Source of the DNA: Marinobacter sp. X15-166B
GTDB taxonomy: Bacteria > Pseudomonadota > Gammaproteobacteria > Pseudomonadales > Oleiphilaceae
Direction of reading: 5' to 3'
Assembly (NCBI RefSeq): GCF_001752365.1
Contig: NZ_MEIY01000001.1
Location: 530,069 to 594,068, forward strand
Length of the DNA: 64,000 nucleotides
Part shown: positions 1-64,000 of the stretch, one piece after another
How the letters are laid out: every line of letters begins with the position of its first letter
Numbering within the stretch: position 1 is the first letter of the stretch
Made by a program: the position numbers and the translations under genes
Notes under the pieces: model-generated
What the model was told of the DNA's origin: nothing
What the model saw: the letters and a program-made list of their open reading frames with translations, nothing else
Databases searched by the model: none

Positions 1-1150
1 AATGAGTGCGGCTGGCCTGCGCCAGACCGCCCGGGTTGTCGGTGGCAATCAGATTGGCCAGCACTTCCGGCCCCTTGCCCGGGGTCTTGCCCCGCTCCAG
101 GGTCAGATAACGGCGCATGTCCACCACCGCGTCCACGTGTTCGATCATCATCGGGCACTCTTCCACGCAGGCCCGACAGGTGGTGCAGGACCACAGGGTC
201 TGGCTGTCCAGAATGCTGTCCACCATCGGCAGGCCAGGCGCACCGCTGCGGCAGCTGCCTTCCTGCCCCGGGTGGCCGTTACCGTGATAGCTGGATTCTT
301 CCTCGGCCGCCATGGCAATCACCATGTCCTGGATCAGCTTTTTCGGATTCAGTGGCTGGCCGGCGGCAAAAGCGGGACACTTGCTCTCGCAGCGGCCGCA
401 CTGCACGCAGGCGTCAAAGCTCAGTAACTGGTTCCATTTGAAGTCGGTGACCGATTCCACCCCCAGCTTGCCGGCGTCCAGGTCCAGCGCCTTGAGGCCG
501 GTATCGCGGCCACCACCAAAGCGTGCCGGCCGCCGATGAAACGCCAGGTGCAAGGCTCCGGCGAAGGCGTGTTTCATGGGCCCGCCCCAGGTCATCCCGA
601 GCACCATCTCCGCCAGCCCCCAGGCACAGACAACCAGCAACAGCATGGCCAGCAGACCGCTGCCGATGCCTTCGGGCAACACGCCGGCGGCGGGCAGGGT
701 GACGAGGAAGAAACCGACGGCAAAGGCCAGCAGACTTTTGGGCAGGCGCTGCCAGGGCCCCCGGGACAGCGCCGAATCAGGTAACTCAGCGGCCGCAAGC
801 CTGCGCCGTTTCCAGACGAAGGCCGCGCCGACGGCCATCAGCCCACTGGCAGCCAGCAGGGGCCAGGTCAGCCAGGCGGTGCGCAGCCCGAACCCGTGCA
901 CCAGCAGCACCAACACCAACGCCAGCACAAATCCACCGCCGGTGGCCACATGGGTGTTGGCCATATACCGGTCACGGGCGACCACATGGTGCAGATCAAC
1001 CAGATAACGCCTGGGCATGGCGGCCAGTCCCTGCCAGAGCGGCACCGGGCTGGGCTGGCCCTGCCGCCACATACGGATGCGCCGCACCGCTCCGGCCCCG
1101 GCCAGAGCAACCGCCAGAACGAACAGATAAGGGATCACAGGCTCAAACAT
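1..1150 (-). CDS. dgcB: DgcB-like Fe-S subunit of dimethylglycine demethylase (partial, 3' end off the window)
   Basis: The reading frame starts at an ATG whose complement is at 1148-1150, preceded by a good GGAGG 8 bases upstream, and stays open to the left edge (383 codons visible). The N-terminal ~200 residues carry several hydrophobic segments (about 5-20, 73-90, 95-112, 140-185). Two ferredoxin-like cysteine clusters follow: CVQCGRCESKCP at about residues 248-259 and CTTCRACVEECP at about 322-333. This layout (membrane part, two 4Fe-4S motifs, then a heterodisulfide-reductase-like tail) is that of DgcB, which in Pseudomonas passes electrons from DgcA toward the quinone pool. It lies 44 bases after dgcA, so the two are probably co-transcribed. 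The C-terminal cysteine-rich half is not visible. Confidence 0.85.
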   Translation of the reverse strand, partial: MFEPVIPYLFVLAVALAGAGAVRRIRMWRQGQPSPVPLWQGLAAMPRRYLVDLHHVVARDRYMANTHVATGGGFVLALVLVLLVHGFGLRTAWLTWPLLAASGLMAVGAAFVWKRRRLAAAELPDSALSRGPWQRLPKSLLAFAVGFFLVTLPAAGVLPEGIGSGLLAMLLLVVCAWGLAEMVLGMTWGGPMKHAFAGALHLAFHRRPARFGGGRDTGLKALDLDAGKLGVESVTDFKWNQLLSFDACVQCGRCESKCPAFAAGQPLNPKKLIQDMVIAMAAEEESSYHGNGHPGQEGSCRSGAPGLPMVDSILDSQTLWSCTTCRACVEECPMMIEHVDAVVDMRRYLTLERGKTPGKGPEVLANLIATDNPGGLAQASRTH

Positions 1151-1194
1151 AGGGCGTACCTCCTGGCGCCGGAGCGGGCTCCGGTGCCCTCAGC

Positions 1195-3255
1195 TCAAAA
1201 GTCCTTGCACAGGCGCAGGGCGTCGTAAATGGCCGCATAAATGTTGCGCTGGGAGACACAGTCGCCGATGCGGTACAGCAGGAAGCCCTCACCACGGTGA
1301 GACAGGCCCGGCTGGGGGGCAGCCGCATACAGGGCTTCGATATCAATCTGGCCCTGGTTGACGGAATCGGCCTTCAGTTCCCAATAGAGGCGCTCGTCCG
1401 GGCGTACTCCGTTCTCCACCACCACCTGATCCACCACCCGTTCCTCCTGCTGGCCGCTGTACTCGTTTTCGAGCACCGCCACCAGCTTGTCACCCTCCCG
1501 GTACACCCGGTGCAGGGCCGTGTCGGGTGTCATGATCACCTCACGCTCATACAGCGAGCGGTAATAACTGGGGAAAGTGGTCCCCCCCACCGCCACCCCC
1601 GGCTTGGTGTCGTCGGTGACCAGCTCCACCAGGCTGCCCCTGGCGGCCAGAAGGTCGGCCGTGGACATGCCGCTGAATTCGCAGATGGTGTCGTACACCA
1701 GTACATTCCTGCCCGCTTCGACCTTGCCCGAGAGTATGTCCCAACTGCTGACCACCAGGCCGTCTTCCGCCCCCCACTCCGGGACCTGCTCGATGAACGG
1801 GGTACCGCCCACCGCCAGAATTACCACATCCGGCGCCTCGGCCATGATGGTGGGCATGTCGGCGGGGGTGGTCAGGCGCACGTCCACCTTCAACCGCGCC
1901 AGCTCCAGCACGAACCAGCGGGTGATGCCGGCAATCTGGTCCCGCTGGGGCGCCTTGGCGGCCAGGGTGATCTGCCCCCCCAGGTCTGGCGCCTGCTCGA
2001 ACAGCACCACCTCGTGGCCCCGCTCGGCACAGACCCGGGCCGCCTCCATGCCGGCCGGCCCGCCCCCCACCACCACCACTTTGCGACGGGGTCCGGCGGT
2101 GGGCTCGATGACATGGGGCATAGTCGTTTCGCGGGCCATGGCCGCATTCTGAACGCAGAGCACATCCAGTCCCTGATACTGCCGGTCAATGCAGTAGTTG
2201 GCGCCCACACACTGGCGAATTTGATCGACCTGCCCCATTTTCACCTTGGCGATCAGGTGCGGATCGGCCATAAATGCCCGGGTCATGCCCACAAAGTCGA
2301 CGTAACCGCCTTCGATAATACGCTGTGCCTGGGTGGGGTCCTTGATATTCTGGGCATGGATCACCGGTACCGTCACCACCTCCTTGATCCCTGCCGCCAG
2401 GTGCAGGAACGGCTCGGGCGGGTAACTCATGTTGGGGATCGCATTGGCGAGCGTGGTGTGCGTATCGGCGCCAGAGCCGATCACGCCGAAGAAATCCACC
2501 AGCCCGGTGTTGTCGTAGTAGCTGGCGATCTGCTTCATGTCGTCATGATTGAGACCGTCCGCGTGGAACTCGTCGCCACATATGCGCATGCCCACGGCAA
2601 AGTCGGGTCCGACCTCGGCGCGCACCGCCTTGAGCACCTCCAGGCCAAAGCGCATGCGATTTTCGAAACTGCCGCCCCACTGATCGGTGCGTTTGTTGAC
2701 CCGCGGACTCCAGAACTGGTCGATCAGGTGCTGGTGCACCGCAGAAATTTCAACGCCATCCAGACCCGCTTCCTTGACCCGCCGGGCGGCCTGGGCAAAA
2801 TCGCCAATGATGCGCCGGATATCTTCCGGCTCGATCACCTTGCTGGTGGCGCGGTGTACCGGCTCGCGGATACCGCTTGGACTGAGCAGAGTGCTCCAGT
2901 TGTATCCGTCCCAGCGGGACCGGCGCCCCATGTGGGTGATCTGGATCATGATCTTGGCCCCATGTTTGTGCATGACCTGCGCCAGATCCTGCAGATAAGG
3001 GATGACCCGATCGGTGGTCAGGTTGACCGAGCTCCACCAGGCTTGAGGGCTGTCGATGGAGACCACGCTCGAACCGCCGCAGATGGCCAGACCCAGACCG
3101 CCCTTGGCCTTCTCTTCGTAATATTTAACGTAGCGCTCGGTGGGCATGCCGCCATCGGTGGCATGCACCTCCGCGTGGGCGGTGCTCACAACCCGATTGC
3201 GAATGGTGAGTTGATTGATGTTCATGGGTTGAAACAAGGCGTCGAATTGTCCCAT
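1195..3255 (-). CDS. dgcA: DgcA, dimethylglycine demethylase flavoprotein subunit
   Basis: 686 residues. Residues ~1-330 are an Old-Yellow-Enzyme/trimethylamine-dehydrogenase TIM barrel (STAHAEVHATDGG near the N-terminus, conserved HxxN-like region VEISAVHQHLIDQFWSP). A cysteine-containing linker around QCVGANYC probably binds the Fe-S cluster. Residues ~390-686 are a dinucleotide-binding domain beginning VVVVGGGPAGMEAARV. It is expected to oxidise dimethylglycine to sarcosine, releasing formaldehyde. The ATG has an AGAGGGA-type ribosome site. The order dipeptidase, DUF5943 protein, dgcA, dgcB matches the Pseudomonas aeruginosa betaine locus. Stachydrine- or TMA-type demethylases are the main alternatives; the neighbours and the N-terminus favour DgcA. 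Confidence 0.92.
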   Translation of the reverse strand: MGQFDALFQPMNINQLTIRNRVVSTAHAEVHATDGGMPTERYVKYYEEKAKGGLGLAICGGSSVVSIDSPQAWWSSVNLTTDRVIPYLQDLAQVMHKHGAKIMIQITHMGRRSRWDGYNWSTLLSPSGIREPVHRATSKVIEPEDIRRIIGDFAQAARRVKEAGLDGVEISAVHQHLIDQFWSPRVNKRTDQWGGSFENRMRFGLEVLKAVRAEVGPDFAVGMRICGDEFHADGLNHDDMKQIASYYDNTGLVDFFGVIGSGADTHTTLANAIPNMSYPPEPFLHLAAGIKEVVTVPVIHAQNIKDPTQAQRIIEGGYVDFVGMTRAFMADPHLIAKVKMGQVDQIRQCVGANYCIDRQYQGLDVLCVQNAAMARETTMPHVIEPTAGPRRKVVVVGGGPAGMEAARVCAERGHEVVLFEQAPDLGGQITLAAKAPQRDQIAGITRWFVLELARLKVDVRLTTPADMPTIMAEAPDVVILAVGGTPFIEQVPEWGAEDGLVVSSWDILSGKVEAGRNVLVYDTICEFSGMSTADLLAARGSLVELVTDDTKPGVAVGGTTFPSYYRSLYEREVIMTPDTALHRVYREGDKLVAVLENEYSGQQEERVVDQVVVENGVRPDERLYWELKADSVNQGQIDIEALYAAAPQPGLSHRGEGFLLYRIGDCVSQRNIYAAIYDALRLCKDF

Positions 3256-3354
3256 TGTGGATCCCTCTGCTGACTGCTCTGGCGGTCGCCAACCGACCCG
3301 CCGATTTCTGTTTCAGGTGCTGCCACCGAAAGTCGGTTTCCCGGCGTTGTCGCG

Positions 3355-3885
3355 TCAGACCGGGCTGACTTCAAATACGCCGTAATCACAGCCGGTCTGA
3401 GCGCCGCTCTGGATCTGACGGGCCACGGTGCGTACCGGCAGCCCCTGACTGTCGGCTATCTGGTCGAGCGCCCCGGCAAACCAGCCGGTGAACATGTAAT
3501 CCACCATGCGGTCGACCTTGCCGTAGTGGTAGACGAAAGCCGAATGATCCAGCCGCACCCTGGCAATGCCCGCCGCGATGTCCAGCTTTTCGATGGTGAA
3601 CAACCCCCAGCCACGCTGGGACAGGCGCTTCATGTAGTGCGCAAACACGGCGTCACCGCTGATGCCGTGGCACTCAGCCTCTTGGGCGCACCAGTACCAG
3701 GCAGACTTGTAACCGGCCCGGTAGAGGATCTCGGCGTAGCGCTCCGCGCCCAGTTCCGCTTCGATGGCCATGTGGTTATTGACGAAAAAGTGGCGCGGCA
3801 CGTACAGCATGGGCAGCGCGTCGGTGGTCCAGATGCCGGTTTCGGCGTTCACTTCAATGGGTAATTCCGGGGCGTGTACCGACAT
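3355..3885 (-). CDS. DUF5943 / 4-vinyl-reductase-domain protein of the betaine cluster
   Basis: 176 residues from the ATG at 3885, chosen over an upstream ATG at 3909 because GAGGAG sits 7 bases before it. The sequence is soluble and resembles the V4R (4-vinyl reductase-like) small-molecule-binding fold: a central ALYRAG-like helix (EILYRAGYKSAWYW) and a C-terminal CDYGVFEV strand with cysteine. The family is found beside dgcA in Pseudomonas (the PA5397 position), but its biochemical role is not established. It follows the dipeptidase gene by 30 bases and precedes dgcA by about 100 bases, so a role in dimethylglycine or carnitine-related metabolism is inferred only from context. Confidence 0.75.
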   Translation of the reverse strand: MSVHAPELPIEVNAETGIWTTDALPMLYVPRHFFVNNHMAIEAELGAERYAEILYRAGYKSAWYWCAQEAECHGISGDAVFAHYMKRLSQRGWGLFTIEKLDIAAGIARVRLDHSAFVYHYGKVDRMVDYMFTGWFAGALDQIADSQGLPVRTVARQIQSGAQTGCDYGVFEVSPV

Positions 3886-3915
3886 AGCGATTCTCCTCGA
3901 CTTTCTCATTAAGGC

Positions 3916-4896
3916 TCAGGCGCCCCACACGTCGTGCAAGACGCGCAGCCAGTTGCCACCCATCACTTTTTCCACCTGACGCGGTGAGAAGCCGTGGCGC
4001 AGCAAGGCCGCGGTCAGATTGGGGAACTCCCCGATGGTGCGGATACCCTCGGGGTTGACGATCTCGCCAAACCGGGTGAGTTGCCGGGCGTAGCCCTTGT
4101 CGTGGGTCAGCCACTCGAAAAAGCTCTGGTCGTGCCCCTGGGTGAAGTCGGTCCCGATACCGATGGCGTCTTCGCCCACCAGATCCATCACATAGGCGAT
4201 GGCCTCCACGTAGTCGTCGATGGTGGAGTTGATGCCATTCTTGAGAAACGGCGCGAACATGGTCACACCGACAAACCCGCCGTGGTCGGCGATGAACCGC
4301 AGGTCTTCGTCGGACTTGTTGCGCGGATGGTCCTTCAGCCCCGCCGGCAGGCAGTGGGAGTAGCACACGGGCTTGGTGGATTCGAGGATCACTTCTCTGG
4401 AGGTCTGCGCCCCCACGTGCGAAAGGTCGCACATGATGCCGACCCGGTTCATCTCGGCCACCACCTCCCGGCCAAACCCCGACAAACCGCCGTCACGCTC
4501 GTAACAGCCGGTGCCGATCAGGTTCTGGGTGTTGTAGGCCATCTGTACAATGCCCACACCCAGCTGCTTGAACACCTCCACATACCCCAGCTGGTCCTCG
4601 AAGGCCTGGGCATTCTGGAACCCGAGAATCACGCCGGTGCGCCCCTCCTCCTTGGCCTTGCGGATGTCGTCGGTGGTGCGCACCGGGCGGATCAGATCGG
4701 CGTGCTCCTGGAAGTAGCGGTTAAAAGCGGCGATATTGTTGACCGTGTCCTGGAACCCCTCCCACACCGACACGGTACAATTGGCCGCAGTGAGTCCGCC
4801 ACGGCGCATGTCCTCAAACAGTTCCCGCCCCCAGCTGGCAATGATCAGACCGTCGATCACGACCGCGTGTTGATGTAATTCAGCTGCGTTTTGCAT
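3916..4896 (-). CDS. Membrane dipeptidase (peptidase family M19, renal-dipeptidase-like)
   Basis: 326 residues from the ATG at 4896, which has AAGGA upstream; the 17 codons before it in frame have no ribosome site. It shows the M19 amidohydrolase pattern: HAVVIDGLI near the N-terminus, MCDLSHVG with a metal ligand in the middle, KPVCYSHC, and GTDF near residue 240. It probably hydrolyses a dipeptide or a related amide. Its place as first gene of the DUF5943-dgcA-dgcB set is conserved in Pseudomonas, where a link to betaine metabolism is assumed but the substrate is unknown. No signal peptide is visible, so it is probably cytoplasmic. Confidence 0.88.
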   Translation of the reverse strand: MQNAAELHQHAVVIDGLIIASWGRELFEDMRRGGLTAANCTVSVWEGFQDTVNNIAAFNRYFQEHADLIRPVRTTDDIRKAKEEGRTGVILGFQNAQAFEDQLGYVEVFKQLGVGIVQMAYNTQNLIGTGCYERDGGLSGFGREVVAEMNRVGIMCDLSHVGAQTSREVILESTKPVCYSHCLPAGLKDHPRNKSDEDLRFIADHGGFVGVTMFAPFLKNGINSTIDDYVEAIAYVMDLVGEDAIGIGTDFTQGHDQSFFEWLTHDKGYARQLTRFGEIVNPEGIRTIGEFPNLTAALLRHGFSPRQVEKVMGGNWLRVLHDVWGA

Positions 4897-5071
4897 GACC
4901 AGTCTTTCCTTGAACAAGTGTGGCTGGTGGCGTGAAAACCACCGCATTCAAGGCCAGTCTAGCCCGTGGCCAGGCGCACTCGCTGGCTGAAAACGACGAC
5001 CACATAACCAAAACCGTCACGCCGGCAGAACAGCCGCCGGGTCCGCGGTCTGCCGGCCGGTGGTCGCAGCC

Positions 5072-5100
5072 ACAAAAAAAAAGGCTCCTTGCGGAGCCTT
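5072..5100 (-). terminator. Rho-independent terminator after gbdR
   Basis: A perfect 8-base-pair stem (AAGGCTCC / GGAGCCTT, loop of four) is followed on the minus strand by a run of about nine T. It lies just past the gbdR stop and separates gbdR from the dipeptidase operon. Confidence 0.9.
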
Positions 5101-5117
5101 GCAGGTTGCAGGACGGG

Positions 5118-6164
5118 TTACAGGGGCACGGAGGCGAAGGTGGGCTCACATTTCGCCGAATCCAGTTGCATGTACATACCCGGAGTCAGAGGCACCGGAC
5201 GTGCCGGCGGCGCTGCGGCGCGCCCCCAACGGTCGTCCCGCGGCGGTACACCAAAATGCTCCCGGTAGCACTTGCTGAAATGGGGGGTGGATACAAAACC
5301 GCACGCCGTGGCGATGTCGATGATGGAGAAGGATGTCTGGCGCAACAACTGCCGCGCCCGGTTCAGCCGCAGGTTGAGGTAATAGCGGGAGGGGGAACAT
5401 TTTACGTGGCGCTGAAACAACCGCTCAACCTGGCGCCGGGACAGTCCCACGTAATAGGCCAGCTCGTCCAGCGTGATCGGTTCTTCCAGATTGGCCTCCA
5501 TCAACGCAACCACCTTTTCCAGTTTGGGCTGGGTTGTGCCCACCATGTGCCGCAGTGGAATCCGTTGTTCTTCCTGCCCCTCGCGAATCCGTTCGCACAG
5601 GAACATGTCGCAGATGGCCGCACTCAACGCCCGGGAATGTTCCATTTCAATCAGGTGCAGCATCATGTCCATGGGCACGGTACCACCGCTGCAGGTCAGA
5701 CGATCCCGGTCGATGCAATAGAGGGCGCTGCTGGTTTCCAGCCGGGGGAAGGCTTCCTTGAACGACGCCATGTATTCCCAGTGCAGGGTACAGCGATATC
5801 CCGCCAGCACACCCGCGTCCGCCAGCAGATAGGCACCGGTGCAGATTGCGCCCAGTTTGATCCCCCGCCTGGCCTGTAATTGCAACCAGACACGCAGGCT
5901 GCGGCTGCGGGCATTGACCACCCCGACCCCGCCGCAGAGGATAACCATGTCGAGCGGTCCGCAGTCGTCAATGCTGTGGTCGGGGGTCACCAGCATTCGG
6001 TCGCTGGCGCGCACCGGCGCCCCGGTTTCCGTCAGCATGACCCATTCATAGAGCGGCTGGCCCGACAACTGATTGGCCATGCGCAACGGTCCAATGGCGG
6101 CAGCCAGAGATATCATGGTGAAATTATTCACCAGCATAAAACCGACACGCTGTGGTTGACTCAT
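5118..6164 (-). CDS. gbdR: GbdR-like AraC-family regulator of betaine/dimethylglycine catabolism
   Basis: 348 residues from the ATG at 6164 (GGGAG upstream). Residues ~1-190 are a DJ-1/PfpI-like glutamine-amidotransferase-type sensor domain (FMLVNNFTMISLAAAIGPLRMA, GAICTGAYLLADAG). Residues ~215-320 hold two AraC helix-turn-helix units (LDELAYYVGLSRRQVERLF and IIDIATACGFVSTPHFSKCY). This is the GbdR/CdhR group; close resemblance in MEANLEEP and the C-terminal HTH plus the location between dgc and gbc genes favours GbdR, which activates the betaine and dimethylglycine genes when those compounds are present. It is divergent from gbcB and convergent with nothing, ending in a strong terminator. 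Confidence 0.88.
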   Translation of the reverse strand: MSQPQRVGFMLVNNFTMISLAAAIGPLRMANQLSGQPLYEWVMLTETGAPVRASDRMLVTPDHSIDDCGPLDMVILCGGVGVVNARSRSLRVWLQLQARRGIKLGAICTGAYLLADAGVLAGYRCTLHWEYMASFKEAFPRLETSSALYCIDRDRLTCSGGTVPMDMMLHLIEMEHSRALSAAICDMFLCERIREGQEEQRIPLRHMVGTTQPKLEKVVALMEANLEEPITLDELAYYVGLSRRQVERLFQRHVKCSPSRYYLNLRLNRARQLLRQTSFSIIDIATACGFVSTPHFSKCYREHFGVPPRDDRWGRAAAPPARPVPLTPGMYMQLDSAKCEPTFASVPL

Positions 6165-6541
6165 GGCGCTTGCTCCCGGGTCTATTCGACCGCGTTTCAT
6201 TTATTGTTGTTATGGCATCAACGCTGGAACGACAACTGTGCATTTAACATCCGGATCTCGTCATCAATGAAACATATACCATAATCCGGATTACGCAAAT
6301 CGAAGCGGGGCGCCCTGGCTGCCATTGTTATCAGCCCTGCTCCCTTACGGTTGTCTGAAAACGACCCGCCAATGGCTCATTTCCGACCTTATGGCGTCCC
6401 CTCTCGGCAACGAACACCGGCGTGCGTGGTAAAACGGGGCGGACAGACAACTGCATGTCGCTTTTGAGCAACCAGCCCCAGCCAAAGTGCACAAAAATGC
6501 CAGCATAAGAACAATCGGGCGCAGCGAGGCAGAGGTCAGCG
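6165..6541. promoter_or_regulatory. Intergenic region between divergent gbdR and gbcB
   Basis: 377 bases without a gene. It must hold the promoters for gbdR (minus) and gbcB (plus). I see a perfect 12-base palindrome TAATCCGGATTA at 6282-6293 in an A+T-rich stretch, a plausible operator core, but I cannot assign a GbdR site with confidence. There is no gbcA gene here. Confidence 0.45.
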
Positions 6542-7648
6542 ATGAATCAGGATTTCATTTCACCCATCAACACCCAGACCTGGAGCCATGGGCGCCACCC
6601 GGTACGCTGCGTCCGGGTCATTCAGGAGACCTGGGACGTGCGGACCTTCTGCTTTATGGCGGAAAGCCCGCTGCTGTTCTTCTTCAAACCCGGCCAGTTT
6701 GTCACCCTGGAACTGGAAATTGCCGGGCAGACGGTGATGCGCAGTTACACCATCGCTTCCTCTCCTTCGGTGCCCTACAGCTTTTCCATCACCGTTAAAC
6801 GGGAACCGGGCGGCCAGGTGTCCAACTGGCTGCACGACACCCTCAACGAGGGGGATGCGCTGGCGGTGCACGGCCCGGTCGGCGACTTCAACTGCATCGA
6901 CTTCCCCAGTGACAAGGTGTTACTGCTCTCTGGCGGCGTCGGCATTACCCCGGTGATGTCCATGGCGCGCTGGTGGTTCGATACCAATGCCGACGTGGAC
7001 ATTCATTTCATCCACAGCGCTCGTACCCCCAAGGATCTGATCTTTTACCGGGAGCTGCAGCACATGGATTCGCGGCTGAAAAACATCCATTTGAGCCTGA
7101 TTTGCGAGCGCCTCGACATTGGCGAGACCTGGAGTGGCTTTAAGGGGTATCTGAACGCTTCCATGCTCGCGCTCATTGCCCCGGACTTTCTCGACCGGGA
7201 GGTGTTTTGCTGTGGCCCCACGCCTTATATGCAAGCGGTACGCACCCTGCTGCGAGACAGCGGATTTCCGATGGAGCGCTATCACGAGGAAAGCTTCAGT
7301 GCCACCCCGGTCGAGGTGGCCGAAAACGTTGAAGAACACGCCCGCGAAGCGGTGGAACTGGCGGAAGAGCTGGAGCGCACCGAAGATCGCTTGACGGTGT
7401 CCTTCCAGAGCAGCGACCTGCAGGTGGAGATTCTGCCCACCGAAACCCTGCACAGCGCTGCGGCCCAAGTGGGGCTGCATATCCCCAAAGCCTGCGGCAT
7501 GGGCATCTGCGGCACCTGCAAGGTGCTGGTGGTCAAAGGCGAGGTCAGCATGGATCACAACGGTGGCATCACCGAAGAGGACATCGCCGACGGTTATGTA
7601 CTGAGCTGTTGCAGCCTGCCCATGGGCGATGTGGAAATAGCGTTTTGA
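6542..7648 (+). CDS. gbcB: GbcB, reductase component of glycine betaine demethylase
   Basis: 368 residues. An FAD-binding ferredoxin-reductase barrel comes first (RSYTIASSP at about 80), then an NAD-binding domain (LLLSGGVGITPVMSM at about 125 and FCCGPTPYM at about 223), an acidic helical linker (~260-280), and a C-terminal plant-type 2Fe-2S ferredoxin with CGMGICGTCKV and a final cysteine pair LSCCSLP. This order is that of GbcB, which passes electrons from NADH to the Rieske oxygenase GbcA that removes a methyl group from glycine betaine, giving dimethylglycine and formaldehyde. GbcA is absent from the window. The nearby gbdR and dgc genes support the call over other hybrid-cluster-type reductases. 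It ends at a stem-loop. Confidence 0.88.
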   Translation: MNQDFISPINTQTWSHGRHPVRCVRVIQETWDVRTFCFMAESPLLFFFKPGQFVTLELEIAGQTVMRSYTIASSPSVPYSFSITVKREPGGQVSNWLHDTLNEGDALAVHGPVGDFNCIDFPSDKVLLLSGGVGITPVMSMARWWFDTNADVDIHFIHSARTPKDLIFYRELQHMDSRLKNIHLSLICERLDIGETWSGFKGYLNASMLALIAPDFLDREVFCCGPTPYMQAVRTLLRDSGFPMERYHEESFSATPVEVAENVEEHAREAVELAEELERTEDRLTVSFQSSDLQVEILPTETLHSAAAQVGLHIPKACGMGICGTCKVLVVKGEVSMDHNGGITEEDIADGYVLSCCSLPMGDVEIAF

Positions 7649-7663
7649 CCCGAACAGCCCCCA

Positions 7664-7697
7664 ACGCCTGCCCCACCGTCTCGTGGCGGGCAGGCGT
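7664..7697. terminator. Stem-loop between convergent gbcB and the fdhA remnant
   Basis: Ten-base arms ACGCCTGCCC / GGGCAGGCGT with an inner CCAC/GTGG pairing, lying between two converging genes. No clear T-run follows, so it may act as a weak bidirectional terminator. Confidence 0.55.
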
Positions 7698-7714
7698 CAC
7701 GCTCCCCCCGCTCG

Positions 7715-8132
7715 TCAGGCGGGAATCATGCCATGGGGGTCCATGACAAATTTCTTGGCCACTCCGCCGTCAAATTCGGCGTAGCCCTCGGCGGCCTGAT
7801 CCAGCCGGATTACCTGCACGTTCACTGCTTCCGCAATGTTCACCCGGTCAAACAGGATTGCCTGCATCAGCTGGCGGTGGTACCTCATCACCGGACACTG
7901 CCCGGTATGGAATGAATGGGACTTGGCCCAGCACCAGACCGGCCTCGGCGGTGGTCCGCCCGCGTACCATGTGCTGGTCACTGCCGCAGATGTTGGTCGC
8001 GACCACCTTGAGGATCACCCCGTGGTGACAGGCGCGATGGCCAAGGGACAGCTCCGGAAAAGAAATGGGTTGCACCTCGACGGTGCCCGGGCCGGTGTAG
8101 ACAACGCCTCTGTTTCCATTTATTGCACTCAT
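7715..8132 (-). pseudogene. fdhA: Remnant of glutathione-independent formaldehyde dehydrogenase fdhA (large internal deletion)
   Basis: The 5' part (ATG at 8132, AAGAGGA upstream) encodes the N-terminus of FdhA: GNRGVVYTGPGTVEVQ and TNICGSDQHMVRGRTT, up to about residue 66. The 3' part, in a different frame, encodes the FdhA C-terminus: WAKSHSFHTG, MRYHRQLMQAI and KKFVMDPHG. The complete family protein is about 400 residues, so about 250 central codons, with the catalytic zinc and NAD-binding domain, are missing and the join is out of frame. The join lies at 7924-7932 (TGGCCCAGC), a sequence both parent positions could share. The intact enzyme would remove the formaldehyde made by Gbc and Dgc, so a functional copy is presumably elsewhere. 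Confidence 0.9.
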
Positions 8133-8315
8133 AATCAGCATCCTCTTGCTTGTCGGAAGTCAGCGCCGCCACGGGTAATGCACCCACCCGCCACGGCAAC
8201 CGCCAGTTAACAAGCAACGCCACCAGGCCACGCTGCTGATTAAGACATGCACGTGTCAAAACGAGACATCCCATTGGCATCGACAGCATCAAACAGACAG
8301 TGATTCGTAGATGGC

Positions 8316-11048
8316 TCATGCATTGAGTGAATCGGCGCGCTGCGCCAGCCAGAGACGAATCCATTTCTCACACGCCACCACCAGATAAATGACCAGCCCC
8401 ACGGCACTGATATACAGCCAGTCGATCACTTCGATGGGCGCGGTGTGAAACAGCTGGTTCATCACCGGCAGGTAGGTAAAGGCCAGGCTGGAGGCCGCCA
8501 TGGCCACTATGCCCGCCCAGACCCACATATTGCTGAACAGCCCAAGGCGCAGCATCGACACCCGCAGCGAGCGGCAATTGAGTAAGTAGAAGGACTGGCC
8601 CACGGCGAACACATTGACGGCAATCGTGCGGGCCTGGGCTTCGCTGTCCCCCTGTTGCAAGGCCCACTCGAACAACCCGAAGCTGCCCACCAGCAACAAC
8701 AGCCCAACCAGCACAATACGAAACACCATTTCGCTGGTGAGGATAGCGCTACCGGGTGTCCGCGGCGGGCATTGCATGATTCCGGGCTCCCGCGGTTCAA
8801 AGGCGAGCGCAAGCCCCAGCAGGACCGCCGTGGTCATATTGATCCACAAGACCTGTACCGGCAACACCGGCAGGGGCTGGGCGAACAGAACCGCCACGAT
8901 GATGATAAGCCCCTGGCCGGCATTGGTGGGCAGAATCCAGGTGAGAAACTTGATCAGGTTATCAAACACGCCGCGCCCTTCTTCTACCGCCGCTTCAATG
9001 GTGGCGAAGTTGTCGTCCGTCAGGACCATGTCGGCCGCTTCCTTGGCCACTTCGGTGCCGGTCATGCCCATGGCTATGCCGATATCGGCCTTGCGTACCG
9101 CGGGCGCATCGTTCACTCCGTCGCCGGTCATCGCGACCACTTCCTGATTGGCTTGCAAGGCGCCGACCAGACGCAGCTTTTGTTCCGGCGAGACCCGTGC
9201 GAATACCGAGGCGTGGTTTGCAGCCTCTACCAGTTCAGCCTCCGTCATGGCTTCCAGCTCCCGGCCGGTGCAGACGGTGGTTGCCGCATCGGCCCCCCCC
9301 TGCTTGGACAAGCCGATTTTTTCGGCAATGGCCGCGGCCGTCAGGGCATGGTCCCCGGTAATCATTTTGACCTGCACCCCTGCGGCCTGGCAGGCCGCTA
9401 TGGCGGTTATTGCCTCTTCCCGGGGCGGGTCGATCATGCCCTGTAAACCGATAAACTCCAGCCCCTCAGCCACACTGCGGGGATCAATGTGCTGCGTATC
9501 CGGCGGCAGAAACCGACGGGCGAAACCCAGCACGCGCAGCCCCTGCCCCGCCATGCGCTCCACTTGCGCCTCTATCGCGGCGCGCTCCAGGGGCAGCGCC
9601 GCGCCGTCGGCTGCCAACACCCGGCTGCAGCGCTGCAGGACACTTTCCACCGAGCCCTTCAGGTAGACAACGTTTTCGTCGCGGGCCGTGTGGTGATGCA
9701 GGCTCGCCATATACTGGTATTGGGATTTAAACGGGATAGCATCCAGTTGTGGCAGGCGGGTTGCCAGCGTAGTGGTGTCCAATCCGGCCTTGCGTGCCGA
9801 CACCAGCAACGCCCCTTCGGTCGGATCGCCGGCCACCGTCCAGCCCTGCTCATTCTGTTCCAATGCCGCGTCATTACAGAGCAATCCTGCCTGCATACAC
9901 TCCAGAAATGCGGGTTTCGAGTCGATCTCGAACGCCGTATCCTGCAGGGTGAAGTGACCCTCGGGCGAATAGCCGATACCCTGACCCGCAAACAGTTCGC
10001 CGCCCGCCCAGACTTGCAATACCGTCATCTCATTACGGGTGAGCGTACCCGTTTTGTCGGAGCAAATGACGGTGGTGCTGCCCAGGGTTTCAACCGCCGG
10101 CAGATGACGAATGATGGCGTTCCGTTTGGCCATTCTCGAGACACCGATAGCCAGGGTGATGGTCATCACGGCAGGCAAGCCTTCGGGGATCATCGCTACC
10201 GACAAGGCCACACTCGCCATAAACAGGTTTTCCCATGGCTGACCGTGCCAGACGCCCACCAGAAAGGTAAACGTCGCCAGACCCAGAATGGCAACCAGCA
10301 ACACCTCGCTGAACTTGGCAATTTTGCGGGTCAGCGGGGTGGCCAACACCTCCGCACTGCTGATCAAGGTGGAGATGCGGCCCATCTCGGTAGCGTCACC
10401 GGTCGCCACCACCACGCCCCGTCCGGTGCCGTAAGTCACCAGGGTGGATGAAAACAGCATGTTGGTCCGGTCAGCCAGGGAGGTATCTTCAGGCAGCACC
10501 GCTACCTGCTTGCTGACCGGCACGGATTCACCGGTGAGGGCGGACTCGTCGATCTGCAGTTCAAGGCCGCTCAGCAGGCGCATGTCGGCGGGAACCTTGT
10601 CACCCGATTGCAGCACCACTATATCGCCCGGCACCAAGTCACTGGCGTCGATCCGGTGCAGTTCTCCTGACCGCAACACCGTGGCTTCGGTTTTCAGTGC
10701 TTTTGACAAGGCCGCCAGCGCACTTAATGCCTTGCCTTCCTGGATGAATCCGATAATGGAATTGAGCAACACCACGCCGAAAATAACGCTCGCCGCCGCC
10801 CAGTCTTGCAGATAGAGTTTGACCCCCGTTGCGGCCAGCAGGATGTACACCAGCGTCTGGTGAAATTGCAGCAGAAAGCGCAGCAAAGGGCCTTTGCCGG
10901 TCCGAACGGTCAGTTCGTTAGTGCCAAATTTTTCGCGCCGGTCCTGGATATCCGCCGCATCCAGCCCCCCATCAGGCTGAACACCCAGCGAATCCGTTAC
11001 TTCCGTTTCCGGAAGCTGGTGCCAAAGTGTCGTCGAAGGTGTCGGCAT
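8316..11048 (-). CDS. P2-type cation-transporting ATPase (Ca2+/cation pump family)
   Basis: 910 residues, full length for a P2 ATPase. Visible in order: N-terminal cation-ATPase domain (~10-75), first membrane pair (~65-105), actuator domain with LTGES (~175), the M4 motif IPEGLP (~290), phosphorylation motif DKTGTLT (~335), hinge TGDGVNDAPA (~620), and a C-terminal block with about six membrane helices (~700-905). The PEGLPA motif points to the P2A (SERCA/PMR1-like) group rather than P1 metal pumps; the ion (Ca2+, Mn2+, Na+ or Mg2+) cannot be told from sequence alone. It stands alone on the minus strand. Confidence 0.88.
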   Translation of the reverse strand: MPTPSTTLWHQLPETEVTDSLGVQPDGGLDAADIQDRREKFGTNELTVRTGKGPLLRFLLQFHQTLVYILLAATGVKLYLQDWAAASVIFGVVLLNSIIGFIQEGKALSALAALSKALKTEATVLRSGELHRIDASDLVPGDIVVLQSGDKVPADMRLLSGLELQIDESALTGESVPVSKQVAVLPEDTSLADRTNMLFSSTLVTYGTGRGVVVATGDATEMGRISTLISSAEVLATPLTRKIAKFSEVLLVAILGLATFTFLVGVWHGQPWENLFMASVALSVAMIPEGLPAVMTITLAIGVSRMAKRNAIIRHLPAVETLGSTTVICSDKTGTLTRNEMTVLQVWAGGELFAGQGIGYSPEGHFTLQDTAFEIDSKPAFLECMQAGLLCNDAALEQNEQGWTVAGDPTEGALLVSARKAGLDTTTLATRLPQLDAIPFKSQYQYMASLHHHTARDENVVYLKGSVESVLQRCSRVLAADGAALPLERAAIEAQVERMAGQGLRVLGFARRFLPPDTQHIDPRSVAEGLEFIGLQGMIDPPREEAITAIAACQAAGVQVKMITGDHALTAAAIAEKIGLSKQGGADAATTVCTGRELEAMTEAELVEAANHASVFARVSPEQKLRLVGALQANQEVVAMTGDGVNDAPAVRKADIGIAMGMTGTEVAKEAADMVLTDDNFATIEAAVEEGRGVFDNLIKFLTWILPTNAGQGLIIIVAVLFAQPLPVLPVQVLWINMTTAVLLGLALAFEPREPGIMQCPPRTPGSAILTSEMVFRIVLVGLLLLVGSFGLFEWALQQGDSEAQARTIAVNVFAVGQSFYLLNCRSLRVSMLRLGLFSNMWVWAGIVAMAASSLAFTYLPVMNQLFHTAPIEVIDWLYISAVGLVIYLVVACEKWIRLWLAQRADSLNA

Positions 11049-11361
11049 GGTGTTCGACCTTTGCTATGCGTCTGCGCAGTGGTCGCGGAGGTACTGCAAG
11101 GAACATCCATGATCTGTCGTTCAGTGGAGGGGTAACCAGCGACTCTGCCAATGACGGTTCCAATCCTGAGTATGACTGCAGGACTGCCCACCAGCCAGCA
11201 CCCCCGCCCGGGGCCGCTGCACCGGAACCTGGCGAGCGGCTGCCCGCCACCTTATTCTCCAAATCCTTGCGGACCCGGCGCAAGGGGTGCCAGCCTGGAA
11301 AGGCGGCGATGAGCAGGTCTGAGGCGCCCCGAACATGGGACCAGGCCCGACCGCGTTCCTG
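11049..11361. other. Non-coding gap upstream of the P2 ATPase
   Basis: About 313 bases with no credible gene on either strand; short frames here lack ribosome sites and recognisable motifs. It probably contains the ATPase promoter and the 3' flank of the small DUF6489 gene. I see no repeat or terminator. Confidence 0.4.
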
Positions 11362-11637
11362 TCAACTGTCTTCGCTGCCGTCAGATTTGGTGCTTTTTTT
11401 GCCGGCCGCCAGGTTGGCAAAGCGGGAAAAAAACGCCTGAAATTGTTCAGCGCCCTGCAACCCCATCGGCATGATGCGCTTCATGAGCAACTCCGGGTCA
11501 CTCATCTCATCGAGCGACTGGTTCATCTTTTCCTCCATTTTGGCCATCAACTGTTTTTGCACTGGCTCAATATCCGGCAGACCCATAACTTTGCGGAATT
11601 CTTCGGGGCTCATGTCTATTTCTATATTAATCTTCAA
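11362..11637 (-). CDS. DUF6489-type small protein
   Basis: 91 residues. It appears to start at TTG (complement at 11635-11637): no in-frame ATG or GTG lies upstream, and AGGTGA is a few bases before it. The protein starts KINIEIDMSPEEFRK, has a middle helix with many Met/Glu (KQLMAKMEEKMNQSLDEM), a Met/Pro motif LMKRIMPMGLQG, and a lysine/serine tail. This is the pattern of the DUF6489 family, of unknown function, common in Pseudomonadales; the N-terminal motif resembles a phasin-like or polyhydroxyalkanoate-associated helix only superficially. No signal peptide or membrane segment. Confidence 0.7.
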   Translation of the reverse strand: MKINIEIDMSPEEFRKVMGLPDIEPVQKQLMAKMEEKMNQSLDEMSDPELLMKRIMPMGLQGAEQFQAFFSRFANLAAGKKSTKSDGSEDS

Positions 11638-11823
11638 TGCATCACCTGTTATGTCGTTTTGCGTTATAACTGAAGGTTTAGCTCACAGGCTAGCGAAAAA
11701 CCACCCCGGTCACACACACCCGCCGGTTTCGCCGGCGCACACCATTGATGGGCGGATCGGGCCTGTCAGGCCCTTGGCTCACTCGGGTTCTTGAAAGACT
11801 GCGTGACCGGGGCCCATGAACGC

Positions 11824-11853
11824 AAAAAGCCGCACGGTATCCGTGCGGCTTTT
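11824..11853. terminator. Strong hairpin terminator downstream of hupE
   Basis: Perfect 13-base arms AAAAGCCGCACGG / CCGTGCGGCTTTT with a TAT loop. A-rich on one side and T-rich on the other, so it can work in both directions; it closes the urease operon on the minus strand. Confidence 0.9.
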
Positions 11854-11891
11854 GGGGCTTGCCCTGCGGGGCGGATGACCATGTCAGAGGA

Positions 11892-12476
11892 TCAGCCAGC
11901 GGCCAACACTCCACCGATCACCGCAACCACGCCACCCAGGGAACGGGTTACCCGGTTATCGGCTTTCAGCATCAGCGCGCCCAGACCACGGCCTGCAAAA
12001 GTGATGGCCAGGGTGGCGATCAGGAAACCGGCCCCGTAGCTCAACAAGCTTGCGCCGGCGGTCATTTCTGCACCGTGGGCGTAACCGTGGGTGATCATGA
12101 ACAGAGCCACCAACACGCCGCCAACGGCGGTGGGCAGCTTGGCCATAGTGGCGATCAGCACGCCGGCCAAGAGAACCGACATGGCGATGCCGGTTTCCAC
12201 GCCGGCCAGATTCAGGCCGCCCCACGCCAGGGCCGCACCCAGCACCATACCACCCACGACAAACAGAGGTGCGCCGTTTTTCATGGCGGTGTTCTGGCGG
12301 ATACTCCAGAAGCCGATGGCAGCCATGGCCAGCAGGTGGTCAATCCCCATGAACGGGTGCAGCAAACCGCTGAGAAAATCGCTGTGGGTGTGCAGGCCGT
12401 GGCCAGGATGGGCCGAAGCAACGGTGGCGGTCAGCATCAGGCCCGCGGTCATCAGCAATTTGGTCATTTTCTTCAT
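11892..12476 (-). CDS. hupE: HupE/UreJ family nickel-permease-like membrane protein
   Basis: 194 residues with a cleavable signal (about residues 1-22, ending VASAHPGHG) and about six further hydrophobic helices. The family signature is clear: HPGHGLHTHSDFLSGLLHPFMGIDHLLAM, with histidines in the first third and a second HGYAHGAEM motif near residue 133. Proteins of this group are thought to take up nickel or cobalt for hydrogenase or urease. It is the last gene of the urease operon, 72 bases after ureG, with GGAG before the ATG and a terminator after it, so a role supplying Ni2+ for urease is likely. Confidence 0.9.
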   Translation of the reverse strand: MKKMTKLLMTAGLMLTATVASAHPGHGLHTHSDFLSGLLHPFMGIDHLLAMAAIGFWSIRQNTAMKNGAPLFVVGGMVLGAALAWGGLNLAGVETGIAMSVLLAGVLIATMAKLPTAVGGVLVALFMITHGYAHGAEMTAGASLLSYGAGFLIATLAITFAGRGLGALMLKADNRVTRSLGGVVAVIGGVLAAG

Positions 12477-12548
12477 GGTGTTCTCCGTCTGTTTTCGTGA
12501 TTACTGTCGGTTTGCATTAGTTCTGCCGGTTTGTTTCCCGGCCCGCGC

Positions 12549-13187
12549 TCAGGCGCTGGCGTTCAGTTTCTCAGGCCGGCGCTCGGGCAGCATGCCCTGC
12601 TTCAGAATGAAGCTGATGATCTCTTCCAGGCCCACGCCGTCGTACAGGTTGGCGAAAATGAACGGGCGCTCGCCGCGCATTTTTTTGGAATCCCGTTCCA
12701 TCACATCAAGCGAGGCATGCACGTATTCGGCGATGTCGATTTTGTTGATGATCAGCAGGTCCGATTTGGTGATTCCCGGGCCGCCTTTGCGGGGAATTTT
12801 GTCCCCGGCGGAAACGTCGATGACGTACAGGGTCAGGTCGGACAGTTCCGGGCTGAAGGTGGCCGCCAGGTTGTCACCGCCGGATTCCACCAGCACCAGT
12901 TCCAGATTGGGGTGCCGGGATTGCAGGTCATCGATGGCCGCCAGGTTCATGGAGGCATCTTCGCGGATGGCGGTGTGCGGACAGCCGCCGGTTTCCACGC
13001 CCAGAATGCGATCCGCCGGCAGCGCGTCGTGCTTCAGCAGGAAGTCGGCGTCTTCCCGGGTGTAGATGTCGTTGGTAACCACGGCAATGTCGTAGTGGTC
13101 CTTCAGTGCCTTACACAACTGGCGCAACAGGGCGGTTTTTCCGGAGCCCACGGGGCCCCCGACGCCTACTCGTAAACAGTGCTTCAT
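12549..13187 (-). CDS. ureG: UreG, urease accessory GTPase
   Basis: 212 residues from the ATG at 13187 (AAGGAAAGG upstream); the in-frame extension to 13253 is not typical of the family. P-loop [12 protein letters not shown] is at about 11-22, followed by [28 protein letters not shown] with the metal-binding Cys-Pro-His, [14 protein letters not shown], and NKIDIAEYV. UreG hydrolyses GTP to drive nickel insertion into apo-urease, working with UreE, UreF and UreD. It sits between ureF and hupE. Confidence 0.97.
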
Positions 13188-13218
13188 TGTTGCCTTTCCT
13201 TCTGTCAGGTCGAAGCGG

Positions 13219-13917
13219 TCAGCTTCGGAATAATCTCGAATATTGGGTTTCATGCTGGGCGCTGCCGAGGGCCAGCCCCGGCAGAATCGGGCCCAATTGT
13301 TCGTCCTCCAGGCTCAGTGCGGTGTCCACCGCGGCCACCAGTTGAGGGCGCAACTGTTCGTTGAGACGTTGCGCGGCGGTGTGCCCCAGGGGCATGGCTT
13401 TACACGCCACCGCCAGCTGGTTTTCCAGCCAGCCCCAGACAAAGCCGAGCAGGGTCTGGCGCACCGGCACCAGCCGTTGGTGTGCCGTCCAGGCAAAGAC
13501 GGTGACGTAACCGGGCTCATCCGGCAGCCGGGCGTGGCCCTGTTCGGCCTGGGGTTGCAGCGACAGACTGGTGAGCAGGCGCAGCAGCGATACCCCCAGG
13601 CGAATGTCTTCATCGCTGAGCTCGGCGGTTTCCCGGTTGGCGTGCAGCCAGTCGTTCCAATACGCCAGCCCGTCGCTGTCGCCGTCGGCCCAGCAGCGCT
13701 GCAGCCGTGCCAGCACCGGGAGTTCGCACCGGCTCAGGCCATCGTCGAGGACTCCTTCCAGCCAGTCGCCCAGCTCCTGCTCGTTGCGTACCCAGCCCAG
13801 CTCGAAGGCGCTTTCCAGGCCCTGGGACCAGGCGAAGGCACCAATCGGCAGGGCCGGGCTTATCAACTGCATCAGCCCCAGCAGCGCCAGATCGCTCGCC
13901 TGGCTGTCAGTGTGCAT
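13219..13917 (-). CDS. ureF: UreF, urease accessory protein
   Basis: 232 residues from the ATG at 13917 (MHTDSQ); the longer frame upstream is only the ureE His-repeat read out of frame. Family motifs: [24 protein letters not shown] near the N-terminus, helical throughout, and a C-terminal [26 protein letters not shown]. UreF is the fidelity factor in the UreD-UreF-UreG complex that activates urease. The start lies inside the 3' end of ureE (11-base overlap) and has no strong ribosome site, so translation is probably coupled to ureE. Confidence 0.95.
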
Positions 13918-14467
13918 GGTGGTGGTCGTCGTCATGGGCGTGCTCATGGGAATGTCCGTGACCATGGCCATGACCATGGCCGTGAGCGTGTCCGTGGCCA
14001 TGAGAGTGGGCATGCTCACGGCCGGCGTGGGCATAGGCACCCGACTCGGGGTCGAACGGCGCCTCATGGTGGCTCAGCGTCGCGCCCAGCAGCTCAGCCA
14101 GCTCTTCCAGCACGTGGTCCGGCGGGAAACGTACCCAGTGTCGGCCGTCTGCGTCTGCGCCCAGGGCGAGGGACACATGGCGGTTACCCAGGTGGTAGCA
14201 CAGCCGTGCCAGGGGCAGACCGTTTTCGATGTAGGCGGTGGCGACCGGCTCGTTGGCGGCACAAATACGGATCACTTCGCCGCTGCTGGCCTGCAGCAGA
14301 TCGCCGTGGCGAAGCACGGGGCCACGGTCGAGGAAGAGGCCGACATCGCGGCCATTATCGGTCACGGCCTTCAGGCGGCCGCGAATGCGTAGCTCGTAGG
14401 GCAGGGTCAGGGTATCCTGCACCTCGGCCTGGGTATTGCGGTCGAGTCTCTTTGTTAACTCAAGCAT
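13907..14467 (-). CDS. ureE: UreE, urease nickel metallochaperone with long His tail
   Basis: 186 residues, ATG with AAGGA upstream. The N-terminal peptide-binding domain (~1-75) and the ferredoxin-like Ni-binding domain (~76-145, with YHLGNRHV) are followed by a tail of about 35 residues made almost only of His, Gly, Ala, Ser, Asp and Glu, for example HAHGHGHGHGHGH. UreE delivers Ni2+ to UreG/apo-urease, and His tails raise its nickel capacity and may store the metal. The repeat also gives a low-complexity DNA tract at about 13907-14030, prone to slippage. Confidence 0.96.
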   Translation of the reverse strand: MLELTKRLDRNTQAEVQDTLTLPYELRIRGRLKAVTDNGRDVGLFLDRGPVLRHGDLLQASSGEVIRICAANEPVATAYIENGLPLARLCYHLGNRHVSLALGADADGRHWVRFPPDHVLEELAELLGATLSHHEAPFDPESGAYAHAGREHAHSHGHGHAHGHGHGHGHGHSHEHAHDDDHHHAH

Positions 14468-14488
14468 CTGGATATCCTTGCAAGCGGT

Positions 14489-16192
14489 TCAGAACAGGTG
14501 ATAACGCTGGGCCAGTGGCACTTCGGACAGGGGCTCACAGGTCAGCAGAACGCCATCGGCGTGCACCTCGTAGGTCTGTGGATCCACCGTCAGTTTCGGA
14601 CAGGCCGCGTTCAGCTTCATGTCGTTTTTACGCACCTGGCGAACATTTTTTACCGGTACCAGAGGGCTCTTCAGGCCCAGCTTTTCTTCCAGCCCGGTGT
14701 CCATGGCCGCCTGGCTGACAAAGGTCATCCGGGTCGCCGCCGCCGCCCGGCCATAGGCGCCAAACATGCGGCGATAATGCACCGGCTGTGGCGTGGAAAT
14801 GGAGCCGTTGGGGTCACCCATGGCGGCGCCGGCGATCATGCCGCCTTTCAGCACGAGCTCTGGCTTGACGCCAAAGAAGGGCGGGCGCCACAACACCAGA
14901 TCCGCCAGCTTGCCGATTTCGATGGAGCCGACTTCGTGGCCCACACCGTGGGTGATGGCCGGGTTGATGGTGTATTTGGCAACATAGCGCTTGGCCCGGA
15001 AGTTGTCGGTGCCCCGCTCCTGATCCTCCGGCAGCAGACCCCGCTGCAGACGCATTTTGTGGGCGGTCTGCCAGGTGCGACACACCACTTCACCAATGCG
15101 GCCCATGGCCTGGGAGTCCGACGAGATCATCGAAATGACCCCCATGTCGTGGAGGATATCCTCGGCGGCGATGGTTTCGCGGCGGATGCGCGAATCCGCA
15201 AAGGCTACGTCCTCCGGAATGTTCGGGTCCAGGTGATGGCATACCATCAGCATGTCGAGATGTTCATCGACGGTGTTGATGGTGTAGGGGCGCGTCGGGT
15301 TAGTGGACGACGGCAGTACGTTGGGCAGCGCACAGGCGGTAATGATGTCCGGCGCGTGGCCACCCCCGGCCCCTTCGGTGTGGTAGGTGTGAATACACCT
15401 GCCCTTGAAGGCCCCCAGGGTGTCTTCCACAAAGCCGGACTCGTTCAGGCTGTCGGCGTGAATGGCAATCTGGATGTCGTAGCGATCGGCCACATCCAGC
15501 GCATTGCTGATGGACGCCGGTGCGGCCCCCCAGTCTTCGTGGATCTTCAGGCTCATGGCCCCGGCCTTGACCTGCTGTTCCAGCGCCTCGGGTGAACTGG
15601 CACTGCCTTTGCCGAGAAAACCGATGTTGATGGGCAAGTCATCCACCGCCTGCATCATCTTGCCCAGATGCCAGGGACCCGGGGTGTGGGTGGTCGCGGT
15701 GGAGCCGGTCGCCGGCCCGGTGCCGCCCCCTATCATGGTGGTCAGGCCACTCATCAGGGCTTCGTCCACCTGCTGCGGACAGATGTAGTGCACATGGGTA
15801 TCGACCCCACCTGCGGTCAGGATGCGGCCTTCACCGGCGATGATTTCGGTGCCGGCACCGATGACGATGTCGACATCGGGCTGGGTATCCGGGTTGCCGG
15901 CCTTGCCGATGGCGGCGATGCGGCCATGCTTCAAGCCCACATCGGCCTTAACGATACCCCACCAGTCGAGGATGATGACGTTGGTGATCACCGTATCCAT
16001 GACCGCATCGTCACAACGCTGGCTCTGACCCATGCCATCACGAATGACCTTGCCGCCGCCGAATATGACCTCTTCACCGTAATGGGTATGGTCATGCTCG
16101 ATTTCGATCCACAATTCGGTATCGCCCAGGCGGATCCGGTCACCGGTGGTCGGGCCATACATGTCCGCATAGGCTTGGCGGGAAATCCTCAT
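14489..16192 (-). CDS. ureC: UreC, urease alpha (catalytic) subunit
   Basis: 567 residues, the usual length. It has the Ni-ligand motif [12 protein letters not shown] (~133-144), the carbamylated-lysine motif [11 protein letters not shown] (~215), and the flap loop [22 protein letters not shown] (two parts, ~318-340) with the catalytic histidine. It hydrolyses urea to ammonia and carbamate. The ATG overlaps the ureB stop by four bases and has GGGAG upstream. A short gap of 21 bases leads to ureE. Confidence 0.98.
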
Positions 16193-16524
16193 TTTGCTGC
16201 TCCCTTCTTCGGAGTTTTATCCAGAGGTCCCATGACCTCGCCACGAAAGCCGTAAATACGGCGCAGGCCGGCATACGGAATTAAAGGAACATCGCGGGTC
16301 TGGCCCGGCTCGAAACGAATGGCCGTGCCCGCCGCAATGGCCAGACGATGGCCATGGGCCTTTTTGCGATCAAAGCGCAATGCCGGGTTGGTTTCGGCAA
16401 AGTGATAATGGGAGCCGACCTGGACCGGACGGTCGCCGGTGTTGGCAACACTGATGGTGATGCTGTCACGATCGGCGCACAGATCGATGTCTCCACCCTG
16501 CAACTGATATTCACCGGGGATCAT
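16189..16524 (-). CDS. ureB: UreB, urease beta subunit
   Basis: 111 residues beginning [19 protein letters not shown], with the family block [18 protein letters not shown] and [13 protein letters not shown]. It has a strong GAGGAGG ribosome site and sits 11 bases after ureA. It forms the (UreABC)3 core. The gene is separate, as in most bacteria, not fused to ureA as in Helicobacter. The end overlaps ureC. Confidence 0.98.
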
Positions 16525-16535
16525 GGCGAGCCTCC

Positions 16536-16838
16536 TCAGACAATGGGGTGATGAACGGTGACCAGCTTGGTCCCGTCGGGAAAGGTAGCTTCAACCTGCA
16601 CGTCCTGGATCATCTCGGCTACACCTTCCATGACGTCGTCCCGGGTCAGTATTTCACGGCCGGCACTCATCATGTCCGCCACAGTGCGGCCTTCGCGAGC
16701 CCCTTCCATAATGGCGCAACTGATCAGCGCGACCGATTCGGGGTAGTTCAACTTCAGGCCCTTGGCCTTGCGGCGCTCAGCCAGCAGCCCCGCGGTAAAC
16801 AACAACAACTTGTCTTTATCTCTTGGCGTTAATTCCAT
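16536..16838 (-). CDS. ureA: UreA, urease gamma subunit
   Basis: 100 residues from the ATG at 16838 ([17 protein letters not shown]), the standard UreA N-terminus; GGAG is upstream. The upstream in-frame extension to 16895 is not family-like. Visible motifs: [21 protein letters not shown] and a C-terminal LVTVHHPIV. Together with UreB and UreC it builds the enzyme; it follows ureD by about 99 bases. Confidence 0.98.
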
Positions 16839-16937
16839 CGCTAACTCCGTAGTCGTCGATGTTGCGTATTGATGGCCCATACTGTTACTAAGCATAGGCG
16901 TTGGTCGTCGCCAAAGCCGGTGCTTTGGCGTGAAAAA

Positions 16938-17846
16938 TCAGGTCAGCCAGATCCGCGGCACCGTGGCCTCGTGTCCGGTCAGCCGCGGGCGCAAAATCAC
17001 CCGCGCTTGCTGGAACAAATCCCAGACCTCGTTGCGCTCCTGGCCAAGGTAGCGCACCAGCAGCACGCCGCGGCGATAGGTCACCGCCCAACGCTGGCTG
17101 GCGGGCAGCCCGGCCCGCAGCGCGTCAACAGCGGCGGCGGGATCGGTCAGGCCAATCGCCCACAAGGTGGCGTGCACGGTGGCACCGCCCTGGCCCCATT
17201 TGCCGGTGAAGCGGCGATGATGGGGGTCCAGAGACTGGCGCTCCAGCCACAGAGGGCGGCCATTGCGGGTCACCTGAAAGCCTTGCTCCAGGTGGCCGTT
17301 AACAAACGGCAGCTCGCTGGCGGGGCGGCCAAGGCCCAGAATTTCCCAGCCCAGGCATTTGGCGTTGTCTTCCAGCTCTATGTTGAAGGATTGCCGGCCC
17401 CGGGAGCCGTCAAACGCCAGGGTTTCCTGAGGCAACCATTCCAGTGTGGCGCCATCGGCCACTTTCAGGTGGGTGGTCTGGGTCCAGGCAACGCCGTTGC
17501 TGTCGGCCCGATAGAGTTTGTTGGCCGACGGGGTGGTTAACAGGGTGTGCGCGCCAGACGCCACGGTGACATCAATGTTGAGGGCATCACCACTGACGAG
17601 CCCCCCGGGAGGGTGCAGCAGATACACGTGACAACAGCCGTCGCGGCCTTCCGGGTAAAACGGCCGTTGCACCCGCAAGGGGCCATAATGGTGCGCTTTG
17701 TTCATGCGGGTAATGCTGGCGTCACCGTCGGAATGGGCGCAGAACCCCAGCGTCAGGGACGCCGCCCAGTGGCGGCCGGCATCAAAGCGATGCCCGGAAT
17801 CCGCGTCTGCCCGTGTTTTTACGGGCGAAGAGGGTAGAGTCGTCAT
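16938..17846 (-). CDS. ureD: UreD (UreH), urease accessory scaffold
   Basis: 302 residues from the ATG at 17846 (MTTLPSS); the 41 codons upstream are rejected as they are not family-like. UreD motifs include HYGPLRVQRPFYPEG, YLLHPPGGLVSGD, and LWLERQSLDP. UreD binds apo-urease and recruits UreF and UreG. It is the first gene of the minus-strand operon ureDABCEFG-hupE. Confidence 0.94.
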   Translation of the reverse strand: MTTLPSSPVKTRADADSGHRFDAGRHWAASLTLGFCAHSDGDASITRMNKAHHYGPLRVQRPFYPEGRDGCCHVYLLHPPGGLVSGDALNIDVTVASGAHTLLTTPSANKLYRADSNGVAWTQTTHLKVADGATLEWLPQETLAFDGSRGRQSFNIELEDNAKCLGWEILGLGRPASELPFVNGHLEQGFQVTRNGRPLWLERQSLDPHHRRFTGKWGQGGATVHATLWAIGLTDPAAAVDALRAGLPASQRWAVTYRRGVLLVRYLGQERNEVWDLFQQARVILRPRLTGHEATVPRIWLT

Positions 17847-18319
17847 GCCATCGAACACCTTTTTATGAGCCCAGCGCAGCACTCTGCTGAATCCACAGCC
17901 TATTTTCCTGACAGACAGGGCTATACGCTGAAGATAGCAAAAGGATCTCGAACGTCCACGCGCGGGCACGGTCAGATTGACGGAGTCGGCCTGTCAGCCG
18001 CCGTCGGTTATCAGCTTGCGAGCATTGCTTGCTTGTAGAGTGCAAAACTGATGCAGAAAAACTTCGTATACAGATCAGGGCGGAGACGAACGTCTCTGGG
18101 TGTGTATGCCGAATTGAGGAACTCAAAGGCCTAAAGTTAAGACTTTCTCGAACCACCAGCTGTGCCCTGTGGCAATCATAACCCAATGAAAAAAACCATC
18201 CAGACCCAGACCTCAAAATCGTCAAAAACATTCAAGCCGGCGCTGCCCCCGACCGCCTGCGCGTGGGGTAAACTCATTGGCATCAACAACCTGGTGCTAC
18301 GACAGTGGTGACTTCAGCT
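17847..18319. promoter_or_regulatory. Intergenic region upstream of the urease operon and panE-like gene
   Basis: About 470 bases between divergently oriented ureD and the ketopantoate-reductase gene; it is somewhat more A+T-rich than its flanks. A 122-codon minus frame at 17863-18231 has no recognisable domain or good ribosome site, and I do not call it a gene. I looked for a sigma-54 element (GG-N10-GC) that nitrogen-controlled urease operons often have and did not find a convincing one. Confidence 0.45.
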
Positions 18320-19351
18320 ATGGCAACCCCCCTACCCCCTGACCCTCCTCCCTGCCGGGTGGTAATTTTCGGAGCCGGCAGCGTCGGCTGCTACATCGGC
18401 GCCCGCTTGCTGGCGGCCGGGGCCGACGTGGTTTTGGTCGGCCGCCCGCGCCTGCAAACGCTGCTGCAGGCGCAGCCCCTGATCGCCACCGACCTGACCG
18501 GCTTCCGCTGCCAACTCACCCTGCCGGTACACCGCTACGTCGGCGCCATGGCAGCCGCGGGGCCGGCCGATCTGGTGCTGGTGACGGTGAAATCCGCCGC
18601 GACCGAAGAGGCCGGGCGCCAACTGGCTTCCCACGTCCGCTCCGGCACGCCGGTGCTCAGCCTGCAGAACGGCATCAGCAATGCCGCGCGCTTGCAACAC
18701 ATGCTGCCCGCGGCGCGGGTGCTGACAGGCATGGTGCCGTTCAATGTGCTGCAGCAAGCCCCCGGTCACTTTCATCAGGGCACCGAGGGGCGCCTGATGG
18801 TCGAGCTGGATGAGACGCTCAGCCCAGCCCTGCCCTGGTTCGAGCGGGCGGGCCTGCCCCTGGAGCAGCGACAGGACATGACCGCGGTGATGTGGTCCAA
18901 ACTGCTGCTCAACCTGAACAACCCCATCAACGCCCTCTCGGGGCTGCCGTTGCTGGAACAGCTGTCCAACCGGGATTTTCGCCGCTGCCTGGCGATGGCG
19001 CAGCGGGAAGCCCTGGCCATGCTCAAGGAGGCAGGCACCCCGACCGCCCAGCTCACGCGCCTGCCAATGGCCTGGATTCCGCTCGTGATGTCGTCCCCGA
19101 ACTGGCTGTTTGCGCGCCTGGCAAAGCAAATGCTGGCGATTGACCCGCTGGCACGCTCTTCCATGTGGGAAGATCTGGAGGCCGGCCGTCCCACTGAGGT
19201 GGACTGGATCAACGGCGAAGTGGTCACGCTGGCCCAATCTCTCGGCCGCCCCGCCCCGGTGAACAGCCGTCTGATGGATTTGATCCACGAAAGCGAACAA
19301 TCCCGCCGCCATTGGGACGGTAAAGCCCTCCTGCACACCCTGCGCCCCTGA
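18320..19351 (+). CDS. panE: Ketopantoate reductase (PanE/ApbA) family oxidoreductase
   Basis: 343 residues from the ATG at 18320; an earlier start at 18305 is possible, and neither has a strong ribosome site. N-terminal NADP Rossmann motif VVIFGAGSVGCYIGARLLAAG (two segments, ~12-32), conserved TVKSAATE (~92), SLQNGISN (~115) and the catalytic-lysine/Asn region MWSKLLLNLNNPINALSG (~195). The C-terminal helical domain includes SSMWEDLEAGRPTEVDWINGE. This is the 2-dehydropantoate 2-reductase fold of pantothenate synthesis. The family also has members with other 2-keto substrates, so the substrate is a likely, not certain, call. Confidence 0.82.
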   Translation: MATPLPPDPPPCRVVIFGAGSVGCYIGARLLAAGADVVLVGRPRLQTLLQAQPLIATDLTGFRCQLTLPVHRYVGAMAAAGPADLVLVTVKSAATEEAGRQLASHVRSGTPVLSLQNGISNAARLQHMLPAARVLTGMVPFNVLQQAPGHFHQGTEGRLMVELDETLSPALPWFERAGLPLEQRQDMTAVMWSKLLLNLNNPINALSGLPLLEQLSNRDFRRCLAMAQREALAMLKEAGTPTAQLTRLPMAWIPLVMSSPNWLFARLAKQMLAIDPLARSSMWEDLEAGRPTEVDWINGEVVTLAQSLGRPAPVNSRLMDLIHESEQSRRHWDGKALLHTLRP

Positions 19352-19448
19352 AAGCGCACACTCGTGTACGCTTTCTCTCACACCACGGCGCTGCCTTGTC
19401 CCGTTCTCTTCAGCCGTCCGAGGGGTAGTATGTTCAGCGTCAGGACGA

Positions 19449-19601
19449 CAAGCCGGCAAGGATGCGGGCTCAGGGACGAAGTTGATCGCTCACAGGGTTG
19501 TGAGCAAGCAAGGACGATGACGCAGGGATTGCGTTGCCCAAGGATCGGGCACAGGGCTGGTCACGGTGAGGAACACAAGGATTGCGCTGCTCGCCGTGAC
19601 C
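19449..19601. repeat. Array of small imperfect hairpins with AAGGAT/AGGGAT loops
   Basis: In about 150 bases there are at least five short inverted repeats in a row: AGCC...GGGCT (19451-19470), GCTCAC AGGGTT GTGAGC (19488-19505), ACGCA GGGAT TGCGT (19520-19534), GCCC AAGGATC GGGC (19536-19550), and a larger one with 12-base arms (one mismatch) at 19559-19570 and 19590-19601. Most loops contain AAGGAT, AGGGAT or AGGGTT. It lies in the 353-base gap between panE and the comEA-like gene; no protein-coding signal is visible there. Confidence 0.6.
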
Positions 19602-19704
19602 TCCCCTCCCATTTAATGCTGTTTACGTTCGCGCGCTGCTGTTCTTTTTCTCTCTCCTGGCATGGATAACCACTTAAAGAGACCCCTTCAGAGAGAACGA
19701 CACC

Positions 19705-19986
19705 ATGAAAGCTCATTCGGTTTTTGCCACTTTTGTGTTACTGCTCACCCTGCTGGCCGGTACCGCATACGCCCAGCCTGAAACCAGCAGTCAACCGGTG
19801 AATATCAATACCGCCGATGTCGCTGCATTGGCCAGCCTCAGCGGCATTGGCCAAAGCAAGGCGGAAGCAATCGTCGCCTATCGCGAGCAGCACGGCGCGT
19901 TCAGCTCACTGGAAGAGCTGGCCAGGGTGCGCGGCATTGGCAGCAAAACCGTGGCCAAAAACGCCGACCGCTTGACCCTCCAATAA
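19705..19986 (+). CDS. ComEA-family helix-hairpin-helix DNA-binding protein
   Basis: 93 residues: a signal peptide (~1-24, ending TAYAQ) and a C-terminal double helix-hairpin-helix (VNINTADVAALASLSGIGQSKAEAIVAYR and LARVRGIGSKTVAKNADRL). This is the short ComEA form of Gram-negative bacteria, a periplasmic DNA-binding protein that in naturally transformable species pulls DNA through the outer membrane. Many non-transforming bacteria carry the same short gene, so competence is not implied. Ribosome site GAGAG upstream. A stem-loop follows. Confidence 0.88.
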   Translation: MKAHSVFATFVLLLTLLAGTAYAQPETSSQPVNINTADVAALASLSGIGQSKAEAIVAYREQHGAFSSLEELARVRGIGSKTVAKNADRLTLQ

Positions 19987-19993
19987 CCCCCGG

Positions 19994-20030
19994 CAGACCT
20001 GTTCAGCCGAAGTCGGGCTGGACAGGTCTG
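19994..20030 (+). terminator. Long stem-loop after the comEA-like gene
   Basis: Fifteen-base arms CAGACCTGTTCAGCC / GGCTGGACAGGTCTG (one mismatch) with a seven-base loop, directly after the stop codon. It lacks a clear T-run, so it may be a Rho-independent terminator of weak type or an mRNA-stabilising hairpin. Confidence 0.65.
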
Positions 20031-20091
20031 GCTCCTCCGCCTATCGTGGATTGAGCCGTTCCCGATTCGGCGCAGCAGTGGAGCCTCCCCC

Positions 20092-20865
20092 ATGGCAGAC
20101 CCGGTTAAGGTATACCCGGCCAAGCCGGATAAAGTGTATTTTTTTGCCACTTGCCTGATTGACCTGTTCTACCCCGAGGCGGGTCTGGCCGGTATCCAGC
20201 TGCTGGAACGGGAAGGCATCGAGGTTCTGTTCCCCCAGGGTCAGACCTGTTGCGGGCAACCGGCGTATACCTCCGGCTATCACGATGAGGCCCGCGCCGT
20301 GGCCGCCGCGCAACTGAACCTGTTCCCCGCCGACTGGCCCATCGTAGTGCCCTCCGGTTCCTGTGGCGGGATGATGCGCACCCACTACCCTGCGCTGTTT
20401 CGTGACACACCGCATCAGGCCGCCGCTGAGCGGGTAGCGGCGCGGGTGCTGGAACTGACCGATTTTCTGCTGAATGTGTGCCATATCCAATTGCAGGACC
20501 TGGGGGAGCCGGATACCGTAGCCATGCACACGTCCTGCTCCGCCCGCCGTGAACTGGGGCTGGCCGGCGTCGGCCCGGCATTGCTGGGGCAACTCAAACA
20601 AGTCACGGTGGTTGACCCGGCCCGGGCGGAAGAGTGCTGCGGCTTTGGCGGCACCTTTGCGGTGCGCCACCCGCAGATATCCGGCGCCCTGGTCAGTGAC
20701 AAAACCGACGCCCTGGTCGCCACCGGCGCCCGGGGCTTTGTAACCACCGATTGCGGCTGCCTGATGAACATTGCCGGTCACGCTGAAAAAGCCGACAAAG
20801 CAATCGTCGGCGAGCATATTCTCAGCTACCTGTGGCAGCGTACCGGCGGGGAGTCGCCCCCATGA
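20092..20865 (+). CDS. lutA: LutA/LldE-like (Fe-S)-binding subunit of L-lactate oxidase complex
   Basis: 257 residues with two CCG domains typical of heterodisulfide-reductase-like subunits: FFATCLIDLFYPE and QTCCGQPAY in the first half; HTSCSARRE, EECCGFGGTFAV and TTDCGCLMN in the second. LutA acts with LutB and LutC to oxidise L-lactate to pyruvate in the cytoplasm or at the membrane. The stop overlaps the lutB ATG by four bases. No lactate permease or LutR/LldR regulator lies next to it. Confidence 0.93.
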   Translation: MADPVKVYPAKPDKVYFFATCLIDLFYPEAGLAGIQLLEREGIEVLFPQGQTCCGQPAYTSGYHDEARAVAAAQLNLFPADWPIVVPSGSCGGMMRTHYPALFRDTPHQAAAERVAARVLELTDFLLNVCHIQLQDLGEPDTVAMHTSCSARRELGLAGVGPALLGQLKQVTVVDPARAEECCGFGGTFAVRHPQISGALVSDKTDALVATGARGFVTTDCGCLMNIAGHAEKADKAIVGEHILSYLWQRTGGESPP

Positions 20866-22292
20866 GCCAGTCCAGCCACCAACACGGTCATCCGGGAGAC
20901 TTCAAACCCCGCGCGGACGCCGCCCTGCGCAACCCCAAAATCCGCCAGAACTTTCGCCAGGCAATGGACGGGCTGATGAGCAAGCGCAAGGCGGCATTTG
21001 CCGACTGGGACCTGGAGGCGCTGCGTACCCTGGGGGCCAACATTCGCCTGCGTGCGCTGGTGCAATTGCCTGAATTGCTGGAACAACTGGAGGCCAGATT
21101 AACCGCCAACGGCATTCAGGTGCACTGGGCCAACGACGGCGCCGAAGCCTGCCGGATTGTGCGTGACATCTGCGTGGCCCGCGACGCCAAACGGGTCATT
21201 AAGGGCAAGTCGATGGTGTCCGAGGAAATGGACCTCAATCATTACCTGGACGCGCAGGGCATTGAAGCGCTGGAGTCGGATCTGGGCGAATACATCGTGC
21301 AACTGGCGGAAGAAACCCCGTCCCACATCATCATGCCGGCGATCCACAAAAACACCGCAGACATTACCGACCTGTTGCACGCCAAAACCGGCACCGAACG
21401 TTTCCCCGATGTGGAATACCTCACCGCCAGCGCCCGAAAGCAACTGCGGGAAAAATTCGCCCAGGCGGACGTCGGCATCTCCGGCGTCAATTTTGCGGTT
21501 GCCGAAACCGGCACCCTGTGCCTGGTGGAAAACGAGGGCAACGGCCGCATGACCACCACGGTGCCGCCCTGTCACATTGCGGTGACCGGCATCGAAAAAG
21601 TGGTGGCCCGGCTGGAGGATGTTGCGCCCCTGCTGGCATTGCTGACGCGCTCCGCCACCGGGCAACCCATCACCACCTACGTCAATATGATTTCGCGGCC
21701 GCGCCAACCGGATGAGCTGGACGGGCCGGAGGCGGTGCACCTGGTGCTGGTGGACAATGGTCGTTCGTCGATCTATCAGGACGATCAGCTGCTGGATACG
21801 CTGCGCTGCATTCGGTGTGGCGCCTGCATGAATCACTGCCCGGTGTATACCCGTATCGGTGGTCACGCCTACGGCACCACCTACCCCGGCCCCATCGGCA
21901 AGATTCTGATGCCCCAGTTGCTGGGGCTGACGGAGACCGCCGACCTGCCCAGCGCCTCCAGTCTGTGTGGGGCCTGCGCCGAAGTCTGCCCGGTCCGCAT
22001 CCCCATCCCCGACCTGCTGGTACGCCTGCGGCAGGAAGCCGTCGACGGCGACCAGCAACACCCCGCTATCGTCCGGGGCCACGGCAGCAAACGCAACCGC
22101 TGGGAAGCGTTGGCGTGGCAAGGCTGGCGGCTGATGCACACGTCGCCGACGCTGTATCGCCTCGGCACCCGCCTGGCGGCCCGATTGCGCCGCCTGCAGC
22201 CGGTTCGCTTTGGCGGCTGGACCGACCACCGCAGCGCACCCAAGCTGGCAGCCAGGAGTTTGCACGCACGGATGCGGGAGCGGCAGCCATGA
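20862..22292 (+). CDS. lutB: LutB/LldF-like ferredoxin-type subunit
   Basis: 476 residues from the ATG at 20862, overlapping the lutA stop. An LUD (DUF162) domain fills residues ~60-300 (KGKSMVSEEMDLNHYL, VAETGTLCLVENEGNGRM). Then come two 4Fe-4S motifs, CIRCGACMNHCPVY (~320) and CGACAEVCPVRIP (~372), and a C-terminal DUF3390-type tail. The family couples lactate oxidation to the electron transport chain. Same operon as lutA and lutC. Confidence 0.95.
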   Translation: MSQSSHQHGHPGDFKPRADAALRNPKIRQNFRQAMDGLMSKRKAAFADWDLEALRTLGANIRLRALVQLPELLEQLEARLTANGIQVHWANDGAEACRIVRDICVARDAKRVIKGKSMVSEEMDLNHYLDAQGIEALESDLGEYIVQLAEETPSHIIMPAIHKNTADITDLLHAKTGTERFPDVEYLTASARKQLREKFAQADVGISGVNFAVAETGTLCLVENEGNGRMTTTVPPCHIAVTGIEKVVARLEDVAPLLALLTRSATGQPITTYVNMISRPRQPDELDGPEAVHLVLVDNGRSSIYQDDQLLDTLRCIRCGACMNHCPVYTRIGGHAYGTTYPGPIGKILMPQLLGLTETADLPSASSLCGACAEVCPVRIPIPDLLVRLRQEAVDGDQQHPAIVRGHGSKRNRWEALAWQGWRLMHTSPTLYRLGTRLAARLRRLQPVRFGGWTDHRSAPKLAARSLHARMRERQP

Positions 22293-22948
22293 GCACCAAA
22301 GAGCAGATTCTGCAACGGCTGCGGGCCCGCACGGGCACTCTGCCGGCGGCTCCCCCGTGTGATTTCTCGGTGCTCAACCGGCACCGCTGGAGTCTGGCCG
22401 ACAAGCTGGACGCGTTTGAAATCGCATTGGAATCGGTGCACGGAGAAACCCACCGTCTGCGGCGGGACAACTGGGTGGCGCGGCTGGCAGAAATTTTGCA
22501 AACCCGCAAGGTACGCCACCTGCTGGCGCCCAGGCACCACCCGGTGGGCGTCACCCTGCGCCAATCGACGCGGGAGGACCTGCCCCAGCTGCTGCATTAC
22601 GACCGCCCCATCGAACAGTGGCAGCCCGAACTGTTTGACCGGGTGGATGCCAGCCTCACGTCCACCCTGGGCGGCATTGCCGAGACCGGTTCCTTGCTGC
22701 TGTGGCCAACGGCGGATGAGCCACGACTGATGAGTCTGGTGCCTCCGGTGCACATCGCAGTACTGGAGGCTTCCACCTTGTACGCCACCTTGCATGAGGC
22801 TATGACGGCTCAGCACTGGGCCAATAACATGCCCACCAACGCGCTGCTTGTCTCCGGCCCGTCCAAGACCGCCGACATCGAGCAAACCCTGGCCTACGGT
22901 GTGCACGGTCCCAAGGAGCTGATCGTGTTACTGCTGTGTGACGCCTAG
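22289..22948 (+). CDS. lutC: LutC/LldG-like LUD-domain subunit
   Basis: 219 residues from an ATG overlapping the lutB stop (ATGA). LUD-domain features: GGIAETGSLLLWPTADEPRLMSLVPPVH split around residues 125-152 and the C-terminal SGPSKTADIEQTLAYGVHGPKEL. With LutA and LutB it makes the L-lactate-oxidising complex. The next gene, gloA, converges from the other strand 22 bases away. Confidence 0.94.
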   Translation: MSTKEQILQRLRARTGTLPAAPPCDFSVLNRHRWSLADKLDAFEIALESVHGETHRLRRDNWVARLAEILQTRKVRHLLAPRHHPVGVTLRQSTREDLPQLLHYDRPIEQWQPELFDRVDASLTSTLGGIAETGSLLLWPTADEPRLMSLVPPVHIAVLEASTLYATLHEAMTAQHWANNMPTNALLVSGPSKTADIEQTLAYGVHGPKELIVLLLCDA

Positions 22949-22970
22949 CCGGTGCCCCAATCGCCGTGCT

Positions 22971-23519
22971 TCAGGCCGTGTTGCCCTGGCTTTCCAGCAT
23001 GTTGGGTTGCAGAATTTCGATCCAGTAACCGTCCGGATCTTTGATGAACGCCAGCCCTTTCATCTTGCCGTCGTCGGGCCGTTTGACAAAGTCAACGCCC
23101 AGTTGCTCAAAACGCTCGGCGGCTTGATACACATCCGGTACTGCCACGCCGATGTGGCCGAACCCCTGCGGCTGGTCGTTGCCGTTGTGGTAGCTGAACT
23201 CGCTGTCGGTTTCGGTACCCCAGTTATGGGTCAGCTCCAGCATGGCTTCGCGGCCAAAGGTGAAGGTGGTGCGTTGCGCGTCATTAGCGGGGACCGCCGC
23301 GGCCTGCTGCTCATCCAGATAGGCCAGAAAATACAGCGTGAACTTCATGTCGGGGAAGTCCAGCTTGCGTACCAGCCTCATCCCCATGACCCGGGTATAG
23401 AAGTCCAGACTGCGTGCCGGATCCTTGATGCGCAGCATGGTCTGATTGAAAACATAACCTTCCGTGGCCGGATCGACGGTTTCTGAAAGGCCCGGGGCCT
23501 CGTCAAAATGACGTGACAT
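22971..23519 (-). CDS. gloA: Glyoxalase I (lactoylglutathione lyase)
   Basis: 182 residues from the ATG at 23519, chosen because GGAG lies 7 bases upstream; the ATG two codons earlier is too close to it. The longer open frame upstream is only an antisense shadow of the antiporter gene. Motifs: [45 protein letters not shown] and [16 protein letters not shown], with the His/Glu metal ligands in the usual places. This is the longer, eukaryote-like Zn-type form (about 180 residues). It converts the methylglyoxal-glutathione adduct to S-lactoylglutathione. It is divergent from the Kef-like antiporter. Confidence 0.95.
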
Positions 23520-23594
23520 CTGCATTCTCCTGCAATAATTTAGAAAACGGCGGTATTGCCTGCGCCTATTGTACAGTTTCCCCCTCAGCCTTGG

Positions 23595-25394
23595 ATGCCG
23601 ATCATGATTGGACTGGGCCAGATAGTCATCGTGTTGTCCGTAGCGGTCATCGCCGTACCGCTGTTCAAACGGGCCGGTCTGGGTGCCGTATTGGGGTACA
23701 TTGCTGCGGGCATGGTCCTGGGTCCCTATGGGCTGGGCGTCTTCAAGGCCCCCGACAACGTCATGCACATGTCCGAATTCGGGGTGGTGCTGCTGATGTT
23801 CGTGATCGGCATTGAGTTGCAGTTTTCCCGCCTCAAGGCCTTGCGCAAGCCCATTTTCGGTCTGGGATCGCTGCAGGTGGTGTTGTGCGTGGCGGCGCTG
23901 GGGGGCGCCATGGTGCTGGCCGGTGGCAGCTACACAGCGGCCATCGTGGTGGGTTGTGCGCTGGCGCTGTCCTCCACCGCGTTTGTGCTGCAATTGCTGG
24001 CCGAGAAAAAAGAGCTGACCAGTGCCCACGGCCGGTTGTCCTTCGCCTTCTTGCTGTTTCAGGATATTTCGGTGATTCCGATCATGGCATTCCTGCCGTT
24101 TCTGGCGGGTGGCGGTGAGACCAATGCCGGCTGGCAGGACCTGCTGACCGACGCCGTGCAGATTGTGGTGCTGTTTGCCGCCATTGTCATCGTCGCCCGA
24201 TACCTGCTGCGGGGCGCGCTGAAGTTCGTGCACTCTACCGGGGTCCGGGAAATATCCATTGCCGCGACCCTGCTGGTGGTGTCGGGGACGGCGTTGCTGA
24301 TGGAATTCGTGGGCCTGTCCATGGCCCTTGGCGCATTTGTCGCCGGGGTGCTGCTGGCCGAATCGGAGTTTCGCCACCAGCTGGAAGCCGATATAGAGCC
24401 GTTCAAGGGGCTGTTGCTGGGGCTGTTTTTCATCTCGGTCGGCATGACCCTGAATCTCTCGAAAGTGATCTCGTCGCCGCTGCAGTTGCTGTCCGTTGCG
24501 CTGTTGCTCATGCTTATCAAAACCGTGGTCATCGCAGCCGTGGGTTACTGGGGCGGCAAGATCAAGGGAGTGAATGCACTCAAACTGGGCCTGCTGCTCA
24601 GCCAGGGGGGCGAGTTTGGCTTTGTGATTCTGTCCCTCGCCGGCCAGCTTGATCTGGTGGACCGGGTGCTGCGGGAACAGATGACGGCGGTCATCACCCT
24701 GTCGATGATTCTGACCCCGCTGTTACTCACTCTGTTTGAAAAACTGACCCCTCACCTGGTTCGCGAAACGGAACCTGCGTTCGAGCAGCCTGACGAGGTC
24801 CAGTCGGGGGTGGTGATTGCCGGATTCGGCCGCTATGGCCAGATCAGCGGCCGGCTACTGGCCTCGCTGCAAATACCGTTTACGGCGCTGGACATCAGCC
24901 CGGACCAGGTCGACGTGGTGCGCAAATTTGGCAACAAGGTCCACTATGGCGACGCCTCACAGCTGGATGTCCTGCACGCCGCCAAAACCGGCGACGCCAA
25001 GGTGCTGGTGCTGGCGATCGACGACATCAGCGCCTCACTCAGAACGGCCCGCCTGATGCAACAGAACTTTCCCCACGTACGCATTCTCGCCCGCGCCCGG
25101 AACCGGCGCCACGCCCACTGTCTGATGGACGCCGGGGTTACCTGGATACTGCGGGAAACCTATTTGTCCGCCCTGGCGACCGCCGAAGAATTGCTGGTGA
25201 CCCTCGGGCGCGAGCGGGCCGAAGCCCAGGAGCTGACCACCCTGTTCCGCGAGGCAGACCAACGGACCTTGCGACGGCAGTACGGGATGCATCACGACCC
25301 GGAAAAGATCATTGAGTCGTCGAAGGAAAGCGCCGAAGCCCTGCGGGGGTTATTTGAACAAGATCTGGCGGGCACGGATCACCCACCGCGGTGA
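23595..25394 (+). CDS. KefB/KefC-like monovalent cation:proton antiporter (CPA2 family)
   Basis: 599 residues from the ATG at 23595; starts at 23556 or 23604 cannot be excluded, and no strong ribosome site marks any of them. Residues ~1-380 are the Na+/H+-exchanger domain, with a dozen or so hydrophobic helices and conserved FQDISVIP (~155) and [13 protein letters not shown] (~345). Residues ~405-520 are a TrkA-N/RCK domain ([18 protein letters not shown]). In E. coli such proteins release K+ and are gated by glutathione adducts, protecting from methylglyoxal and other electrophiles. Its position beside gloA fits that role. Confidence 0.87.
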
Positions 25395-25492
25395 CCCCGG
25401 CCGTTGCGCCCGAACCGACCACGCAGGCTCTGCTGGACACGCCCCCGGGCTGTCGCAGTAAACTGCCCCAGTCACTTACCAGTGAGCACGTT

Positions 25493-26575
25493 ATGGACGA
25501 TCCCAGCACACTTTCCAGCGACACATCCGACCCTTCCACAGAGGAGTCGCGAGCGCCGGGCCGCCGCTTGCTGTGGTCCGGCCTGCTGTTTATTGCCCTG
25601 ACCCTCGCCGGACTGACGGTGGTCTACCTGCAGTTCGCAGACAAAAGTGTCTCGTTTGACTGGCGGTTGCTGGCCCCTCAAACCCTGTTGGCGGTAGCAA
25701 CCCTGCTGCTGGTGTATTTCATTTCTGACGGATTACGCCTTTATTGCACTCTGCGGGCGCTGGGCTACGGCCTGCCGTTCAAAAAAGTATTCAAGCTGGT
25801 ATTTATCAACCTGTTTTTTGCCAATGTCACACCCATGGCCACGGGGGGCGGGTTTGCACAAATCTGGTACCTGCAGCGGCATGGCGTGCCCCTGGGTTAC
25901 GCCACGGCGGCCACCACCATTCGTACCGTACTGGCCGTCATCTTTATATTTTCACTCACACCCTTCTTTTTGATGACCCTGGAGGTTCTGCAGAAGCAAA
26001 CTCTGCTGAGCGACCTGGCCATGGCCCTGGCGGTGTTCATCACCCTCTATCTGGGCTTCTTTGCGGTGGTGCTGTTTCGCACCCGCTGGCTGATCGGTCC
26101 CCTGTGCACCCTGATCTCCTGGCTGCACAGAGTGCGTCTGCTCAGCGACACCCGGCAACGACGGTGGCTGTACAAGATCAAACGGGAAATGCTTGAGTTT
26201 TCCCAGAGCTTTGCTGAGTACCTGCGCGGTCCCAAACACTGGGTACTGCTCTCCGTTGTGTCTACCTGCGTGTTCTTGCTGAGCCTGTTCAGCATTCCGG
26301 CCCTGTTGATCTATAGTTTGGGGTACGAAGTGGATTACCTGACCACACTCGGGCTGTTGGTGGTGACCACGTTTATTATGTATGTTTCCCCAACGCCGGG
26401 TGCCTCGGGAATTTCGGAAGGCGTTTTCGGAACCTTTTTTCAGGCTACCCTCACCGCGAACCACCTGATTCTGGTGATTATCGGCTGGCGGTTTCTGACG
26501 ATCTATCTGGGCATGCTGGTTGGCCTGATGATCGTGCAACGGGAACTGCATGCGGGGCGCAAGGAGCAGCAATGA
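25493..26575 (+). CDS. Flippase-like integral membrane protein (UPF0104 / LPG-synthase TM-region family)
   Basis: About 360 residues from the ATG at 25493; a GTG start at 25391, overlapping the antiporter stop, would add 34 low-complexity residues. About eight hydrophobic helices are spread from residue ~25 to 350. Family signature residues include the NLFFANVTPMATGGGFAQIWYL segment and VSPTPGASGISEGVFG. This superfamily includes the membrane domain of MprF and the AglD-type proteins; many work next to glycosyltransferases in lipid-linked sugar synthesis or movement. The stop overlaps the following glycosyltransferase start by four bases, so the two are translationally coupled. Confidence 0.83.
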   Translation: MDDPSTLSSDTSDPSTEESRAPGRRLLWSGLLFIALTLAGLTVVYLQFADKSVSFDWRLLAPQTLLAVATLLLVYFISDGLRLYCTLRALGYGLPFKKVFKLVFINLFFANVTPMATGGGFAQIWYLQRHGVPLGYATAATTIRTVLAVIFIFSLTPFFLMTLEVLQKQTLLSDLAMALAVFITLYLGFFAVVLFRTRWLIGPLCTLISWLHRVRLLSDTRQRRWLYKIKREMLEFSQSFAEYLRGPKHWVLLSVVSTCVFLLSLFSIPALLIYSLGYEVDYLTTLGLLVVTTFIMYVSPTPGASGISEGVFGTFFQATLTANHLILVIIGWRFLTIYLGMLVGLMIVQRELHAGRKEQQ

Positions 26576-28821
26576 GGTTCAGAAACCGGGCGGCACAACT
26601 GAAGGCCTTATTTTACTTCAACCTGATGATTGTGTTGTTACTGGTGGGCTACAAGGTGTACCTCAATCTGTCAGATAACGCGTTTTCAGCGGTGCACACC
26701 GAAGAAGCGGCGCGACTGACCAGCACCCTGGCCGGCAGAGACGCCTTCAGCTTTGCGGTGGTGGGTAACATCAACAACTCCGTTGGCATTTTTGAAGAGC
26801 GCATCATTCCGATGCTGAACGCCGATGTGGATTTTATGGTCTCGGCAGGCAATGCGGTCAGTAATGGCAGCGAAGACAAATACCGGGCGCTCTACGGTTC
26901 CCTCAGCCACCTGCAGATCCCCTACCTGCTGACCTTCGGAAAAAACGAATATCAGAACTTTGGCAGTTTCCGGTTTTACGATCACTTCGGCCCGCATTTT
27001 TACAGCATCCGCGCCGGCAACAGCCGCCTGATCTTCCTCGACAGTACCAGCAAGACGCCCTGGCAATGGCAGGTGCGCTGGCTGACGGATCTGCTGAACA
27101 AAGATGACGCCCGGCACAAGTTTGTGTTTGTCGGCCACCCCCTGTTACCCAGCCCTCAGGAAACACTGTTTGTCCAGCCGGACGACTATCTGGCCCCCGA
27201 AGCATTTCAGCAGGCGCTGCTAGAGTTGTTCAAATTGCATCGGGTGGACGCGGTGTTCTCGGCCAATATGGCGGTCTACTCGCAGCAGGAGAAAGACGGC
27301 ACCTGGTTCGTCACCACCGGCGGTGCCGGCGGCCTGGTGCTGAACGATGAGCTCAGTTTTTACCACTTCGTGAAAGTCGACGTCGACGCCGAGGGCCAGG
27401 TCAGCATCAACCTGCAGCCTCTCGAGGTTGGCCAGCACCCGGTGCTGAAGCGCCTGGAAAGTCTATGGTTTTTCATCTATTCCCTGTTTTACGTCGGCTA
27501 TCTCAACTTTATTCTGCTGGTCAGCGTCTTTATCCTGATTGTTATCAAACTCTACGTGGTGGTGTTTGTCGGCCGTGACTACTACCCGGATTACGACCTG
27601 GATCCGGCGCCCTGGCTGAGCCGCCCCCTGCGGGTTGCCATGTTCACCAACAACTACCTGCCATTTATCGGCGGCGTCCCTATCTCCATCGAGCGGCTCA
27701 AGAGCGGTCTGCAATCCCTCGGCGATCAGGTGCTGATAGTCGCCCCCCGCTATAAGGAACAGGCGGACGAAAATGGCCAAGTGGTGCGGGTCCCGGCGCT
27801 GCTCACCCTGGGTGCCAAACGCGAATTCCGGATGGCCAATATTTTTTTGAGCCGGATTCGCCGTGCGGTACGCAGCTTCAAACCGGACATCATCCATGTG
27901 CACCACCCGTTCTGGCTGGGTACGCTGGGCCTGTTTATAGCGCGGCGCCTGAACGTTCCGGCGGTCTACACCTACCACACCCGGCTGGAGCATTACGCGC
28001 ATTTTGTCCCGTTGCCCGGTTCGTTATTCCGCAACCTGATCTCCCATGAACTCATCCGTCATTTTGCCAACAAGTGCGACGCGGTAATCGTGCCGACGGA
28101 TTCCACGGAGGAGTATCTGCGCATGATCGGAGTGAAGACCCCCTCGTTTGTGCAACCCACCGGCATTGAATACCAGCGCTTTCAGGCGGTCAGGCCCGGG
28201 GACGTCGACGCGCTGCGACAGCGCCTGCAACTGGCCGGTAATGAAAAAGTGCTGATCAGCGTGTCCCGCCTGTCCAATGAAAAGAACATCGATTTTATGA
28301 TCGATGCCATAGCCGCATTACGTGAACAGACCGACACGCCTTTTCGCTTTTTGATGATTGGCGACGGTCACCAGCGGGACCGCCTGCAGCAACGCATCGA
28401 ACAGTATCAACTTGCAGACCGGTTCGTGCTGGTGGGCGCCATTCCCCCAAACGAAATGGCCACCTGGTACCGGTTGGGGGACGTCTTTGTGTTTGCCTCC
28501 CGATCGGAAACCCAGGGTATGGTGATTCTGGAAGCCATGGCCGCGGGGCTGCCGGTCGTGGCGGTGCGCTCCAGCGGCATTGACGACGTGGTGCGACAGG
28601 GGTTCAATGGCTTCAAAACCGTGGCCAAGCAGGAGCCCTGGCGGGCCAAGGTACAACTATTGCTGGAAGACGACGCCCTGCGCGCCGAATTGTCCGAGCA
28701 TGCGCTGGCGTTCGCCAAAGACTTTTCGGTCGATCAGTTTGCCCGGGACATCCGCCTGATCTACGCTACCGCCCTGGCCAGCCGGGCCAGCAAAGAAAGC
28801 GCACAGGCCACCACGGCGTAA
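26572..28821 (+). CDS. Fusion of a degenerate periplasmic phosphoesterase domain with a GT4 glycosyltransferase
   Basis: 749 residues. Segment ~13-31 is a membrane helix; ~55-285 looks like a calcineurin-type metallophosphoesterase by fold pattern (YDHFGPHFYSI, IFLDS, TGGAGG). But every metal-ligand motif seems changed: GNINNS (65-70) replaces GDxHxx, SAGNAVSNG (91-99) replaces LGDxVxxG, FGKNEY replaces xGNHEx, and ANMAVY (231-236) replaces GHxHxY; only GHP at 188-190 keeps a His. A hydrophobic stretch ~297-333 follows, then a GT4 domain ~352-735 (NNYLPFIGGVPISIE, HHPFWLG, SRLSNEKNIDFMI, SETQGMVILEAMAAGLPVV). The GT half resembles mannosyl- or glucosyl-diacylglycerol-type transferases and probably faces the cytoplasm. 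Coupled to the flippase-like gene before it. Confidence 0.85.
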   Translation: MRFRNRAAQLKALFYFNLMIVLLLVGYKVYLNLSDNAFSAVHTEEAARLTSTLAGRDAFSFAVVGNINNSVGIFEERIIPMLNADVDFMVSAGNAVSNGSEDKYRALYGSLSHLQIPYLLTFGKNEYQNFGSFRFYDHFGPHFYSIRAGNSRLIFLDSTSKTPWQWQVRWLTDLLNKDDARHKFVFVGHPLLPSPQETLFVQPDDYLAPEAFQQALLELFKLHRVDAVFSANMAVYSQQEKDGTWFVTTGGAGGLVLNDELSFYHFVKVDVDAEGQVSINLQPLEVGQHPVLKRLESLWFFIYSLFYVGYLNFILLVSVFILIVIKLYVVVFVGRDYYPDYDLDPAPWLSRPLRVAMFTNNYLPFIGGVPISIERLKSGLQSLGDQVLIVAPRYKEQADENGQVVRVPALLTLGAKREFRMANIFLSRIRRAVRSFKPDIIHVHHPFWLGTLGLFIARRLNVPAVYTYHTRLEHYAHFVPLPGSLFRNLISHELIRHFANKCDAVIVPTDSTEEYLRMIGVKTPSFVQPTGIEYQRFQAVRPGDVDALRQRLQLAGNEKVLISVSRLSNEKNIDFMIDAIAALREQTDTPFRFLMIGDGHQRDRLQQRIEQYQLADRFVLVGAIPPNEMATWYRLGDVFVFASRSETQGMVILEAMAAGLPVVAVRSSGIDDVVRQGFNGFKTVAKQEPWRAKVQLLLEDDALRAELSEHALAFAKDFSVDQFARDIRLIYATALASRASKESAQATTA

Positions 28822-28947
28822 CACCCGGGCGGCTGTTCTCCTGACACCCGATGGGTTTACACTGTGTGAACGGACCACGGATTGACCTGCCCCGGCGTTC
28901 CCGGCAGGGACTCCGGGCCCCTCGGCCCCCCTGATGATGAGGCGATA

Positions 28948-29895
28948 ATGGAAAACAAGATTCCGGTCGGTATCAGCGCCTGCCTGCTGGGCAGGGAAGT
29001 CCGCCACGACGGCGGCCATAAACACTCCCGCTACTGCACGGAAGTGCTGGCCCGTCATTTCGAGTTTCACGCCGTGTGCCCGGAGCTGGAGTCCGGCATG
29101 GGTGTGCCGCGCCCCGCCATTCATCTCCGCGAGTTCGGCACAGAGGTGCGCCTGATCGAGAGCAAGGGCGAGCGGGATTTTTCAGCGCCGATGGAGCAGT
29201 TCATTGCGGGGGCACTGCCCAGACTTGGTCACCTGCGCGGTTACATTCTGATGGCCAAATCACCCAGCTGCGGGATGGAGCGCATCAAAGTGCACAACCA
29301 AGCCGGCCGGGTGATCCGTCGCGACGGTCGCGGTTTGTTTGCCGCCGCCTTGATGCAGGCGTACCCGTCCATGCCGGTGGAAGAGGAAGGCCGGCTGAAC
29401 GACGACCAGCTGAAAGAGAACTTTATCGAGCGGGTCTTCGTGTACGACGACTGGCTGCGCAACGTCGCCGCCGAACTGACCCCAAAGGCACTGATTGACT
29501 TCCACACCCGCCACAAGTTTCAGCTGCTGGCCCACAACGAGAAAATTTACCGCCAACTGGGGCCACTGCTGGCCGATCTGAAAGCCCAGCCACTGGAGGC
29601 GCTGGCCGACACTTACATTCGCGGGTTTATGACGGCGATGACACGGCTGGTCAGCCGGGGTTCCCACGTCAACGCCATGCAGCACCTGGCCGGTTACCTG
29701 AAAGACGGCATGCCCGCAGAAGACAGGAAAATGCTGGGCGAGCAAATCGAGGCCTACCATCGCGGCGAGCTGCCGCTGATTGTCCCCATGACCCTGTTGC
29801 GGATGGCCCAGCGGCGGGAACCCATAGCCTATCTGTCGATCCAGGATTACCTCAGCCCCTACCCGGAAGAACTGGGGCTGAGGAATCGCGTTTAG
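28948..29895 (+). CDS. DUF523 + DUF1722 protein (YbgA-related)
   Basis: 315 residues from the ATG at 28948 (ATGGAAAACAAG), with ATGATGAGGCG upstream as a weak ribosome site. Residues ~5-150 are DUF523 (GISACLLGREVRHDGGHKHSRYC, CPELESGMGVPRPAI, AKSPSCGMERI), rich in conserved cysteines; residues ~180-300 are the DUF1722/YbgA domain (LIDFHTRHKFQLLAHNEKIYRQLG, YLKDGMPAEDR). Such fusions are found near DNA-photolyase and stress genes in other bacteria, but the activity is unknown. It converges with trhO 11 bases later. Confidence 0.9.
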   Translation: MENKIPVGISACLLGREVRHDGGHKHSRYCTEVLARHFEFHAVCPELESGMGVPRPAIHLREFGTEVRLIESKGERDFSAPMEQFIAGALPRLGHLRGYILMAKSPSCGMERIKVHNQAGRVIRRDGRGLFAAALMQAYPSMPVEEEGRLNDDQLKENFIERVFVYDDWLRNVAAELTPKALIDFHTRHKFQLLAHNEKIYRQLGPLLADLKAQPLEALADTYIRGFMTAMTRLVSRGSHVNAMQHLAGYLKDGMPAEDRKMLGEQIEAYHRGELPLIVPMTLLRMAQRREPIAYLSIQDYLSPYPEELGLRNRV

Positions 29896-29906
29896 CGCCG
29901 GCGGGG

Positions 29907-30926
29907 TCAGGCCCGCTGTTTTTCGCCCGCTTCGCTCTGCTGCGCCTGACGCGCGCGCTCTGCTTTTTTGCGGGCTTTGCGCTCGGCAATGATCCGGGCG
30001 GCCTCACCACCGACGTGCACCTCCCCCCGTTGCGCGGCCAGACGCATCTGCCGCTCGCGTTCGGCAAAGCGCGCTTTCTGTTCTTCACTCAGGGTGGCGG
30101 CACACTGGTGACAGCTGACGCCCCGTTCGTACTCCCGACGCTGTTTATCGGCCTCGGTGATCGGCCGGCGACAGGCGTGGCACTGATCATACCCGCCCCG
30201 CTCCAGGCGATGGTTTACCGTGACCCGGTCGTCAAAGACAAAACACTCGCCCTGCCACAGGGACTCCTCCTCGGGCACCTCTTCCAGATACTGCAGAATG
30301 CCGCCATGGAGGTGGTAGACTTCCTCGAAGCCCTGCTCCTTCAAATAGGCGGTGGATTTTTCACAGCGGATGCCGCCGGTACAGAACATGGCCACTTTTT
30401 TATGCCTGGCCGGGTCCAGATGCTGCTGCACGTAGTCGGGGAACTCGCGGAACGTATCGGTGGCCGGGTTTACCGCGTTTTTGAAGGTACCGATTTCCAC
30501 TTCGTACTGATTGCGGGTGTCGACCAGCAGCACTTCGGGATCTGAGATCAGCGCATTCCAGTCTTTGGGTTTGACGTAGGTGCCCACAATCCGTTTGGGG
30601 TCGATGCCGTCCACGCCCATGGTGACGATTTCTTTCTTCAGCTTGACCTTGGTGCGCTTGAACGGCTGGATGTCCACCAGTGATTCTTTGTAGTCGATAC
30701 CGGCAAAGCGCCCGTCCCGGGCCAGCCAGTGCTTGACCTCATCAATGCCCTCGCGACTGCCGGCGATGGTGCCATTGATGCCCTCCCGGGCCAGCAGCAA
30801 GGTGCCATGCACCTTGTGGGCGAGCAGCAGGTTCAGCAGCGGCTCTCGTAAGTGCCGGTAATCGTCGAGTTCAGCGAATTTGTACAGGGCGCACACCACG
30901 GTGCGGTTGACTTGCGGGCTATTCAT
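29907..30926 (-). CDS. trhO: TrhO (YceA), tRNA 5-hydroxyuridine synthase, rhodanese-like
   Basis: 339 residues from the ATG at 30926 (AGGAGAA upstream). N-terminal ferredoxin-like UPF0176 domain ([30 protein letters not shown]), a rhodanese domain with the active-site loop [10 protein letters not shown] (~180), then a zinc-ribbon-like C-terminal part with CxxC pairs ([16 protein letters not shown]) and a basic tail. TrhO makes 5-hydroxyuridine at tRNA position 34 using O2. It is alone on the minus strand. Confidence 0.94.
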
Positions 30927-31052
30927 CGCGCTTTTCTCCTGCGGACCGGACCGTAAATCCGGAGCATGGTTCATTAAAGGGCATGAATTTTATACCACGG
31001 AGACCGACATGCAAGTCCGGTATTAGCGCAACCGGCGGGTTGGCCGCCGTGG

Positions 31053-31781
31053 CTACCTGGACAGACGGGCCAGTTCCCGGTCGACCACGGCCTGCAACTG
31101 GACCCAGCCCGGGCGCGTCAGGCGGATATTGTCGACCAGCACCGTGGGCGTGCTGGTGACCTGCAACTGCATGGCCACATCGCGGCTTTGCTGGATGGCT
31201 TCGAGGTGCAAATCGGTGCTCATGCAGCGGCGGAAGCGCCGTTCTTCGAGCCCCAACCCTCTGGCATACCGGGTAAAGGCGTCCACCGGGCGGCTGGCGC
31301 TGCTCCATTCACCTTGTTTGGCGTAGATCTGCTTGTTCATGTCCCAGTAGGCGTTCTGGTCCCCGGCGCAACGGGCTGCCATGGCGGCGGGTACGGCGTT
31401 GTTGTGCATGCGCAACGGCAGATCAAAGTACACCAGGCGCACCTTGCCGGTGTCGACATATTCGGGAATCAGTTTGGCCACGGCGGCGGCAAAGTTGCCG
31501 CACGCGGGGCACTGGTAATCGGCGAATTCGCGCACCACCACGGGTGCGTCGGCAGCGCCCAGAGAAATGCCGTATTGATCCAGCGCGGCGGGGAAGGGAC
31601 CGGCGTTGGCGGCCGCGACCGGCAAGTGGTCGGCGGCCGGACGGGGCGTCAACAGCAAGTACAGACCCACCAGCACCGCCACTACGCCAAGTACCACGGC
31701 GGTGATGTGCAACGGTTTTTTACCCTTGGACCTGCGGGGAGTTCCCCCTCCCGCGGCCCGGCGGTTTTTTGCTTCGCCCAT
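31053..31781 (-). CDS. Membrane-anchored DsbA-like thiol-disulfide protein
   Basis: 242 residues. A basic N-terminus (KNRRAAGGGTPRRSKGKK) is followed by a membrane anchor at ~27-46, then a periplasmic thioredoxin-fold domain of the DsbA/thioredoxin_4 type. The redox motif is CPAC in FADYQCPACGNFA (~92-95); the cis-proline loop is TSTPTVLVDN near residue 212. It is likely an oxidase or isomerase for exported proteins. Like many short DsbA-like proteins it has no obvious partner gene next to it. Confidence 0.85.
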   Translation of the reverse strand: MGEAKNRRAAGGGTPRRSKGKKPLHITAVVLGVVAVLVGLYLLLTPRPAADHLPVAAANAGPFPAALDQYGISLGAADAPVVVREFADYQCPACGNFAAAVAKLIPEYVDTGKVRLVYFDLPLRMHNNAVPAAMAARCAGDQNAYWDMNKQIYAKQGEWSSASRPVDAFTRYARGLGLEERRFRRCMSTDLHLEAIQQSRDVAMQLQVTSTPTVLVDNIRLTRPGWVQLQAVVDRELARLSR

Positions 31782-31846
31782 GACAACTCCTCAAATGCTG
31801 ACGAACCCACGCAGCCACTTTATACCTGACTCCGGATGGAACACAA

Positions 31847-32185
31847 TCAAGGCGGGCCAGACACCTGTACGTAGGCACTGCGGCGCAACAGCAACTGGCT
31901 GTCACCAAGCTGTTCGACAACCCCCTTGCGCAACAACTCACCGAGCACGGAGAGCGGACTCAGATAGTTGTTCGCAGCGCGCACCAACCGTCCAAACCCG
32001 GGCTCATCGCCGAGGACCGCGGGCAGCATAACGGGCTCGTTGTATTCGTCCAGGTAGTCGGCGTGGGTTACCCAATGGCGGACCACATCGCAGGCTCCCG
32101 CAGTAAGCACCGAGTTAAGCAACTTCGCGGGCTGCCACGATGCGGTCTGCTCCATTGGCTCGGTGTCAGCCTTCAGTGCGCTCAT
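31847..32185 (-). CDS. Short protein matching the C-terminal part of DUF6502-type proteins
   Basis: 112 residues. The pattern W-x-D/H-x(2)-YLDEYNEPVMLP, PGFGRLVRAANNYLSPLSVLGELLRKGVVEQL and a final RRSAYVQV resembles the second half of DUF6502 proteins, which are usually 270-300 residues; the N-terminal winged-helix-like half is missing, so this may be a truncated paralogue. Function unknown. Its ATG overlaps the stop of a 55-codon frame upstream, suggesting coupling. Confidence in the coding call is higher than in the family name. Confidence 0.6.
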   Translation of the reverse strand: MSALKADTEPMEQTASWQPAKLLNSVLTAGACDVVRHWVTHADYLDEYNEPVMLPAVLGDEPGFGRLVRAANNYLSPLSVLGELLRKGVVEQLGDSQLLLRRSAYVQVSGPP

Positions 32186-32349
32186 TGCGTTTTTACCTCT
32201 ACCGGTTCAGGCTCGTCGAATAAACATACGCTGCCTTTGAGCCAGGCCTTCACCCTGTCGCCCACGCCAGCTACCCAGCTTCGCGATTGTATTCCCAGCC
32301 GGTGCGCAAGGGCCAGAGGCGGACCTCGAAACTGGGCAACCCGTCTCAT
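32182..32349 (-). CDS. Possible 55-residue small protein upstream of the DUF6502-like gene
   Basis: An ATG (complement at 32347-32349) opens 55 codons ending in TGA that overlaps the next gene's ATG by four bases (ATGA). The product begins MRRVAQFRGPPLALAHR, is basic in its first half and acidic at the end (DEPEPVEV). I recognise no family. There is no clear ribosome site, so support comes only from the tight overlap; it could instead be 5' leader sequence. Confidence 0.35.
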   Translation of the reverse strand: MRRVAQFRGPPLALAHRLGIQSRSWVAGVGDRVKAWLKGSVCLFDEPEPVEVKTQ

Positions 32350-32395
32350 TTTCGCAAAGAAATTAGATACTTACCAATAAAGCCAAGCCCCGGAA

Positions 32396-32734
32396 TTAAC
32401 CAAGAAACTGGGCCAGCTGCTGGTTCAGCCGCGCCACCTCGCGACGCAGGTTGCGCACGTCATCCAGCAAATCCAGTGAAACCGCCAAGCCCGGAAGGTT
32501 GAGGTTGAGGTCCCGCTGCAGGCGTTGCGCTTTTTGCAGCCGCACCAGCGCGTTCAGATCAAAGCACCACTCAGCCGCGGGGCAGTCGCGCACCGGAGAA
32601 ATGATACCGTAACTCACCAGCTTGATGACAAATTCGGCGTGTACCTCAGTGCGCTCACACAGCTCACGCAAGGTGAACACGTCTTGCTGGGGCTCGGTCT
32701 GTTCGATCATCACGACGGTTACTTTGTTGCTCAT
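32396..32734 (-). CDS. cbpM: CbpM, modulator of CbpA
   Basis: 112 residues from the ATG at 32734 (GAGG upstream). MerR-like winged-helix N-terminus (FTLRELCERTEVHAEFVIKLVSYGII) and a C-terminal coiled-coil (LDDVRNLRREVARLNQQL). CbpM binds the J-domain of CbpA and blocks its co-chaperone and DNA-binding activity. The gene follows cbpA by a few bases, the conserved cbpA-cbpM arrangement. Confidence 0.92.
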   Translation of the reverse strand: MSNKVTVVMIEQTEPQQDVFTLRELCERTEVHAEFVIKLVSYGIISPVRDCPAAEWCFDLNALVRLQKAQRLQRDLNLNLPGLAVSLDLLDDVRNLRREVARLNQQLAQFLG

Positions 32735-32748
32735 GGTCAGCGCCTCAC

Positions 32749-33708
32749 TCACACGCCCAGTTTTTGCCGGGGGTTGAAGGTTTGTTCTGCGTCGGCCAGC
32801 TGCCGGTAAAGCGCCTCGGCTTCCTGGCTGTGCTCTTCCGGTATGGTAATTTGCAGCGTCACCAGCTGGTCGCCCGGGTGTTTGCCCGGCAGGCCCTTGC
32901 CCTTGAGCCGCAAGCGGCGGCCGCTGGAGGTGCCTTTGGGCACTTTCAGGTTCACTTTAGAGCCCACCGTTGGCACGGTAATGGTGGCACCCAGCGCGGC
33001 TTCCCAGGGGGTGATCGGCACCGTCACCAACACGTTCGCCCCCTCCACCGAGAAGATCGGGTGTGGTGCCAGTTCCACCTCGATAAACAGGTCCCCCGGG
33101 GGACCACCGCCCAGCGACGGTGCCCCCTGCCCTTTCAGCCGGATGGGCTGACCATCTCGCAGGCCCGGCGGAATCTTCACATTGAGGGTTTTCTGACGGG
33201 GGCGCAGCCGCCCCTGGTCATCGACCTGGTGCACCGTAAACTGCACCTGCTTTTCACAACCGTGGAAGGCTTCCTCCAGAAACAGAGCAATACGGGCATG
33301 CACGTCTTCACCCCGACCGGGGCCACGGGACCGAAACCCACGGTGCGCCCCGTCCGCGTGACGCCGCTGGTCGCCAAAAATGGATTCAAAAAACTCACTG
33401 AACTGACGGGCGTCCGCTTCCGTATAGCCACCGTCCCCGAAACTGGAGGCACTCTGCCAGCCCGGCGGCGGCTCAAATCCCCCCCCGGCCCTTCCGTACT
33501 GGCGCAGCTGATCGTACTCGGCCCGCTTTTGCGGGTCCTTCAGGACCTCATAGGCTTCGCCGACGTCCTGGAATTTCTCACCGGCGTTGGCCTCTTTACT
33601 CACGTCCGGATGGTATTTCCGCGCCAGCTTCCGGTACGACTTCTTGATGTCTTCCGGTGTCGCCGACTCACTGACGCCCAGCACTGCGTAGTAATCTTTG
33701 AAATCCAT
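32749..33708 (-). CDS. cbpA: CbpA, DnaJ-family curved-DNA-binding co-chaperone
   Basis: 319 residues. J-domain ~1-65 ([22 protein letters not shown] with the HPD motif), a Gly/Phe-rich linker (~75-125), then two C-terminal beta-sandwich substrate-binding domains (~130-300) without the DnaJ zinc fingers. It works with DnaK and also binds curved DNA in the nucleoid. First gene of the cbpA-cbpM pair. Confidence 0.96.
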
Positions 33709-33925
33709 GGGAGACCCTCACCGTTGAATTTCCACCCGCTCGCCGCTGCCACCGTTGACCGTCGCGGCCTGATCGCGGCCTAGAGAGCGCATCGCTACTG
33801 AGAATATAGCTGCCGTTGCCGCTGGTCGAAACCTGCTCGCAGTAGCAGCAGGCTTTGTTCATTGCCGCAACCGGGGCACCCCAGGAGGAATTGTGGCGCT
33901 TGCAACGAGCGCGCGGTGGCTGGCG

Positions 33926-34432
33926 TCAATCCGATCTCTCCGATTGGGCAGGTGTATCCCCGCCGCGATTGTCGGCCGGCCCCGCGCGGCCGCCCTCGTG
34001 GTCGCCGGGTTCAAGCGTTGGCGCAATCAAGGGGTGCGGGTTGGAGGCAGTTGTACCGCCGCTGCCATAGGGACGAGTGATGATCTCTAGCAGGTGGCCG
34101 CTCGGGTCGTCGAAATACAGGCCGCGCCCGTCGTCCCAGGTATTGATCTGGTCCCGTTCGCGACGAAACGGGTCGGCCCAGTAGGGCACTTGTTGCTCAC
34201 AAATACGCTCAAAGATCTCATCGAATTCGATTTCACTGACCAGGAAAGCATAGTGCTGCTGCGCTATCTCGCCCTCGCAGTCCATGTAATCCAGGGACGT
34301 TTCACCCACCTGTACCACCGCAAAGTGGCCCAGCAGCGTGGGCGCCGGCAGATCAAACATCCGGGTCAGGAAGCTGGCAGACACCGCTTTGTCGTGGGCA
34401 GCAACGATCGTGTGATTCAGTCGGATAGCCAT
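33926..34432 (-). CDS. VOC/glyoxalase-superfamily protein
   Basis: 168 residues from the ATG at 34432 (GGGAG upstream); the 47-codon in-frame extension has no family character. One VOC module: LNHTIVAAHDKAVSASFLTRMFDL, a middle HFAVVQVGETSLDYMD, and C-terminal LYFDDPSGHLLEIITRPYG, where H/E positions fit a metal-dependent fold. The last ~45 residues are low-complexity and outside the domain. Substrate unknown. The gene has no operon partner. Confidence 0.8.
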   Translation of the reverse strand: MAIRLNHTIVAAHDKAVSASFLTRMFDLPAPTLLGHFAVVQVGETSLDYMDCEGEIAQQHYAFLVSEIEFDEIFERICEQQVPYWADPFRRERDQINTWDDGRGLYFDDPSGHLLEIITRPYGSGGTTASNPHPLIAPTLEPGDHEGGRAGPADNRGGDTPAQSERSD

Positions 34433-34816
34433 CGTCACGCTCCCTTCAGTTGAGGTTGCCCTCCTCGGATTCAGCACGAAACGCCCCGGGTAATTCAACG
34501 CGACCGGAACCGCGCACCGGTAAACACTCCCGCACCGACAGTATAGCTCCCTCGCGCCTGGCCGGAGGCCCACTTAACAACAGTGGTCGCAGCGTTGAAC
34601 CATGGTGGGAACTGAGCATGACGCCTGCCTGGATCAGAAAGGATGCTACTGAATACCGGTCAGGCTGGGGCCAACCGGACATCCTGGAATATTTTGGGGC
34701 ACCGGGGAGGAATGGCCCAGGAATTTGCTCAGGCTCAGCACCTGTAAAGTGGCCTGTCGGTTTGATATTGACCTGGTCCTGGCCACAACGAGCAGCCGCT
34801 ACCGTGCCTGTAGTAG
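34433..34816. other. Non-coding gap upstream of the VOC gene
   Basis: About 384 bases. Overlapping frames of about 125 codons on both strands (minus at 34446-34820, plus at 34450-34845) have no recognisable domain or ribosome site and I reject both. The stretch probably holds the VOC promoter; I see no repeat or terminator. Confidence 0.4.
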
Positions 34817-35467
34817 TCACAAGCCCACCTCAGCCACGTCTATGATTTCAGGCTCTGCGTGAGCCTGCCTGACCCACGCCGCCATGTGTTCATGGCCGAG
34901 AATCAACTGCATGTATGCTGAAGAGGCAGCCGAGACATTGACTCCATAGGTTTGGAATCGCGATGCAACTGGAGCGAACATGCAATCCGCAATAGAAAAC
35001 TCACCGAACAACCACGGACCTGCCCCCGAATAGGTGTTCCGGTACCGGGACCAGATTTGGTCTATCCGAGCCACCTCCCGCTCCAGGGCTTCGTGAACAA
35101 GGACTTTGCGCCCGGTTGCCCGGCAATTCATTGGTAATTCGCCTCGAATCACTGGGAAGCCGGAGTGCATTTCCGCGCTGCAGGATCTGGCTTCTGCCCG
35201 TGCACGAACGGAGCTTGGCCATCCGCCACCCTGCAGATACTGCTCTGAAATATATTCGCAGATGGCCAGCGAATCCCAGATGACCAGATCACCGTCTTCG
35301 AGCACCGGGACTTTCCCTGCATCGGTGTGCCGAGACAACATGGTGTGAGTATCATCCTGGTTCAGCGGAATCCGCACTTCCTCAAACGGCAATTCGTGAA
35401 CCGACATAAAAAGCCAGGGCCTTAACGACCATGACGAATAATTTTTATTCCCTATTACCAGTTTCAT
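34817..35467 (-). CDS. Glutathione S-transferase family protein
   Basis: 216 residues, ATG with AAGGAA upstream. The N-terminal thioredoxin-fold domain starts MKLVIGNKNYSSWSLRPWL with the conserved Ser pair, and has GKVPVLEDGDLVIWDSLAICEYI (glutathione-binding Pro/Glu-Asp-Ser region). The C-terminal helical domain contains FSIADCMFAPVASRFQTYG. It belongs to the bacterial YfcF/beta-like group and probably conjugates or reduces a xenobiotic. It lies at the edge of the accessory island, and a half attC-like motif sits just before its ATG (35495-35518). Confidence 0.9.
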   Translation of the reverse strand: MKLVIGNKNYSSWSLRPWLFMSVHELPFEEVRIPLNQDDTHTMLSRHTDAGKVPVLEDGDLVIWDSLAICEYISEQYLQGGGWPSSVRARAEARSCSAEMHSGFPVIRGELPMNCRATGRKVLVHEALEREVARIDQIWSRYRNTYSGAGPWLFGEFSIADCMFAPVASRFQTYGVNVSAASSAYMQLILGHEHMAAWVRQAHAEPEIIDVAEVGL

Positions 35468-35723
35468 TGCTTATTCCTTGAAATGCTGCAGACATCGCCT
35501 TGACGGGCCTGGTTATGAGTTCTCCGTATCGATCACCCAAGCGACGCTGAAACCTGCCGTTGACCCGCCTGCCCATTCAAACCTTCGACCGCGACATTCC
35601 GTGTATCAATGGTGACAATGACAGTCTCAGACCGGGCAATGAGATCTGAGCGAACCGCGTACCAATGCGGCGTGGGTGTGCTGTCAGCTGGTCGCTCAGC
35701 GAAATAAAACAGGCCCCCTCACA

Positions 35724-35942
35724 CTATTCCTTACACCGGCGTGACAGCATGAAGGGGTGAACATCCAGCGCCTCCGCTACGCGTTTGACACTGCGGTGGG
35801 CCCGGTGACCCCATTCGACCGCCTTTACTTTGAACTCAGCGCTGCACTGCTTCGTTTCCTTCCCAGTGTTCATTGCCGGAATCGTGTTTTCCTCCTGCGA
35901 AGTTTTCGATGCGTGTCCACTTCACCAAGGGAAGTACACACC
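35724..35942 (-). pseudogene. Truncated IS3-family element: transposase OrfA N-terminus
   Basis: An ATG at 35873 opens 49 codons: KQCSAEFKVKAVEWG, then SVKRVAEALDVHPFMLSR, matching the helix-turn-helix of IS3-type OrfA proteins, and stops early where the usual frame would read RWRKEYREG. The stretch 35912-35942 upstream (GTGTCCACTTCACC...) looks like the terminal inverted repeat of the element. OrfB and the other end are absent, so this is a dead remnant. It abuts a half attC-like site, so the insertion probably entered it. Confidence 0.8.
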
Positions 35943-35963
35943 GTGTGCAGCGAATTGTTATGG
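35941..35963 (-). repeat. Partial attC-like site (5' half only)
   Basis: On the minus strand, CCATAACAATTCGCTGCAC follows the stop of the preceding gene, with the TAA inside the R'' motif (CCATAAC), as in typical integron cassettes. The matching 3' half with GTTATGG is absent; the IS3 remnant starts here instead. Confidence 0.5.
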
Positions 35964-36476
35964 TTTGTTCGCAGACTCCAGTGCTTCAATTATTGGAATA
36001 TTACGAAAAGGCCTCTGAAAGTACGGGATCGACTCTAGCTCTTCCCGCATGATTTCTGACAGTTGCAGGTATCTCTCTTTGACGGCCCAGGTTTCTTTTC
36101 CATACATCAGAGGCTTAACGCTAGCAATCAAGTCCTCCACCTCGCTGAAAACAGTGGACGCTTCCAGCATACCGATTGTGTAAGCCAAGTCAGTGAGGTG
36201 CGGCTTTTGACACTCCTCCGCCATCAATGCACTTCGTGTAATAAGGAAAACACGAACATCCTCATACCTATACTGTCTGAGTAAACCCAACACCTTTGAA
36301 TCCGGCATAGTTCGCGCCGAAGCAATGGCATCACATTCCGCTATAGCGGACTCCAATCGCTGTATGTTGATCTCAATATATTGCTGAGAAACGGATTTAG
36401 CGTCCGCGTTACAAGCTGCCGAAAACAAACCCCAACAAACCACTATAGATGTTCTCAAGATTCTCACGGCTGGCAC
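35958..36476 (-). CDS. Hypothetical protein with lipoprotein-like signal, cassette gene
   Basis: 172 residues. The N-terminus RILRTSIVVCWGLFSAACNAD has a hydrophobic core and a lipobox-like LFSAAC, so it could be a lipoprotein. The mature part is helical and holds scattered Glu/Lys with no family I recognise. The start is probably a GTG; the gene overlaps the preceding cassette gene by 13 bases, implying coupled translation. The stop codon is inside the attC-like R'' motif, the usual layout of integron cassettes. The whole segment is more A+T-rich than the core genes. Confidence 0.65.
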   Translation of the reverse strand: MPAVRILRTSIVVCWGLFSAACNADAKSVSQQYIEINIQRLESAIAECDAIASARTMPDSKVLGLLRQYRYEDVRVFLITRSALMAEECQKPHLTDLAYTIGMLEASTVFSEVEDLIASVKPLMYGKETWAVKERYLQLSEIMREELESIPYFQRPFRNIPIIEALESANKP

Positions 36477-36796
36477 CCTGCCTCGACGGCCCGCCAGAAC
36501 TGTGTCTGTTCATAGGATAAACCCGCTCGTAAGCGCTGCATCCGAGATATGGTGACGATTCGATTTTTAACCATTGGTGAGATTCGGGTCATTGCTTCGG
36601 CAAACTGTACCCAATCCGTTGAATGGATATTGTATGCGGCCTGCGCGGAGTTGTTGCCAAGAAAAATTGCGGTCATGACACCAGCGGGCAACATGATTTC
36701 CAGCATATTTCCGTTACGCTGGGATTTTTGAATGGCTTCTATGGCTTCCAGATCTTCGGAATCCAGCCGAAGTCCGGAAATGGTCGGACATTCCAT
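36464..36796 (-). CDS. Hypothetical cassette protein
   Basis: 110 residues with a strong AAGGAAAGGAGA ribosome site. It starts MECPTISGLRLDSEDLEAIEAIQ and has a mildly hydrophobic centre (IMLPAGVMTAIFLGNNSAQ). I recognise no family. The C-terminus overlaps the next gene by 13 bases. It and its partner make a two-gene unit inside the accessory island. It might form an effector/immunity-like or membrane-interacting pair, but nothing in the sequence proves that. Confidence 0.65.
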   Translation of the reverse strand: MECPTISGLRLDSEDLEAIEAIQKSQRNGNMLEIMLPAGVMTAIFLGNNSAQAAYNIHSTDWVQFAEAMTRISPMVKNRIVTISRMQRLRAGLSYEQTQFWRAVEAGCQP

Positions 36797-36986
36797 GCGT
36801 CCTTTTCTCCTTTCCTTGGGTTAGCTAAAAAAACACTCTCTCAGAGCGAGAAATTACCCAAAAGTTGCCCACGCGCCTGATTGGAGCCGAGCAGCGGCGT
36901 AAAATCGGTCGTTGAGCAGCCTATTGTGAACCCCTCACATGTGCGGCATCCTGTCCATGGACTGTATTTTGCACAGGAGCAATCTT

Positions 36987-37197
36987 ATGGATGTCATTAG
37001 CTCCGCAACTGCCAGAACCAATCTAGCAAAAACCATCGGGCAGGTCTGTGAAGACCGTTCGAAGGTCTTGGAAAGCCGGAGTCCCTAAACATGGCTTGGC
37101 TGGCTATTGGTCTCGCCGAATTAACGAAGAGAATCGCATGGTCTGCAAGGTCAAGAATGACGCTCTACTTATTGCTTAATTCCGCTACCATTATTGA
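36987..37197 (+). pseudogene. Decayed YefM/YoeB (Phd-Txe type) toxin-antitoxin fused by deletion
   Basis: An AGGAG ribosome site precedes ATG 36987, which encodes MDVISSATARTNLAKTIGQV, the start of a YefM/Phd antitoxin. After codon ~23 the sequence switches to the toxin: PFEGLGKPESL in the frame starting at 37055, a one-base slip, then KHGLAGYWSRRINEENRMV and KNDALLIA, followed by TAA where the toxin family has Gln, then FRYHY and a final TGA. The rest of the antitoxin and the toxin N-terminus are missing. A 33-codon product could be made, but a working toxin cannot. The remnant points opposite to the neighbouring cassette genes and ends exactly at the next attC-like site. Confidence 0.85.
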
Positions 37198-37282
37198 CTA
37201 ACGCCAGCCATAAGCGACGCCCAGACAAGGGCGTTCGGTGGAGGACCGAATGCCCGGAACAACATTGATGGCCTGGTTAGTA
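37196..37282 (-). repeat. attC-like recombination site of a gene cassette
   Basis: On the minus strand: R'' TACTAAC overlapping the TAA stop of the preceding gene, L'' around GGCCATCA, a central hairpin GGGCATTCGGT / ACCGAACGCCC, L' TATGGCTGG and R' GTTAGTC. R'' and R' pair over six bases; L'' and L' pair with one unpaired base. Length 87 bases, within the range of integron attC sites. It is the clearest such site here. Confidence 0.75.
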
Positions 37283-37690
37283 GCATTTGCTTTCGACGTG
37301 TTTTTTGAAATTATTCAGGATGCCCAACCAACCTTGCCGTTGCTGTTCCGCAGAATTCTCGCTCTCTGCCTCAAAGGTTTCGACAATCCTTGTGCCAACA
37401 GCAGTTTCAATAAATTCAACTTTAACTGCACGGTTGTCTTCTAACTTGTAATGAATGGCTTTTCGCGGGGTAATCGACGTGAACTCTCCTGCGAAATCGA
37501 AGCCCATCGATCCGTCTTTGGCTTCCATTCGATAGTTGAATTTACCGCCCACTTCAAGATCGAGTTCTGCCGCTGGGCAGTGCCATTGTTCAATCGCAAA
37601 ATGCCAACTTGCAATGTCTTCAGGTGTGACCCAGGCATACCAGACGTCACTTGGAGGGGCTTCCACTTCGGTTTCAATTGAGATTTCCAT
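37277..37690 (-). CDS. SRPBCC/AHSA1-family protein, cassette gene
   Basis: 137 residues from the ATG at 37690 (GGGAG upstream); the longer frame to 37816 runs through the upstream attC-like site and is rejected. An AHSA1/START-like small-molecule binding domain: ISIETEVEAPPSDVWYAWVTPEDIASW, LEVGGKFNYRMEAKDG, and FEAESENSAEQQRQGWLGILNNFKKHVE. Such proteins are frequent in integron cassettes; the ligand is unknown. Its stop codon forms part of the downstream attC-like site. Confidence 0.85.
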   Translation of the reverse strand: MEISIETEVEAPPSDVWYAWVTPEDIASWHFAIEQWHCPAAELDLEVGGKFNYRMEAKDGSMGFDFAGEFTSITPRKAIHYKLEDNRAVKVEFIETAVGTRIVETFEAESENSAEQQRQGWLGILNNFKKHVESKCY

Positions 37691-37713
37691 CGATACTCCC
37701 GTTTCCGGATCTG

Positions 37714-37787
37714 AGGCAACTGACGCTTGGCTTTGCGCCGTGCCGGTGCGCGGTCTGGGTGCGTCCGCCAACAGCCACTGGTTATAT
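37714..37787 (-). repeat. Degenerate attC-like site
   Basis: Minus-strand ATATAAC right after the stop of the GFA-family remnant, then CAGTGGCTGTTGGCGG, a GC-rich centre and AAGCCAAGCGTCAGTTG. GGCTGTTG and the AAGCC side can pair, as in Pseudomonas-type attC sites, but the R' end departs from the expected GTTATAT. Confidence 0.45.
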
Positions 37788-37796
37788 GATGGTAGT

Positions 37797-38200
37797 TCAA
37801 TCTGGAAGCCCCTCAAACTTTGGCACCTTCTCTAACTTGCCATCCCAACCAGCTTTGCCGGACAAAAAGATGTGCGCGGTTGGCGCCATAGCTATTTCTG
37901 AGTCCAAGCACCCTGCGGGAACGACGAGCAAGCCCGGGATCTCAGTGTTTGGCAATGCTGAGCCACACAACTTACAAAAGCTCCTGTGGTGACGAGTGCC
38001 TGGAAGGGTAAAGGAAGCTACAGCGTCTGCACCCGATTGCCAGACCAGTTTAGCGGAATGAGAGAAAAGGTTTGCCGCATGGGCCGAACCCGATCTTTTT
38101 GGCAATGCCGACAATGGCACAGATAGAAGCTATCGAAATCACCATGTACCTGAAAACGCACCGTCCCGGCCAACACCACGTAAATGCTTGCCTCCGGCAT
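37797..38200 (-). pseudogene. Frameshifted GFA (glutathione-dependent formaldehyde-activating) family gene
   Basis: Two overlapping minus frames make one family protein. The first (38018-38200) has VRFQVHGDFDSFYLCHCRHCQKD; the second (37797-38120) continues GSAHAANLFSHSAKL, LPGTRHHRSFCKLCGSALP and LLVVPAGCLDS. The frames switch near 38088-38094, consistent with a one-base deletion. The usual first CxCG motif also seems lost (YVVLAGTVRF). GFA proteins bind zinc; not all act on formaldehyde. It sits at the right edge of the cassette island, next to the fba terminator. Confidence 0.82.
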
Positions 38201-38235
38201 TTTCCCCGGCCAGGGCTGCCTTCAGATTCAGGGGC

Positions 38236-38271
38236 AAAAAAAACCCGGGGCAGTCAGGACCACCCCGGGTT
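38236..38271 (-). terminator. Rho-independent terminator after fba
   Basis: Nine-base arms AACCCGGGG / CCCCGGGTT, followed on the minus strand by a run of eight T. It closes the tkt-epd-pgk-fba gene series. Confidence 0.9.
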
Positions 38272-38288
38272 ATTGCATCAAGTCAGGC

Positions 38289-39353
38289 CTACTGGATTTT
38301 GGCGGCCAGTTCGCCGGACTCGTAGCGCTGGTACATTTTCTCCAGGCTGATGGGCGTAATCTTGCCCGCATTGCCTGCGGTACCGAAGGATTCGAACCGG
38401 GCGATGACGATGTCTTTCATCGCTTGCACGGACTCGGCCAGGTATTTGCGCGGGTCGAACTCAGCCGGGTTGTGCGCCAGGTAGCGGCGGATGGCACCGG
38501 TGCTGGCCAGACGCAGGTCGGTGTCGATATTGACCTTGCGCACGCCGTGCTTGATGCCTTCGATGATTTCTTCCACCGGCACGCCGTAGGTTTCGGGGAT
38601 CTCACCGCCGTACTCGTTGATCACCTGCAACCACTCCTGGGGCACCGAGCTGGAACCGTGCATCACCAGGTGGGTATTGGGGATGCGCTGGTGGATGGCT
38701 TTGATCCGCTCGATGTCGAGGATGTCGCCCGTGGGTGGGCGGGTGAACTTGTAGGCGCCGTGGCTGGTGCCGATGGCAATGGCCAGGGCGTCGACCTGGG
38801 TTTGCTTGACGAAGTCGGCGGCCTCTTCCGGGTCGGTCAGCATCTGGCTCATGTCCAGGGTACCTTCCGCGCCGACGCCGTCTTCTTCACCGGCCTGACC
38901 GGTTTCCAGGGAGCCGAGGCAACCCAGTTCGCCCTCCACGGACACCCCGCAGGCGTGCGCCATTTCGACGGTGCGCCGGGTAACATCCACGTTGTAGTCG
39001 TAATCGGCCGGGGTTTTGCCGTCTTCCTTGAGGGAGCCGTCCATCATCACCGAGCTGAAGCCCAGCTGGATCGAGCGCTGGCAAATCGCCGGGCTGGTGC
39101 CGTGGTCCTGATGCATGACCACCGGAATGTGCGGAAACTCTTCAGTGGCGGCCAGTATCAAATGGCGCAGGAAAGGCGCACCGGCGTATTTGCGGGCGCC
39201 GGCGGAGGCCTGCACGATCACCGGGGAGTCGGTTTGATCGGCCGCTTCCATGATGGCGCGCATCTGTTCGAGGTTGTTCACATTGAATGCGGGTACGCCG
39301 TAGCCGTATTCGGCGGCGTGGTCCAGCAGTTGCCGCAAAGAAATCAGGGCCAT
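38289..39353 (-). CDS. fba: Fructose-bisphosphate aldolase, class II
   Basis: 354 residues from the ATG at 39353 (AAGGAGA upstream). Zn-ligand motifs: [13 protein letters not shown] (~81-93), [13 protein letters not shown] (~135) and [12 protein letters not shown] (~208), with a substrate-binding [10 protein letters not shown]. The Calvin/gluconeogenesis-type longer class II form (about 350 residues) is common in Pseudomonas. It cleaves or makes fructose 1,6-bisphosphate. It is 77 bases from pgk, on the same strand. Confidence 0.97.
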
Positions 39354-39430
39354 GGTGTTCTCTCCTTGTTTCAAAAAAATGGGGCGCAGGCATCAAGCAG
39401 GTGCCGTATCAGTATCGGAGCTGGGGTGCG

Positions 39431-40591
39431 TTAAACGCCGCGCTCTTCCAGCACGGCGACTGCGGGCAGTGTTTTACCTTCAACAAACTCAAGAAAGGCA
39501 CCGCCGCCGGTGGAAATATAAGAAATCTTCTCATTTACACCGTACTTGTCAACCGCGGCCACGGTATCACCGCCGCCCGCGAGGGAAAACGCGTCGCTCT
39601 CGGCAATGGCTTTCGCCAGCGTCTGGGTGCCGTGACCAAACTGGTCGAATTCGAACACCCCCACCGGGCCATTCCAGAGAATGGTTTTGGCGTTTTTCAA
39701 TAATTCGGCGAATTGTGCGGCGGTTTCGGGGCCCACGTCCAGAATCATGTCGTCGGCGGCCACCTCGGCAATGTTCTTGGTAGTCGCCGTGGCATCCGCA
39801 GCGAACTCGCCGGCCACCACCACGTCGACCGGCAACGGAATATCCACCCGGGAAGCGATGTCTTTGGCGGTCTCCAGCAGGTCGTGCTCGCACAGGGAGT
39901 TGCCCACCGAATGACCGGCCGCGGCCAGGAAGGTGTTGGCAATGCCGCCGCCGACGATGATCTGATCACAGACCTTTTCCAGCGCGTTGAGAACGTCCAG
40001 CTTGGTGGACACTTTCGAGCCGCCGACAATCGCCACCACCGGTTTGGCGGGGTTGTCCAGGGCCTTACCCAGAGCCTCCAGCTCAGCCGCCAGCAACGGG
40101 CCGGCACAGGCTTCCGGGGCAAAGCGGGCCACCCCGTGGGTAGACGCCTGAGCCCGGTGGGCGGTGCCGAAGGCGTCCATCACGTAAATGTCGCACAGGG
40201 CCGCGTATTGCCGGGACAGGGTGTCGGCGTCGGTTTTCTCGCCCTTGTTGAAACGGACGTTTTCGAGCAGCACCACTTCGCCCTCGGCCACCTCTACGCC
40301 GTCCAGATAGTCGCGCACCAGACGCACTTCCTGGCCCAGCAGGGTGCTCAAATGCTCGGCAACCGGCTGCAGGGAGGCCGCTTCGTCGTAGACGCCCTCT
40401 TGCGGACGACCCAGATGGGACATCAGCATGACTTTGGCGCCGGCCTGCACCGCTGCCTGGATGGTCGGCAGTGAGGCGCGGATGCGGGCATCACTGCTGA
40501 TGGTGCCGTCTTTGACCGGAACGTTCAGGTCTTCGCGTATCAGAACCCGCTTGCCGGCGAGATTCAGGTCGGTCATTTTTTTAATAGCCAT
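39431..40591 (-). CDS. pgk: Phosphoglycerate kinase
   Basis: 386 residues, the short bacterial form. N-terminal [29 protein letters not shown] with the substrate-binding basic residues, [19 protein letters not shown] in the hinge region, and the C-terminal nucleotide-binding [13 protein letters not shown] and [13 protein letters not shown]. It transfers phosphate between 1,3-bisphosphoglycerate and ADP. It is between epd and fba in a glycolysis/pentose-phosphate gene row. Confidence 0.98.
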
Positions 40592-40669
40592 GATCTGATT
40601 TCCGTTGTTTCAAGTTATCGGCAAAGTATGTGTAACCGGGGTCTTCCCCCTCTCCGAGTCGTCGGACCG

Positions 40670-40773
40670 CCCACCCCCTCTCCCCAACCCCTCTCCCGCC
40701 GGGGGCGAGGGGCTAAAAATGTCGGGGACAGACTTAAGTCTGTCCCCGAGGATGTTCTCTGCGGGAGAGGGGC
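40670..40773. repeat. Nested palindromic element (REP-like) between epd and pgk
   Basis: A perfect 28-base palindrome lies at 40722-40749 (arm TCGGGGACAGACTT). It is flanked by inverted CCCCTCTCCCGC (40688-40699) and GCGGGAGAGGGG (40761-40772). The GGGGACAGACTTAAGTCTGT core is of the kind mobilised by REP-associated (RAYT) transposases in gammaproteobacteria. It can form a long hairpin in the epd-pgk transcript. Confidence 0.75.
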
Positions 40774-40778
40774 AAGGA

Positions 40779-41810
40779 TTAGCCCGCCCGCCGCAGCCAC
40801 ACCGAGCTGACATCCAGCATGCGGTTGGCAAAGCCCCACTCGTTATCGAACCAGCAAAAGACCTTGACCATCTGGCCACCGGACACCCGGGTCAGGCCAC
40901 CATCCACGATCCCTGAATGGGTGTCGTGGTTGAAGTCGGTGCTGGCCAGCAATTCGTCGGTGTACCCCAGTACCCCCTTGAGGCCATTCCTGGACTCCTG
41001 CTTGAGCAACTCATTTACCTTGGCCACGGTGGTCTGCGCACGCACGTTGAGGGTCATATCGATGATGGACACGTTGGTGGTGGGCACGCGCATGGCCGCC
41101 GCCGTGAAGCGATCCTTCAGGTGCGGCAGCAAGCGTTCGATCCCCCGGGCCAGGCCGGTATCCACCGGGACGATGTTCTGCAGGGCACTGCGGGTCAGGC
41201 GCAGATCCTGCTGGTGGTAAGCGTCAATCACCGGTTGATCGTTCATGGCGGCGTGAATGGTGGTGGTGGTACCAAACTCCACCCCCAGCGCGTCATCCAG
41301 CACCTTGATCAAGGGGACGATGCAGTTAGTGGTGCACGACGCATTGGAGACGATGCGGTCATCGGCGCTGAGGCTGTGTTCGTTGATCCCGTACACCACG
41401 GTGCGGTCTACGTCCGCCTCTGCAGGCTGGGAGAACAGCAGACGCCGGGCGCCAGCCTGCACGTGCAGTTCGGCGGTGGCGCGATCCGTGAACGCCCCGG
41501 AACACTCCAGCACCAGATCGATTGCCAGCTCACGCCACGGCAAGTCGGCGGGCTCCGGGTGCCGTATCACCTCGATGCGGTCCCCGTTCACTTCCAGCGC
41601 GCCGTCTTTGACCGCCACTTCGCCATGAAAACGCCCATGGGTTGAATCGTACTTGGTCAGGTGGGCAATGGTGTCCAGATCCGACAGCTCATTGATCGCG
41701 ACCACCTGAAGGTGATCGCGGTAGCCGTTTTCATACAGGGCACGCAGCACACACTGACCGATACGACCGTAACCGTTAATGGCCAGACGATAGGGTGCAG
41801 GGCGGCTCAT
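40779..41810 (-). CDS. epd: Erythrose-4-phosphate dehydrogenase (GAPDH family)
   Basis: 343 residues. N-terminal Rossmann motif LAINGYGRIGQCVLRALYENG; catalytic Cys in SNASCTTNCIVPL (~155); MRVPTTNVSIIDMT and C-terminal WFDNEWGFANRMLD. LPWRELAIDLVLECSGAF and the AINELSDLDTIAHLTKYDSTHGRF block (two parts) resemble Epd more than glycolytic GapA. Epd makes 4-phosphoerythronate for pyridoxal 5'-phosphate synthesis; its ATG overlaps the tkt stop, and tkt makes erythrose 4-phosphate, so the pair fits. A glycolytic role cannot be excluded. Confidence 0.9.
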   Translation of the reverse strand: MSRPAPYRLAINGYGRIGQCVLRALYENGYRDHLQVVAINELSDLDTIAHLTKYDSTHGRFHGEVAVKDGALEVNGDRIEVIRHPEPADLPWRELAIDLVLECSGAFTDRATAELHVQAGARRLLFSQPAEADVDRTVVYGINEHSLSADDRIVSNASCTTNCIVPLIKVLDDALGVEFGTTTTIHAAMNDQPVIDAYHQQDLRLTRSALQNIVPVDTGLARGIERLLPHLKDRFTAAAMRVPTTNVSIIDMTLNVRAQTTVAKVNELLKQESRNGLKGVLGYTDELLASTDFNHDTHSGIVDGGLTRVSGGQMVKVFCWFDNEWGFANRMLDVSSVWLRRAG

Positions 41811-43810
41811 CAGGCTTCCAGCAGTTCCTGGGCAACCGCCACCACGTTGTCGACCGTGAAGCCAAACTCGCGGAACAGATCGCCGGCCGGGGCCGATTCG
41901 CCGAAAGTGGTCATGCCGACGATGCGACCGTCGAGGCCCACGTACTTGTACCAGTAGTCGGTGCTGGCCGCTTCAATGGCGATCCGGTTGCTGACCTCGA
42001 GGGGCAGTACCTGCTGTCGGTACTCGGCGCTCTGGGCGTCAAACACATCGGTCGACGGCATGGACACCACGCGTACCTTGCTGCCCTGTTCGCGCAGGGC
42101 GGCGGCAGCGTCCTGGGCCAGGCCCACTTCAGAACCGGTGGCGATCAGGATCAGATCGGGGGTACCCTCGCTGTCTGACAGCACGTAACCGCCTTTGGCT
42201 GCATTGGCCAGCTGCTCGGCGTCACGGGTTTGATGGGCCAGACTCTGCCGGGAGAATACCAGCGCCGTCGGGCCGTCGTTGCGCTCCAGAGCCGCTTTCC
42301 AGGCGATGGCCGATTCCACCGTATCGGCGGGGCGCCAGGTGCTCATGTTCGGTGTGGTACGCAGGCTGGCCAGCTGTTCGATGGGCTGGTGAGTGGGGCC
42401 GTCTTCGCCCAGACCGATGGAGTCGTGGGTGAACACGTAGATGGCCCGTTGTTTCATCAGTGCAGCCATGCGCACGGCGTTGCGGCAGTATTCCATGAAG
42501 ATCAGGAAGGTGGCACCGTAGGGCACGTATCCGCCGTGCAGCGCGATGCCGTTCATGATCGCCGCCATGCCGAATTCACGCACCCCGTAATAGATGTAGT
42601 TGCCGCTGGCGTCTTCTTTGGTGATGCCTTGACTGCCGCTCCAGATGGTCAGGTTGGAGCCGGCCAGATCCGCCGAGCCGCCCAGCAACTCAGGCAGCAT
42701 CGGACCATAGGCGTTGAGGGTGTTCTGGGACGCCTTGCGGCTGGCCACGGTTTCGCCTTTGTCCTGACAGTCCTGAATATACGCCTGCGCCCTGGCGGCG
42801 AAGTCGGCCGGCAACTCGCCCGCCATGCGGCGTTTGAACTCAGCCGCCAGTTCCGGCTCGGCCTGCTCGTAGGCAGCGAAAGTGTCGTTCCAGGCCTGCT
42901 CTGCTGCGGCCCCTTTTTCGACGGCGTTCCAGGCGGCATAGATGTCGGCTGGCACCTCAAACGGGCCGTGCTCCCAACCCAGCTGCTTGCGGGTCAGGGC
43001 AATTTCATCGTCCCCCAGAGGCGCGCCGTGACTGCTTTCAGAGCCTTGCTTGTTGGGCGACCCGAAACCGATGACGGTCCTGCAGCAAATCAGGGTCGGC
43101 TGCTCGGTGTTGGCGCGGGCCTGTTCGACCGCCGCACGTACCGCTTCGCCATCGTGGCCGTCCACGCCCGCAATCACCTGCCAGCCGTAGGACTCAAAGC
43201 GCTTGGGTGTATCGTCGGTGAACCAGCCATCTACCTTGCCGTCAATGGAAATGCCGTTGTCGTCCCAGAAGAACACCAGCTTGCCCAGCCCCAGAGTACC
43301 CGCCAGAGACGCCACTTCGTGGGAGATGCCTTCCATCAGGCAGCCGTCGCCCAGAAACGCGTAAGTGTAATGATCCACCACGTTATGGCCCGGACGGTTG
43401 AATTCGGCGGCCAACGCTTTTTCAGCCAAAGCAAAGCCGACCGCGTTGGCAATCCCCTGCCCCAGGGGCCCCGTGGTGGTTTCCACGCCGGCGGTGTAGC
43501 CGTATTCGGGGTGACCGGGGGTGCGGGAATCCCACTGGCGGAAATTTTTCAGGTCTTCAATGGAGAGGTCGTAGCCGCTCAGGTGGAGCAGCGAGTATTG
43601 CAGCATAGACCCATGGCCGTTGGACATCACGAAGCGGTCACGGTTCGCCCAGTTCGGGTTGGCCGGGTTGTGGCTGAGGTAATCATTCCACAGAACCTCG
43701 GCGATATCCGCCATACCCATAGGTGCGCCCGGATGGCCGGAATTGGCTTTCTGAACCGCATCCATGCTCAGCGCGCGAATGGCGTTGGCGAGATCTTTAC
43801 GAGAGGGCAT
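41810..43810 (-). CDS. tkt: Transketolase
   Basis: 666 residues from the ATG at 43810, the usual length; the 34-codon in-frame extension lacks family character. Thiamine-diphosphate motif [18 protein letters not shown] to [12 protein letters not shown]-terminal [20 protein letters not shown], middle [20 protein letters not shown] and C-terminal [10 protein letters not shown]. It shuttles two-carbon units in the pentose phosphate pathway. First gene of the minus row tkt-epd-pgk-fba, divergent from the SahR-like regulator. Confidence 0.98.
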
Positions 43811-43964
43811 TGACTGTTCTCCACTGGCTTTTGAAGGTAAGAAAAAAGTGACGCGTAAACTCAGGCGCGTATTTTCGCCGATTAGCGACCCCCGGGCAAA
43901 TCGTATCCACAATTCTCATGCTGCGGATTGCCGATACACCCGCTTCCCCACCCTCCGAAAACCT

Positions 43965-43984
43965 ATATCAATTTTTTTTGATAT
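43965..43984. promoter_or_regulatory. Palindromic operator ATATCAA-N6-TTGATAT, candidate SahR box
   Basis: A perfect inverted repeat (7-base arms, T6 spacer) lies in the tkt/regulator gap, just upstream of the regulator's promoter. ArsR-type regulators of the SAM cycle bind palindromes of this general type, so autoregulation and control of the divergent tkt are plausible. Not tested here. Confidence 0.6.
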
Positions 43985-43989
43985 TGTTA

Positions 43990-44018
43990 TTGTGCGACGC
44001 CCGCTTATCCCCTAGAAT
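43990..44018 (+). promoter_or_regulatory. Putative promoter of the SahR-like gene, giving a nearly leaderless mRNA
   Basis: TTGTGC (43990-43995), 17 bases, then TAGAAT (44013-44018). Transcription would begin at about 44025-44026, next to the ATG at 44027. No ribosome site precedes the ATG, in agreement with a leaderless transcript. Confidence 0.5.
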
Positions 44019-44026
44019 CCCTACCC

Positions 44027-45019
44027 ATGACAACTTCATCGCCCTCAACGCCCACTGTGAACTGCCTGGCCCCGGTCTACAAAGCCAGCGGCGACCCCCT
44101 GCGCCTTGAAATCCTGCGGGTGCTGCGCCGGGACACCTTTGGCGTTACCGAACTGAGCCAGCTGTTTGGGATGCGCCAGTCGGGCATGAGCCATCATTTG
44201 AAGGTGATGACCAAAGCCGGCTTGCTGGAACCCCAGCGGGAAGGCAATGCGATTTTTTACCGACGCCCCCTGCACCTGGAAAGCAGCAAACTGGCGGATC
44301 AGACCATCCGGCACATTTTTGAAACCGTGGATCACACGCCCCTGCCCGCGCACCTGCAGGACAAGCTCGAAGAGATCCGTCAACAACGGGCCAGCCAGTC
44401 GCAGGCGTTCTTTTCCCGTCACGCCGAACAGTTTCGCGAGCAACAGGAGCTGATCGCCACCTTTGAGCTCTACGCCGAGCCCACCGCCGAACTGATCCGC
44501 CAGCGTGCACTGCAGCAGCAATGGCACACGGCCCTGGAGATCGGCCCCGGCGAAGGTGGGTTTCTGGCGGTGCTGTCCGACATCTGCGACCAGGTGGTGG
44601 CGCTGGATAACTCCCGGGACATGCTGGCCAAGGCCACCCTCACCTGCCAGGAACAGGGGCTCGGCAATGTCACCCTGGTGGAAGGGGTCACCGGCACCCT
44701 GCTGGCCCACAGTGAGCGCTTCGATCTGGTGGTGGCCAACATGGTGCTGCACCACGTGCCCAGTCCGGCGGACATCTTTCTGGATGCGGCCGCTTTGCTG
44801 ACCGATGCCGGCTGTCTGGTGATCAGCGACCTGTGCCGGCACGACCAGACCTGGGCAAGGGAAAACTGCGGTGATCTGTGGCTCGGATTCGAGCCGGAGG
44901 AGTTGACCGCATGGGCCTCGGCCGCCGGTCTCAGTGCGGGCGAGACCCTGTTTATAGGGTTGCGCAACGGCTTCCAGATCCAGGTGCGGGAGTTCTGGAA
45001 GGGCTCAGCCAGTGAATAA
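44027..45019 (+). CDS. sahR: SahR-like ArsR regulator with methyltransferase domain
   Basis: 330 residues. The N-terminal ArsR winged helix (~12-85: ASGDPLRLEILRVLRRD, ELSQLFGMRQSGMSHHLKVMTKAGLL) is fused to a class I SAM-dependent methyltransferase fold (~155-320: ALEIGPGEGGFLAVLSD, VVALDNSRDMLAKA, FDLVVANMVLHHVPSP). Regulators of this layout, called SahR, sense S-adenosylhomocysteine and control metK, ahcY and metF in Proteobacteria; those are exactly the genes downstream. Whether the methyltransferase part is catalytic or only a sensor is open. No ribosome site precedes its ATG. Confidence 0.78.
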   Translation: MTTSSPSTPTVNCLAPVYKASGDPLRLEILRVLRRDTFGVTELSQLFGMRQSGMSHHLKVMTKAGLLEPQREGNAIFYRRPLHLESSKLADQTIRHIFETVDHTPLPAHLQDKLEEIRQQRASQSQAFFSRHAEQFREQQELIATFELYAEPTAELIRQRALQQQWHTALEIGPGEGGFLAVLSDICDQVVALDNSRDMLAKATLTCQEQGLGNVTLVEGVTGTLLAHSERFDLVVANMVLHHVPSPADIFLDAAALLTDAGCLVISDLCRHDQTWARENCGDLWLGFEPEELTAWASAAGLSAGETLFIGLRNGFQIQVREFWKGSASE

Positions 45020-45084
45020 TCAATGCCGTCGTATCCACAAATTAAGCACTAGTTGCGAATACATTTTTCAGGAGCCAAGACCCC

Positions 45085-46275
45085 ATGACTGACTACAGCA
45101 TTTTCACCTCTGAATCGGTCTCTGAAGGCCACCCGGACAAACTGGCGGATCAGATTTCGGACGCCGTACTGGATGCCATTTTGCAGGAAGACCCGCACGC
45201 CCGCGTCGCCTGTGAAACCATGGTAAAAACCGGCGTAGCGATCATTGGCGGTGAGATCACCACCTCCGCCTGGGTCGATCTGGAAGAACTGGTGCGCGGG
45301 GTCATCCAGGACGTCGGCTACACCTCCTCCAAAGTGGGCTTCGACGGTGACACCTGCGGCATCATCAACATCATTGGCAAACAGTCGGTCGAAATCGCCC
45401 AGGGCGTTGACCGCCAGAAACCGGAAGATCAGGGTGCCGGCGACCAGGGCCTGATGTTCGGTTACGCCAGCAACGAAACCGACGTACTGATGCCGGCGCC
45501 GATTACCTACGCCCACCGGCTGATGGAGCGTCAGGCGGAAGCCCGCAAGAGCGGCCTGCTGCCCTGGCTGCGGCCGGACGCCAAGAGCCAGGTCACCTGC
45601 CGCTATGAAAACGGCCAGGTCGCCGGTATCGACGCGATCGTGCTGTCCACCCAGCACGACGGCGACGTGAGCCAGAAAGACCTGCAGGAAGCGGTGATGG
45701 AACTGATCATCAAGCACGCCATCCCCTCGGAACTGCTGCACGCGGAAACCCAGTTCCACATCAACCCGACCGGCAAGTTTGTGATTGGCGGCCCGGTGGG
45801 CGACTGCGGTCTGACCGGCCGCAAGATCATTGTGGACACCTACGGCGGCATGGCCCGCCACGGCGGCGGCGCGTTCTCCGGCAAAGACCCCTCCAAGGTG
45901 GACCGATCCGCGGCCTACGCCGGCCGTTACGTTGCCAAGAACATTGTCGCCGCCGGTCTGGCCGACAAATGCGAAATCCAGGTGTCCTACGCCATCGGCG
46001 TGGCGCAGCCGACCTCGATCGCGATCAACACCTTCGGCACCGGCAAAATCAGCGACAGCCGCATAGTGGCCCTGGTGCGGGAACACTTTGATCTGCGTCC
46101 TTACGCCATTACCCGCATGCTCGACCTGCTGCACCCGATGTACCGGGCCACCGCCGCCTACGGTCACTTCGGGCGCGAGCCGGTCGAAATGACGGTGGGC
46201 AAGGACACCTTCACTGCCTTTCCGTGGGAACAAACGGATCGCGCCGCCGCCCTGAAAAGCGCCGCGGGCATCTGA
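45085..46275 (+). CDS. metK: S-adenosylmethionine synthetase
   Basis: 396 residues with AGGAG before the ATG. Motifs: [20 protein letters not shown] near the N-terminus, [12 protein letters not shown] (~116), [19 protein letters not shown] (~265) and a C-terminal [10 protein letters not shown]. It makes SAM from methionine and ATP. It is 65 bases after the regulator gene and 81 before ahcY. Confidence 0.99.
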
Positions 46276-46356
46276 TCGCCACAGGCGTCCCCGACACCCC
46301 TCAATTCAAGTGCGCCGGGGGCTGGCTCCGCCAGACCCGGCCAACAGGAGAACACC

Positions 46357-47754
46357 ATGAGCATTCCAGCGGAACAGCTGAACAACTTCACCGACTACAA
46401 GGTCGCGGATATTTCTCTGGCGGACTATGGCCGCAAAGAAATCAAAATCGCTGAGGGCGAAATGCCCGCATTGATGGCGCTGCGCGCCAAGTACAAAGCC
46501 GAACAGCCGCTGCAAGGTGCCAACATTCTTGGCTGCATCCACATGACCATTCAGACCGCGGTGCTGATTGAAACCCTGGTGGAACTGGGCGCCCGGGTGC
46601 GCTGGTCGTCGTGCAACATTTTCTCCACCCAGGACCATGCCGCAGCCGCCATCGCCGCCCAGGGCATTCCGGTGTTTGCCTGGAAAGGCGAGACCGAAGA
46701 AGAATACGTCTGGTGCCTGGAACGCACCATCGGCGCCGATGTGGAAGGCTGGCAGCCGAACATGATCCTCGACGACGGCGGCGACCTGACCGCCCTGCTG
46801 CACGAAGAGCAGTACGCCCACATTCTCGCCAACTGCCACGGTGTGACCGAAGAGACCACCACCGGTGTGCACCGCCTCCAGGAAATGCTCAACAAGGGCA
46901 CCCTCAAGGTGCCGGCGATCAACGTCAACGACGCGATCACCAAGTCCAAGAACGACAACAAGTACGGCTGCCGCCACAGTCTGAACGACGCCATCAAGCG
47001 CGGCACCGACCACCTGCTGGCCGGTAAAAAAGCACTGGTCATCGGGTACGGCGATGTGGGCAAAGGCTCGGCAGCCTCCCTGCGCCAGGAAGGCATGATT
47101 GTCAAAGTCACCGAAGCCGACCCGATTTGCGCCATGCAGGCGTGCATGGACGGCTTTGAGGTGGTCTCACCCTACATCGACGGCATCAATACCGGCACCG
47201 AAGCCGGCATTGACCGGGCGCTGCTGCAGAACACCGACCTGCTGGTGACCACCACCGGTAACGTCAATGTGTGCGACGCGCACATGCTGAAAGCGCTGAA
47301 ATCCGGCGCCGTGGTGTGCAACATCGGTCACTTCGACAACGAAATCGACACCGCCTACATGCGCGAGCACTGGGAGTGGGACGAGGTCAAGCCGCAGGTG
47401 CACGTGGTGTACCGGGACAAAGCCACCAACGACCACCTGATCCTGCTGTCGGAAGGCCGCCTGGTGAATCTGGGTAACGCCACCGGCCACCCCTCGCGGA
47501 TCATGGATGGCTCCTTTGCCAACCAGGTGCTGGCGCAGATCTACCTGTTCGAGCGCAAATTTGCCGACCTGCCGGAAGAGGCCCGCGCCAAAGGCATCTA
47601 TGTGCAGGTGCTGCCCAAGCATCTGGACGAAGAAGTGGCCCGCGCCATGGTGGAAGGTTTCGGTGGGGTGGTCACCAAACTGACCCCGGAACAGGCCCAG
47701 TACATTGGCGTATCCGTAGACGGCCCCTACAAGCCTGACTGCTACAAATACTGA
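46357..47754 (+). CDS. ahcY: S-adenosylhomocysteine hydrolase
   Basis: 465 residues, AGGAG upstream. NAD-binding motif [15 protein letters not shown] (~226), substrate motifs [17 protein letters not shown] and [18 protein letters not shown] (~57), [20 protein letters not shown] and C-terminal [11 protein letters not shown]. It splits SAH to homocysteine and adenosine, keeping methyl transfer running and lowering the likely ligand of the SahR-like regulator. Confidence 0.99.
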
Positions 47755-47768
47755 TCGGAACCAGATAC

Positions 47769-48638
47769 ATGCAATCGCAAAAACAATTCAAACGGCGCTT
47801 CAGCTTCGAGTTTTTCCCGCCCAAGACCGATCAGGGCCGGGAGAAGCTGCAGGTGGTGCGCGACCAACTCGCCGCGGTGCACCCCGACTTCTTCTCGGTC
47901 ACCTTCGGTGCCGGAGGATCCACCCGGGAGAGAACGGTGGAGACCGTGCTCAATCTGCACCAGCAGGGGGTCTCCACCGCGCCGCACTTGTCCTGCGTGG
48001 GCGCCACCCGGGAAAGCATTGCCGAGTTGCTGGACCTCTACCGTGATCACGGCATCAACCGCATTGTCGCCCTGCGCGGCGACATGCCCTCCGGGATGGG
48101 GGCCTCCGGCGAGTTGCGCTATGCCAATGAGCTGGTCAGTTTCATCCGTGAACACAGCGACGACACCTTCAACCTGGAGGTGGCGGCCTACCCGGAATTT
48201 CATCCGCAGGCCCGCAGTGCCGAGGACGACTTGAAAAACTTCGCCCGCAAGGTCGAGGCCGGAGCCAACAGTGCCATCACCCAGTACTTCTTCAACCCGG
48301 ACAGTTACTTCTACTTCATTGACCGGTTGGAGAAAATGGGCGTCACCATCCCGGTGGTCCCCGGCATCATGCCGGTGATGAACTTTTCCAACCTGGTGCG
48401 TTTCTCCGAAATGTGCGGGGCGGAAATTCCGCGCTGGATTCGCAAGCAACTCGAAGCCTATGGCGATGACACCACCAGCATTCGCCAGTTTGGTGAGCAA
48501 GTGGTCACTGACATGTGCCAAAAGCTGCTTGACGCCGGCGCACCGGGCCTGCATTTCTACACCCTCAACCAGGCCGAACCCAGTGTCAGCATCTGGAACA
48601 ATCTCGGCCTGGCCGACCGGGAAAAAATCGCTTTCTGA
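47769..48638 (+). CDS. metF: 5,10-methylenetetrahydrofolate reductase
   Basis: 289 residues starting MQSQKQFKRRFSFEFFPPKT with the catalytic-region FEFFPPK; HLSCVGATRESI, IVALRGDMPSGMG and QYFFNPDSYFYFIDRL follow. FAD-dependent, it supplies 5-methyl-THF to remethylate homocysteine. Only 14 bases after ahcY, so part of the metK-ahcY-metF unit. Confidence 0.98.
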   Translation: MQSQKQFKRRFSFEFFPPKTDQGREKLQVVRDQLAAVHPDFFSVTFGAGGSTRERTVETVLNLHQQGVSTAPHLSCVGATRESIAELLDLYRDHGINRIVALRGDMPSGMGASGELRYANELVSFIREHSDDTFNLEVAAYPEFHPQARSAEDDLKNFARKVEAGANSAITQYFFNPDSYFYFIDRLEKMGVTIPVVPGIMPVMNFSNLVRFSEMCGAEIPRWIRKQLEAYGDDTTSIRQFGEQVVTDMCQKLLDAGAPGLHFYTLNQAEPSVSIWNNLGLADREKIAF

Positions 48639-48657
48639 GCATCCCGGCCCGCCTCGT

Positions 48658-48688
48658 CCGGCGGGGCAGACTGCGTCTGTCCCGCCGG
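48658..48688 (+). terminator. Stem-loop after metF
   Basis: Arms CCGGCGGGGCAGA / TCTGTCCCGCCGG, nearly perfect, right after metF. The T-run is weak (ATTTAATT further on), so termination is likely but not certain. Confidence 0.65.
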
Positions 48689-48846
48689 CTACTGATTTAA
48701 TTAGTGTTATTTTCCCTCAGACGTTTGATTTTGCCCCCCCACCTCGGTAATAGTCTAAAGTGTCTCTGACGCAGACCCACAGACGCTCACCGGATTGACC
48801 GCCTGGCGGCGACCGGCGCGTTACAACAATGACAATAGGAGTACGT

Positions 48847-49605
48847 ATGCGCACGACATGGATTAAAACCCTGGGGGCGAGCCTGGCACTGACGTTTGCG
48901 ATGGGCACCGCCAGCGCTGAAACCCTGCGCGTGGTGACCGACCCCAGCTTTGTGCCGTTTGAGATGATGGACCAGGAAACCGGCGAAATGATCGGTTTCG
49001 ACATGGAAATCATTGCCGAAGTCGCCAAGCGTGCCGGCTTTGACTACCAGCTGCAGACCATGGATTTCAACGGCATCATCCCCGCCCTGCAAACCGGTAA
49101 CGTCGACATTGCCATCGCCGGCATCACCATCACCGAAGAGCGCGGCAAAATCGTCGACTTCTCGGATCCCTACTACGACTCCGGTCTTCGCATTCTGGTC
49201 CGGGAAGACAACAACGAGGTGTCCGAGTTTGAGGATCTGGACGGCAAGAAAATCGGCACCAAAATCGGCAGCACCAGCTACGATTTCCTGATGAAAAACC
49301 TGGACAACAATGGCGGTGTCACCCCCTACCCGGGCAGTTCGGACATGTACATGGCGCTGATGTCCCGCAGCATGGACGCGGTCTTCTACGACTCGCCCAA
49401 CGTGGGTTACTTTGCCCGCACCAAGGGTGACGGCAAAGTGAAAACCGTCGGCCCGTTGTACGAAGGCCAGCAGTACGGGATTGCCTTACGCAAAGGCAGC
49501 AACTGGGTGGACAAGGTCAACGCCGCCCTGGCGGACATCCGTGACGACGGCACCTATAAAACGATCTACGAAAAATGGTTTGGCCCGCTGCCAAGCGCCA
49601 AGTGA
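48847..49605 (+). CDS. Polar amino-acid ABC transporter, periplasmic binding protein
   Basis: 252 residues from the ATG at 48847, with AGGAG 5 bases before it. Signal peptide ~1-24 (ASLALTFAMGTASA). SBP_bac_3 fold: LRVVTDPSFVPFEMMDQETGEMIGFDMEI (two parts) at the start, FNGIIPALQTGNVDIAIAGITITEER, GTKIGSTSYDFL and a C-terminal YEKWFGPLP. This is the GlnH/HisJ group; glutamine is likely but not proven. Followed by its permease and ATPase. Confidence 0.93.
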   Translation: MRTTWIKTLGASLALTFAMGTASAETLRVVTDPSFVPFEMMDQETGEMIGFDMEIIAEVAKRAGFDYQLQTMDFNGIIPALQTGNVDIAIAGITITEERGKIVDFSDPYYDSGLRILVREDNNEVSEFEDLDGKKIGTKIGSTSYDFLMKNLDNNGGVTPYPGSSDMYMALMSRSMDAVFYDSPNVGYFARTKGDGKVKTVGPLYEGQQYGIALRKGSNWVDKVNAALADIRDDGTYKTIYEKWFGPLPSAK

Positions 49606-49620
49606 TCATCAAGTTTCTCA

Positions 49621-49645
49621 CGCCGGGGAAGCAGTAACCCCGGCG
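49621..49645 (+). terminator. Intra-operon stem-loop between binding protein and permease
   Basis: Arms CGCCGGGG / CCCCGGCG with a T-rich tail (TTGTTGTT). A stem-loop here usually lowers expression of permease and ATPase relative to the binding protein. Confidence 0.7.
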
Positions 49646-49675
49646 TTGTTGTTATAGCCCGAGGAGAACTTTGAC

Positions 49676-50341
49676 GTGGCGTTCCAATTCGATTGGCAGG
49701 CGGCCATTGATGCCATTCCCTTCCTGCTGAAAGGCATTCCCTACACCTTGATGATTTCCTTTGGTGGTCTCGCCATCGGTTTCGTACTGGGTATTTTCTT
49801 TGGCCTGCTCAGCATCAACAAGCGCTGGCTGTTGCGGTGGCCGGCGGTGGCCTACATCGAAATCTTTCGCGGCACCCCCATTCTGGTGCAGGTGCTGTTT
49901 ATCTTTTACGGTCTGCCCGACATCATCGGCGGCCCCATTGATCCGCTGGTGGCGGGTACGGCCGCCATTGCACTGAACTCCGGCGCCTACATTTCCGAAG
50001 TGGTCCGTGGCGGGGTGCAGTCGATTGACAAGGGCCAGGGCGAAGCCGGTCTCTCGCTGGGGTTGTCACGCACCCAGACCTTCTGGACCATCATCTGGCC
50101 GCAGGCGTTTCGCAGAATGATTCCGCCCTTGGGTAACCAGGCCATTGTCAGCATCAAGGATACCTCGCTGTTTTCGGTGATCGGTGTCGGTGAACTGGTG
50201 CGCCAGGGGCAGGTTTACATCGCCAACACGTTCACCGCGTTTGAGGTGTATTTTGTGGTGGCGATCATGTACCTGGTGATTACCCTGTCCTTATCGCTGG
50301 TGCTGCGCGCCTACGAACGCCGCGGCCTCGCTTCTGTCTGA
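49676..50341 (+). CDS. Polar amino-acid ABC transporter permease
   Basis: 221 residues from GTG with GAGGAG upstream. Five hydrophobic segments; the HisM/GlnP permease pattern includes [18 protein letters not shown] (~65) and the EAA loop [33 protein letters not shown] (two parts, ~115-150). It forms the inner-membrane channel with the neighbouring ATPase. Confidence 0.95.
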
Positions 50342-50355
50342 AGGAATGGTTTGGA

Positions 50356-51102
50356 ATGACACAGATCGTGCAAATAAAGGGCATGAACAAATACTTCGGC
50401 AAGCTGCATGTCCTCAAGGACATTGACCTCAGCGTGGAAGCCGGCGAGGTGGTGGTGATTATCGGTGCCAGTGGCTCCGGAAAATCCACTCTGATCCGCT
50501 GCGTAAACGGGCTGGAGGAGTATGAAACCGGGGCCCTGACCGTCGACCAGCGCACCCTGACCCCCAAGGGTGGCAACCAGAAAGAGCTGTACGAAATTCG
50601 CAAGCAGGTAGGCATGGTGTTTCAGCAGTTCAACCTGTTCCCGCACCTGACCGTCAAGCGCAATATCATGCTGGCGCCCACCAAGGTGAAAGGCACTTCG
50701 CCCACCGACGCCGCCCGGATCGCTGACACCCTGCTGAACCGGGTCGGCATCGCCGACCAGGCGGACAAGTACCCGGCGCAGCTGTCGGGCGGGCAGCAAC
50801 AACGGGTGGCCATCGCCCGGGCCCTGGCCATGGAACCCCGCCTGATGCTGTTTGACGAACCCACCTCCGCGCTGGATCCGGAAATGGTCGGCGAAGTGCT
50901 GGATGTGATGCGGGAACTGGCCCGGGAAGGCATGACCATGATGGTGGTAACCCACGAAATGGGCTTCGCCCGGGAAGTCGCCGACCGGGTCATCTACATT
51001 CACGAAGGCCAGATTGTCGAACAAGGCACCCCCCAAGAGGTGTTCGACCGGCCCCGGAACGAGCGCACCCAGGCGTTCCTGTCGCGGGTGTTGCAGCACT
51101 GA
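50356..51102 (+). CDS. Polar amino-acid ABC transporter ATP-binding protein
   Basis: 248 residues. Walker [19 protein letters not shown] (~38), Q-loop [13 protein letters not shown], signature [19 protein letters not shown] (~145), Walker [15 protein letters not shown] and the H-loop VTHEMGFA. Belongs to the GlnQ/HisP group; last gene of the transport operon, 14 bases after the permease. Confidence 0.97.
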
Positions 51103-51213
51103 CATAGCGGGGACCCATCCGGCGTGTTAACCTCTCTCACCTTCAGGGGGTAACCGCCGAAACATGCGGCCCCGTTGTCTGTTCCACTATCCGGCACTAC
51201 AGGAGACATGTTC

Positions 51214-52569
51214 ATGTCCATGGGTAACGCTGATCTCGTCGCACGAGGCCTGAAATCTGTCTGGCACCCCTGCACCCAGATGAAAGACCACGAGTCACTT
51301 CCTCTGGTGCCCATCAAGCGCGGCGAAGGGGTGTGGCTGGAAGACTTCGAGAACAACCGCTACATCGACGCAGTGAGTTCCTGGTGGGTGAACCTGTTCG
51401 GTCATGCCAACCCGCGCATCAATGCCGCCATTGTGGAGCAGATCGAACAGCTGGAGCACGTGATTCTGGCAGGCTTTACCCACGAGCCGGTGGTCCGGTT
51501 GTCGGAGCGCCTGATCGAGGTCACCCCACCGGGTCTGAACAAGTGTTTTTACGCCGACAATGGCTCGTCCGCAGTGGAAGCCGCGCTCAAGATGAGTTAC
51601 CACTACTGGAAAAACTGTGGCCAGCCCGCCAAGAAAAACTTCGTCAACCTGAGCAACAGTTATCACGGTGAGACGCTCGGAGCCCTGGCGCTGGGGGACG
51701 TCGCCCTGTACAAGGAAACCTATCACCCCCTGTTGATGGACGTGATCACCGCCCCGTCCCCTGACGCCTACCACCGGGAGCCGGGTGAAAGCGAAGAAAG
51801 CTACGCGCTGCGCCAGTTTGCCGAAATGGAAAAGATTCTCGCGGAACGCCATGAGGAGATCTGTGCGGTGGTGGTCGAGCCGCTGATTCAATGCGCCGGC
51901 GGCATGCGCATGCACCACCCCGTTTACCACACCAAATTGCGGGAAGCCTGTGACCGCTACCACGTGCATTTGATTGCCGATGAGATTGCGGTCGGCTTTG
52001 GCCGCACCGGCACCATGTTCGCCCTCGAACAAGCCAGCATCACCCCGGATTTCATGTGCCTCTCCAAGGGGCTCACGGCAGGTTACCTGCCTCTGTCGGT
52101 GGTGCTGACCACCGATAAGGTGTACGACGCCTTTTACGACGATTACAACACCCTCAAGGCGTTCCTGCATTCCCACAGTTATACCGGCAACCCCATTGGC
52201 TGTGCGGTGGCGCTGGCCACCCTGGACATTTTCCGTGACGACCGGGTGATCGAAAGCAACCGGGAATTGTCAGCCTGTATGTCGGAATCGGTCGCCCACC
52301 TCGCAGACCACCCCAATGTGGGCGACATCCGCCAGTGCGGTATGACGCTGGCGATCGAGATGGTGAAGGACAAAACCAGTAAAACCCCCTTCCCCTGGCA
52401 GGAGCGGCGGGGTGTGCGGGTGTATCAGCACGCACTGACACGTCAGGCGCTGTTGCGTCCACTGGGCAATGTGGTGTATTTCATGCCCCCCTACATCATC
52501 ACTAAAGATCAGATCCGTCATTTGGCCCAGGTGGCCACCGAAGGGATCGAGATTGCCGTCCGGGATTAA
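51214..52569 (+). CDS. bioA: Adenosylmethionine-8-amino-7-oxononanoate aminotransferase
   Basis: 451 residues from the ATG at 51214 (AGGAG 8 bases upstream; earlier ATG/TTG are too close to it or weak). Motifs: SVWHPCTQMKDHESLPLVPI (N-terminal substrate part), FYADNGSSAVEAALKMSYHY, YHGETLGALALGD, IADEIAVGFGRTGTMFA and the PLP-lysine motif CLSKGLTAGYLPLS (~286). It transfers the amino group from SAM in biotin synthesis. No other bio genes are in the window. Confidence 0.95.
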   Translation: MSMGNADLVARGLKSVWHPCTQMKDHESLPLVPIKRGEGVWLEDFENNRYIDAVSSWWVNLFGHANPRINAAIVEQIEQLEHVILAGFTHEPVVRLSERLIEVTPPGLNKCFYADNGSSAVEAALKMSYHYWKNCGQPAKKNFVNLSNSYHGETLGALALGDVALYKETYHPLLMDVITAPSPDAYHREPGESEESYALRQFAEMEKILAERHEEICAVVVEPLIQCAGGMRMHHPVYHTKLREACDRYHVHLIADEIAVGFGRTGTMFALEQASITPDFMCLSKGLTAGYLPLSVVLTTDKVYDAFYDDYNTLKAFLHSHSYTGNPIGCAVALATLDIFRDDRVIESNRELSACMSESVAHLADHPNVGDIRQCGMTLAIEMVKDKTSKTPFPWQERRGVRVYQHALTRQALLRPLGNVVYFMPPYIITKDQIRHLAQVATEGIEIAVRD

Positions 52570-52574
52570 CAACC

Positions 52575-53318
52575 ATGCGCGCACCCAGATTTTATACCGC
52601 TTCACACCTCGCACCAGGGCTGACCGTTGTGCTCGACGATAACGCCGCACAGCACATTGGCCGGGTCCTGCGGATGCAGCCCGGTCAGGAGGTGCGGCTG
52701 TTTAACGGGGATGGCCACGACTACGCGGCCACCCTGAGTGACGTGGGCAAGAAGCAGGTGTCTGCTGAGGTGCGCTCCGCCACCGCCAATCCGTCCGAAT
52801 CGCCGCTGCGGATCACCCTGGGGCAAACCCTCTCCCGGGGCGACCGCATGGATTACGCCATTCAGAAGAGCGTCGAGATGGGGGTGGCCGCCATTGTGCC
52901 GCTCACCAGCGAACGCTGCGAGGTGCGTCTCAAGGGAGACCGGGAAGACAAGCGCATCCGCCACTGGCAGGCCGTCGCGGTCAGTGCCGCCGAGCAGTGT
53001 GGCCGTGCGGTGGTGCCCGAGATCCACCCGGTGATGACGCTGAGCCAATGGTTCGCATTCAGTCAGCACTGCGACACCCGTCTGGTGCTCCACCACCGCA
53101 CCGCACGGCCACTGACCGATTTGCACACCCCCACCGACCTTGCGCTGTTGATCGGGCCGGAAGGCGGACTCAGTGCGGAGGAAATCGCGCAGGCGGAGGC
53201 GGCCGGTTTTCTGGCCACTGCCCTGGGACCACGGGTATTGCGCACGGAAACCGCCCCGGTGGCGGCGCTTGCCCTGTGCCAATGGCTGTGGGGCGATCTG
53301 GGACAGCGCGGCAGCTGA
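52575..53318 (+). CDS. rsmE: 16S rRNA (uracil-1498-N3)-methyltransferase
   Basis: 247 residues. N-terminal PUA-like domain (APRFYTASHL, HIGRVLRMQPGQEVRLFNGDG) and a SPOUT methyltransferase domain with the knot motif LLIGPEGGLSAEEIAQAEAAGF and LGPRVLRTETAPVAAL. It methylates U1498 of 16S rRNA. It follows bioA by 5 bases; no strong ribosome site. Confidence 0.96.
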   Translation: MRAPRFYTASHLAPGLTVVLDDNAAQHIGRVLRMQPGQEVRLFNGDGHDYAATLSDVGKKQVSAEVRSATANPSESPLRITLGQTLSRGDRMDYAIQKSVEMGVAAIVPLTSERCEVRLKGDREDKRIRHWQAVAVSAAEQCGRAVVPEIHPVMTLSQWFAFSQHCDTRLVLHHRTARPLTDLHTPTDLALLIGPEGGLSAEEIAQAEAAGFLATALGPRVLRTETAPVAALALCQWLWGDLGQRGS

Positions 53319-53417
53319 CGGACCGACGGCTACCCTTGAATGTGTCGCCGTACTATACTGGCCCCAATCCAAGTGCTCGTCGCGACACAGATTCATTCAA
53401 TGACAGGGAGTCGAAGC

Positions 53418-54449
53418 ATGGCTGGCTTTTTATCCTGGGTTTCACGCCCGTTCCGATCCCGTTCGCCGGCCCCCGGGCCTGCCGCCGTGCAGGTGTCACC
53501 GCAGCCTCCGGCCCAACAGGGCGCGCAGCCGGACGCGGGCAACCCGGACGATTACGACAAACTGGATCGCCATTTGTACTGCTGGCTGCTCGATACCACG
53601 CCCTCTCATCTGGAAAAAACCAGCCCGCACACGGCAGCGATCGTCGCCACCCTGCGCCAGAACATCCGAGACGGCAAACTCGACGAGCTGCCCCGCCAGC
53701 CCCTGACCCTGCCCCGGGTGCTCCGCGCGCTGTCAGACCCGAACGGCGACCGCAATGAATTGGCCAGCATCATTCTGGATGATCCGGCACTGACCGACCA
53801 ATTGTTACAGATTGCCAACAGCCCGTTTTTCCGCCCCGGTGAACAGGAAATTGAATCGGTGGATCAGGCCATCTTCGTGCTTGGTCTGAACGGTATCCGG
53901 AATGTGGTCTCCGCTGCGGTGATGCGTCCCATGCTGAGCGCCCGTTACAGCCGCGAAGCGGTGTTCTCCCAGCGGGTATGGCGGTGGGGGCTGACCTGTG
54001 CACGGGCGGCCGAACTGATTGCCCGAGAACAACATCAGGATACCAGTGCTGCGTTTATGGTGGGGCTGTTGCCAGCGCTGGCCTGCCTTACCCTGCACCG
54101 GGAAGTGCACCGGCTCATGACCCGTTACACGGAGGACCGCAAAGCCACTCCGGCCATGGTGCGCGCAGTGCTTGAAACGTTGATGTGGCCCCTCACGCAG
54201 CAGCTGGCGATAGAGTGGAACCTGCCTGTCCGCTACCGATCGCTGTTGGAGGCGGCCATGGTGGCGCGTGCCACACAAACCCACACCCCGCTGGCGGACG
54301 GGCTGGTGCTGGGCTCCCGGGAAGTGTTGCGCCATGCCCACCAACGCAATCTGCCCGAAGAAAATCTGGTCGCGCTGCTGGCCCTGGACCAACCCGGGTT
54401 TGCCAGAGTGAGGGAGGCCCTCAGTCTGACGCTCAAGCGCGGCGGCTGA
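53418..54449 (+). CDS. HDOD-domain signalling protein
   Basis: 343 residues from the ATG at 53418 (GGGAG 7 bases before). N-terminal Pro/Ser-rich stretch (~10-40), then an HDOD domain (~95-300: LPRVLRALSDPN, ASIILDDPALTDQLLQIANSPFF, VDQAIFVLGLNGIRNVVSAAVM). HDOD proteins take part in regulation linked to stress and c-di-GMP, without conserved HD catalytic residues. It converges with the P-type ATPase gene, overlapping its 3' end by 17 bases. Confidence 0.88.
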   Translation: MAGFLSWVSRPFRSRSPAPGPAAVQVSPQPPAQQGAQPDAGNPDDYDKLDRHLYCWLLDTTPSHLEKTSPHTAAIVATLRQNIRDGKLDELPRQPLTLPRVLRALSDPNGDRNELASIILDDPALTDQLLQIANSPFFRPGEQEIESVDQAIFVLGLNGIRNVVSAAVMRPMLSARYSREAVFSQRVWRWGLTCARAAELIAREQHQDTSAAFMVGLLPALACLTLHREVHRLMTRYTEDRKATPAMVRAVLETLMWPLTQQLAIEWNLPVRYRSLLEAAMVARATQTHTPLADGLVLGSREVLRHAHQRNLPEENLVALLALDQPGFARVREALSLTLKRGG

Positions 54450-56643
54450 GCCGGGACCGCAACAGCCGCAGGCCGTTGGCAACCACCAGCAGGCTGGCCC
54501 CCACATCGGCAAATACCGCCATCCACATGGTGGCAAGCCCGAACACCGTCAGCACCAGAAACACCCCCTTGATGCCCAGCGCCAGGGCGATGTTCTGCAC
54601 CAGCAGGGTGCGGGTGCGGCGGGACAGTCTGACAAACCAGGCCACCTTGCGCAGATCATCGTCCATCAGCGCCACATCGGCAGTGTCGATGGCCGTGTCC
54701 GAGCCCAGAGCCCCCATAGCAATGCCAATGTGAGCCTGCGCCAGCGCCGGGGCGTCGTTGATACCGTCCCCCACCATGCCCACCAGGCCCTGCTGCTCAA
54801 GTGTCTGTATCGCCGCGAGCTTGTCGTCGGGTAATTGATTGCCAAGGGCTTTATCAATGCCCACCTGGGCCGCTATGGCGTTCGCGGTCCGCTGGTTATC
54901 CCCCGTCAGCATAATGGTTTTAACCCCCAGCTCATGCAGCGCAGCGATCGCCTCGGCGCTGCTGGCCTTGACGGTGTCGGCAACTGAAAACAAAGCCAGC
55001 ACTTGCTCGGCCCTGGCCAACATGACCGCGGTAAAGCCGCGCTCTTCCAGGGTCTCCAGACGCTGCGCCAGGCTGGGTGAACACACCCCCATGGTTTCCA
55101 TCAGGCGACAATTGCCGAGGACGTAATAGATCCCATCAATCTCACCGCCAACCCCCATGCCCGCCAGCGCGGTGAAATTTTCCACCGGCATTCCCCCCCG
55201 TGCATGGGGCTCGGCCTCCCGGGCAATGGCTCCGGATACCGGATGATCCGAGCGCACCGCAAGACTGTAGGCCAGCCGTCGACAGGTGTCCGCATCGGCA
55301 CCGTCGCCGCAGAGTTCGAACCCGGTCTGTACCGGTTCGCCCCGGGTGAGGGTGCCGGTTTTATCCAACGCCAGCCAGGCCAGTTTGTAGCCCTCTTCCA
55401 GAAAGACACCGCCCTTGACCAGGACGCCGTGGCGTGCCGCCGCCGCCAACCCACTGACGATGGTGACCGGTGTCGAAAGCACCAAGGCACAGGGGCAGGC
55501 GATCACCAGCAACACCAGCGCCCGGTAGACCCAGTCAAGCCAGAGTCCGCCGCTCACCAGTGGCGGAACGACCGCAACAACCAGCGCCAATGCAAACACC
55601 AGAGGCGTGTACACGGCGGCAAACCGGTCCACAAACCGCTGGGTTCGGGCTTTGCTGCCCTGCGCCTGTTCCACTGCATGAATAATGCGCGCAAGGGTGG
55701 TGTCCGCCGCCACCCGGGTGACCCGGTATTCAAAGGAACCGGCGCCATTGATGGTGCCGGCGAACACCGCATCGCCTGCAGACTTCTCCACCGGCAGGCT
55801 CTCACCGGTTATCGGGGCCTGATTGATCGTGGACTGCCCCCGCACCAGTTCGCCGTCCAGCGCAATGCGCTCCCCCGGTCGGACCCGGGCGACGCTGCCC
55901 GGCTCTACCGTCTGCGGGTCCCTCACCTGCCAGGAACCGTCCGGCTGGCGCACCGTCACCTGCGCGGGCGCCAGACTCATCAGCCCGCTGATGGCGTTTC
56001 GGGCGCGGTCCAGAGAGCGGGCTTCAATCGTTTCGGCCACATTGAACAGCACCATTACCATGGCCGCTTCCGGCCACTGACCAATAATAAAGGCACCGGT
56101 AACCGCCACACTCATCAACGCATTGATATTGAGATTCCCCTGGCGAACCGCCACCCAGCCTTTGCGATAGGTCGACACGCCGCTGCCGGCCACCGCCGCC
56201 AACGCCAGCAACGCCGCCAGCCAGGCCGACCAACCCACCCAACCGGCCACCTCCGACAGCAGCGCCAGCGCCCCCGCCAGAGCCAGCGGCCACCAGGGAG
56301 CGGCCTGTTGCGGCAAGTCTGCAAACGGGCTTCCCTCCTGATTCAGTTCCGGTTCGAAGCCGAGCCCCCGGATTGCTGCGGTAATTTGCGCCAGGGCGCC
56401 AACGGTGTGTTCCACGGTCAACAACCGTTGCACCAGATTGAATTCCAGACTGATAACGCCGGACAGGCTGCCCAGGCGCTTGCGGATCATGGCTTCTTCG
56501 GTGGGGCAGTCCATTTGGCGGATGCGGATCGAGGTGCGCACGCCCTGCTCCTCAGCCCCGGTGCCCGTCAGGTCTGCAGTCGGTGCCGCCTCAGTAGCGC
56601 TGCGTGCCATACTGTGGGTCGGTCCGGGCTGGCCATCGCTCAT
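54433..56643 (-). CDS. cadA: Heavy-metal P1B-type ATPase (Cd2+/Zn2+/Pb2+ efflux)
   Basis: 736 residues. One N-terminal HMA domain with the MDCPTEEAMIRKRL motif instead of the usual GMxCxxC, then ~150-200 hydrophobic pairs, LTGES-like ITGESLPVEKS (~275), the ion-channel CPC in VIACPCALVLSTP (~385), phosphorylation site DKTGTLTRGEP (~430), and hinge GDGINDAPAL (~650). CPC plus the MDCPTEE domain is the CadA/ZntA group exporting Cd2+, Zn2+ and Pb2+. The cadR gene is divergent, and a MerR-type promoter lies between. Confidence 0.93.
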   Translation of the reverse strand: MSDGQPGPTHSMARSATEAAPTADLTGTGAEEQGVRTSIRIRQMDCPTEEAMIRKRLGSLSGVISLEFNLVQRLLTVEHTVGALAQITAAIRGLGFEPELNQEGSPFADLPQQAAPWWPLALAGALALLSEVAGWVGWSAWLAALLALAAVAGSGVSTYRKGWVAVRQGNLNINALMSVAVTGAFIIGQWPEAAMVMVLFNVAETIEARSLDRARNAISGLMSLAPAQVTVRQPDGSWQVRDPQTVEPGSVARVRPGERIALDGELVRGQSTINQAPITGESLPVEKSAGDAVFAGTINGAGSFEYRVTRVAADTTLARIIHAVEQAQGSKARTQRFVDRFAAVYTPLVFALALVVAVVPPLVSGGLWLDWVYRALVLLVIACPCALVLSTPVTIVSGLAAAARHGVLVKGGVFLEEGYKLAWLALDKTGTLTRGEPVQTGFELCGDGADADTCRRLAYSLAVRSDHPVSGAIAREAEPHARGGMPVENFTALAGMGVGGEIDGIYYVLGNCRLMETMGVCSPSLAQRLETLEERGFTAVMLARAEQVLALFSVADTVKASSAEAIAALHELGVKTIMLTGDNQRTANAIAAQVGIDKALGNQLPDDKLAAIQTLEQQGLVGMVGDGINDAPALAQAHIGIAMGALGSDTAIDTADVALMDDDLRKVAWFVRLSRRTRTLLVQNIALALGIKGVFLVLTVFGLATMWMAVFADVGASLLVVANGLRLLRSRLSRRA

Positions 56644-56675
56644 AGTACACCTCGTGTTTTCGTTCTATGCTGATC

Positions 56676-56706
56676 ATTAGACACCCTGAAGCCACTTCAG
56701 GGTCAA
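56676..56706 (-). promoter_or_regulatory. CadR/MerR-type operator-promoter of cadA
   Basis: On the minus strand: -35 TTGACC, 19-base spacer, -10 TCTAAT. A perfect dyad ACCCTGAAG-TGG-CTTCAGGGT (arms of nine) fills the spacer, at 56683-56703. The long spacer and dyad are hallmarks of MerR-family activators such as CadR, ZntR and PbrR. Confidence 0.88.
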
Positions 56707-56744
56707 GGCGGGATCGCCTCTGACGGAACCGACCGGAGAACGCA

Positions 56745-57236
56745 ATGAGAATCGGGGCACTGGCAAAACAGGTAGGTATTACCGTAGAGACCATTCGCTA
56801 TTATGAACAGGCGGGACTGTTGCACCGGCCGGCGCGCGACCCGTCCAACAATTACCGGTTGTACGACCCGGGCCACCTTGAGCGCCTTCAGTTTATCCGG
56901 CGCTGCCGGATCCTGGCGATGACCCATGCTGAAATTCAGGCCCTGCTGCGGGCTCGCACCCAACCCGACCATAGCTGCGACACCATCAACGAGCTGATTG
57001 ATGAGCATTTGCAGCATGTACAAACACGCATCGCTGAATTACAGGCTCTGGAACGGGAGCTCAGCACCCTCCGGCAACAGTGCGGGGCGTCTCGCCCCGC
57101 CCGTGAATGCGGCATTCTGCGCGAACTGGACAATCCGGAAAACCTGGACCTGGGCGCAACGGCAAGCGCCGGCCCTGGAGCGGGATGCCACCCCGAGGTG
57201 CATCCGCCTTATCCAGAGGTGGACGACCGCGCTTGA
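56745..57236 (+). CDS. cadR: CadR-like MerR-family metal-responsive regulator
   Basis: 163 residues. MerR helix-turn-helix IGALAKQVGITVETIRYYEQAGLL (~2-25), then a coiled coil and metal-binding cysteines DHSCDTINEL (Cys ~77), QQCG (~112) and ARECGIL (~119), the CadR/PbrR set. The C-terminus has an unusual GlyAlaHisGlu tail with extra His and Cys. It probably activates cadA upon Cd2+ or Pb2+. It converges with the YihY gene and overlaps it by 28 bases. Confidence 0.92.
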   Translation: MRIGALAKQVGITVETIRYYEQAGLLHRPARDPSNNYRLYDPGHLERLQFIRRCRILAMTHAEIQALLRARTQPDHSCDTINELIDEHLQHVQTRIAELQALERELSTLRQQCGASRPARECGILRELDNPENLDLGATASAGPGAGCHPEVHPPYPEVDDRA

Positions 57237-58537
57237 AGTGCACAGGTTTCTCCCTGCGCGTCCAACAGTTGCGCCAGACTATGGTCAGCGCCGGGTGTGA
57301 CCGCGTGGGTCAGTTCTCTGGGCAGTTCCTGCGGCAGGCGGTGAACCATGCCGTCTTCGTCGTGGCGCACTGCGGCCAGCACGTCGCTCACCGTGATGTG
57401 TTCAAGGGACCGCCCCGGCACCAGCTGATCTCCTTCTTCACCCGCCAGTTTCAGCAAGCGGGCGCGGATCAGCTTGTCACTGATCTGACGGGATACGTCG
57501 CCCGGAATCCGCAACTCATGCTCCAGCTGCTCTTGCTGGGGGGCGTCCCGGCCCTCATGAAACGGTTTGCCCACCAGCCACATGATGGCAACCGCCACCC
57601 GCTCCTGCAGCTCCGGGGCAACCCGCGGGTGTTCCCGCTTGATGACCGAACCGGGGTGCTGCAGGTAAAAGGTCAGACTGGAACCCAGCAATAGGATCAT
57701 CCAGTTCAGATACACCCAGATAAGCAGGATTATGCCGATTGCAAAACTGGAATAGATTGCGGTGTATTTGGCTGAGCCGGCTACGAAGGAGGCGAACAAC
57801 ATGCCCGCCGCCTGCCAGGAAATGCCGGCGATGAGACCGCCGATCAGCGCGTAGCGGAATTTCACCCGGGTGTTGGGCATGAAGATATAGACAAAGGTAA
57901 ATGCCCCCACCACCAGCAAAAACGGGGTCAGCCGGCTGACAATCAGTATCAGGGTGCCAAACGGCTCGATGGTCATCAGCTCCTGCATCAGGGCCGACGA
58001 AAATATGGTCGCGGTAATCCCGATGGCGGACACCATCAGCAAGGGCCCCACCATGATGACGCTGAGGTAATTACTGAACCGCTGGGCCACTGAGCGGGAA
58101 TGGGGCGCTCGCCAGATCATATTGAACGAGCGCTCGATCTTCTGCACCAGCGAGATCACGGTATACACCAGCAAGGCCAGTCCGACCGAACCGAGTACTC
58201 CCACCTTCATGTTATCGACAAAACCCAGAATCTGCTCGGCCACCTGTATACCTTGCGGCCCCAGGGGTTCAAAGAACTGGTACAGAAAAGGCTCCATGCG
58301 TTCATGCACACCCAGCGCCTTGAGCACCGAAAAGCTCAGCGCCAGCAGGGGCACAATACTCAACAGCGTGGTGTACACCAGACTCATGGCGTGCAGGGTC
58401 AGATTACCGCTGAGCACGTCCCGCACCAACGCGTACACCGTACGTGCCGACCGATACAGCAATTTCCAGGGGTGGTGCCGGGGAGGGTTGGGGTTGGCAA
58501 GGATCCAGTTCTCTGCTGCCTTCAGACGATCTTGCAT
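57209..58537 (-). CDS. YihY/BrkB-family membrane protein
   Basis: 442 residues from the ATG at 58537; a TTG two codons earlier is less likely. About six hydrophobic helices lie between ~40 and 300 (LHAMSLVYTTLLSIVPLLALSFSVLKALG is typical of the family), followed by a cytoplasmic tail of ~150 residues with a winged-helix-like region. The function is debated (older work linked BrkB to serum resistance; it is not an RNase). The gene ends inside the 3' end of cadR. Confidence 0.9.
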   Translation of the reverse strand: MQDRLKAAENWILANPNPPRHHPWKLLYRSARTVYALVRDVLSGNLTLHAMSLVYTTLLSIVPLLALSFSVLKALGVHERMEPFLYQFFEPLGPQGIQVAEQILGFVDNMKVGVLGSVGLALLVYTVISLVQKIERSFNMIWRAPHSRSVAQRFSNYLSVIMVGPLLMVSAIGITATIFSSALMQELMTIEPFGTLILIVSRLTPFLLVVGAFTFVYIFMPNTRVKFRYALIGGLIAGISWQAAGMLFASFVAGSAKYTAIYSSFAIGIILLIWVYLNWMILLLGSSLTFYLQHPGSVIKREHPRVAPELQERVAVAIMWLVGKPFHEGRDAPQQEQLEHELRIPGDVSRQISDKLIRARLLKLAGEEGDQLVPGRSLEHITVSDVLAAVRHDEDGMVHRLPQELPRELTHAVTPGADHSLAQLLDAQGETCALQARSSTSG

Positions 58538-58666
58538 CAACAAAAAATCACCTTTGCGCCATTTTCCTTTCGCAAGGAAAACCCTTAAGTGAATCGGTTT
58601 TCGGCAAGTATGGCTTAAACAGACAGGGAGAGGAAAGCTGGCGGGAGAGTTCCCGCCTCTAGAGGG

Positions 58667-58924
58667 TCAGCCTTTGTCGGCCAGTTTGCGAAGATTATCA
58701 TGGATTTTGAACATCACGATAAGCAGTTCGCACCACACCCGGGCACCGACGGCAGCACCCGCAATGGTAAGCAGCCCAAGGAAAAAATTACCTGCTGTTA
58801 AGCCTCGGTAGTCACTGAACATCACGCCGACACCCGCTACCACGGCTCCTAACAGCATCAGCCAGTATACGAATGTGATGATTTTTGGGGTCAGCATTGA
58901 ATCGAATGCAAAGATTGATCTCAC
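58667..58924 (-). CDS. DUF4282 small membrane protein
   Basis: 85 residues from a GTG start. It begins MRSIFAFDSMLTPKIITFVYW, has two hydrophobic segments (~15-33 and ~48-62) and the family ending RVWCELLIVMFKIHDNLRKLA. The FDxMLTPKII and ELLIVxFxIHxNL motifs match DUF4282. Function unknown. It is 49 bases downstream of the CsgG/FlgT-like gene on the same strand and may belong to that unit. Confidence 0.82.
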   Translation of the reverse strand: MRSIFAFDSMLTPKIITFVYWLMLLGAVVAGVGVMFSDYRGLTAGNFFLGLLTIAGAAVGARVWCELLIVMFKIHDNLRKLADKG

Positions 58925-58973
58925 TTTTATTCCTTTTCAGTTTTGATATGACGGTGGCTTCAATACTTATTTT

Positions 58974-60236
58974 TCAGCAAGGATCCATAGGCAAGCACGT
59001 GCGCTTGCGCGTCCCGCGGACTGCATCAGCGGCGCTCTCGGCCCTCTGTGGCCGAGCACTGCGACGTACGACATGCCCCGTTCCCTTCACACGGCCATCA
59101 ACAACGATCGCGTAGCTCATCTTATCGGTACTGCGGTTAATCTTTATGCTGGCAACGCGTTGTTCCTGGCGTCCCAGGGCTGAGCCCGTATGGCTGTTGC
59201 GAACGGCGCTTCCAAGCGCAAACACTTCCCAGACTTCGCCGGGGGACAGCAAGTTGCCCCCCATATTGATGACCAGCTCGTCGCCTTCCTGCTTTTCTAC
59301 CAGTGGCGGCCAGACGGCATCAACAACCCGCAATGCCACTTCACGACCGATTTGATCAAATGCAGCCTGCGCAGAATGGCTGTCACCAGTCAGCTCCAAC
59401 CCCAGGCTGGCCGCATTGGCATTAAGCGTCTGACTCCAGACAATACTGCCCGTAGCGGGCACGACAACGCGCAGCTCCAGCGCCGCTGATCCGGTACTGC
59501 GGCGAGTTGTTTCACCCGTCAGCCTGCTGGTTTGCGCCTCGGAGCCAAGGGATAGTTCCGTCACTCTCGCGGTCACCAGGTACTCAGCTCCAAGCACATT
59601 ACCCAGCATCGCTTTTTCGGCGACCGGAACATCCCTGCCCGTCATTCGCTGCCGCTCCGCAACCATGGCAGACTCGCCATCCCGGGCCAGCATGGCAAAC
59701 CGGCGCGAACGGGTAAGCGCGTCGGAAATCGCGTGAGTCATGCGTTGCGACACTTCATCAGCTGAAAACCCCTGGCCGTCAACCGAATAGCGATGACGCG
59801 CGGTTTCAACGGGGTAGACAGCCATTCGCCAACGGTTGTCCTGCGCAGACGAGCCCGGAACCGTGTACACCGGAATATCCACCTTCAACCTGGCGAGCTT
59901 GCCGCCGCCCGCTGCATTGGTAACCGATACGATACGGTACCCCGAGATCAGGCCACTCGAACTGACGCGAGTACTACTTTGCTGGGCAGATGACATGGTC
60001 GTGGTTGACTCGCGACCATCTTCGGTGCGAGTGCTCATTCGCTTGAGCGCGCTCTGCACCTGGCGACTGGCGCTGATCTGCGCACCACGGACCTGACGCA
60101 CAGCCTCGCCCAGTGCGTTGTAAATCGCCTGTTCGCGATCGACACCGGTAGCCTCAGCTGACACCGTTCTGATGTCCGTCGCCGCTGGCGCGGCAACAGA
60201 CATCAGAACGAGTACAACAAACAACAGCGTTCTCAT
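58974..60236 (-). CDS. CsgG/FlgT-like secreted protein of the envelope cluster
   Basis: About 420 residues; starts at 60242 or 60236 (TAATG overlap with the gene before). Signal peptide ~1-20 (VLVLMSVAAPAA). Residues ~25-70 (AEATGVDREQAIYNALGEAV, RGAQISASRQV) resemble LPP20/FlgT N-terminal folds; ~130-260 resembles CsgG (SRRFAMLARD, LGAEYLVTARVTELSLGS); the last third with INMGGNLLSPGEVWEVFALG and ASIKINRSTDKMSYAIV resembles the FlgT C-terminus. It is probably periplasmic or outer-membrane associated. No flagellar gene is nearby, so a flagellar role is not supported. Confidence 0.7.
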   Translation of the reverse strand: MRTLLFVVLVLMSVAAPAATDIRTVSAEATGVDREQAIYNALGEAVRQVRGAQISASRQVQSALKRMSTRTEDGRESTTTMSSAQQSSTRVSSSGLISGYRIVSVTNAAGGGKLARLKVDIPVYTVPGSSAQDNRWRMAVYPVETARHRYSVDGQGFSADEVSQRMTHAISDALTRSRRFAMLARDGESAMVAERQRMTGRDVPVAEKAMLGNVLGAEYLVTARVTELSLGSEAQTSRLTGETTRRSTGSAALELRVVVPATGSIVWSQTLNANAASLGLELTGDSHSAQAAFDQIGREVALRVVDAVWPPLVEKQEGDELVINMGGNLLSPGEVWEVFALGSAVRNSHTGSALGRQEQRVASIKINRSTDKMSYAIVVDGRVKGTGHVVRRSARPQRAESAADAVRGTRKRTCLPMDPC

Positions 60237-61651
60237 TACCATGATCCAAACGAACCGGTACTGCGGGTGGTACGAGGGGTTGCAGGTTGGGCATTACCCC
60301 CGGCCTTGGCTGCTGGCTCCACTGCTGCCTTCCTGTCCAGCCCCTGCGCTTTTGCAGACGTTTGCGGTGACCAGTACTTCACATAGCCAAGGTACGGGTG
60401 CCCGGTCGCGGGGTCGACCGCATTCCACTCAGCAATGGTTTGAATTCCCTGAAGCTGGGCATTTGCCTCCGATCTCAAAATATCATTCACCATCCGGCCA
60501 ATGCCACGAGTGGTTTTGATCTCAACGCTACCGTCACCGCGGGTTTCTTTCACTTTCTGATTCAGTTTTCGTTTGGTCACGGCTTTTTCGCCCTGCACCG
60601 TCATCGAGGCAAATTGCGCCAACCAACCATCCGCCATCAACTGTGCAGCTGTGCGTGAAGCTTCCATCTCGATGGCGATATCAAATTCATCCATGGTGCC
60701 TCGAACCAGCTGAGGCCCCGACATACCGAAGGACAATAGACCATAACGCCCTTGAGCATCGACCATTGGCTGAGCGCCAAAGTAGCCAAGCATCGGCTCA
60801 CCTTCTCTCACTTGTGGTCTGAGTCGCGCTTTTATATCTTCAACCGGAATGGCCTGCCCGGGCGCCACTTGCCCGGTTCTTAACTGGCGTCCAAACTCAC
60901 TGAAACGGTCAGCCTTAACCACCACTACGCTGACACGGCCATTGTTGACCGGACCGTCACCACCGACTTCCTCAATCACGCCGAAAATACCGACACCTGA
61001 CAACTGCCCCATTGCCTGCCAAGTGGTCTCTGTAACGAACTCGTCGTAAACCAGGTTCTTGCGTTCTGCCACGGTCATTTTTGGTAAACCTGATGGATCG
61101 ACGCCAAGCTGTTCCAGCAGGGCGTTCATGCCCTGTACCGTCAATTCGGCAGCACGTCCAGCTACCGCTTTACCAAGCGCGTCTAGGCTGGTGGTGTCTT
61201 TGACATCTTCTGGCAGACCATTCTGGAAGAGCTTATCTGCCATGGCCACACCAACTCGAACAGAGTCCTGGGATACCAGCTCACCCATGGCCTGTAAAAA
61301 AGCTTCCTCAGTTGCAAGTATGCGGGCTTCACTGAACGCAATACTTGTAGGGTCTGCGCTGATAGCCTGACTGGCCACCACCAAGGTGCCACCACCGGGG
61401 TTGTTTTTGGACTGACCTCGTGACCAGCCTCTGGCATCCAGATACTCATCAATAACAGTGCTGCCAGCATCAACTTCCGTCACCGCCATGAAAGGGGATG
61501 GCGGTGTTTTACGGGCGTCTTTTTCAGCAGCCTGAATCTCAGCGGACACGTCCTCCTGAGCGGGTGTACCTTCTTGTGCACCAACTTGCAGTGGAGCAGC
61601 CGAAACAGCGCCAGCAACCAGCAGCGACAACAGAGATTTACGAAGTTCCAT
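60236..61651 (-). CDS. DUF6844-like secreted protein of the envelope cluster
   Basis: 471 residues with a signal peptide (~1-25, GAVSAAPLQVGAQE). A long conserved middle: SPFMAVTEVDAGSTVIDEYL, EARILATEEAFLQAMGEL, VSVVVVKADRFSEFGRQL, and EIKTTRGIGRMVNDILRSEA. The C-terminal ~50 residues are low-complexity Ala/Gln/Gly/Thr and may be disordered. I place it with DUF6844 proteins, which sit beside lpoB-like genes; function unknown. It follows lpoB by 20 bases and its stop overlaps the next gene. Confidence 0.7.
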   Translation of the reverse strand: MELRKSLLSLLVAGAVSAAPLQVGAQEGTPAQEDVSAEIQAAEKDARKTPPSPFMAVTEVDAGSTVIDEYLDARGWSRGQSKNNPGGGTLVVASQAISADPTSIAFSEARILATEEAFLQAMGELVSQDSVRVGVAMADKLFQNGLPEDVKDTTSLDALGKAVAGRAAELTVQGMNALLEQLGVDPSGLPKMTVAERKNLVYDEFVTETTWQAMGQLSGVGIFGVIEEVGGDGPVNNGRVSVVVVKADRFSEFGRQLRTGQVAPGQAIPVEDIKARLRPQVREGEPMLGYFGAQPMVDAQGRYGLLSFGMSGPQLVRGTMDEFDIAIEMEASRTAAQLMADGWLAQFASMTVQGEKAVTKRKLNQKVKETRGDGSVEIKTTRGIGRMVNDILRSEANAQLQGIQTIAEWNAVDPATGHPYLGYVKYWSPQTSAKAQGLDRKAAVEPAAKAGGNAQPATPRTTRSTGSFGSW

Positions 61652-61671
61652 GTTATGTGGGCCTTATTGTC

Positions 61672-62274
61672 TTACCAGGAAACGGACTTGTTGGAGCCGC
61701 GCTTGATGATGGGGGTTTCGCCTTCCCAAAAAGCAAGCCCTGACGCCAGGTCGGTCAACGACAGCTGGATGTAGTACTCCACTTGCTGTTCTCTACCGAC
61801 CTTGTGGTTACGTTGCAGAATCTTGCCTGACAGACTCAGGTCAGGTGCTTGCAACGTCCCTTTTTTCTGTACTCCAGATTGATCGAACTCCGCAGAGTTA
61901 CGCAGCTCACGCGCGGCCATGTTCATTTCGTCTTCAGGACCATTCAGTCCGACCGCCGTCGTGGTGACCACTTTGCCGGAACGTAATAGCGCAACGCGGA
62001 TTTTTTTGGTCAGCTGGTCGGTATCAATACGCTGCATGGTGTCATTGGTGATACGGCTTACTACCATGATGTAACGGCCACCGTTGGGATTGTGAACCGC
62101 ACCACTACCCAACATGTCTTCAACAGCGTCGGTGGCCGCTTTTTCAAAGTCCCGGTAATCCATGGTCATGGCAACCGGCCCGTCATCCGCCGCCGGATCA
62201 ATATAACGGGTTGGGGCTGCACAACCTGCAAGCAAAGCAAGCCCCAAAGAAAACACAAGCGCACGTTTCATCAT
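61672..62274 (-). CDS. lpoB: LpoB-like penicillin-binding-protein activator lipoprotein
   Basis: 200 residues. Lipobox ALLAGCAAP (Cys ~18), then the LpoB/TPR-like fold: DYRDFEKAATDAVEDMLGSGAV, YIMVVSRITNDTMQRIDTDQLTKKIRVALLRSG, PDLSLSGKILQRN. E. coli LpoB (213 residues) is an outer-membrane lipoprotein that activates the peptidoglycan synthase PBP1b. The pairing with a YcfL-like gene is as in E. coli (ycfL-lpoB). A PBP1b gene is not in the window, so the partner here is inferred. Confidence 0.87.
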   Translation of the reverse strand: MMKRALVFSLGLALLAGCAAPTRYIDPAADDGPVAMTMDYRDFEKAATDAVEDMLGSGAVHNPNGGRYIMVVSRITNDTMQRIDTDQLTKKIRVALLRSGKVVTTTAVGLNGPEDEMNMAARELRNSAEFDQSGVQKKGTLQAPDLSLSGKILQRNHKVGREQQVEYYIQLSLTDLASGLAFWEGETPIIKRGSNKSVSW

Positions 62275-62286
62275 TGGTTTGTTCCT

Positions 62287-62682
62287 TTAGTTAGGTTCGC
62301 GAAGGTGTAATTGGTAATCGGTCACCCTGCTATGAGGTGCCACGGCCTTGAAATAACGGGTCTGTCCGGTCAGCAAAGTTGCCCTGCGATAGGCTTCTCC
62401 CACCCCCTTCACGGTCATTCCGTTGGCATCAAACCAGGTAACTTTCCAGGCCAACTCGGCATCTGAGTGTGCCGCTACCGCAAACTGAATGTGCAGCAAA
62501 CTCCCACCACCAGCCTGTGCTACCCGCTCTTCGAACAACTCAGCCACGGTCATGCTGTAGCTAACGTCTGGATCAACGTTCAGTTGCTGTCGCGCCGCCG
62601 ATGAGCTTGTTTCCGGGGGAGTTGCGCATCCGACGAGGACGGCAACGACGCTAAGCAGACTCGCAATGAATAAGCGCTTCAT
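62287..62682 (-). CDS. ycfL: YcfL-like lipoprotein (DUF1425)
   Basis: 131 residues with lipobox VAVLVGCATP (Cys ~19). DUF1425 pattern: LLHIQFAVAAHSDAELAWKVTWFDANGMTVKG, RRATLLTGQTRYFKAVAPHSRVTDYQLHLRE (two parts). Small outer-membrane or periplasmic lipoprotein of unknown role; found beside lpoB in E. coli. Twelve bases separate it from lpoB. Confidence 0.83.
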   Translation of the reverse strand: MKRLFIASLLSVVAVLVGCATPPETSSSAARQQLNVDPDVSYSMTVAELFEERVAQAGGGSLLHIQFAVAAHSDAELAWKVTWFDANGMTVKGVGEAYRRATLLTGQTRYFKAVAPHSRVTDYQLHLREPN

Positions 62683-62701
62683 TACACTTTCCTTTCGTTA
62701 G

Positions 62702-64000
62702 TTAGTGGACGCTGGACACTTGGGCTGGTGTGGATTGCAGTTCGGGCAGACTCACCAAGGTAGCGGGTCTATTGCCTTGCAAGTCCATAGTAACCACCGT
62801 TGCGGGTCCATGGGTTGTCGGACGCTTGACGTAAACGAGGGTGAACGGCTGCTGTGGAATATTAACACGCCCTAAAATGTCCCCTTGATGGTCGATCAGC
62901 GTTAACACACCGCTTTCTGGCCGGTTTACGCGCGCCGCTTGCCAATGATTGGGCATCGCCTGCCAGCCACGCAAATCCGCTTGAGTAGTAGCTAACGCGA
63001 ATACAGAAGCCCCTAGTTGTCCGGCCAATCCAAACCGATCAGCAGCTTGATTCTGAATAACAGCTTTAACCACCGCCGACGAAACTGCGCGCGCCAGAAC
63101 ACCGGGGAAGCGCTCTTTCATTTCAGTGCGGATGACCGTTCCCATATCAGAGAGGTGTTCAGTTTGAATTGCCTCACCGGAATCACCGACAACCCCTATT
63201 GAACCGGGCACTGCTGGTCGCTCAGCGTATTTAGGTAGGGCAATGCCATAATAAGTCAGCTTTGATGTACCCTCATCATCAGCAAACAACAGCAGAGGGA
63301 CCTCAAAGCGGGTTTCTTCCAGCACTGGCCCCAAGCCATTCTCATAGACGACCCAAACCTGGGGCTCAAGTTTGCCAGGGTTTTGCCGGCCGGAGGCCAA
63401 CGCTGAGGCAAGTTTGGCATCGGCTTGCAAAACAGCGCTGGCGTTATTCATATCAGCTACGCGTTTCAGGGAAGTTGCAGCGCGCTCGTAGTCAGAACTG
63501 CCAGCGGCGTTTGCGATAAAGTAAATGCCATGGAGGTAGGTGCTGGATGGCACGATAAATTCAGGCAGGACGGACCAACCGGATGGCGTTTCATAGTTCT
63601 GAGCAACGGCCTCGTGCAAGCTTGCACTGTTCAGGTTGTCATTAACCAAAAAGGCATTACTTTCTTTGTCTTCAGCCTCTTTTTCTAAAGCGGCCTGCTG
63701 TTGCGCAATCTCATTCTGGAAATATTCCACGGCGCGCCGGGTGCGGTCATCCGCCCGGTTAAATTCGATGCGGGCGTACTCGTTATTCCCCGCGGCCAAA
63801 AACGCCAGACCTTTGTAGGTATTAACGAGTACGGCTTCAGACATTAACGCTTGATAATCGCGCTCTGAGTCATTCACCATTATTGCCAGTAAATTTTCTG
63901 CTGCGCTGCCGATAACTCCTGTGTTATCAAGGTACTTCATACCCTCTTCAGCCAGATCGAACGCTTGCGTTGACTCTTGATAACGCCCCGATAAACGATA
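62702..64000 (-). CDS. COG3014-like protein (partial, 5' end off the window)
   Basis: The minus frame is open to the right edge (TYR-ARG-LEU-SER-GLY at 64000), so the N-terminus is missing and the ATG at 63940 is internal. Visible: LDNTGVIGSAAENLLAIMVNDSERDYQALMSEAVLVNTYKGLAFLAAG, a TPR-like YARIEFNRADDRTRRAVEYF, an acidic coiled-coil, and a C-terminal beta-rich region ending VVTMDLQGNRPATLVSLP. It is like COG3014 proteins, which lie next to ycfL-lpoB in several gammaproteobacteria; function unknown, likely envelope. Confidence 0.72.
   Translation of the reverse strand, partial: YRLSGRYQESTQAFDLAEEGMKYLDNTGVIGSAAENLLAIMVNDSERDYQALMSEAVLVNTYKGLAFLAAGNNEYARIEFNRADDRTRRAVEYFQNEIAQQQAALEKEAEDKESNAFLVNDNLNSASLHEAVAQNYETPSGWSVLPEFIVPSSTYLHGIYFIANAAGSSDYERAATSLKRVADMNNASAVLQADAKLASALASGRQNPGKLEPQVWVVYENGLGPVLEETRFEVPLLLFADDEGTSKLTYYGIALPKYAERPAVPGSIGVVGDSGEAIQTEHLSDMGTVIRTEMKERFPGVLARAVSSAVVKAVIQNQAADRFGLAGQLGASVFALATTQADLRGWQAMPNHWQAARVNRPESGVLTLIDHQGDILGRVNIPQQPFTLVYVKRPTTHGPATVVTMDLQGNRPATLVSLPELQSTPAQVSSVH

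Follow-up and report, generated by a model that had tools for sequence, protein, structure and literature searches.

A predicted membrane-tethered GT4 glycosyltransferase of Marinobacter with a conserved pseudo-phosphatase domain

The locus and its homologues

The window analysed here is a stretch of 64,000 nucleotides from Marinobacter sp. X15-166B (contig NZ_MEIY01000001.1), in which one long open reading frame joins a domain of purple-acid-phosphatase type to a GT4 glycosyltransferase (GT). Its features are listed below, with residue numbers of the fused protein.

25391..26575, + strand: MprF-type flippase domain protein, 394 aa (PF03706, TIGR00374), overlapping the start of the fused gene
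26572..28821, + strand: fused frame, 749 aa, made up of a pseudo-purple-acid-phosphatase domain, membrane segments, and a GT4 glycosyltransferase (alignment of 98 distinct full-length homologues)
26590..26664, + strand: hydrophobic segment 1, residues 7-31 (hydropathy; model helix 3-33)
26746..27438, + strand: pseudo-phosphoesterase domain, residues about 59-289 (predicted structure, fold match, profile match)
26764..26781, + strand: former motif I (GDxH), now G65 N66 I67 N68 N69 S70 (alignment of 98)
26842..26868, + strand: former motif II (GD), now S91 A92 G93 N94 A95 ... G99 (N94 in 98/98)
26935..26952, + strand: former motif III (GNHE), now F122 G123 x124 N/H125 E126 (E126 in 98/98)
27127..27147, + strand: former motif IV (H-x-P), now G188 H189 P190 (PDB and L167 register)
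27262..27279, + strand: former motif V (GHxH), now A231 N232 x A234 (alignment of 98)
27463..27585, + strand: hydrophobic segment 2, residues 298-338 (hydropathy; model helix 290-331)
27628..28791, + strand: GT4 glycosyltransferase domain, residues 353-740 (PF00534, PF13439)

A preliminary description made from the letters of the window had given the frame exactly, and all strings quoted in it are found in the translation (GNINNS at 65-70, SAGNAVSNG at 91-99, FGKNEY at 122-127, FLDS at 155-158, ANMAVY at 231-236, and TGGAGG at 249-254). Its order of a membrane segment followed by a GT4 domain also agrees with the hydropathy profile and with the Pfam matches.

The first hydrophobic segment is probably a signal anchor and is preceded by 4 K/R among residues 1-11, while the second stretch is 41 residues long by hydropathy and E296-F313 is well conserved in the family alignment. 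The donor sugars of GT4 enzymes are cytosolic; on this ground, and from the two hydrophobic segments and the K/R residues before the first, the phosphatase-fold domain is predicted to be periplasmic, on the opposite face of the membrane from the GT domain. The full-length model has a pTM of 0.49 and a low-confidence linker (pLDDT < 50 at 299-306 and 327-342), which makes any route of coupling or count of membrane crossings taken from it tentative.

In total 125 homologous frames were collected, 122 of which span the whole protein, and 98 distinct sequences were kept after dropping copies identical over positions 41-700; one frame that runs off the end of its locus (L016) and two pieces of the frame of M. 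salarius R9SW1 (L086), which is split inside the domain, were left out of the alignment. Loci were taken for 30 of the 50 matches of one homologue search and for 30 of the 34 of another. Among the matches listed in a search of open-licence literature there was no paper on this fusion or on such pseudoenzymes, and no characterised member was seen.

Fold of the N-terminal domain

The full-length model used as a fold query returned only glycosyltransferases among the best 50 matches, and the N-terminal domain was therefore modelled alone. The AlphaFold model of the domain (pLDDT 84.3, pTM 0.88) was aligned by VIA-align with Z of 19.4-20.6 to Lmo2642, GpdQ, plant and mammal purple acid phosphatases, GAP50 (3tgh), and Rv0805, the alignments to the first three and to Rv0805 covering 204-234 residues. 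A PDB search with the single sequence of residues 1-326 gave nothing at E <= 1, and only the domain profile matched, reaching purple acid phosphatases with E 5.5e-5. The PF00149 score is 13.7 bits for the window protein and 14.0 for the domain alone, below the gathering score of 21.5; at E <= 1 this model matches 13 of 16 aligned members, with a best E of 1.2e-5. According to these models and profiles the domain has the metallophosphoesterase fold of calcineurin/purple-acid-phosphatase type that had been proposed for it. It resembles purple acid phosphatases, GpdQ, and Rv0805 in fold (Z about 20) and scaffold motifs and differs from them at the metal site, where the family keeps at most one of seven ligands (n=98).

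Loss of the metal site

The metal ligands of metallophosphoesterases, which we take to be D, H, D, N, H, H, and H, are replaced at all seven positions of the window protein (D66N, H68N, D94N, N124K, H188G, H232N, and H234A), as the preliminary description had claimed. The replacement extends to the homologues: 89 of the 98 keep none of the seven and 9 keep one, a His at 232 or 234, so that these 98 include no member of the fusion with intact ligands. With His189 taken as the motif-IV ligand, 22 of the 98 keep none, 69 keep one, and 7 keep two.

The register was taken from L167, a metallophosphoesterase with intact motifs that this genome also encodes; its profile alignment sets G93-N94 on GD, G123-K124-N125-E126 on GNHD, G188-H189-P190 on HHP, and A231-N232-M233-A234 on GHLH, while motif I, with N66 matched to D and N68 to H, was positioned by visual inspection. 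PDB alignments likewise put G188 on the His of MHSP in kidney-bean phosphatase, its motif-IV metal ligand. A fixed regular expression for intact motifs recovered two of the eight PF00149 loci of the genome (L167 and L172) and one of seven weak class matches (L103) and is too strict for counting intact enzymes, so L167 was used for register only. The probability of alignment to the family profile was 94 for L103, 89 for L167, and 14 for L172, the last over only 77 columns.

The Asn residues that took the place of ligands in motifs I and II are nearly fixed. Positions 66/68/94 read N/N/N in 93 homologues, N/S/N in 4, and S/N/N in 1, and motif I holds N66 in 97, N68 in 94, and N69 and S70 in all 98. 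The Asn ligand of motif III is kept in 0/98, with position 125 being H in 51 and N in 39; position 188 is G in 74, A in 14, S in 7, N in 3, and H in none, with H189 in 74. Motif V has His at 232 in 4/98 and at 234 in 5/98. In this register the former metal-site Asn residues would line one pocket.

On these sequences the domain appears to be a dead phosphatase whose two-metal centre has been lost for good. Continued catalysis by an altered centre, with one metal or metal-free, might be read from the His in about half of the members at position 125, which is the catalytic-His position of GNHE, from the invariant E126, and from the frequent H189, but it is very improbable, since both Asp ligands (66 and 94) are Asn or Ser in 98/98 and at most one of the seven ligands survives in any member. 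A new use in binding or control, and not in catalysis, is the probable fate of the domain.

Conservation and selection

The median dN/dS is 0.064 for the phosphatase-fold domain and 0.060 for the GT domain in 57 close pairs (those computable among the 60 closest of 142 pairs, many of which share sequences). Because the domain value is as low as that of the GT domain, the codon comparison indicates purifying selection on a maintained pseudoenzyme, in accord with the earlier view that the substitutions were selective and the fold was kept. Decay of the domain, as a leftover from an earlier bifunctional enzyme, is scarcely credible: its catalytic residues are lost and one frame is split inside it (L086), but the low dN/dS persists, all but three of the 125 frames span the protein (the rest being the locus-end stop and the two L086 pieces), and domain identity between pairs of homologues goes as low as 31%.

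Conservation in the loops of motifs I-III, which were picked after the alignment was seen, exceeds that of the domain outside the loops (3.50 vs 2.63), a level reached by 72 of 5000 random block placements. Loops IV and V (2.56 and 2.85) are hardly above the non-loop value, and thus the former pocket is not frozen as a whole.

The GT4 domain and its acceptor

The GT part matches PF00534 (132.8 bits, E 1.2e-38, cut-off 26.4) and PF13439 (108.6 bits, E 4.4e-31, cut-off 28.5), and in the full-length model its fold matches BshA, MshA, and PimB'. The donor-site residues R566, K571, E646, and E654 are intact, with a weighted frequency of 1.0 across the family, and correspond to EX7E with Arg/Lys, which we take to be the GT4 donor-site motif. 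By sequence this is a GT4 glycosyltransferase with a complete donor site, probably tethered to the membrane.

Among NCBIfam models the best score belongs to alpha-monoglucosyldiacylglycerol synthase (NF049988; 207 bits over residues 354-736, the GT part only, cut-off 400) and the second to the GlcNAc-PG synthase GpgS (NF053787; 131 bits vs cut-off 480), and no match of the latter profile in the whole genome passes its cut-off. Scores so far below the cut-offs do not give a substrate assignment; the acceptor is most likely a membrane lipid of diacylglycerol or phosphatidylglycerol type. Two indirect pointers connect the protein with glycolipid: this MGlcDAG-synthase-like score and, in Marinobacter, the co-inherited MprF-type flippase. 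A lipid-linked or envelope polysaccharide as the acceptor, with the pseudo-phosphatase binding that glycan, would fit the breadth of the GT4 family, several polysaccharide models of which also match, more weakly. The VTT/DedA neighbour of some members (see below) would suit undecaprenyl-phosphate recycling (PMC10127716, PMC12893004). We consider this acceptor unlikely, the top-scoring model being a glycolipid synthase and the tested neighbours forming no polysaccharide cluster.

The upstream flippase and the gene neighbourhood

The protein encoded upstream scores 122 bits with PF03706 (cut-off 33.4), the membrane domain of MprF, and 97 bits with TIGR00374, while its score with the GlcN-PG flippase model NF053789 is 40 bits, below the cut-off of 320. 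The overlapping genes are presumably co-transcribed. In 61 Marinobacter genomes GT and flippase occur together in 48, GT only in 1, flippase only in 0, and neither in 12 (Fisher p 7e-12, without a correction for kinship; the GT count includes G036, in which the GT frame is split), and in 48/48 genomes with both the genes adjoin on the same strand with 0-74 bases between the matches.

Co-inheritance with the MprF-type flippase holds in Marinobacter and not across all members. A gene for a VTT-domain protein of the DedA superfamily lies nearby in place of the flippase at 11 of the 67 loci, 4 of these matching by construction since the profile was built from L163, L164, L166, L157, and L076. This replacement is found in 8/10 Halomonadaceae loci, and 7/7 Pseudomonas loci have neither gene nearby. 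Neither translocase type lies within 3.5 kb at 14 of the 67 loci, including one that lacks upstream DNA (L049). Eight genomes chosen for having no flippase next to the GT gave no flippase match at E <= 1e-5, and two controls matched. PF10096, which we take to cover the GpgD-type deacetylase and which was the sole deacetylase family covered, matches nothing in this genome at E <= 0.001. Other neighbours in the window are KefC-like, TudS/DUF1722, TrhO, and thioredoxin-fold genes, and across 63 loci TrhO recurs at 36, the thioredoxin-fold gene at 32, and TudS/DUF1722 at 32.

Two known systems are close to this arrangement. In the GlcN-phosphatidylglycerol pathway of Pseudomonas aeruginosa (GpgS/GpgD/GpgF), GpgS is a phospholipid-modifying GT4 encoded with a UPF0104/YbhN-type flippase gene; it is predicted to be cytoplasmic and free of membrane helices (PMC12713373), whereas the fused protein has membrane segments and a dead phosphatase domain. 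MprF likewise couples lipid translocation to an enzyme modifying lipid head groups, but by aminoacylation, with both functions in one polypeptide and no glycosyltransferase (PMC11980842).

Possible role of the pseudo-phosphatase domain

Our preferred reading, held tentatively and at a little less than an even chance, is a membrane-tethered enzyme that glycosylates a lipid destined to be flipped to the outside, with its periplasmic pseudo-phosphatase acting as a ligand-binding or docking regulator. The GT4 domain would add a sugar to a membrane lipid on the cytoplasmic side, and in Marinobacter the MprF-type flippase would move the product to the outer leaflet. There the pseudo-phosphatase may recognise, non-catalytically, the head group of the glycolipid or else a different phospho-ligand, the near-invariant N66, N68, N69, S70, N94, and E126 being retained at the former metal-site loops of a binding or docking module, and the conserved helix E296-F313 may couple its ligand state to the GT domain.

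Alternatively, the dead domain could be a scaffold only, a periplasmic anchor that docks the flippase or another envelope protein and has no small ligand, which we regard as rather doubtful. Co-inheritance with the flippase in Marinobacter would suit docking, and GAP50 of Plasmodium, among the closest folds, offers a purple-acid-phosphatase fold as a membrane anchor, that of the glideosome according to a review. However, GAP50 is a eukaryotic glideosome protein for which the same review reports phosphatase activity, and hence no clean precedent. The genomic partner moreover varies (flippase, VTT protein, or neither), and N66, N68, and N94 are nearly fixed in all sampled lineages, which argues that the former metal site itself matters.

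Membrane surface charge is set by systems in which a lipid-modifying enzyme works with a flippase, such as MprF and GpgSDF. A glycosyltransferase that bears a conserved dead phosphatase, probably across the membrane from its GT domain, is a candidate for feedback that would tell an inner-leaflet enzyme what has arrived in the outer leaflet. A more specific form of the preferred lipid-glycosyltransferase reading, possible but on balance doubtful, is that these enzymes sense their own flipped product, with the Asn-lined former site at the outer face binding the glycolipid head group and signalling via the helix. If true, one polypeptide would both measure and set leaflet composition on the two sides of the membrane. 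The family is also a clear example, from bacteria, of how a purple-acid-phosphatase fold can stay under strong selection after the loss of its metal ligands.

Relation to unfused glycosyltransferases

In a tree of GT domains built from 44 fused rows of the 98 and 12 unfused ones, the latter set as the outgroup by choice, fused and unfused GTs fall on opposite sides of one branch (SH-aLRT 96). Two rows, L134 and L135, sit on extreme branches of this tree.

The fused protein and the fold of its N-terminal domain

The glycosyltransferase under study is fused to an N-terminal pseudo-phosphatase domain in an intact reading frame, and its homologues in the named collection are mostly from Marinobacter.

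26572-28821, + strand: fused gene, 749 aa

The GT4 glycosyltransferase occupies residues 353-740 (PF00534, 132.8 bits; PF13439, 108.6 bits), and its R566, K571, E646 and E654 are invariant across the family. Residues 59-289 match PF00149 below threshold (13.7 bits); the same model is found at E <= 1 in 13 of 16 aligned homologues (best 1.2e-5), and a profile of the aligned homologues matched purple acid phosphatases of the PDB at 5.5e-5. The phosphoesterase fold proposed for this domain in the preliminary description is borne out by a domain-only AlphaFold2 model (45 sequences; pLDDT 84.3, pTM 0.88), by the Foldseek ranking, where purple acid phosphatases, GAP50, GpdQ and Rv0805 are among the first 14 matches, and by VIA-align 2, with Z of 20.6 for Lmo2642, 20.5 for GpdQ and 19.9 for purple acid phosphatases (218-234 residues, rmsd 2.8-3.7).

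Hydrophobic stretches flank the domain at residues 7-31 and 298-338. GT4 enzymes need cytosolic sugar nucleotides and four K/R precede the first stretch, so on the simplest reading of the sequence the domain would be periplasmic. The second stretch may be a hairpin, given its length and its low model confidence (pLDDT < 50 at 299-306 and 327-342). Conservation is high in the first part of this stretch (weighted frequency E296 0.92, S297 0.93, W299 0.89, Y307 1.0, F313 0.94), with mean relative entropy of 3.18 for residues 290-315 against 2.25 for 316-333.

Former metal site

Aligning the domain with an intact metallophosphoesterase encoded by the window's genome, and with kidney-bean purple acid phosphatase, gave the register of motifs II-V; that of motif I was placed by eye.

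Residues at the former metal-ligand positions and the catalytic-His site in 98 distinct full-length family members
66 (motif I, by eye): N 97, S 1
68 (motif I, by eye): N 94, S 4
94 (motif II): N 98
124 (motif III): N 0
125 (catalytic-His site): H 51, N 39
188 (motif IV): G 74, A 14, S 7, N 3, H 0
232 (motif V): N 76, H 4
234 (motif V): S 57, P 23, A 9, H 5

None of the seven ligands is kept in 89 of the 98 members and one is kept in 9. Even the deepest-branching fused protein of the tree (L131; 39% identical to the window's protein across the alignment) has S66, N68 and N94, and thus the ligand loss would most simply be older than the spread of the sampled family.

Mean relative entropy is 3.50 in loops I-III versus 2.63 at non-loop domain positions, a value equalled or exceeded by 72 of 5000 random block placements, while loops IV and V are unremarkable (2.56 and 2.85), which counts against a fully frozen pocket. 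Median dN/dS over 57 pairs is 0.064 in the pseudo-phosphatase domain and 0.060 in the glycosyltransferase; to judge from these sequences, the domain is not decaying. In Marinobacter salarius R9SW1 (L086:5911-8120) the gene is broken into two frames inside this domain, which may be a sequencing error or a real break.

Origin and spread

A quick tree built from 44 fused and 12 unfused GT4 domains puts all fused ones on one side of a branch with SH-aLRT 96, and in the phylum sample (E <= 1e-60) a score gap separates fused (at least 574 bits) from unfused proteins (at most 264 bits). Named homologues come from Marinobacter, Pseudomonas, Halopseudomonas, Halomonadaceae, Idiomarina and Marinimicrobium, and further from records labelled Rhodobacteraceae and Desulfobacterales. 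The copy on a contig labelled Desulfobacterales bacterium (L050) groups with Marinobacter and Idiomarina, and the label is perhaps a binning error. Two Idiomarina copies (L062, L063) form a long branch among the Marinobacter rows and are adjoined by the flippase; a transfer of the pair is possible.

Partner genes

25391-26575, upstream of the glycosyltransferase gene and sharing four bases with it: MprF-type flippase-domain gene (PF03706, 122 bits)

Among 61 genomes of the genus the glycosyltransferase is found in 49 and the flippase in 48 (both 48, glycosyltransferase only 1, namely G010, flippase only 0, neither 12); in every genome with both, the two matches are on the same contig and strand, 0-74 bases apart. 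Restricting the set to the 53 genomes with completeness of 90% or more and contamination of 5% or less leaves 42 with the glycosyltransferase and 41 with the flippase. Across 67 glycosyltransferase loci (63 named, 4 fetched) a flippase is nearby in 42, a VTT-domain gene in 11 and neither in 14, the VTT call being by Pfam for L163, L164 and L166 and elsewhere by a profile partly built from these. Eight genomes, chosen for having no adjacent flippase, gave no flippase match at E <= 1e-5, with two controls positive. The flippase is therefore a lineage partner of the glycosyltransferase, not an obligate one.

The VTT link may be older than the fusion, since an unfused relative (L157:4909-7141) also adjoins a VTT-domain gene, here convergent. 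At another locus (L159:1842-8540) the neighbours of an unfused GT4 relative are, on one side, a 765-aa protein in which Pfam finds nothing at E <= 0.01 and, on the other, an 812-aa protein that carries Phosphodiest and Exo_endo_phos domains, and a VTT-domain gene lies upstream; L156 resembles this arrangement by eye.

Putative function

The best named glycosyltransferase models, both below cut-off, are alpha-monoglucosyldiacylglycerol synthase (207 bits) and GlcNAc-phosphatidylglycerol synthase (131 bits). The pair with the flippase can be likened to GpgS/GpgF of P. aeruginosa (PMC12713373) and to the enzyme-plus-translocation logic of MprF (PMC11980842). No PF10096 deacetylase was found in the window's genome at E <= 0.001. 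From these models and resemblances we therefore think of the protein as a putative lipid glycosyltransferase whose outer domain has taken on a new role. For that domain, putative ligand sensing seems somewhat more probable than docking alone, chiefly because the former metal site keeps fixed residues while the neighbouring genes vary.

Other neighbouring genes

23556-25394, adjoining the flippase gene: KefC-like gene
28882-29895, downstream of the glycosyltransferase gene: 2-thiouracil desulfurase domain joined to DUF1722

The KefC-like gene looks like a local insertion, since none of the 63 named loci has a match to it near the glycosyltransferase at E <= 1e-10. The desulfurase/DUF1722 gene lies near the glycosyltransferase in 32 of 63 loci, which is likely plain synteny.
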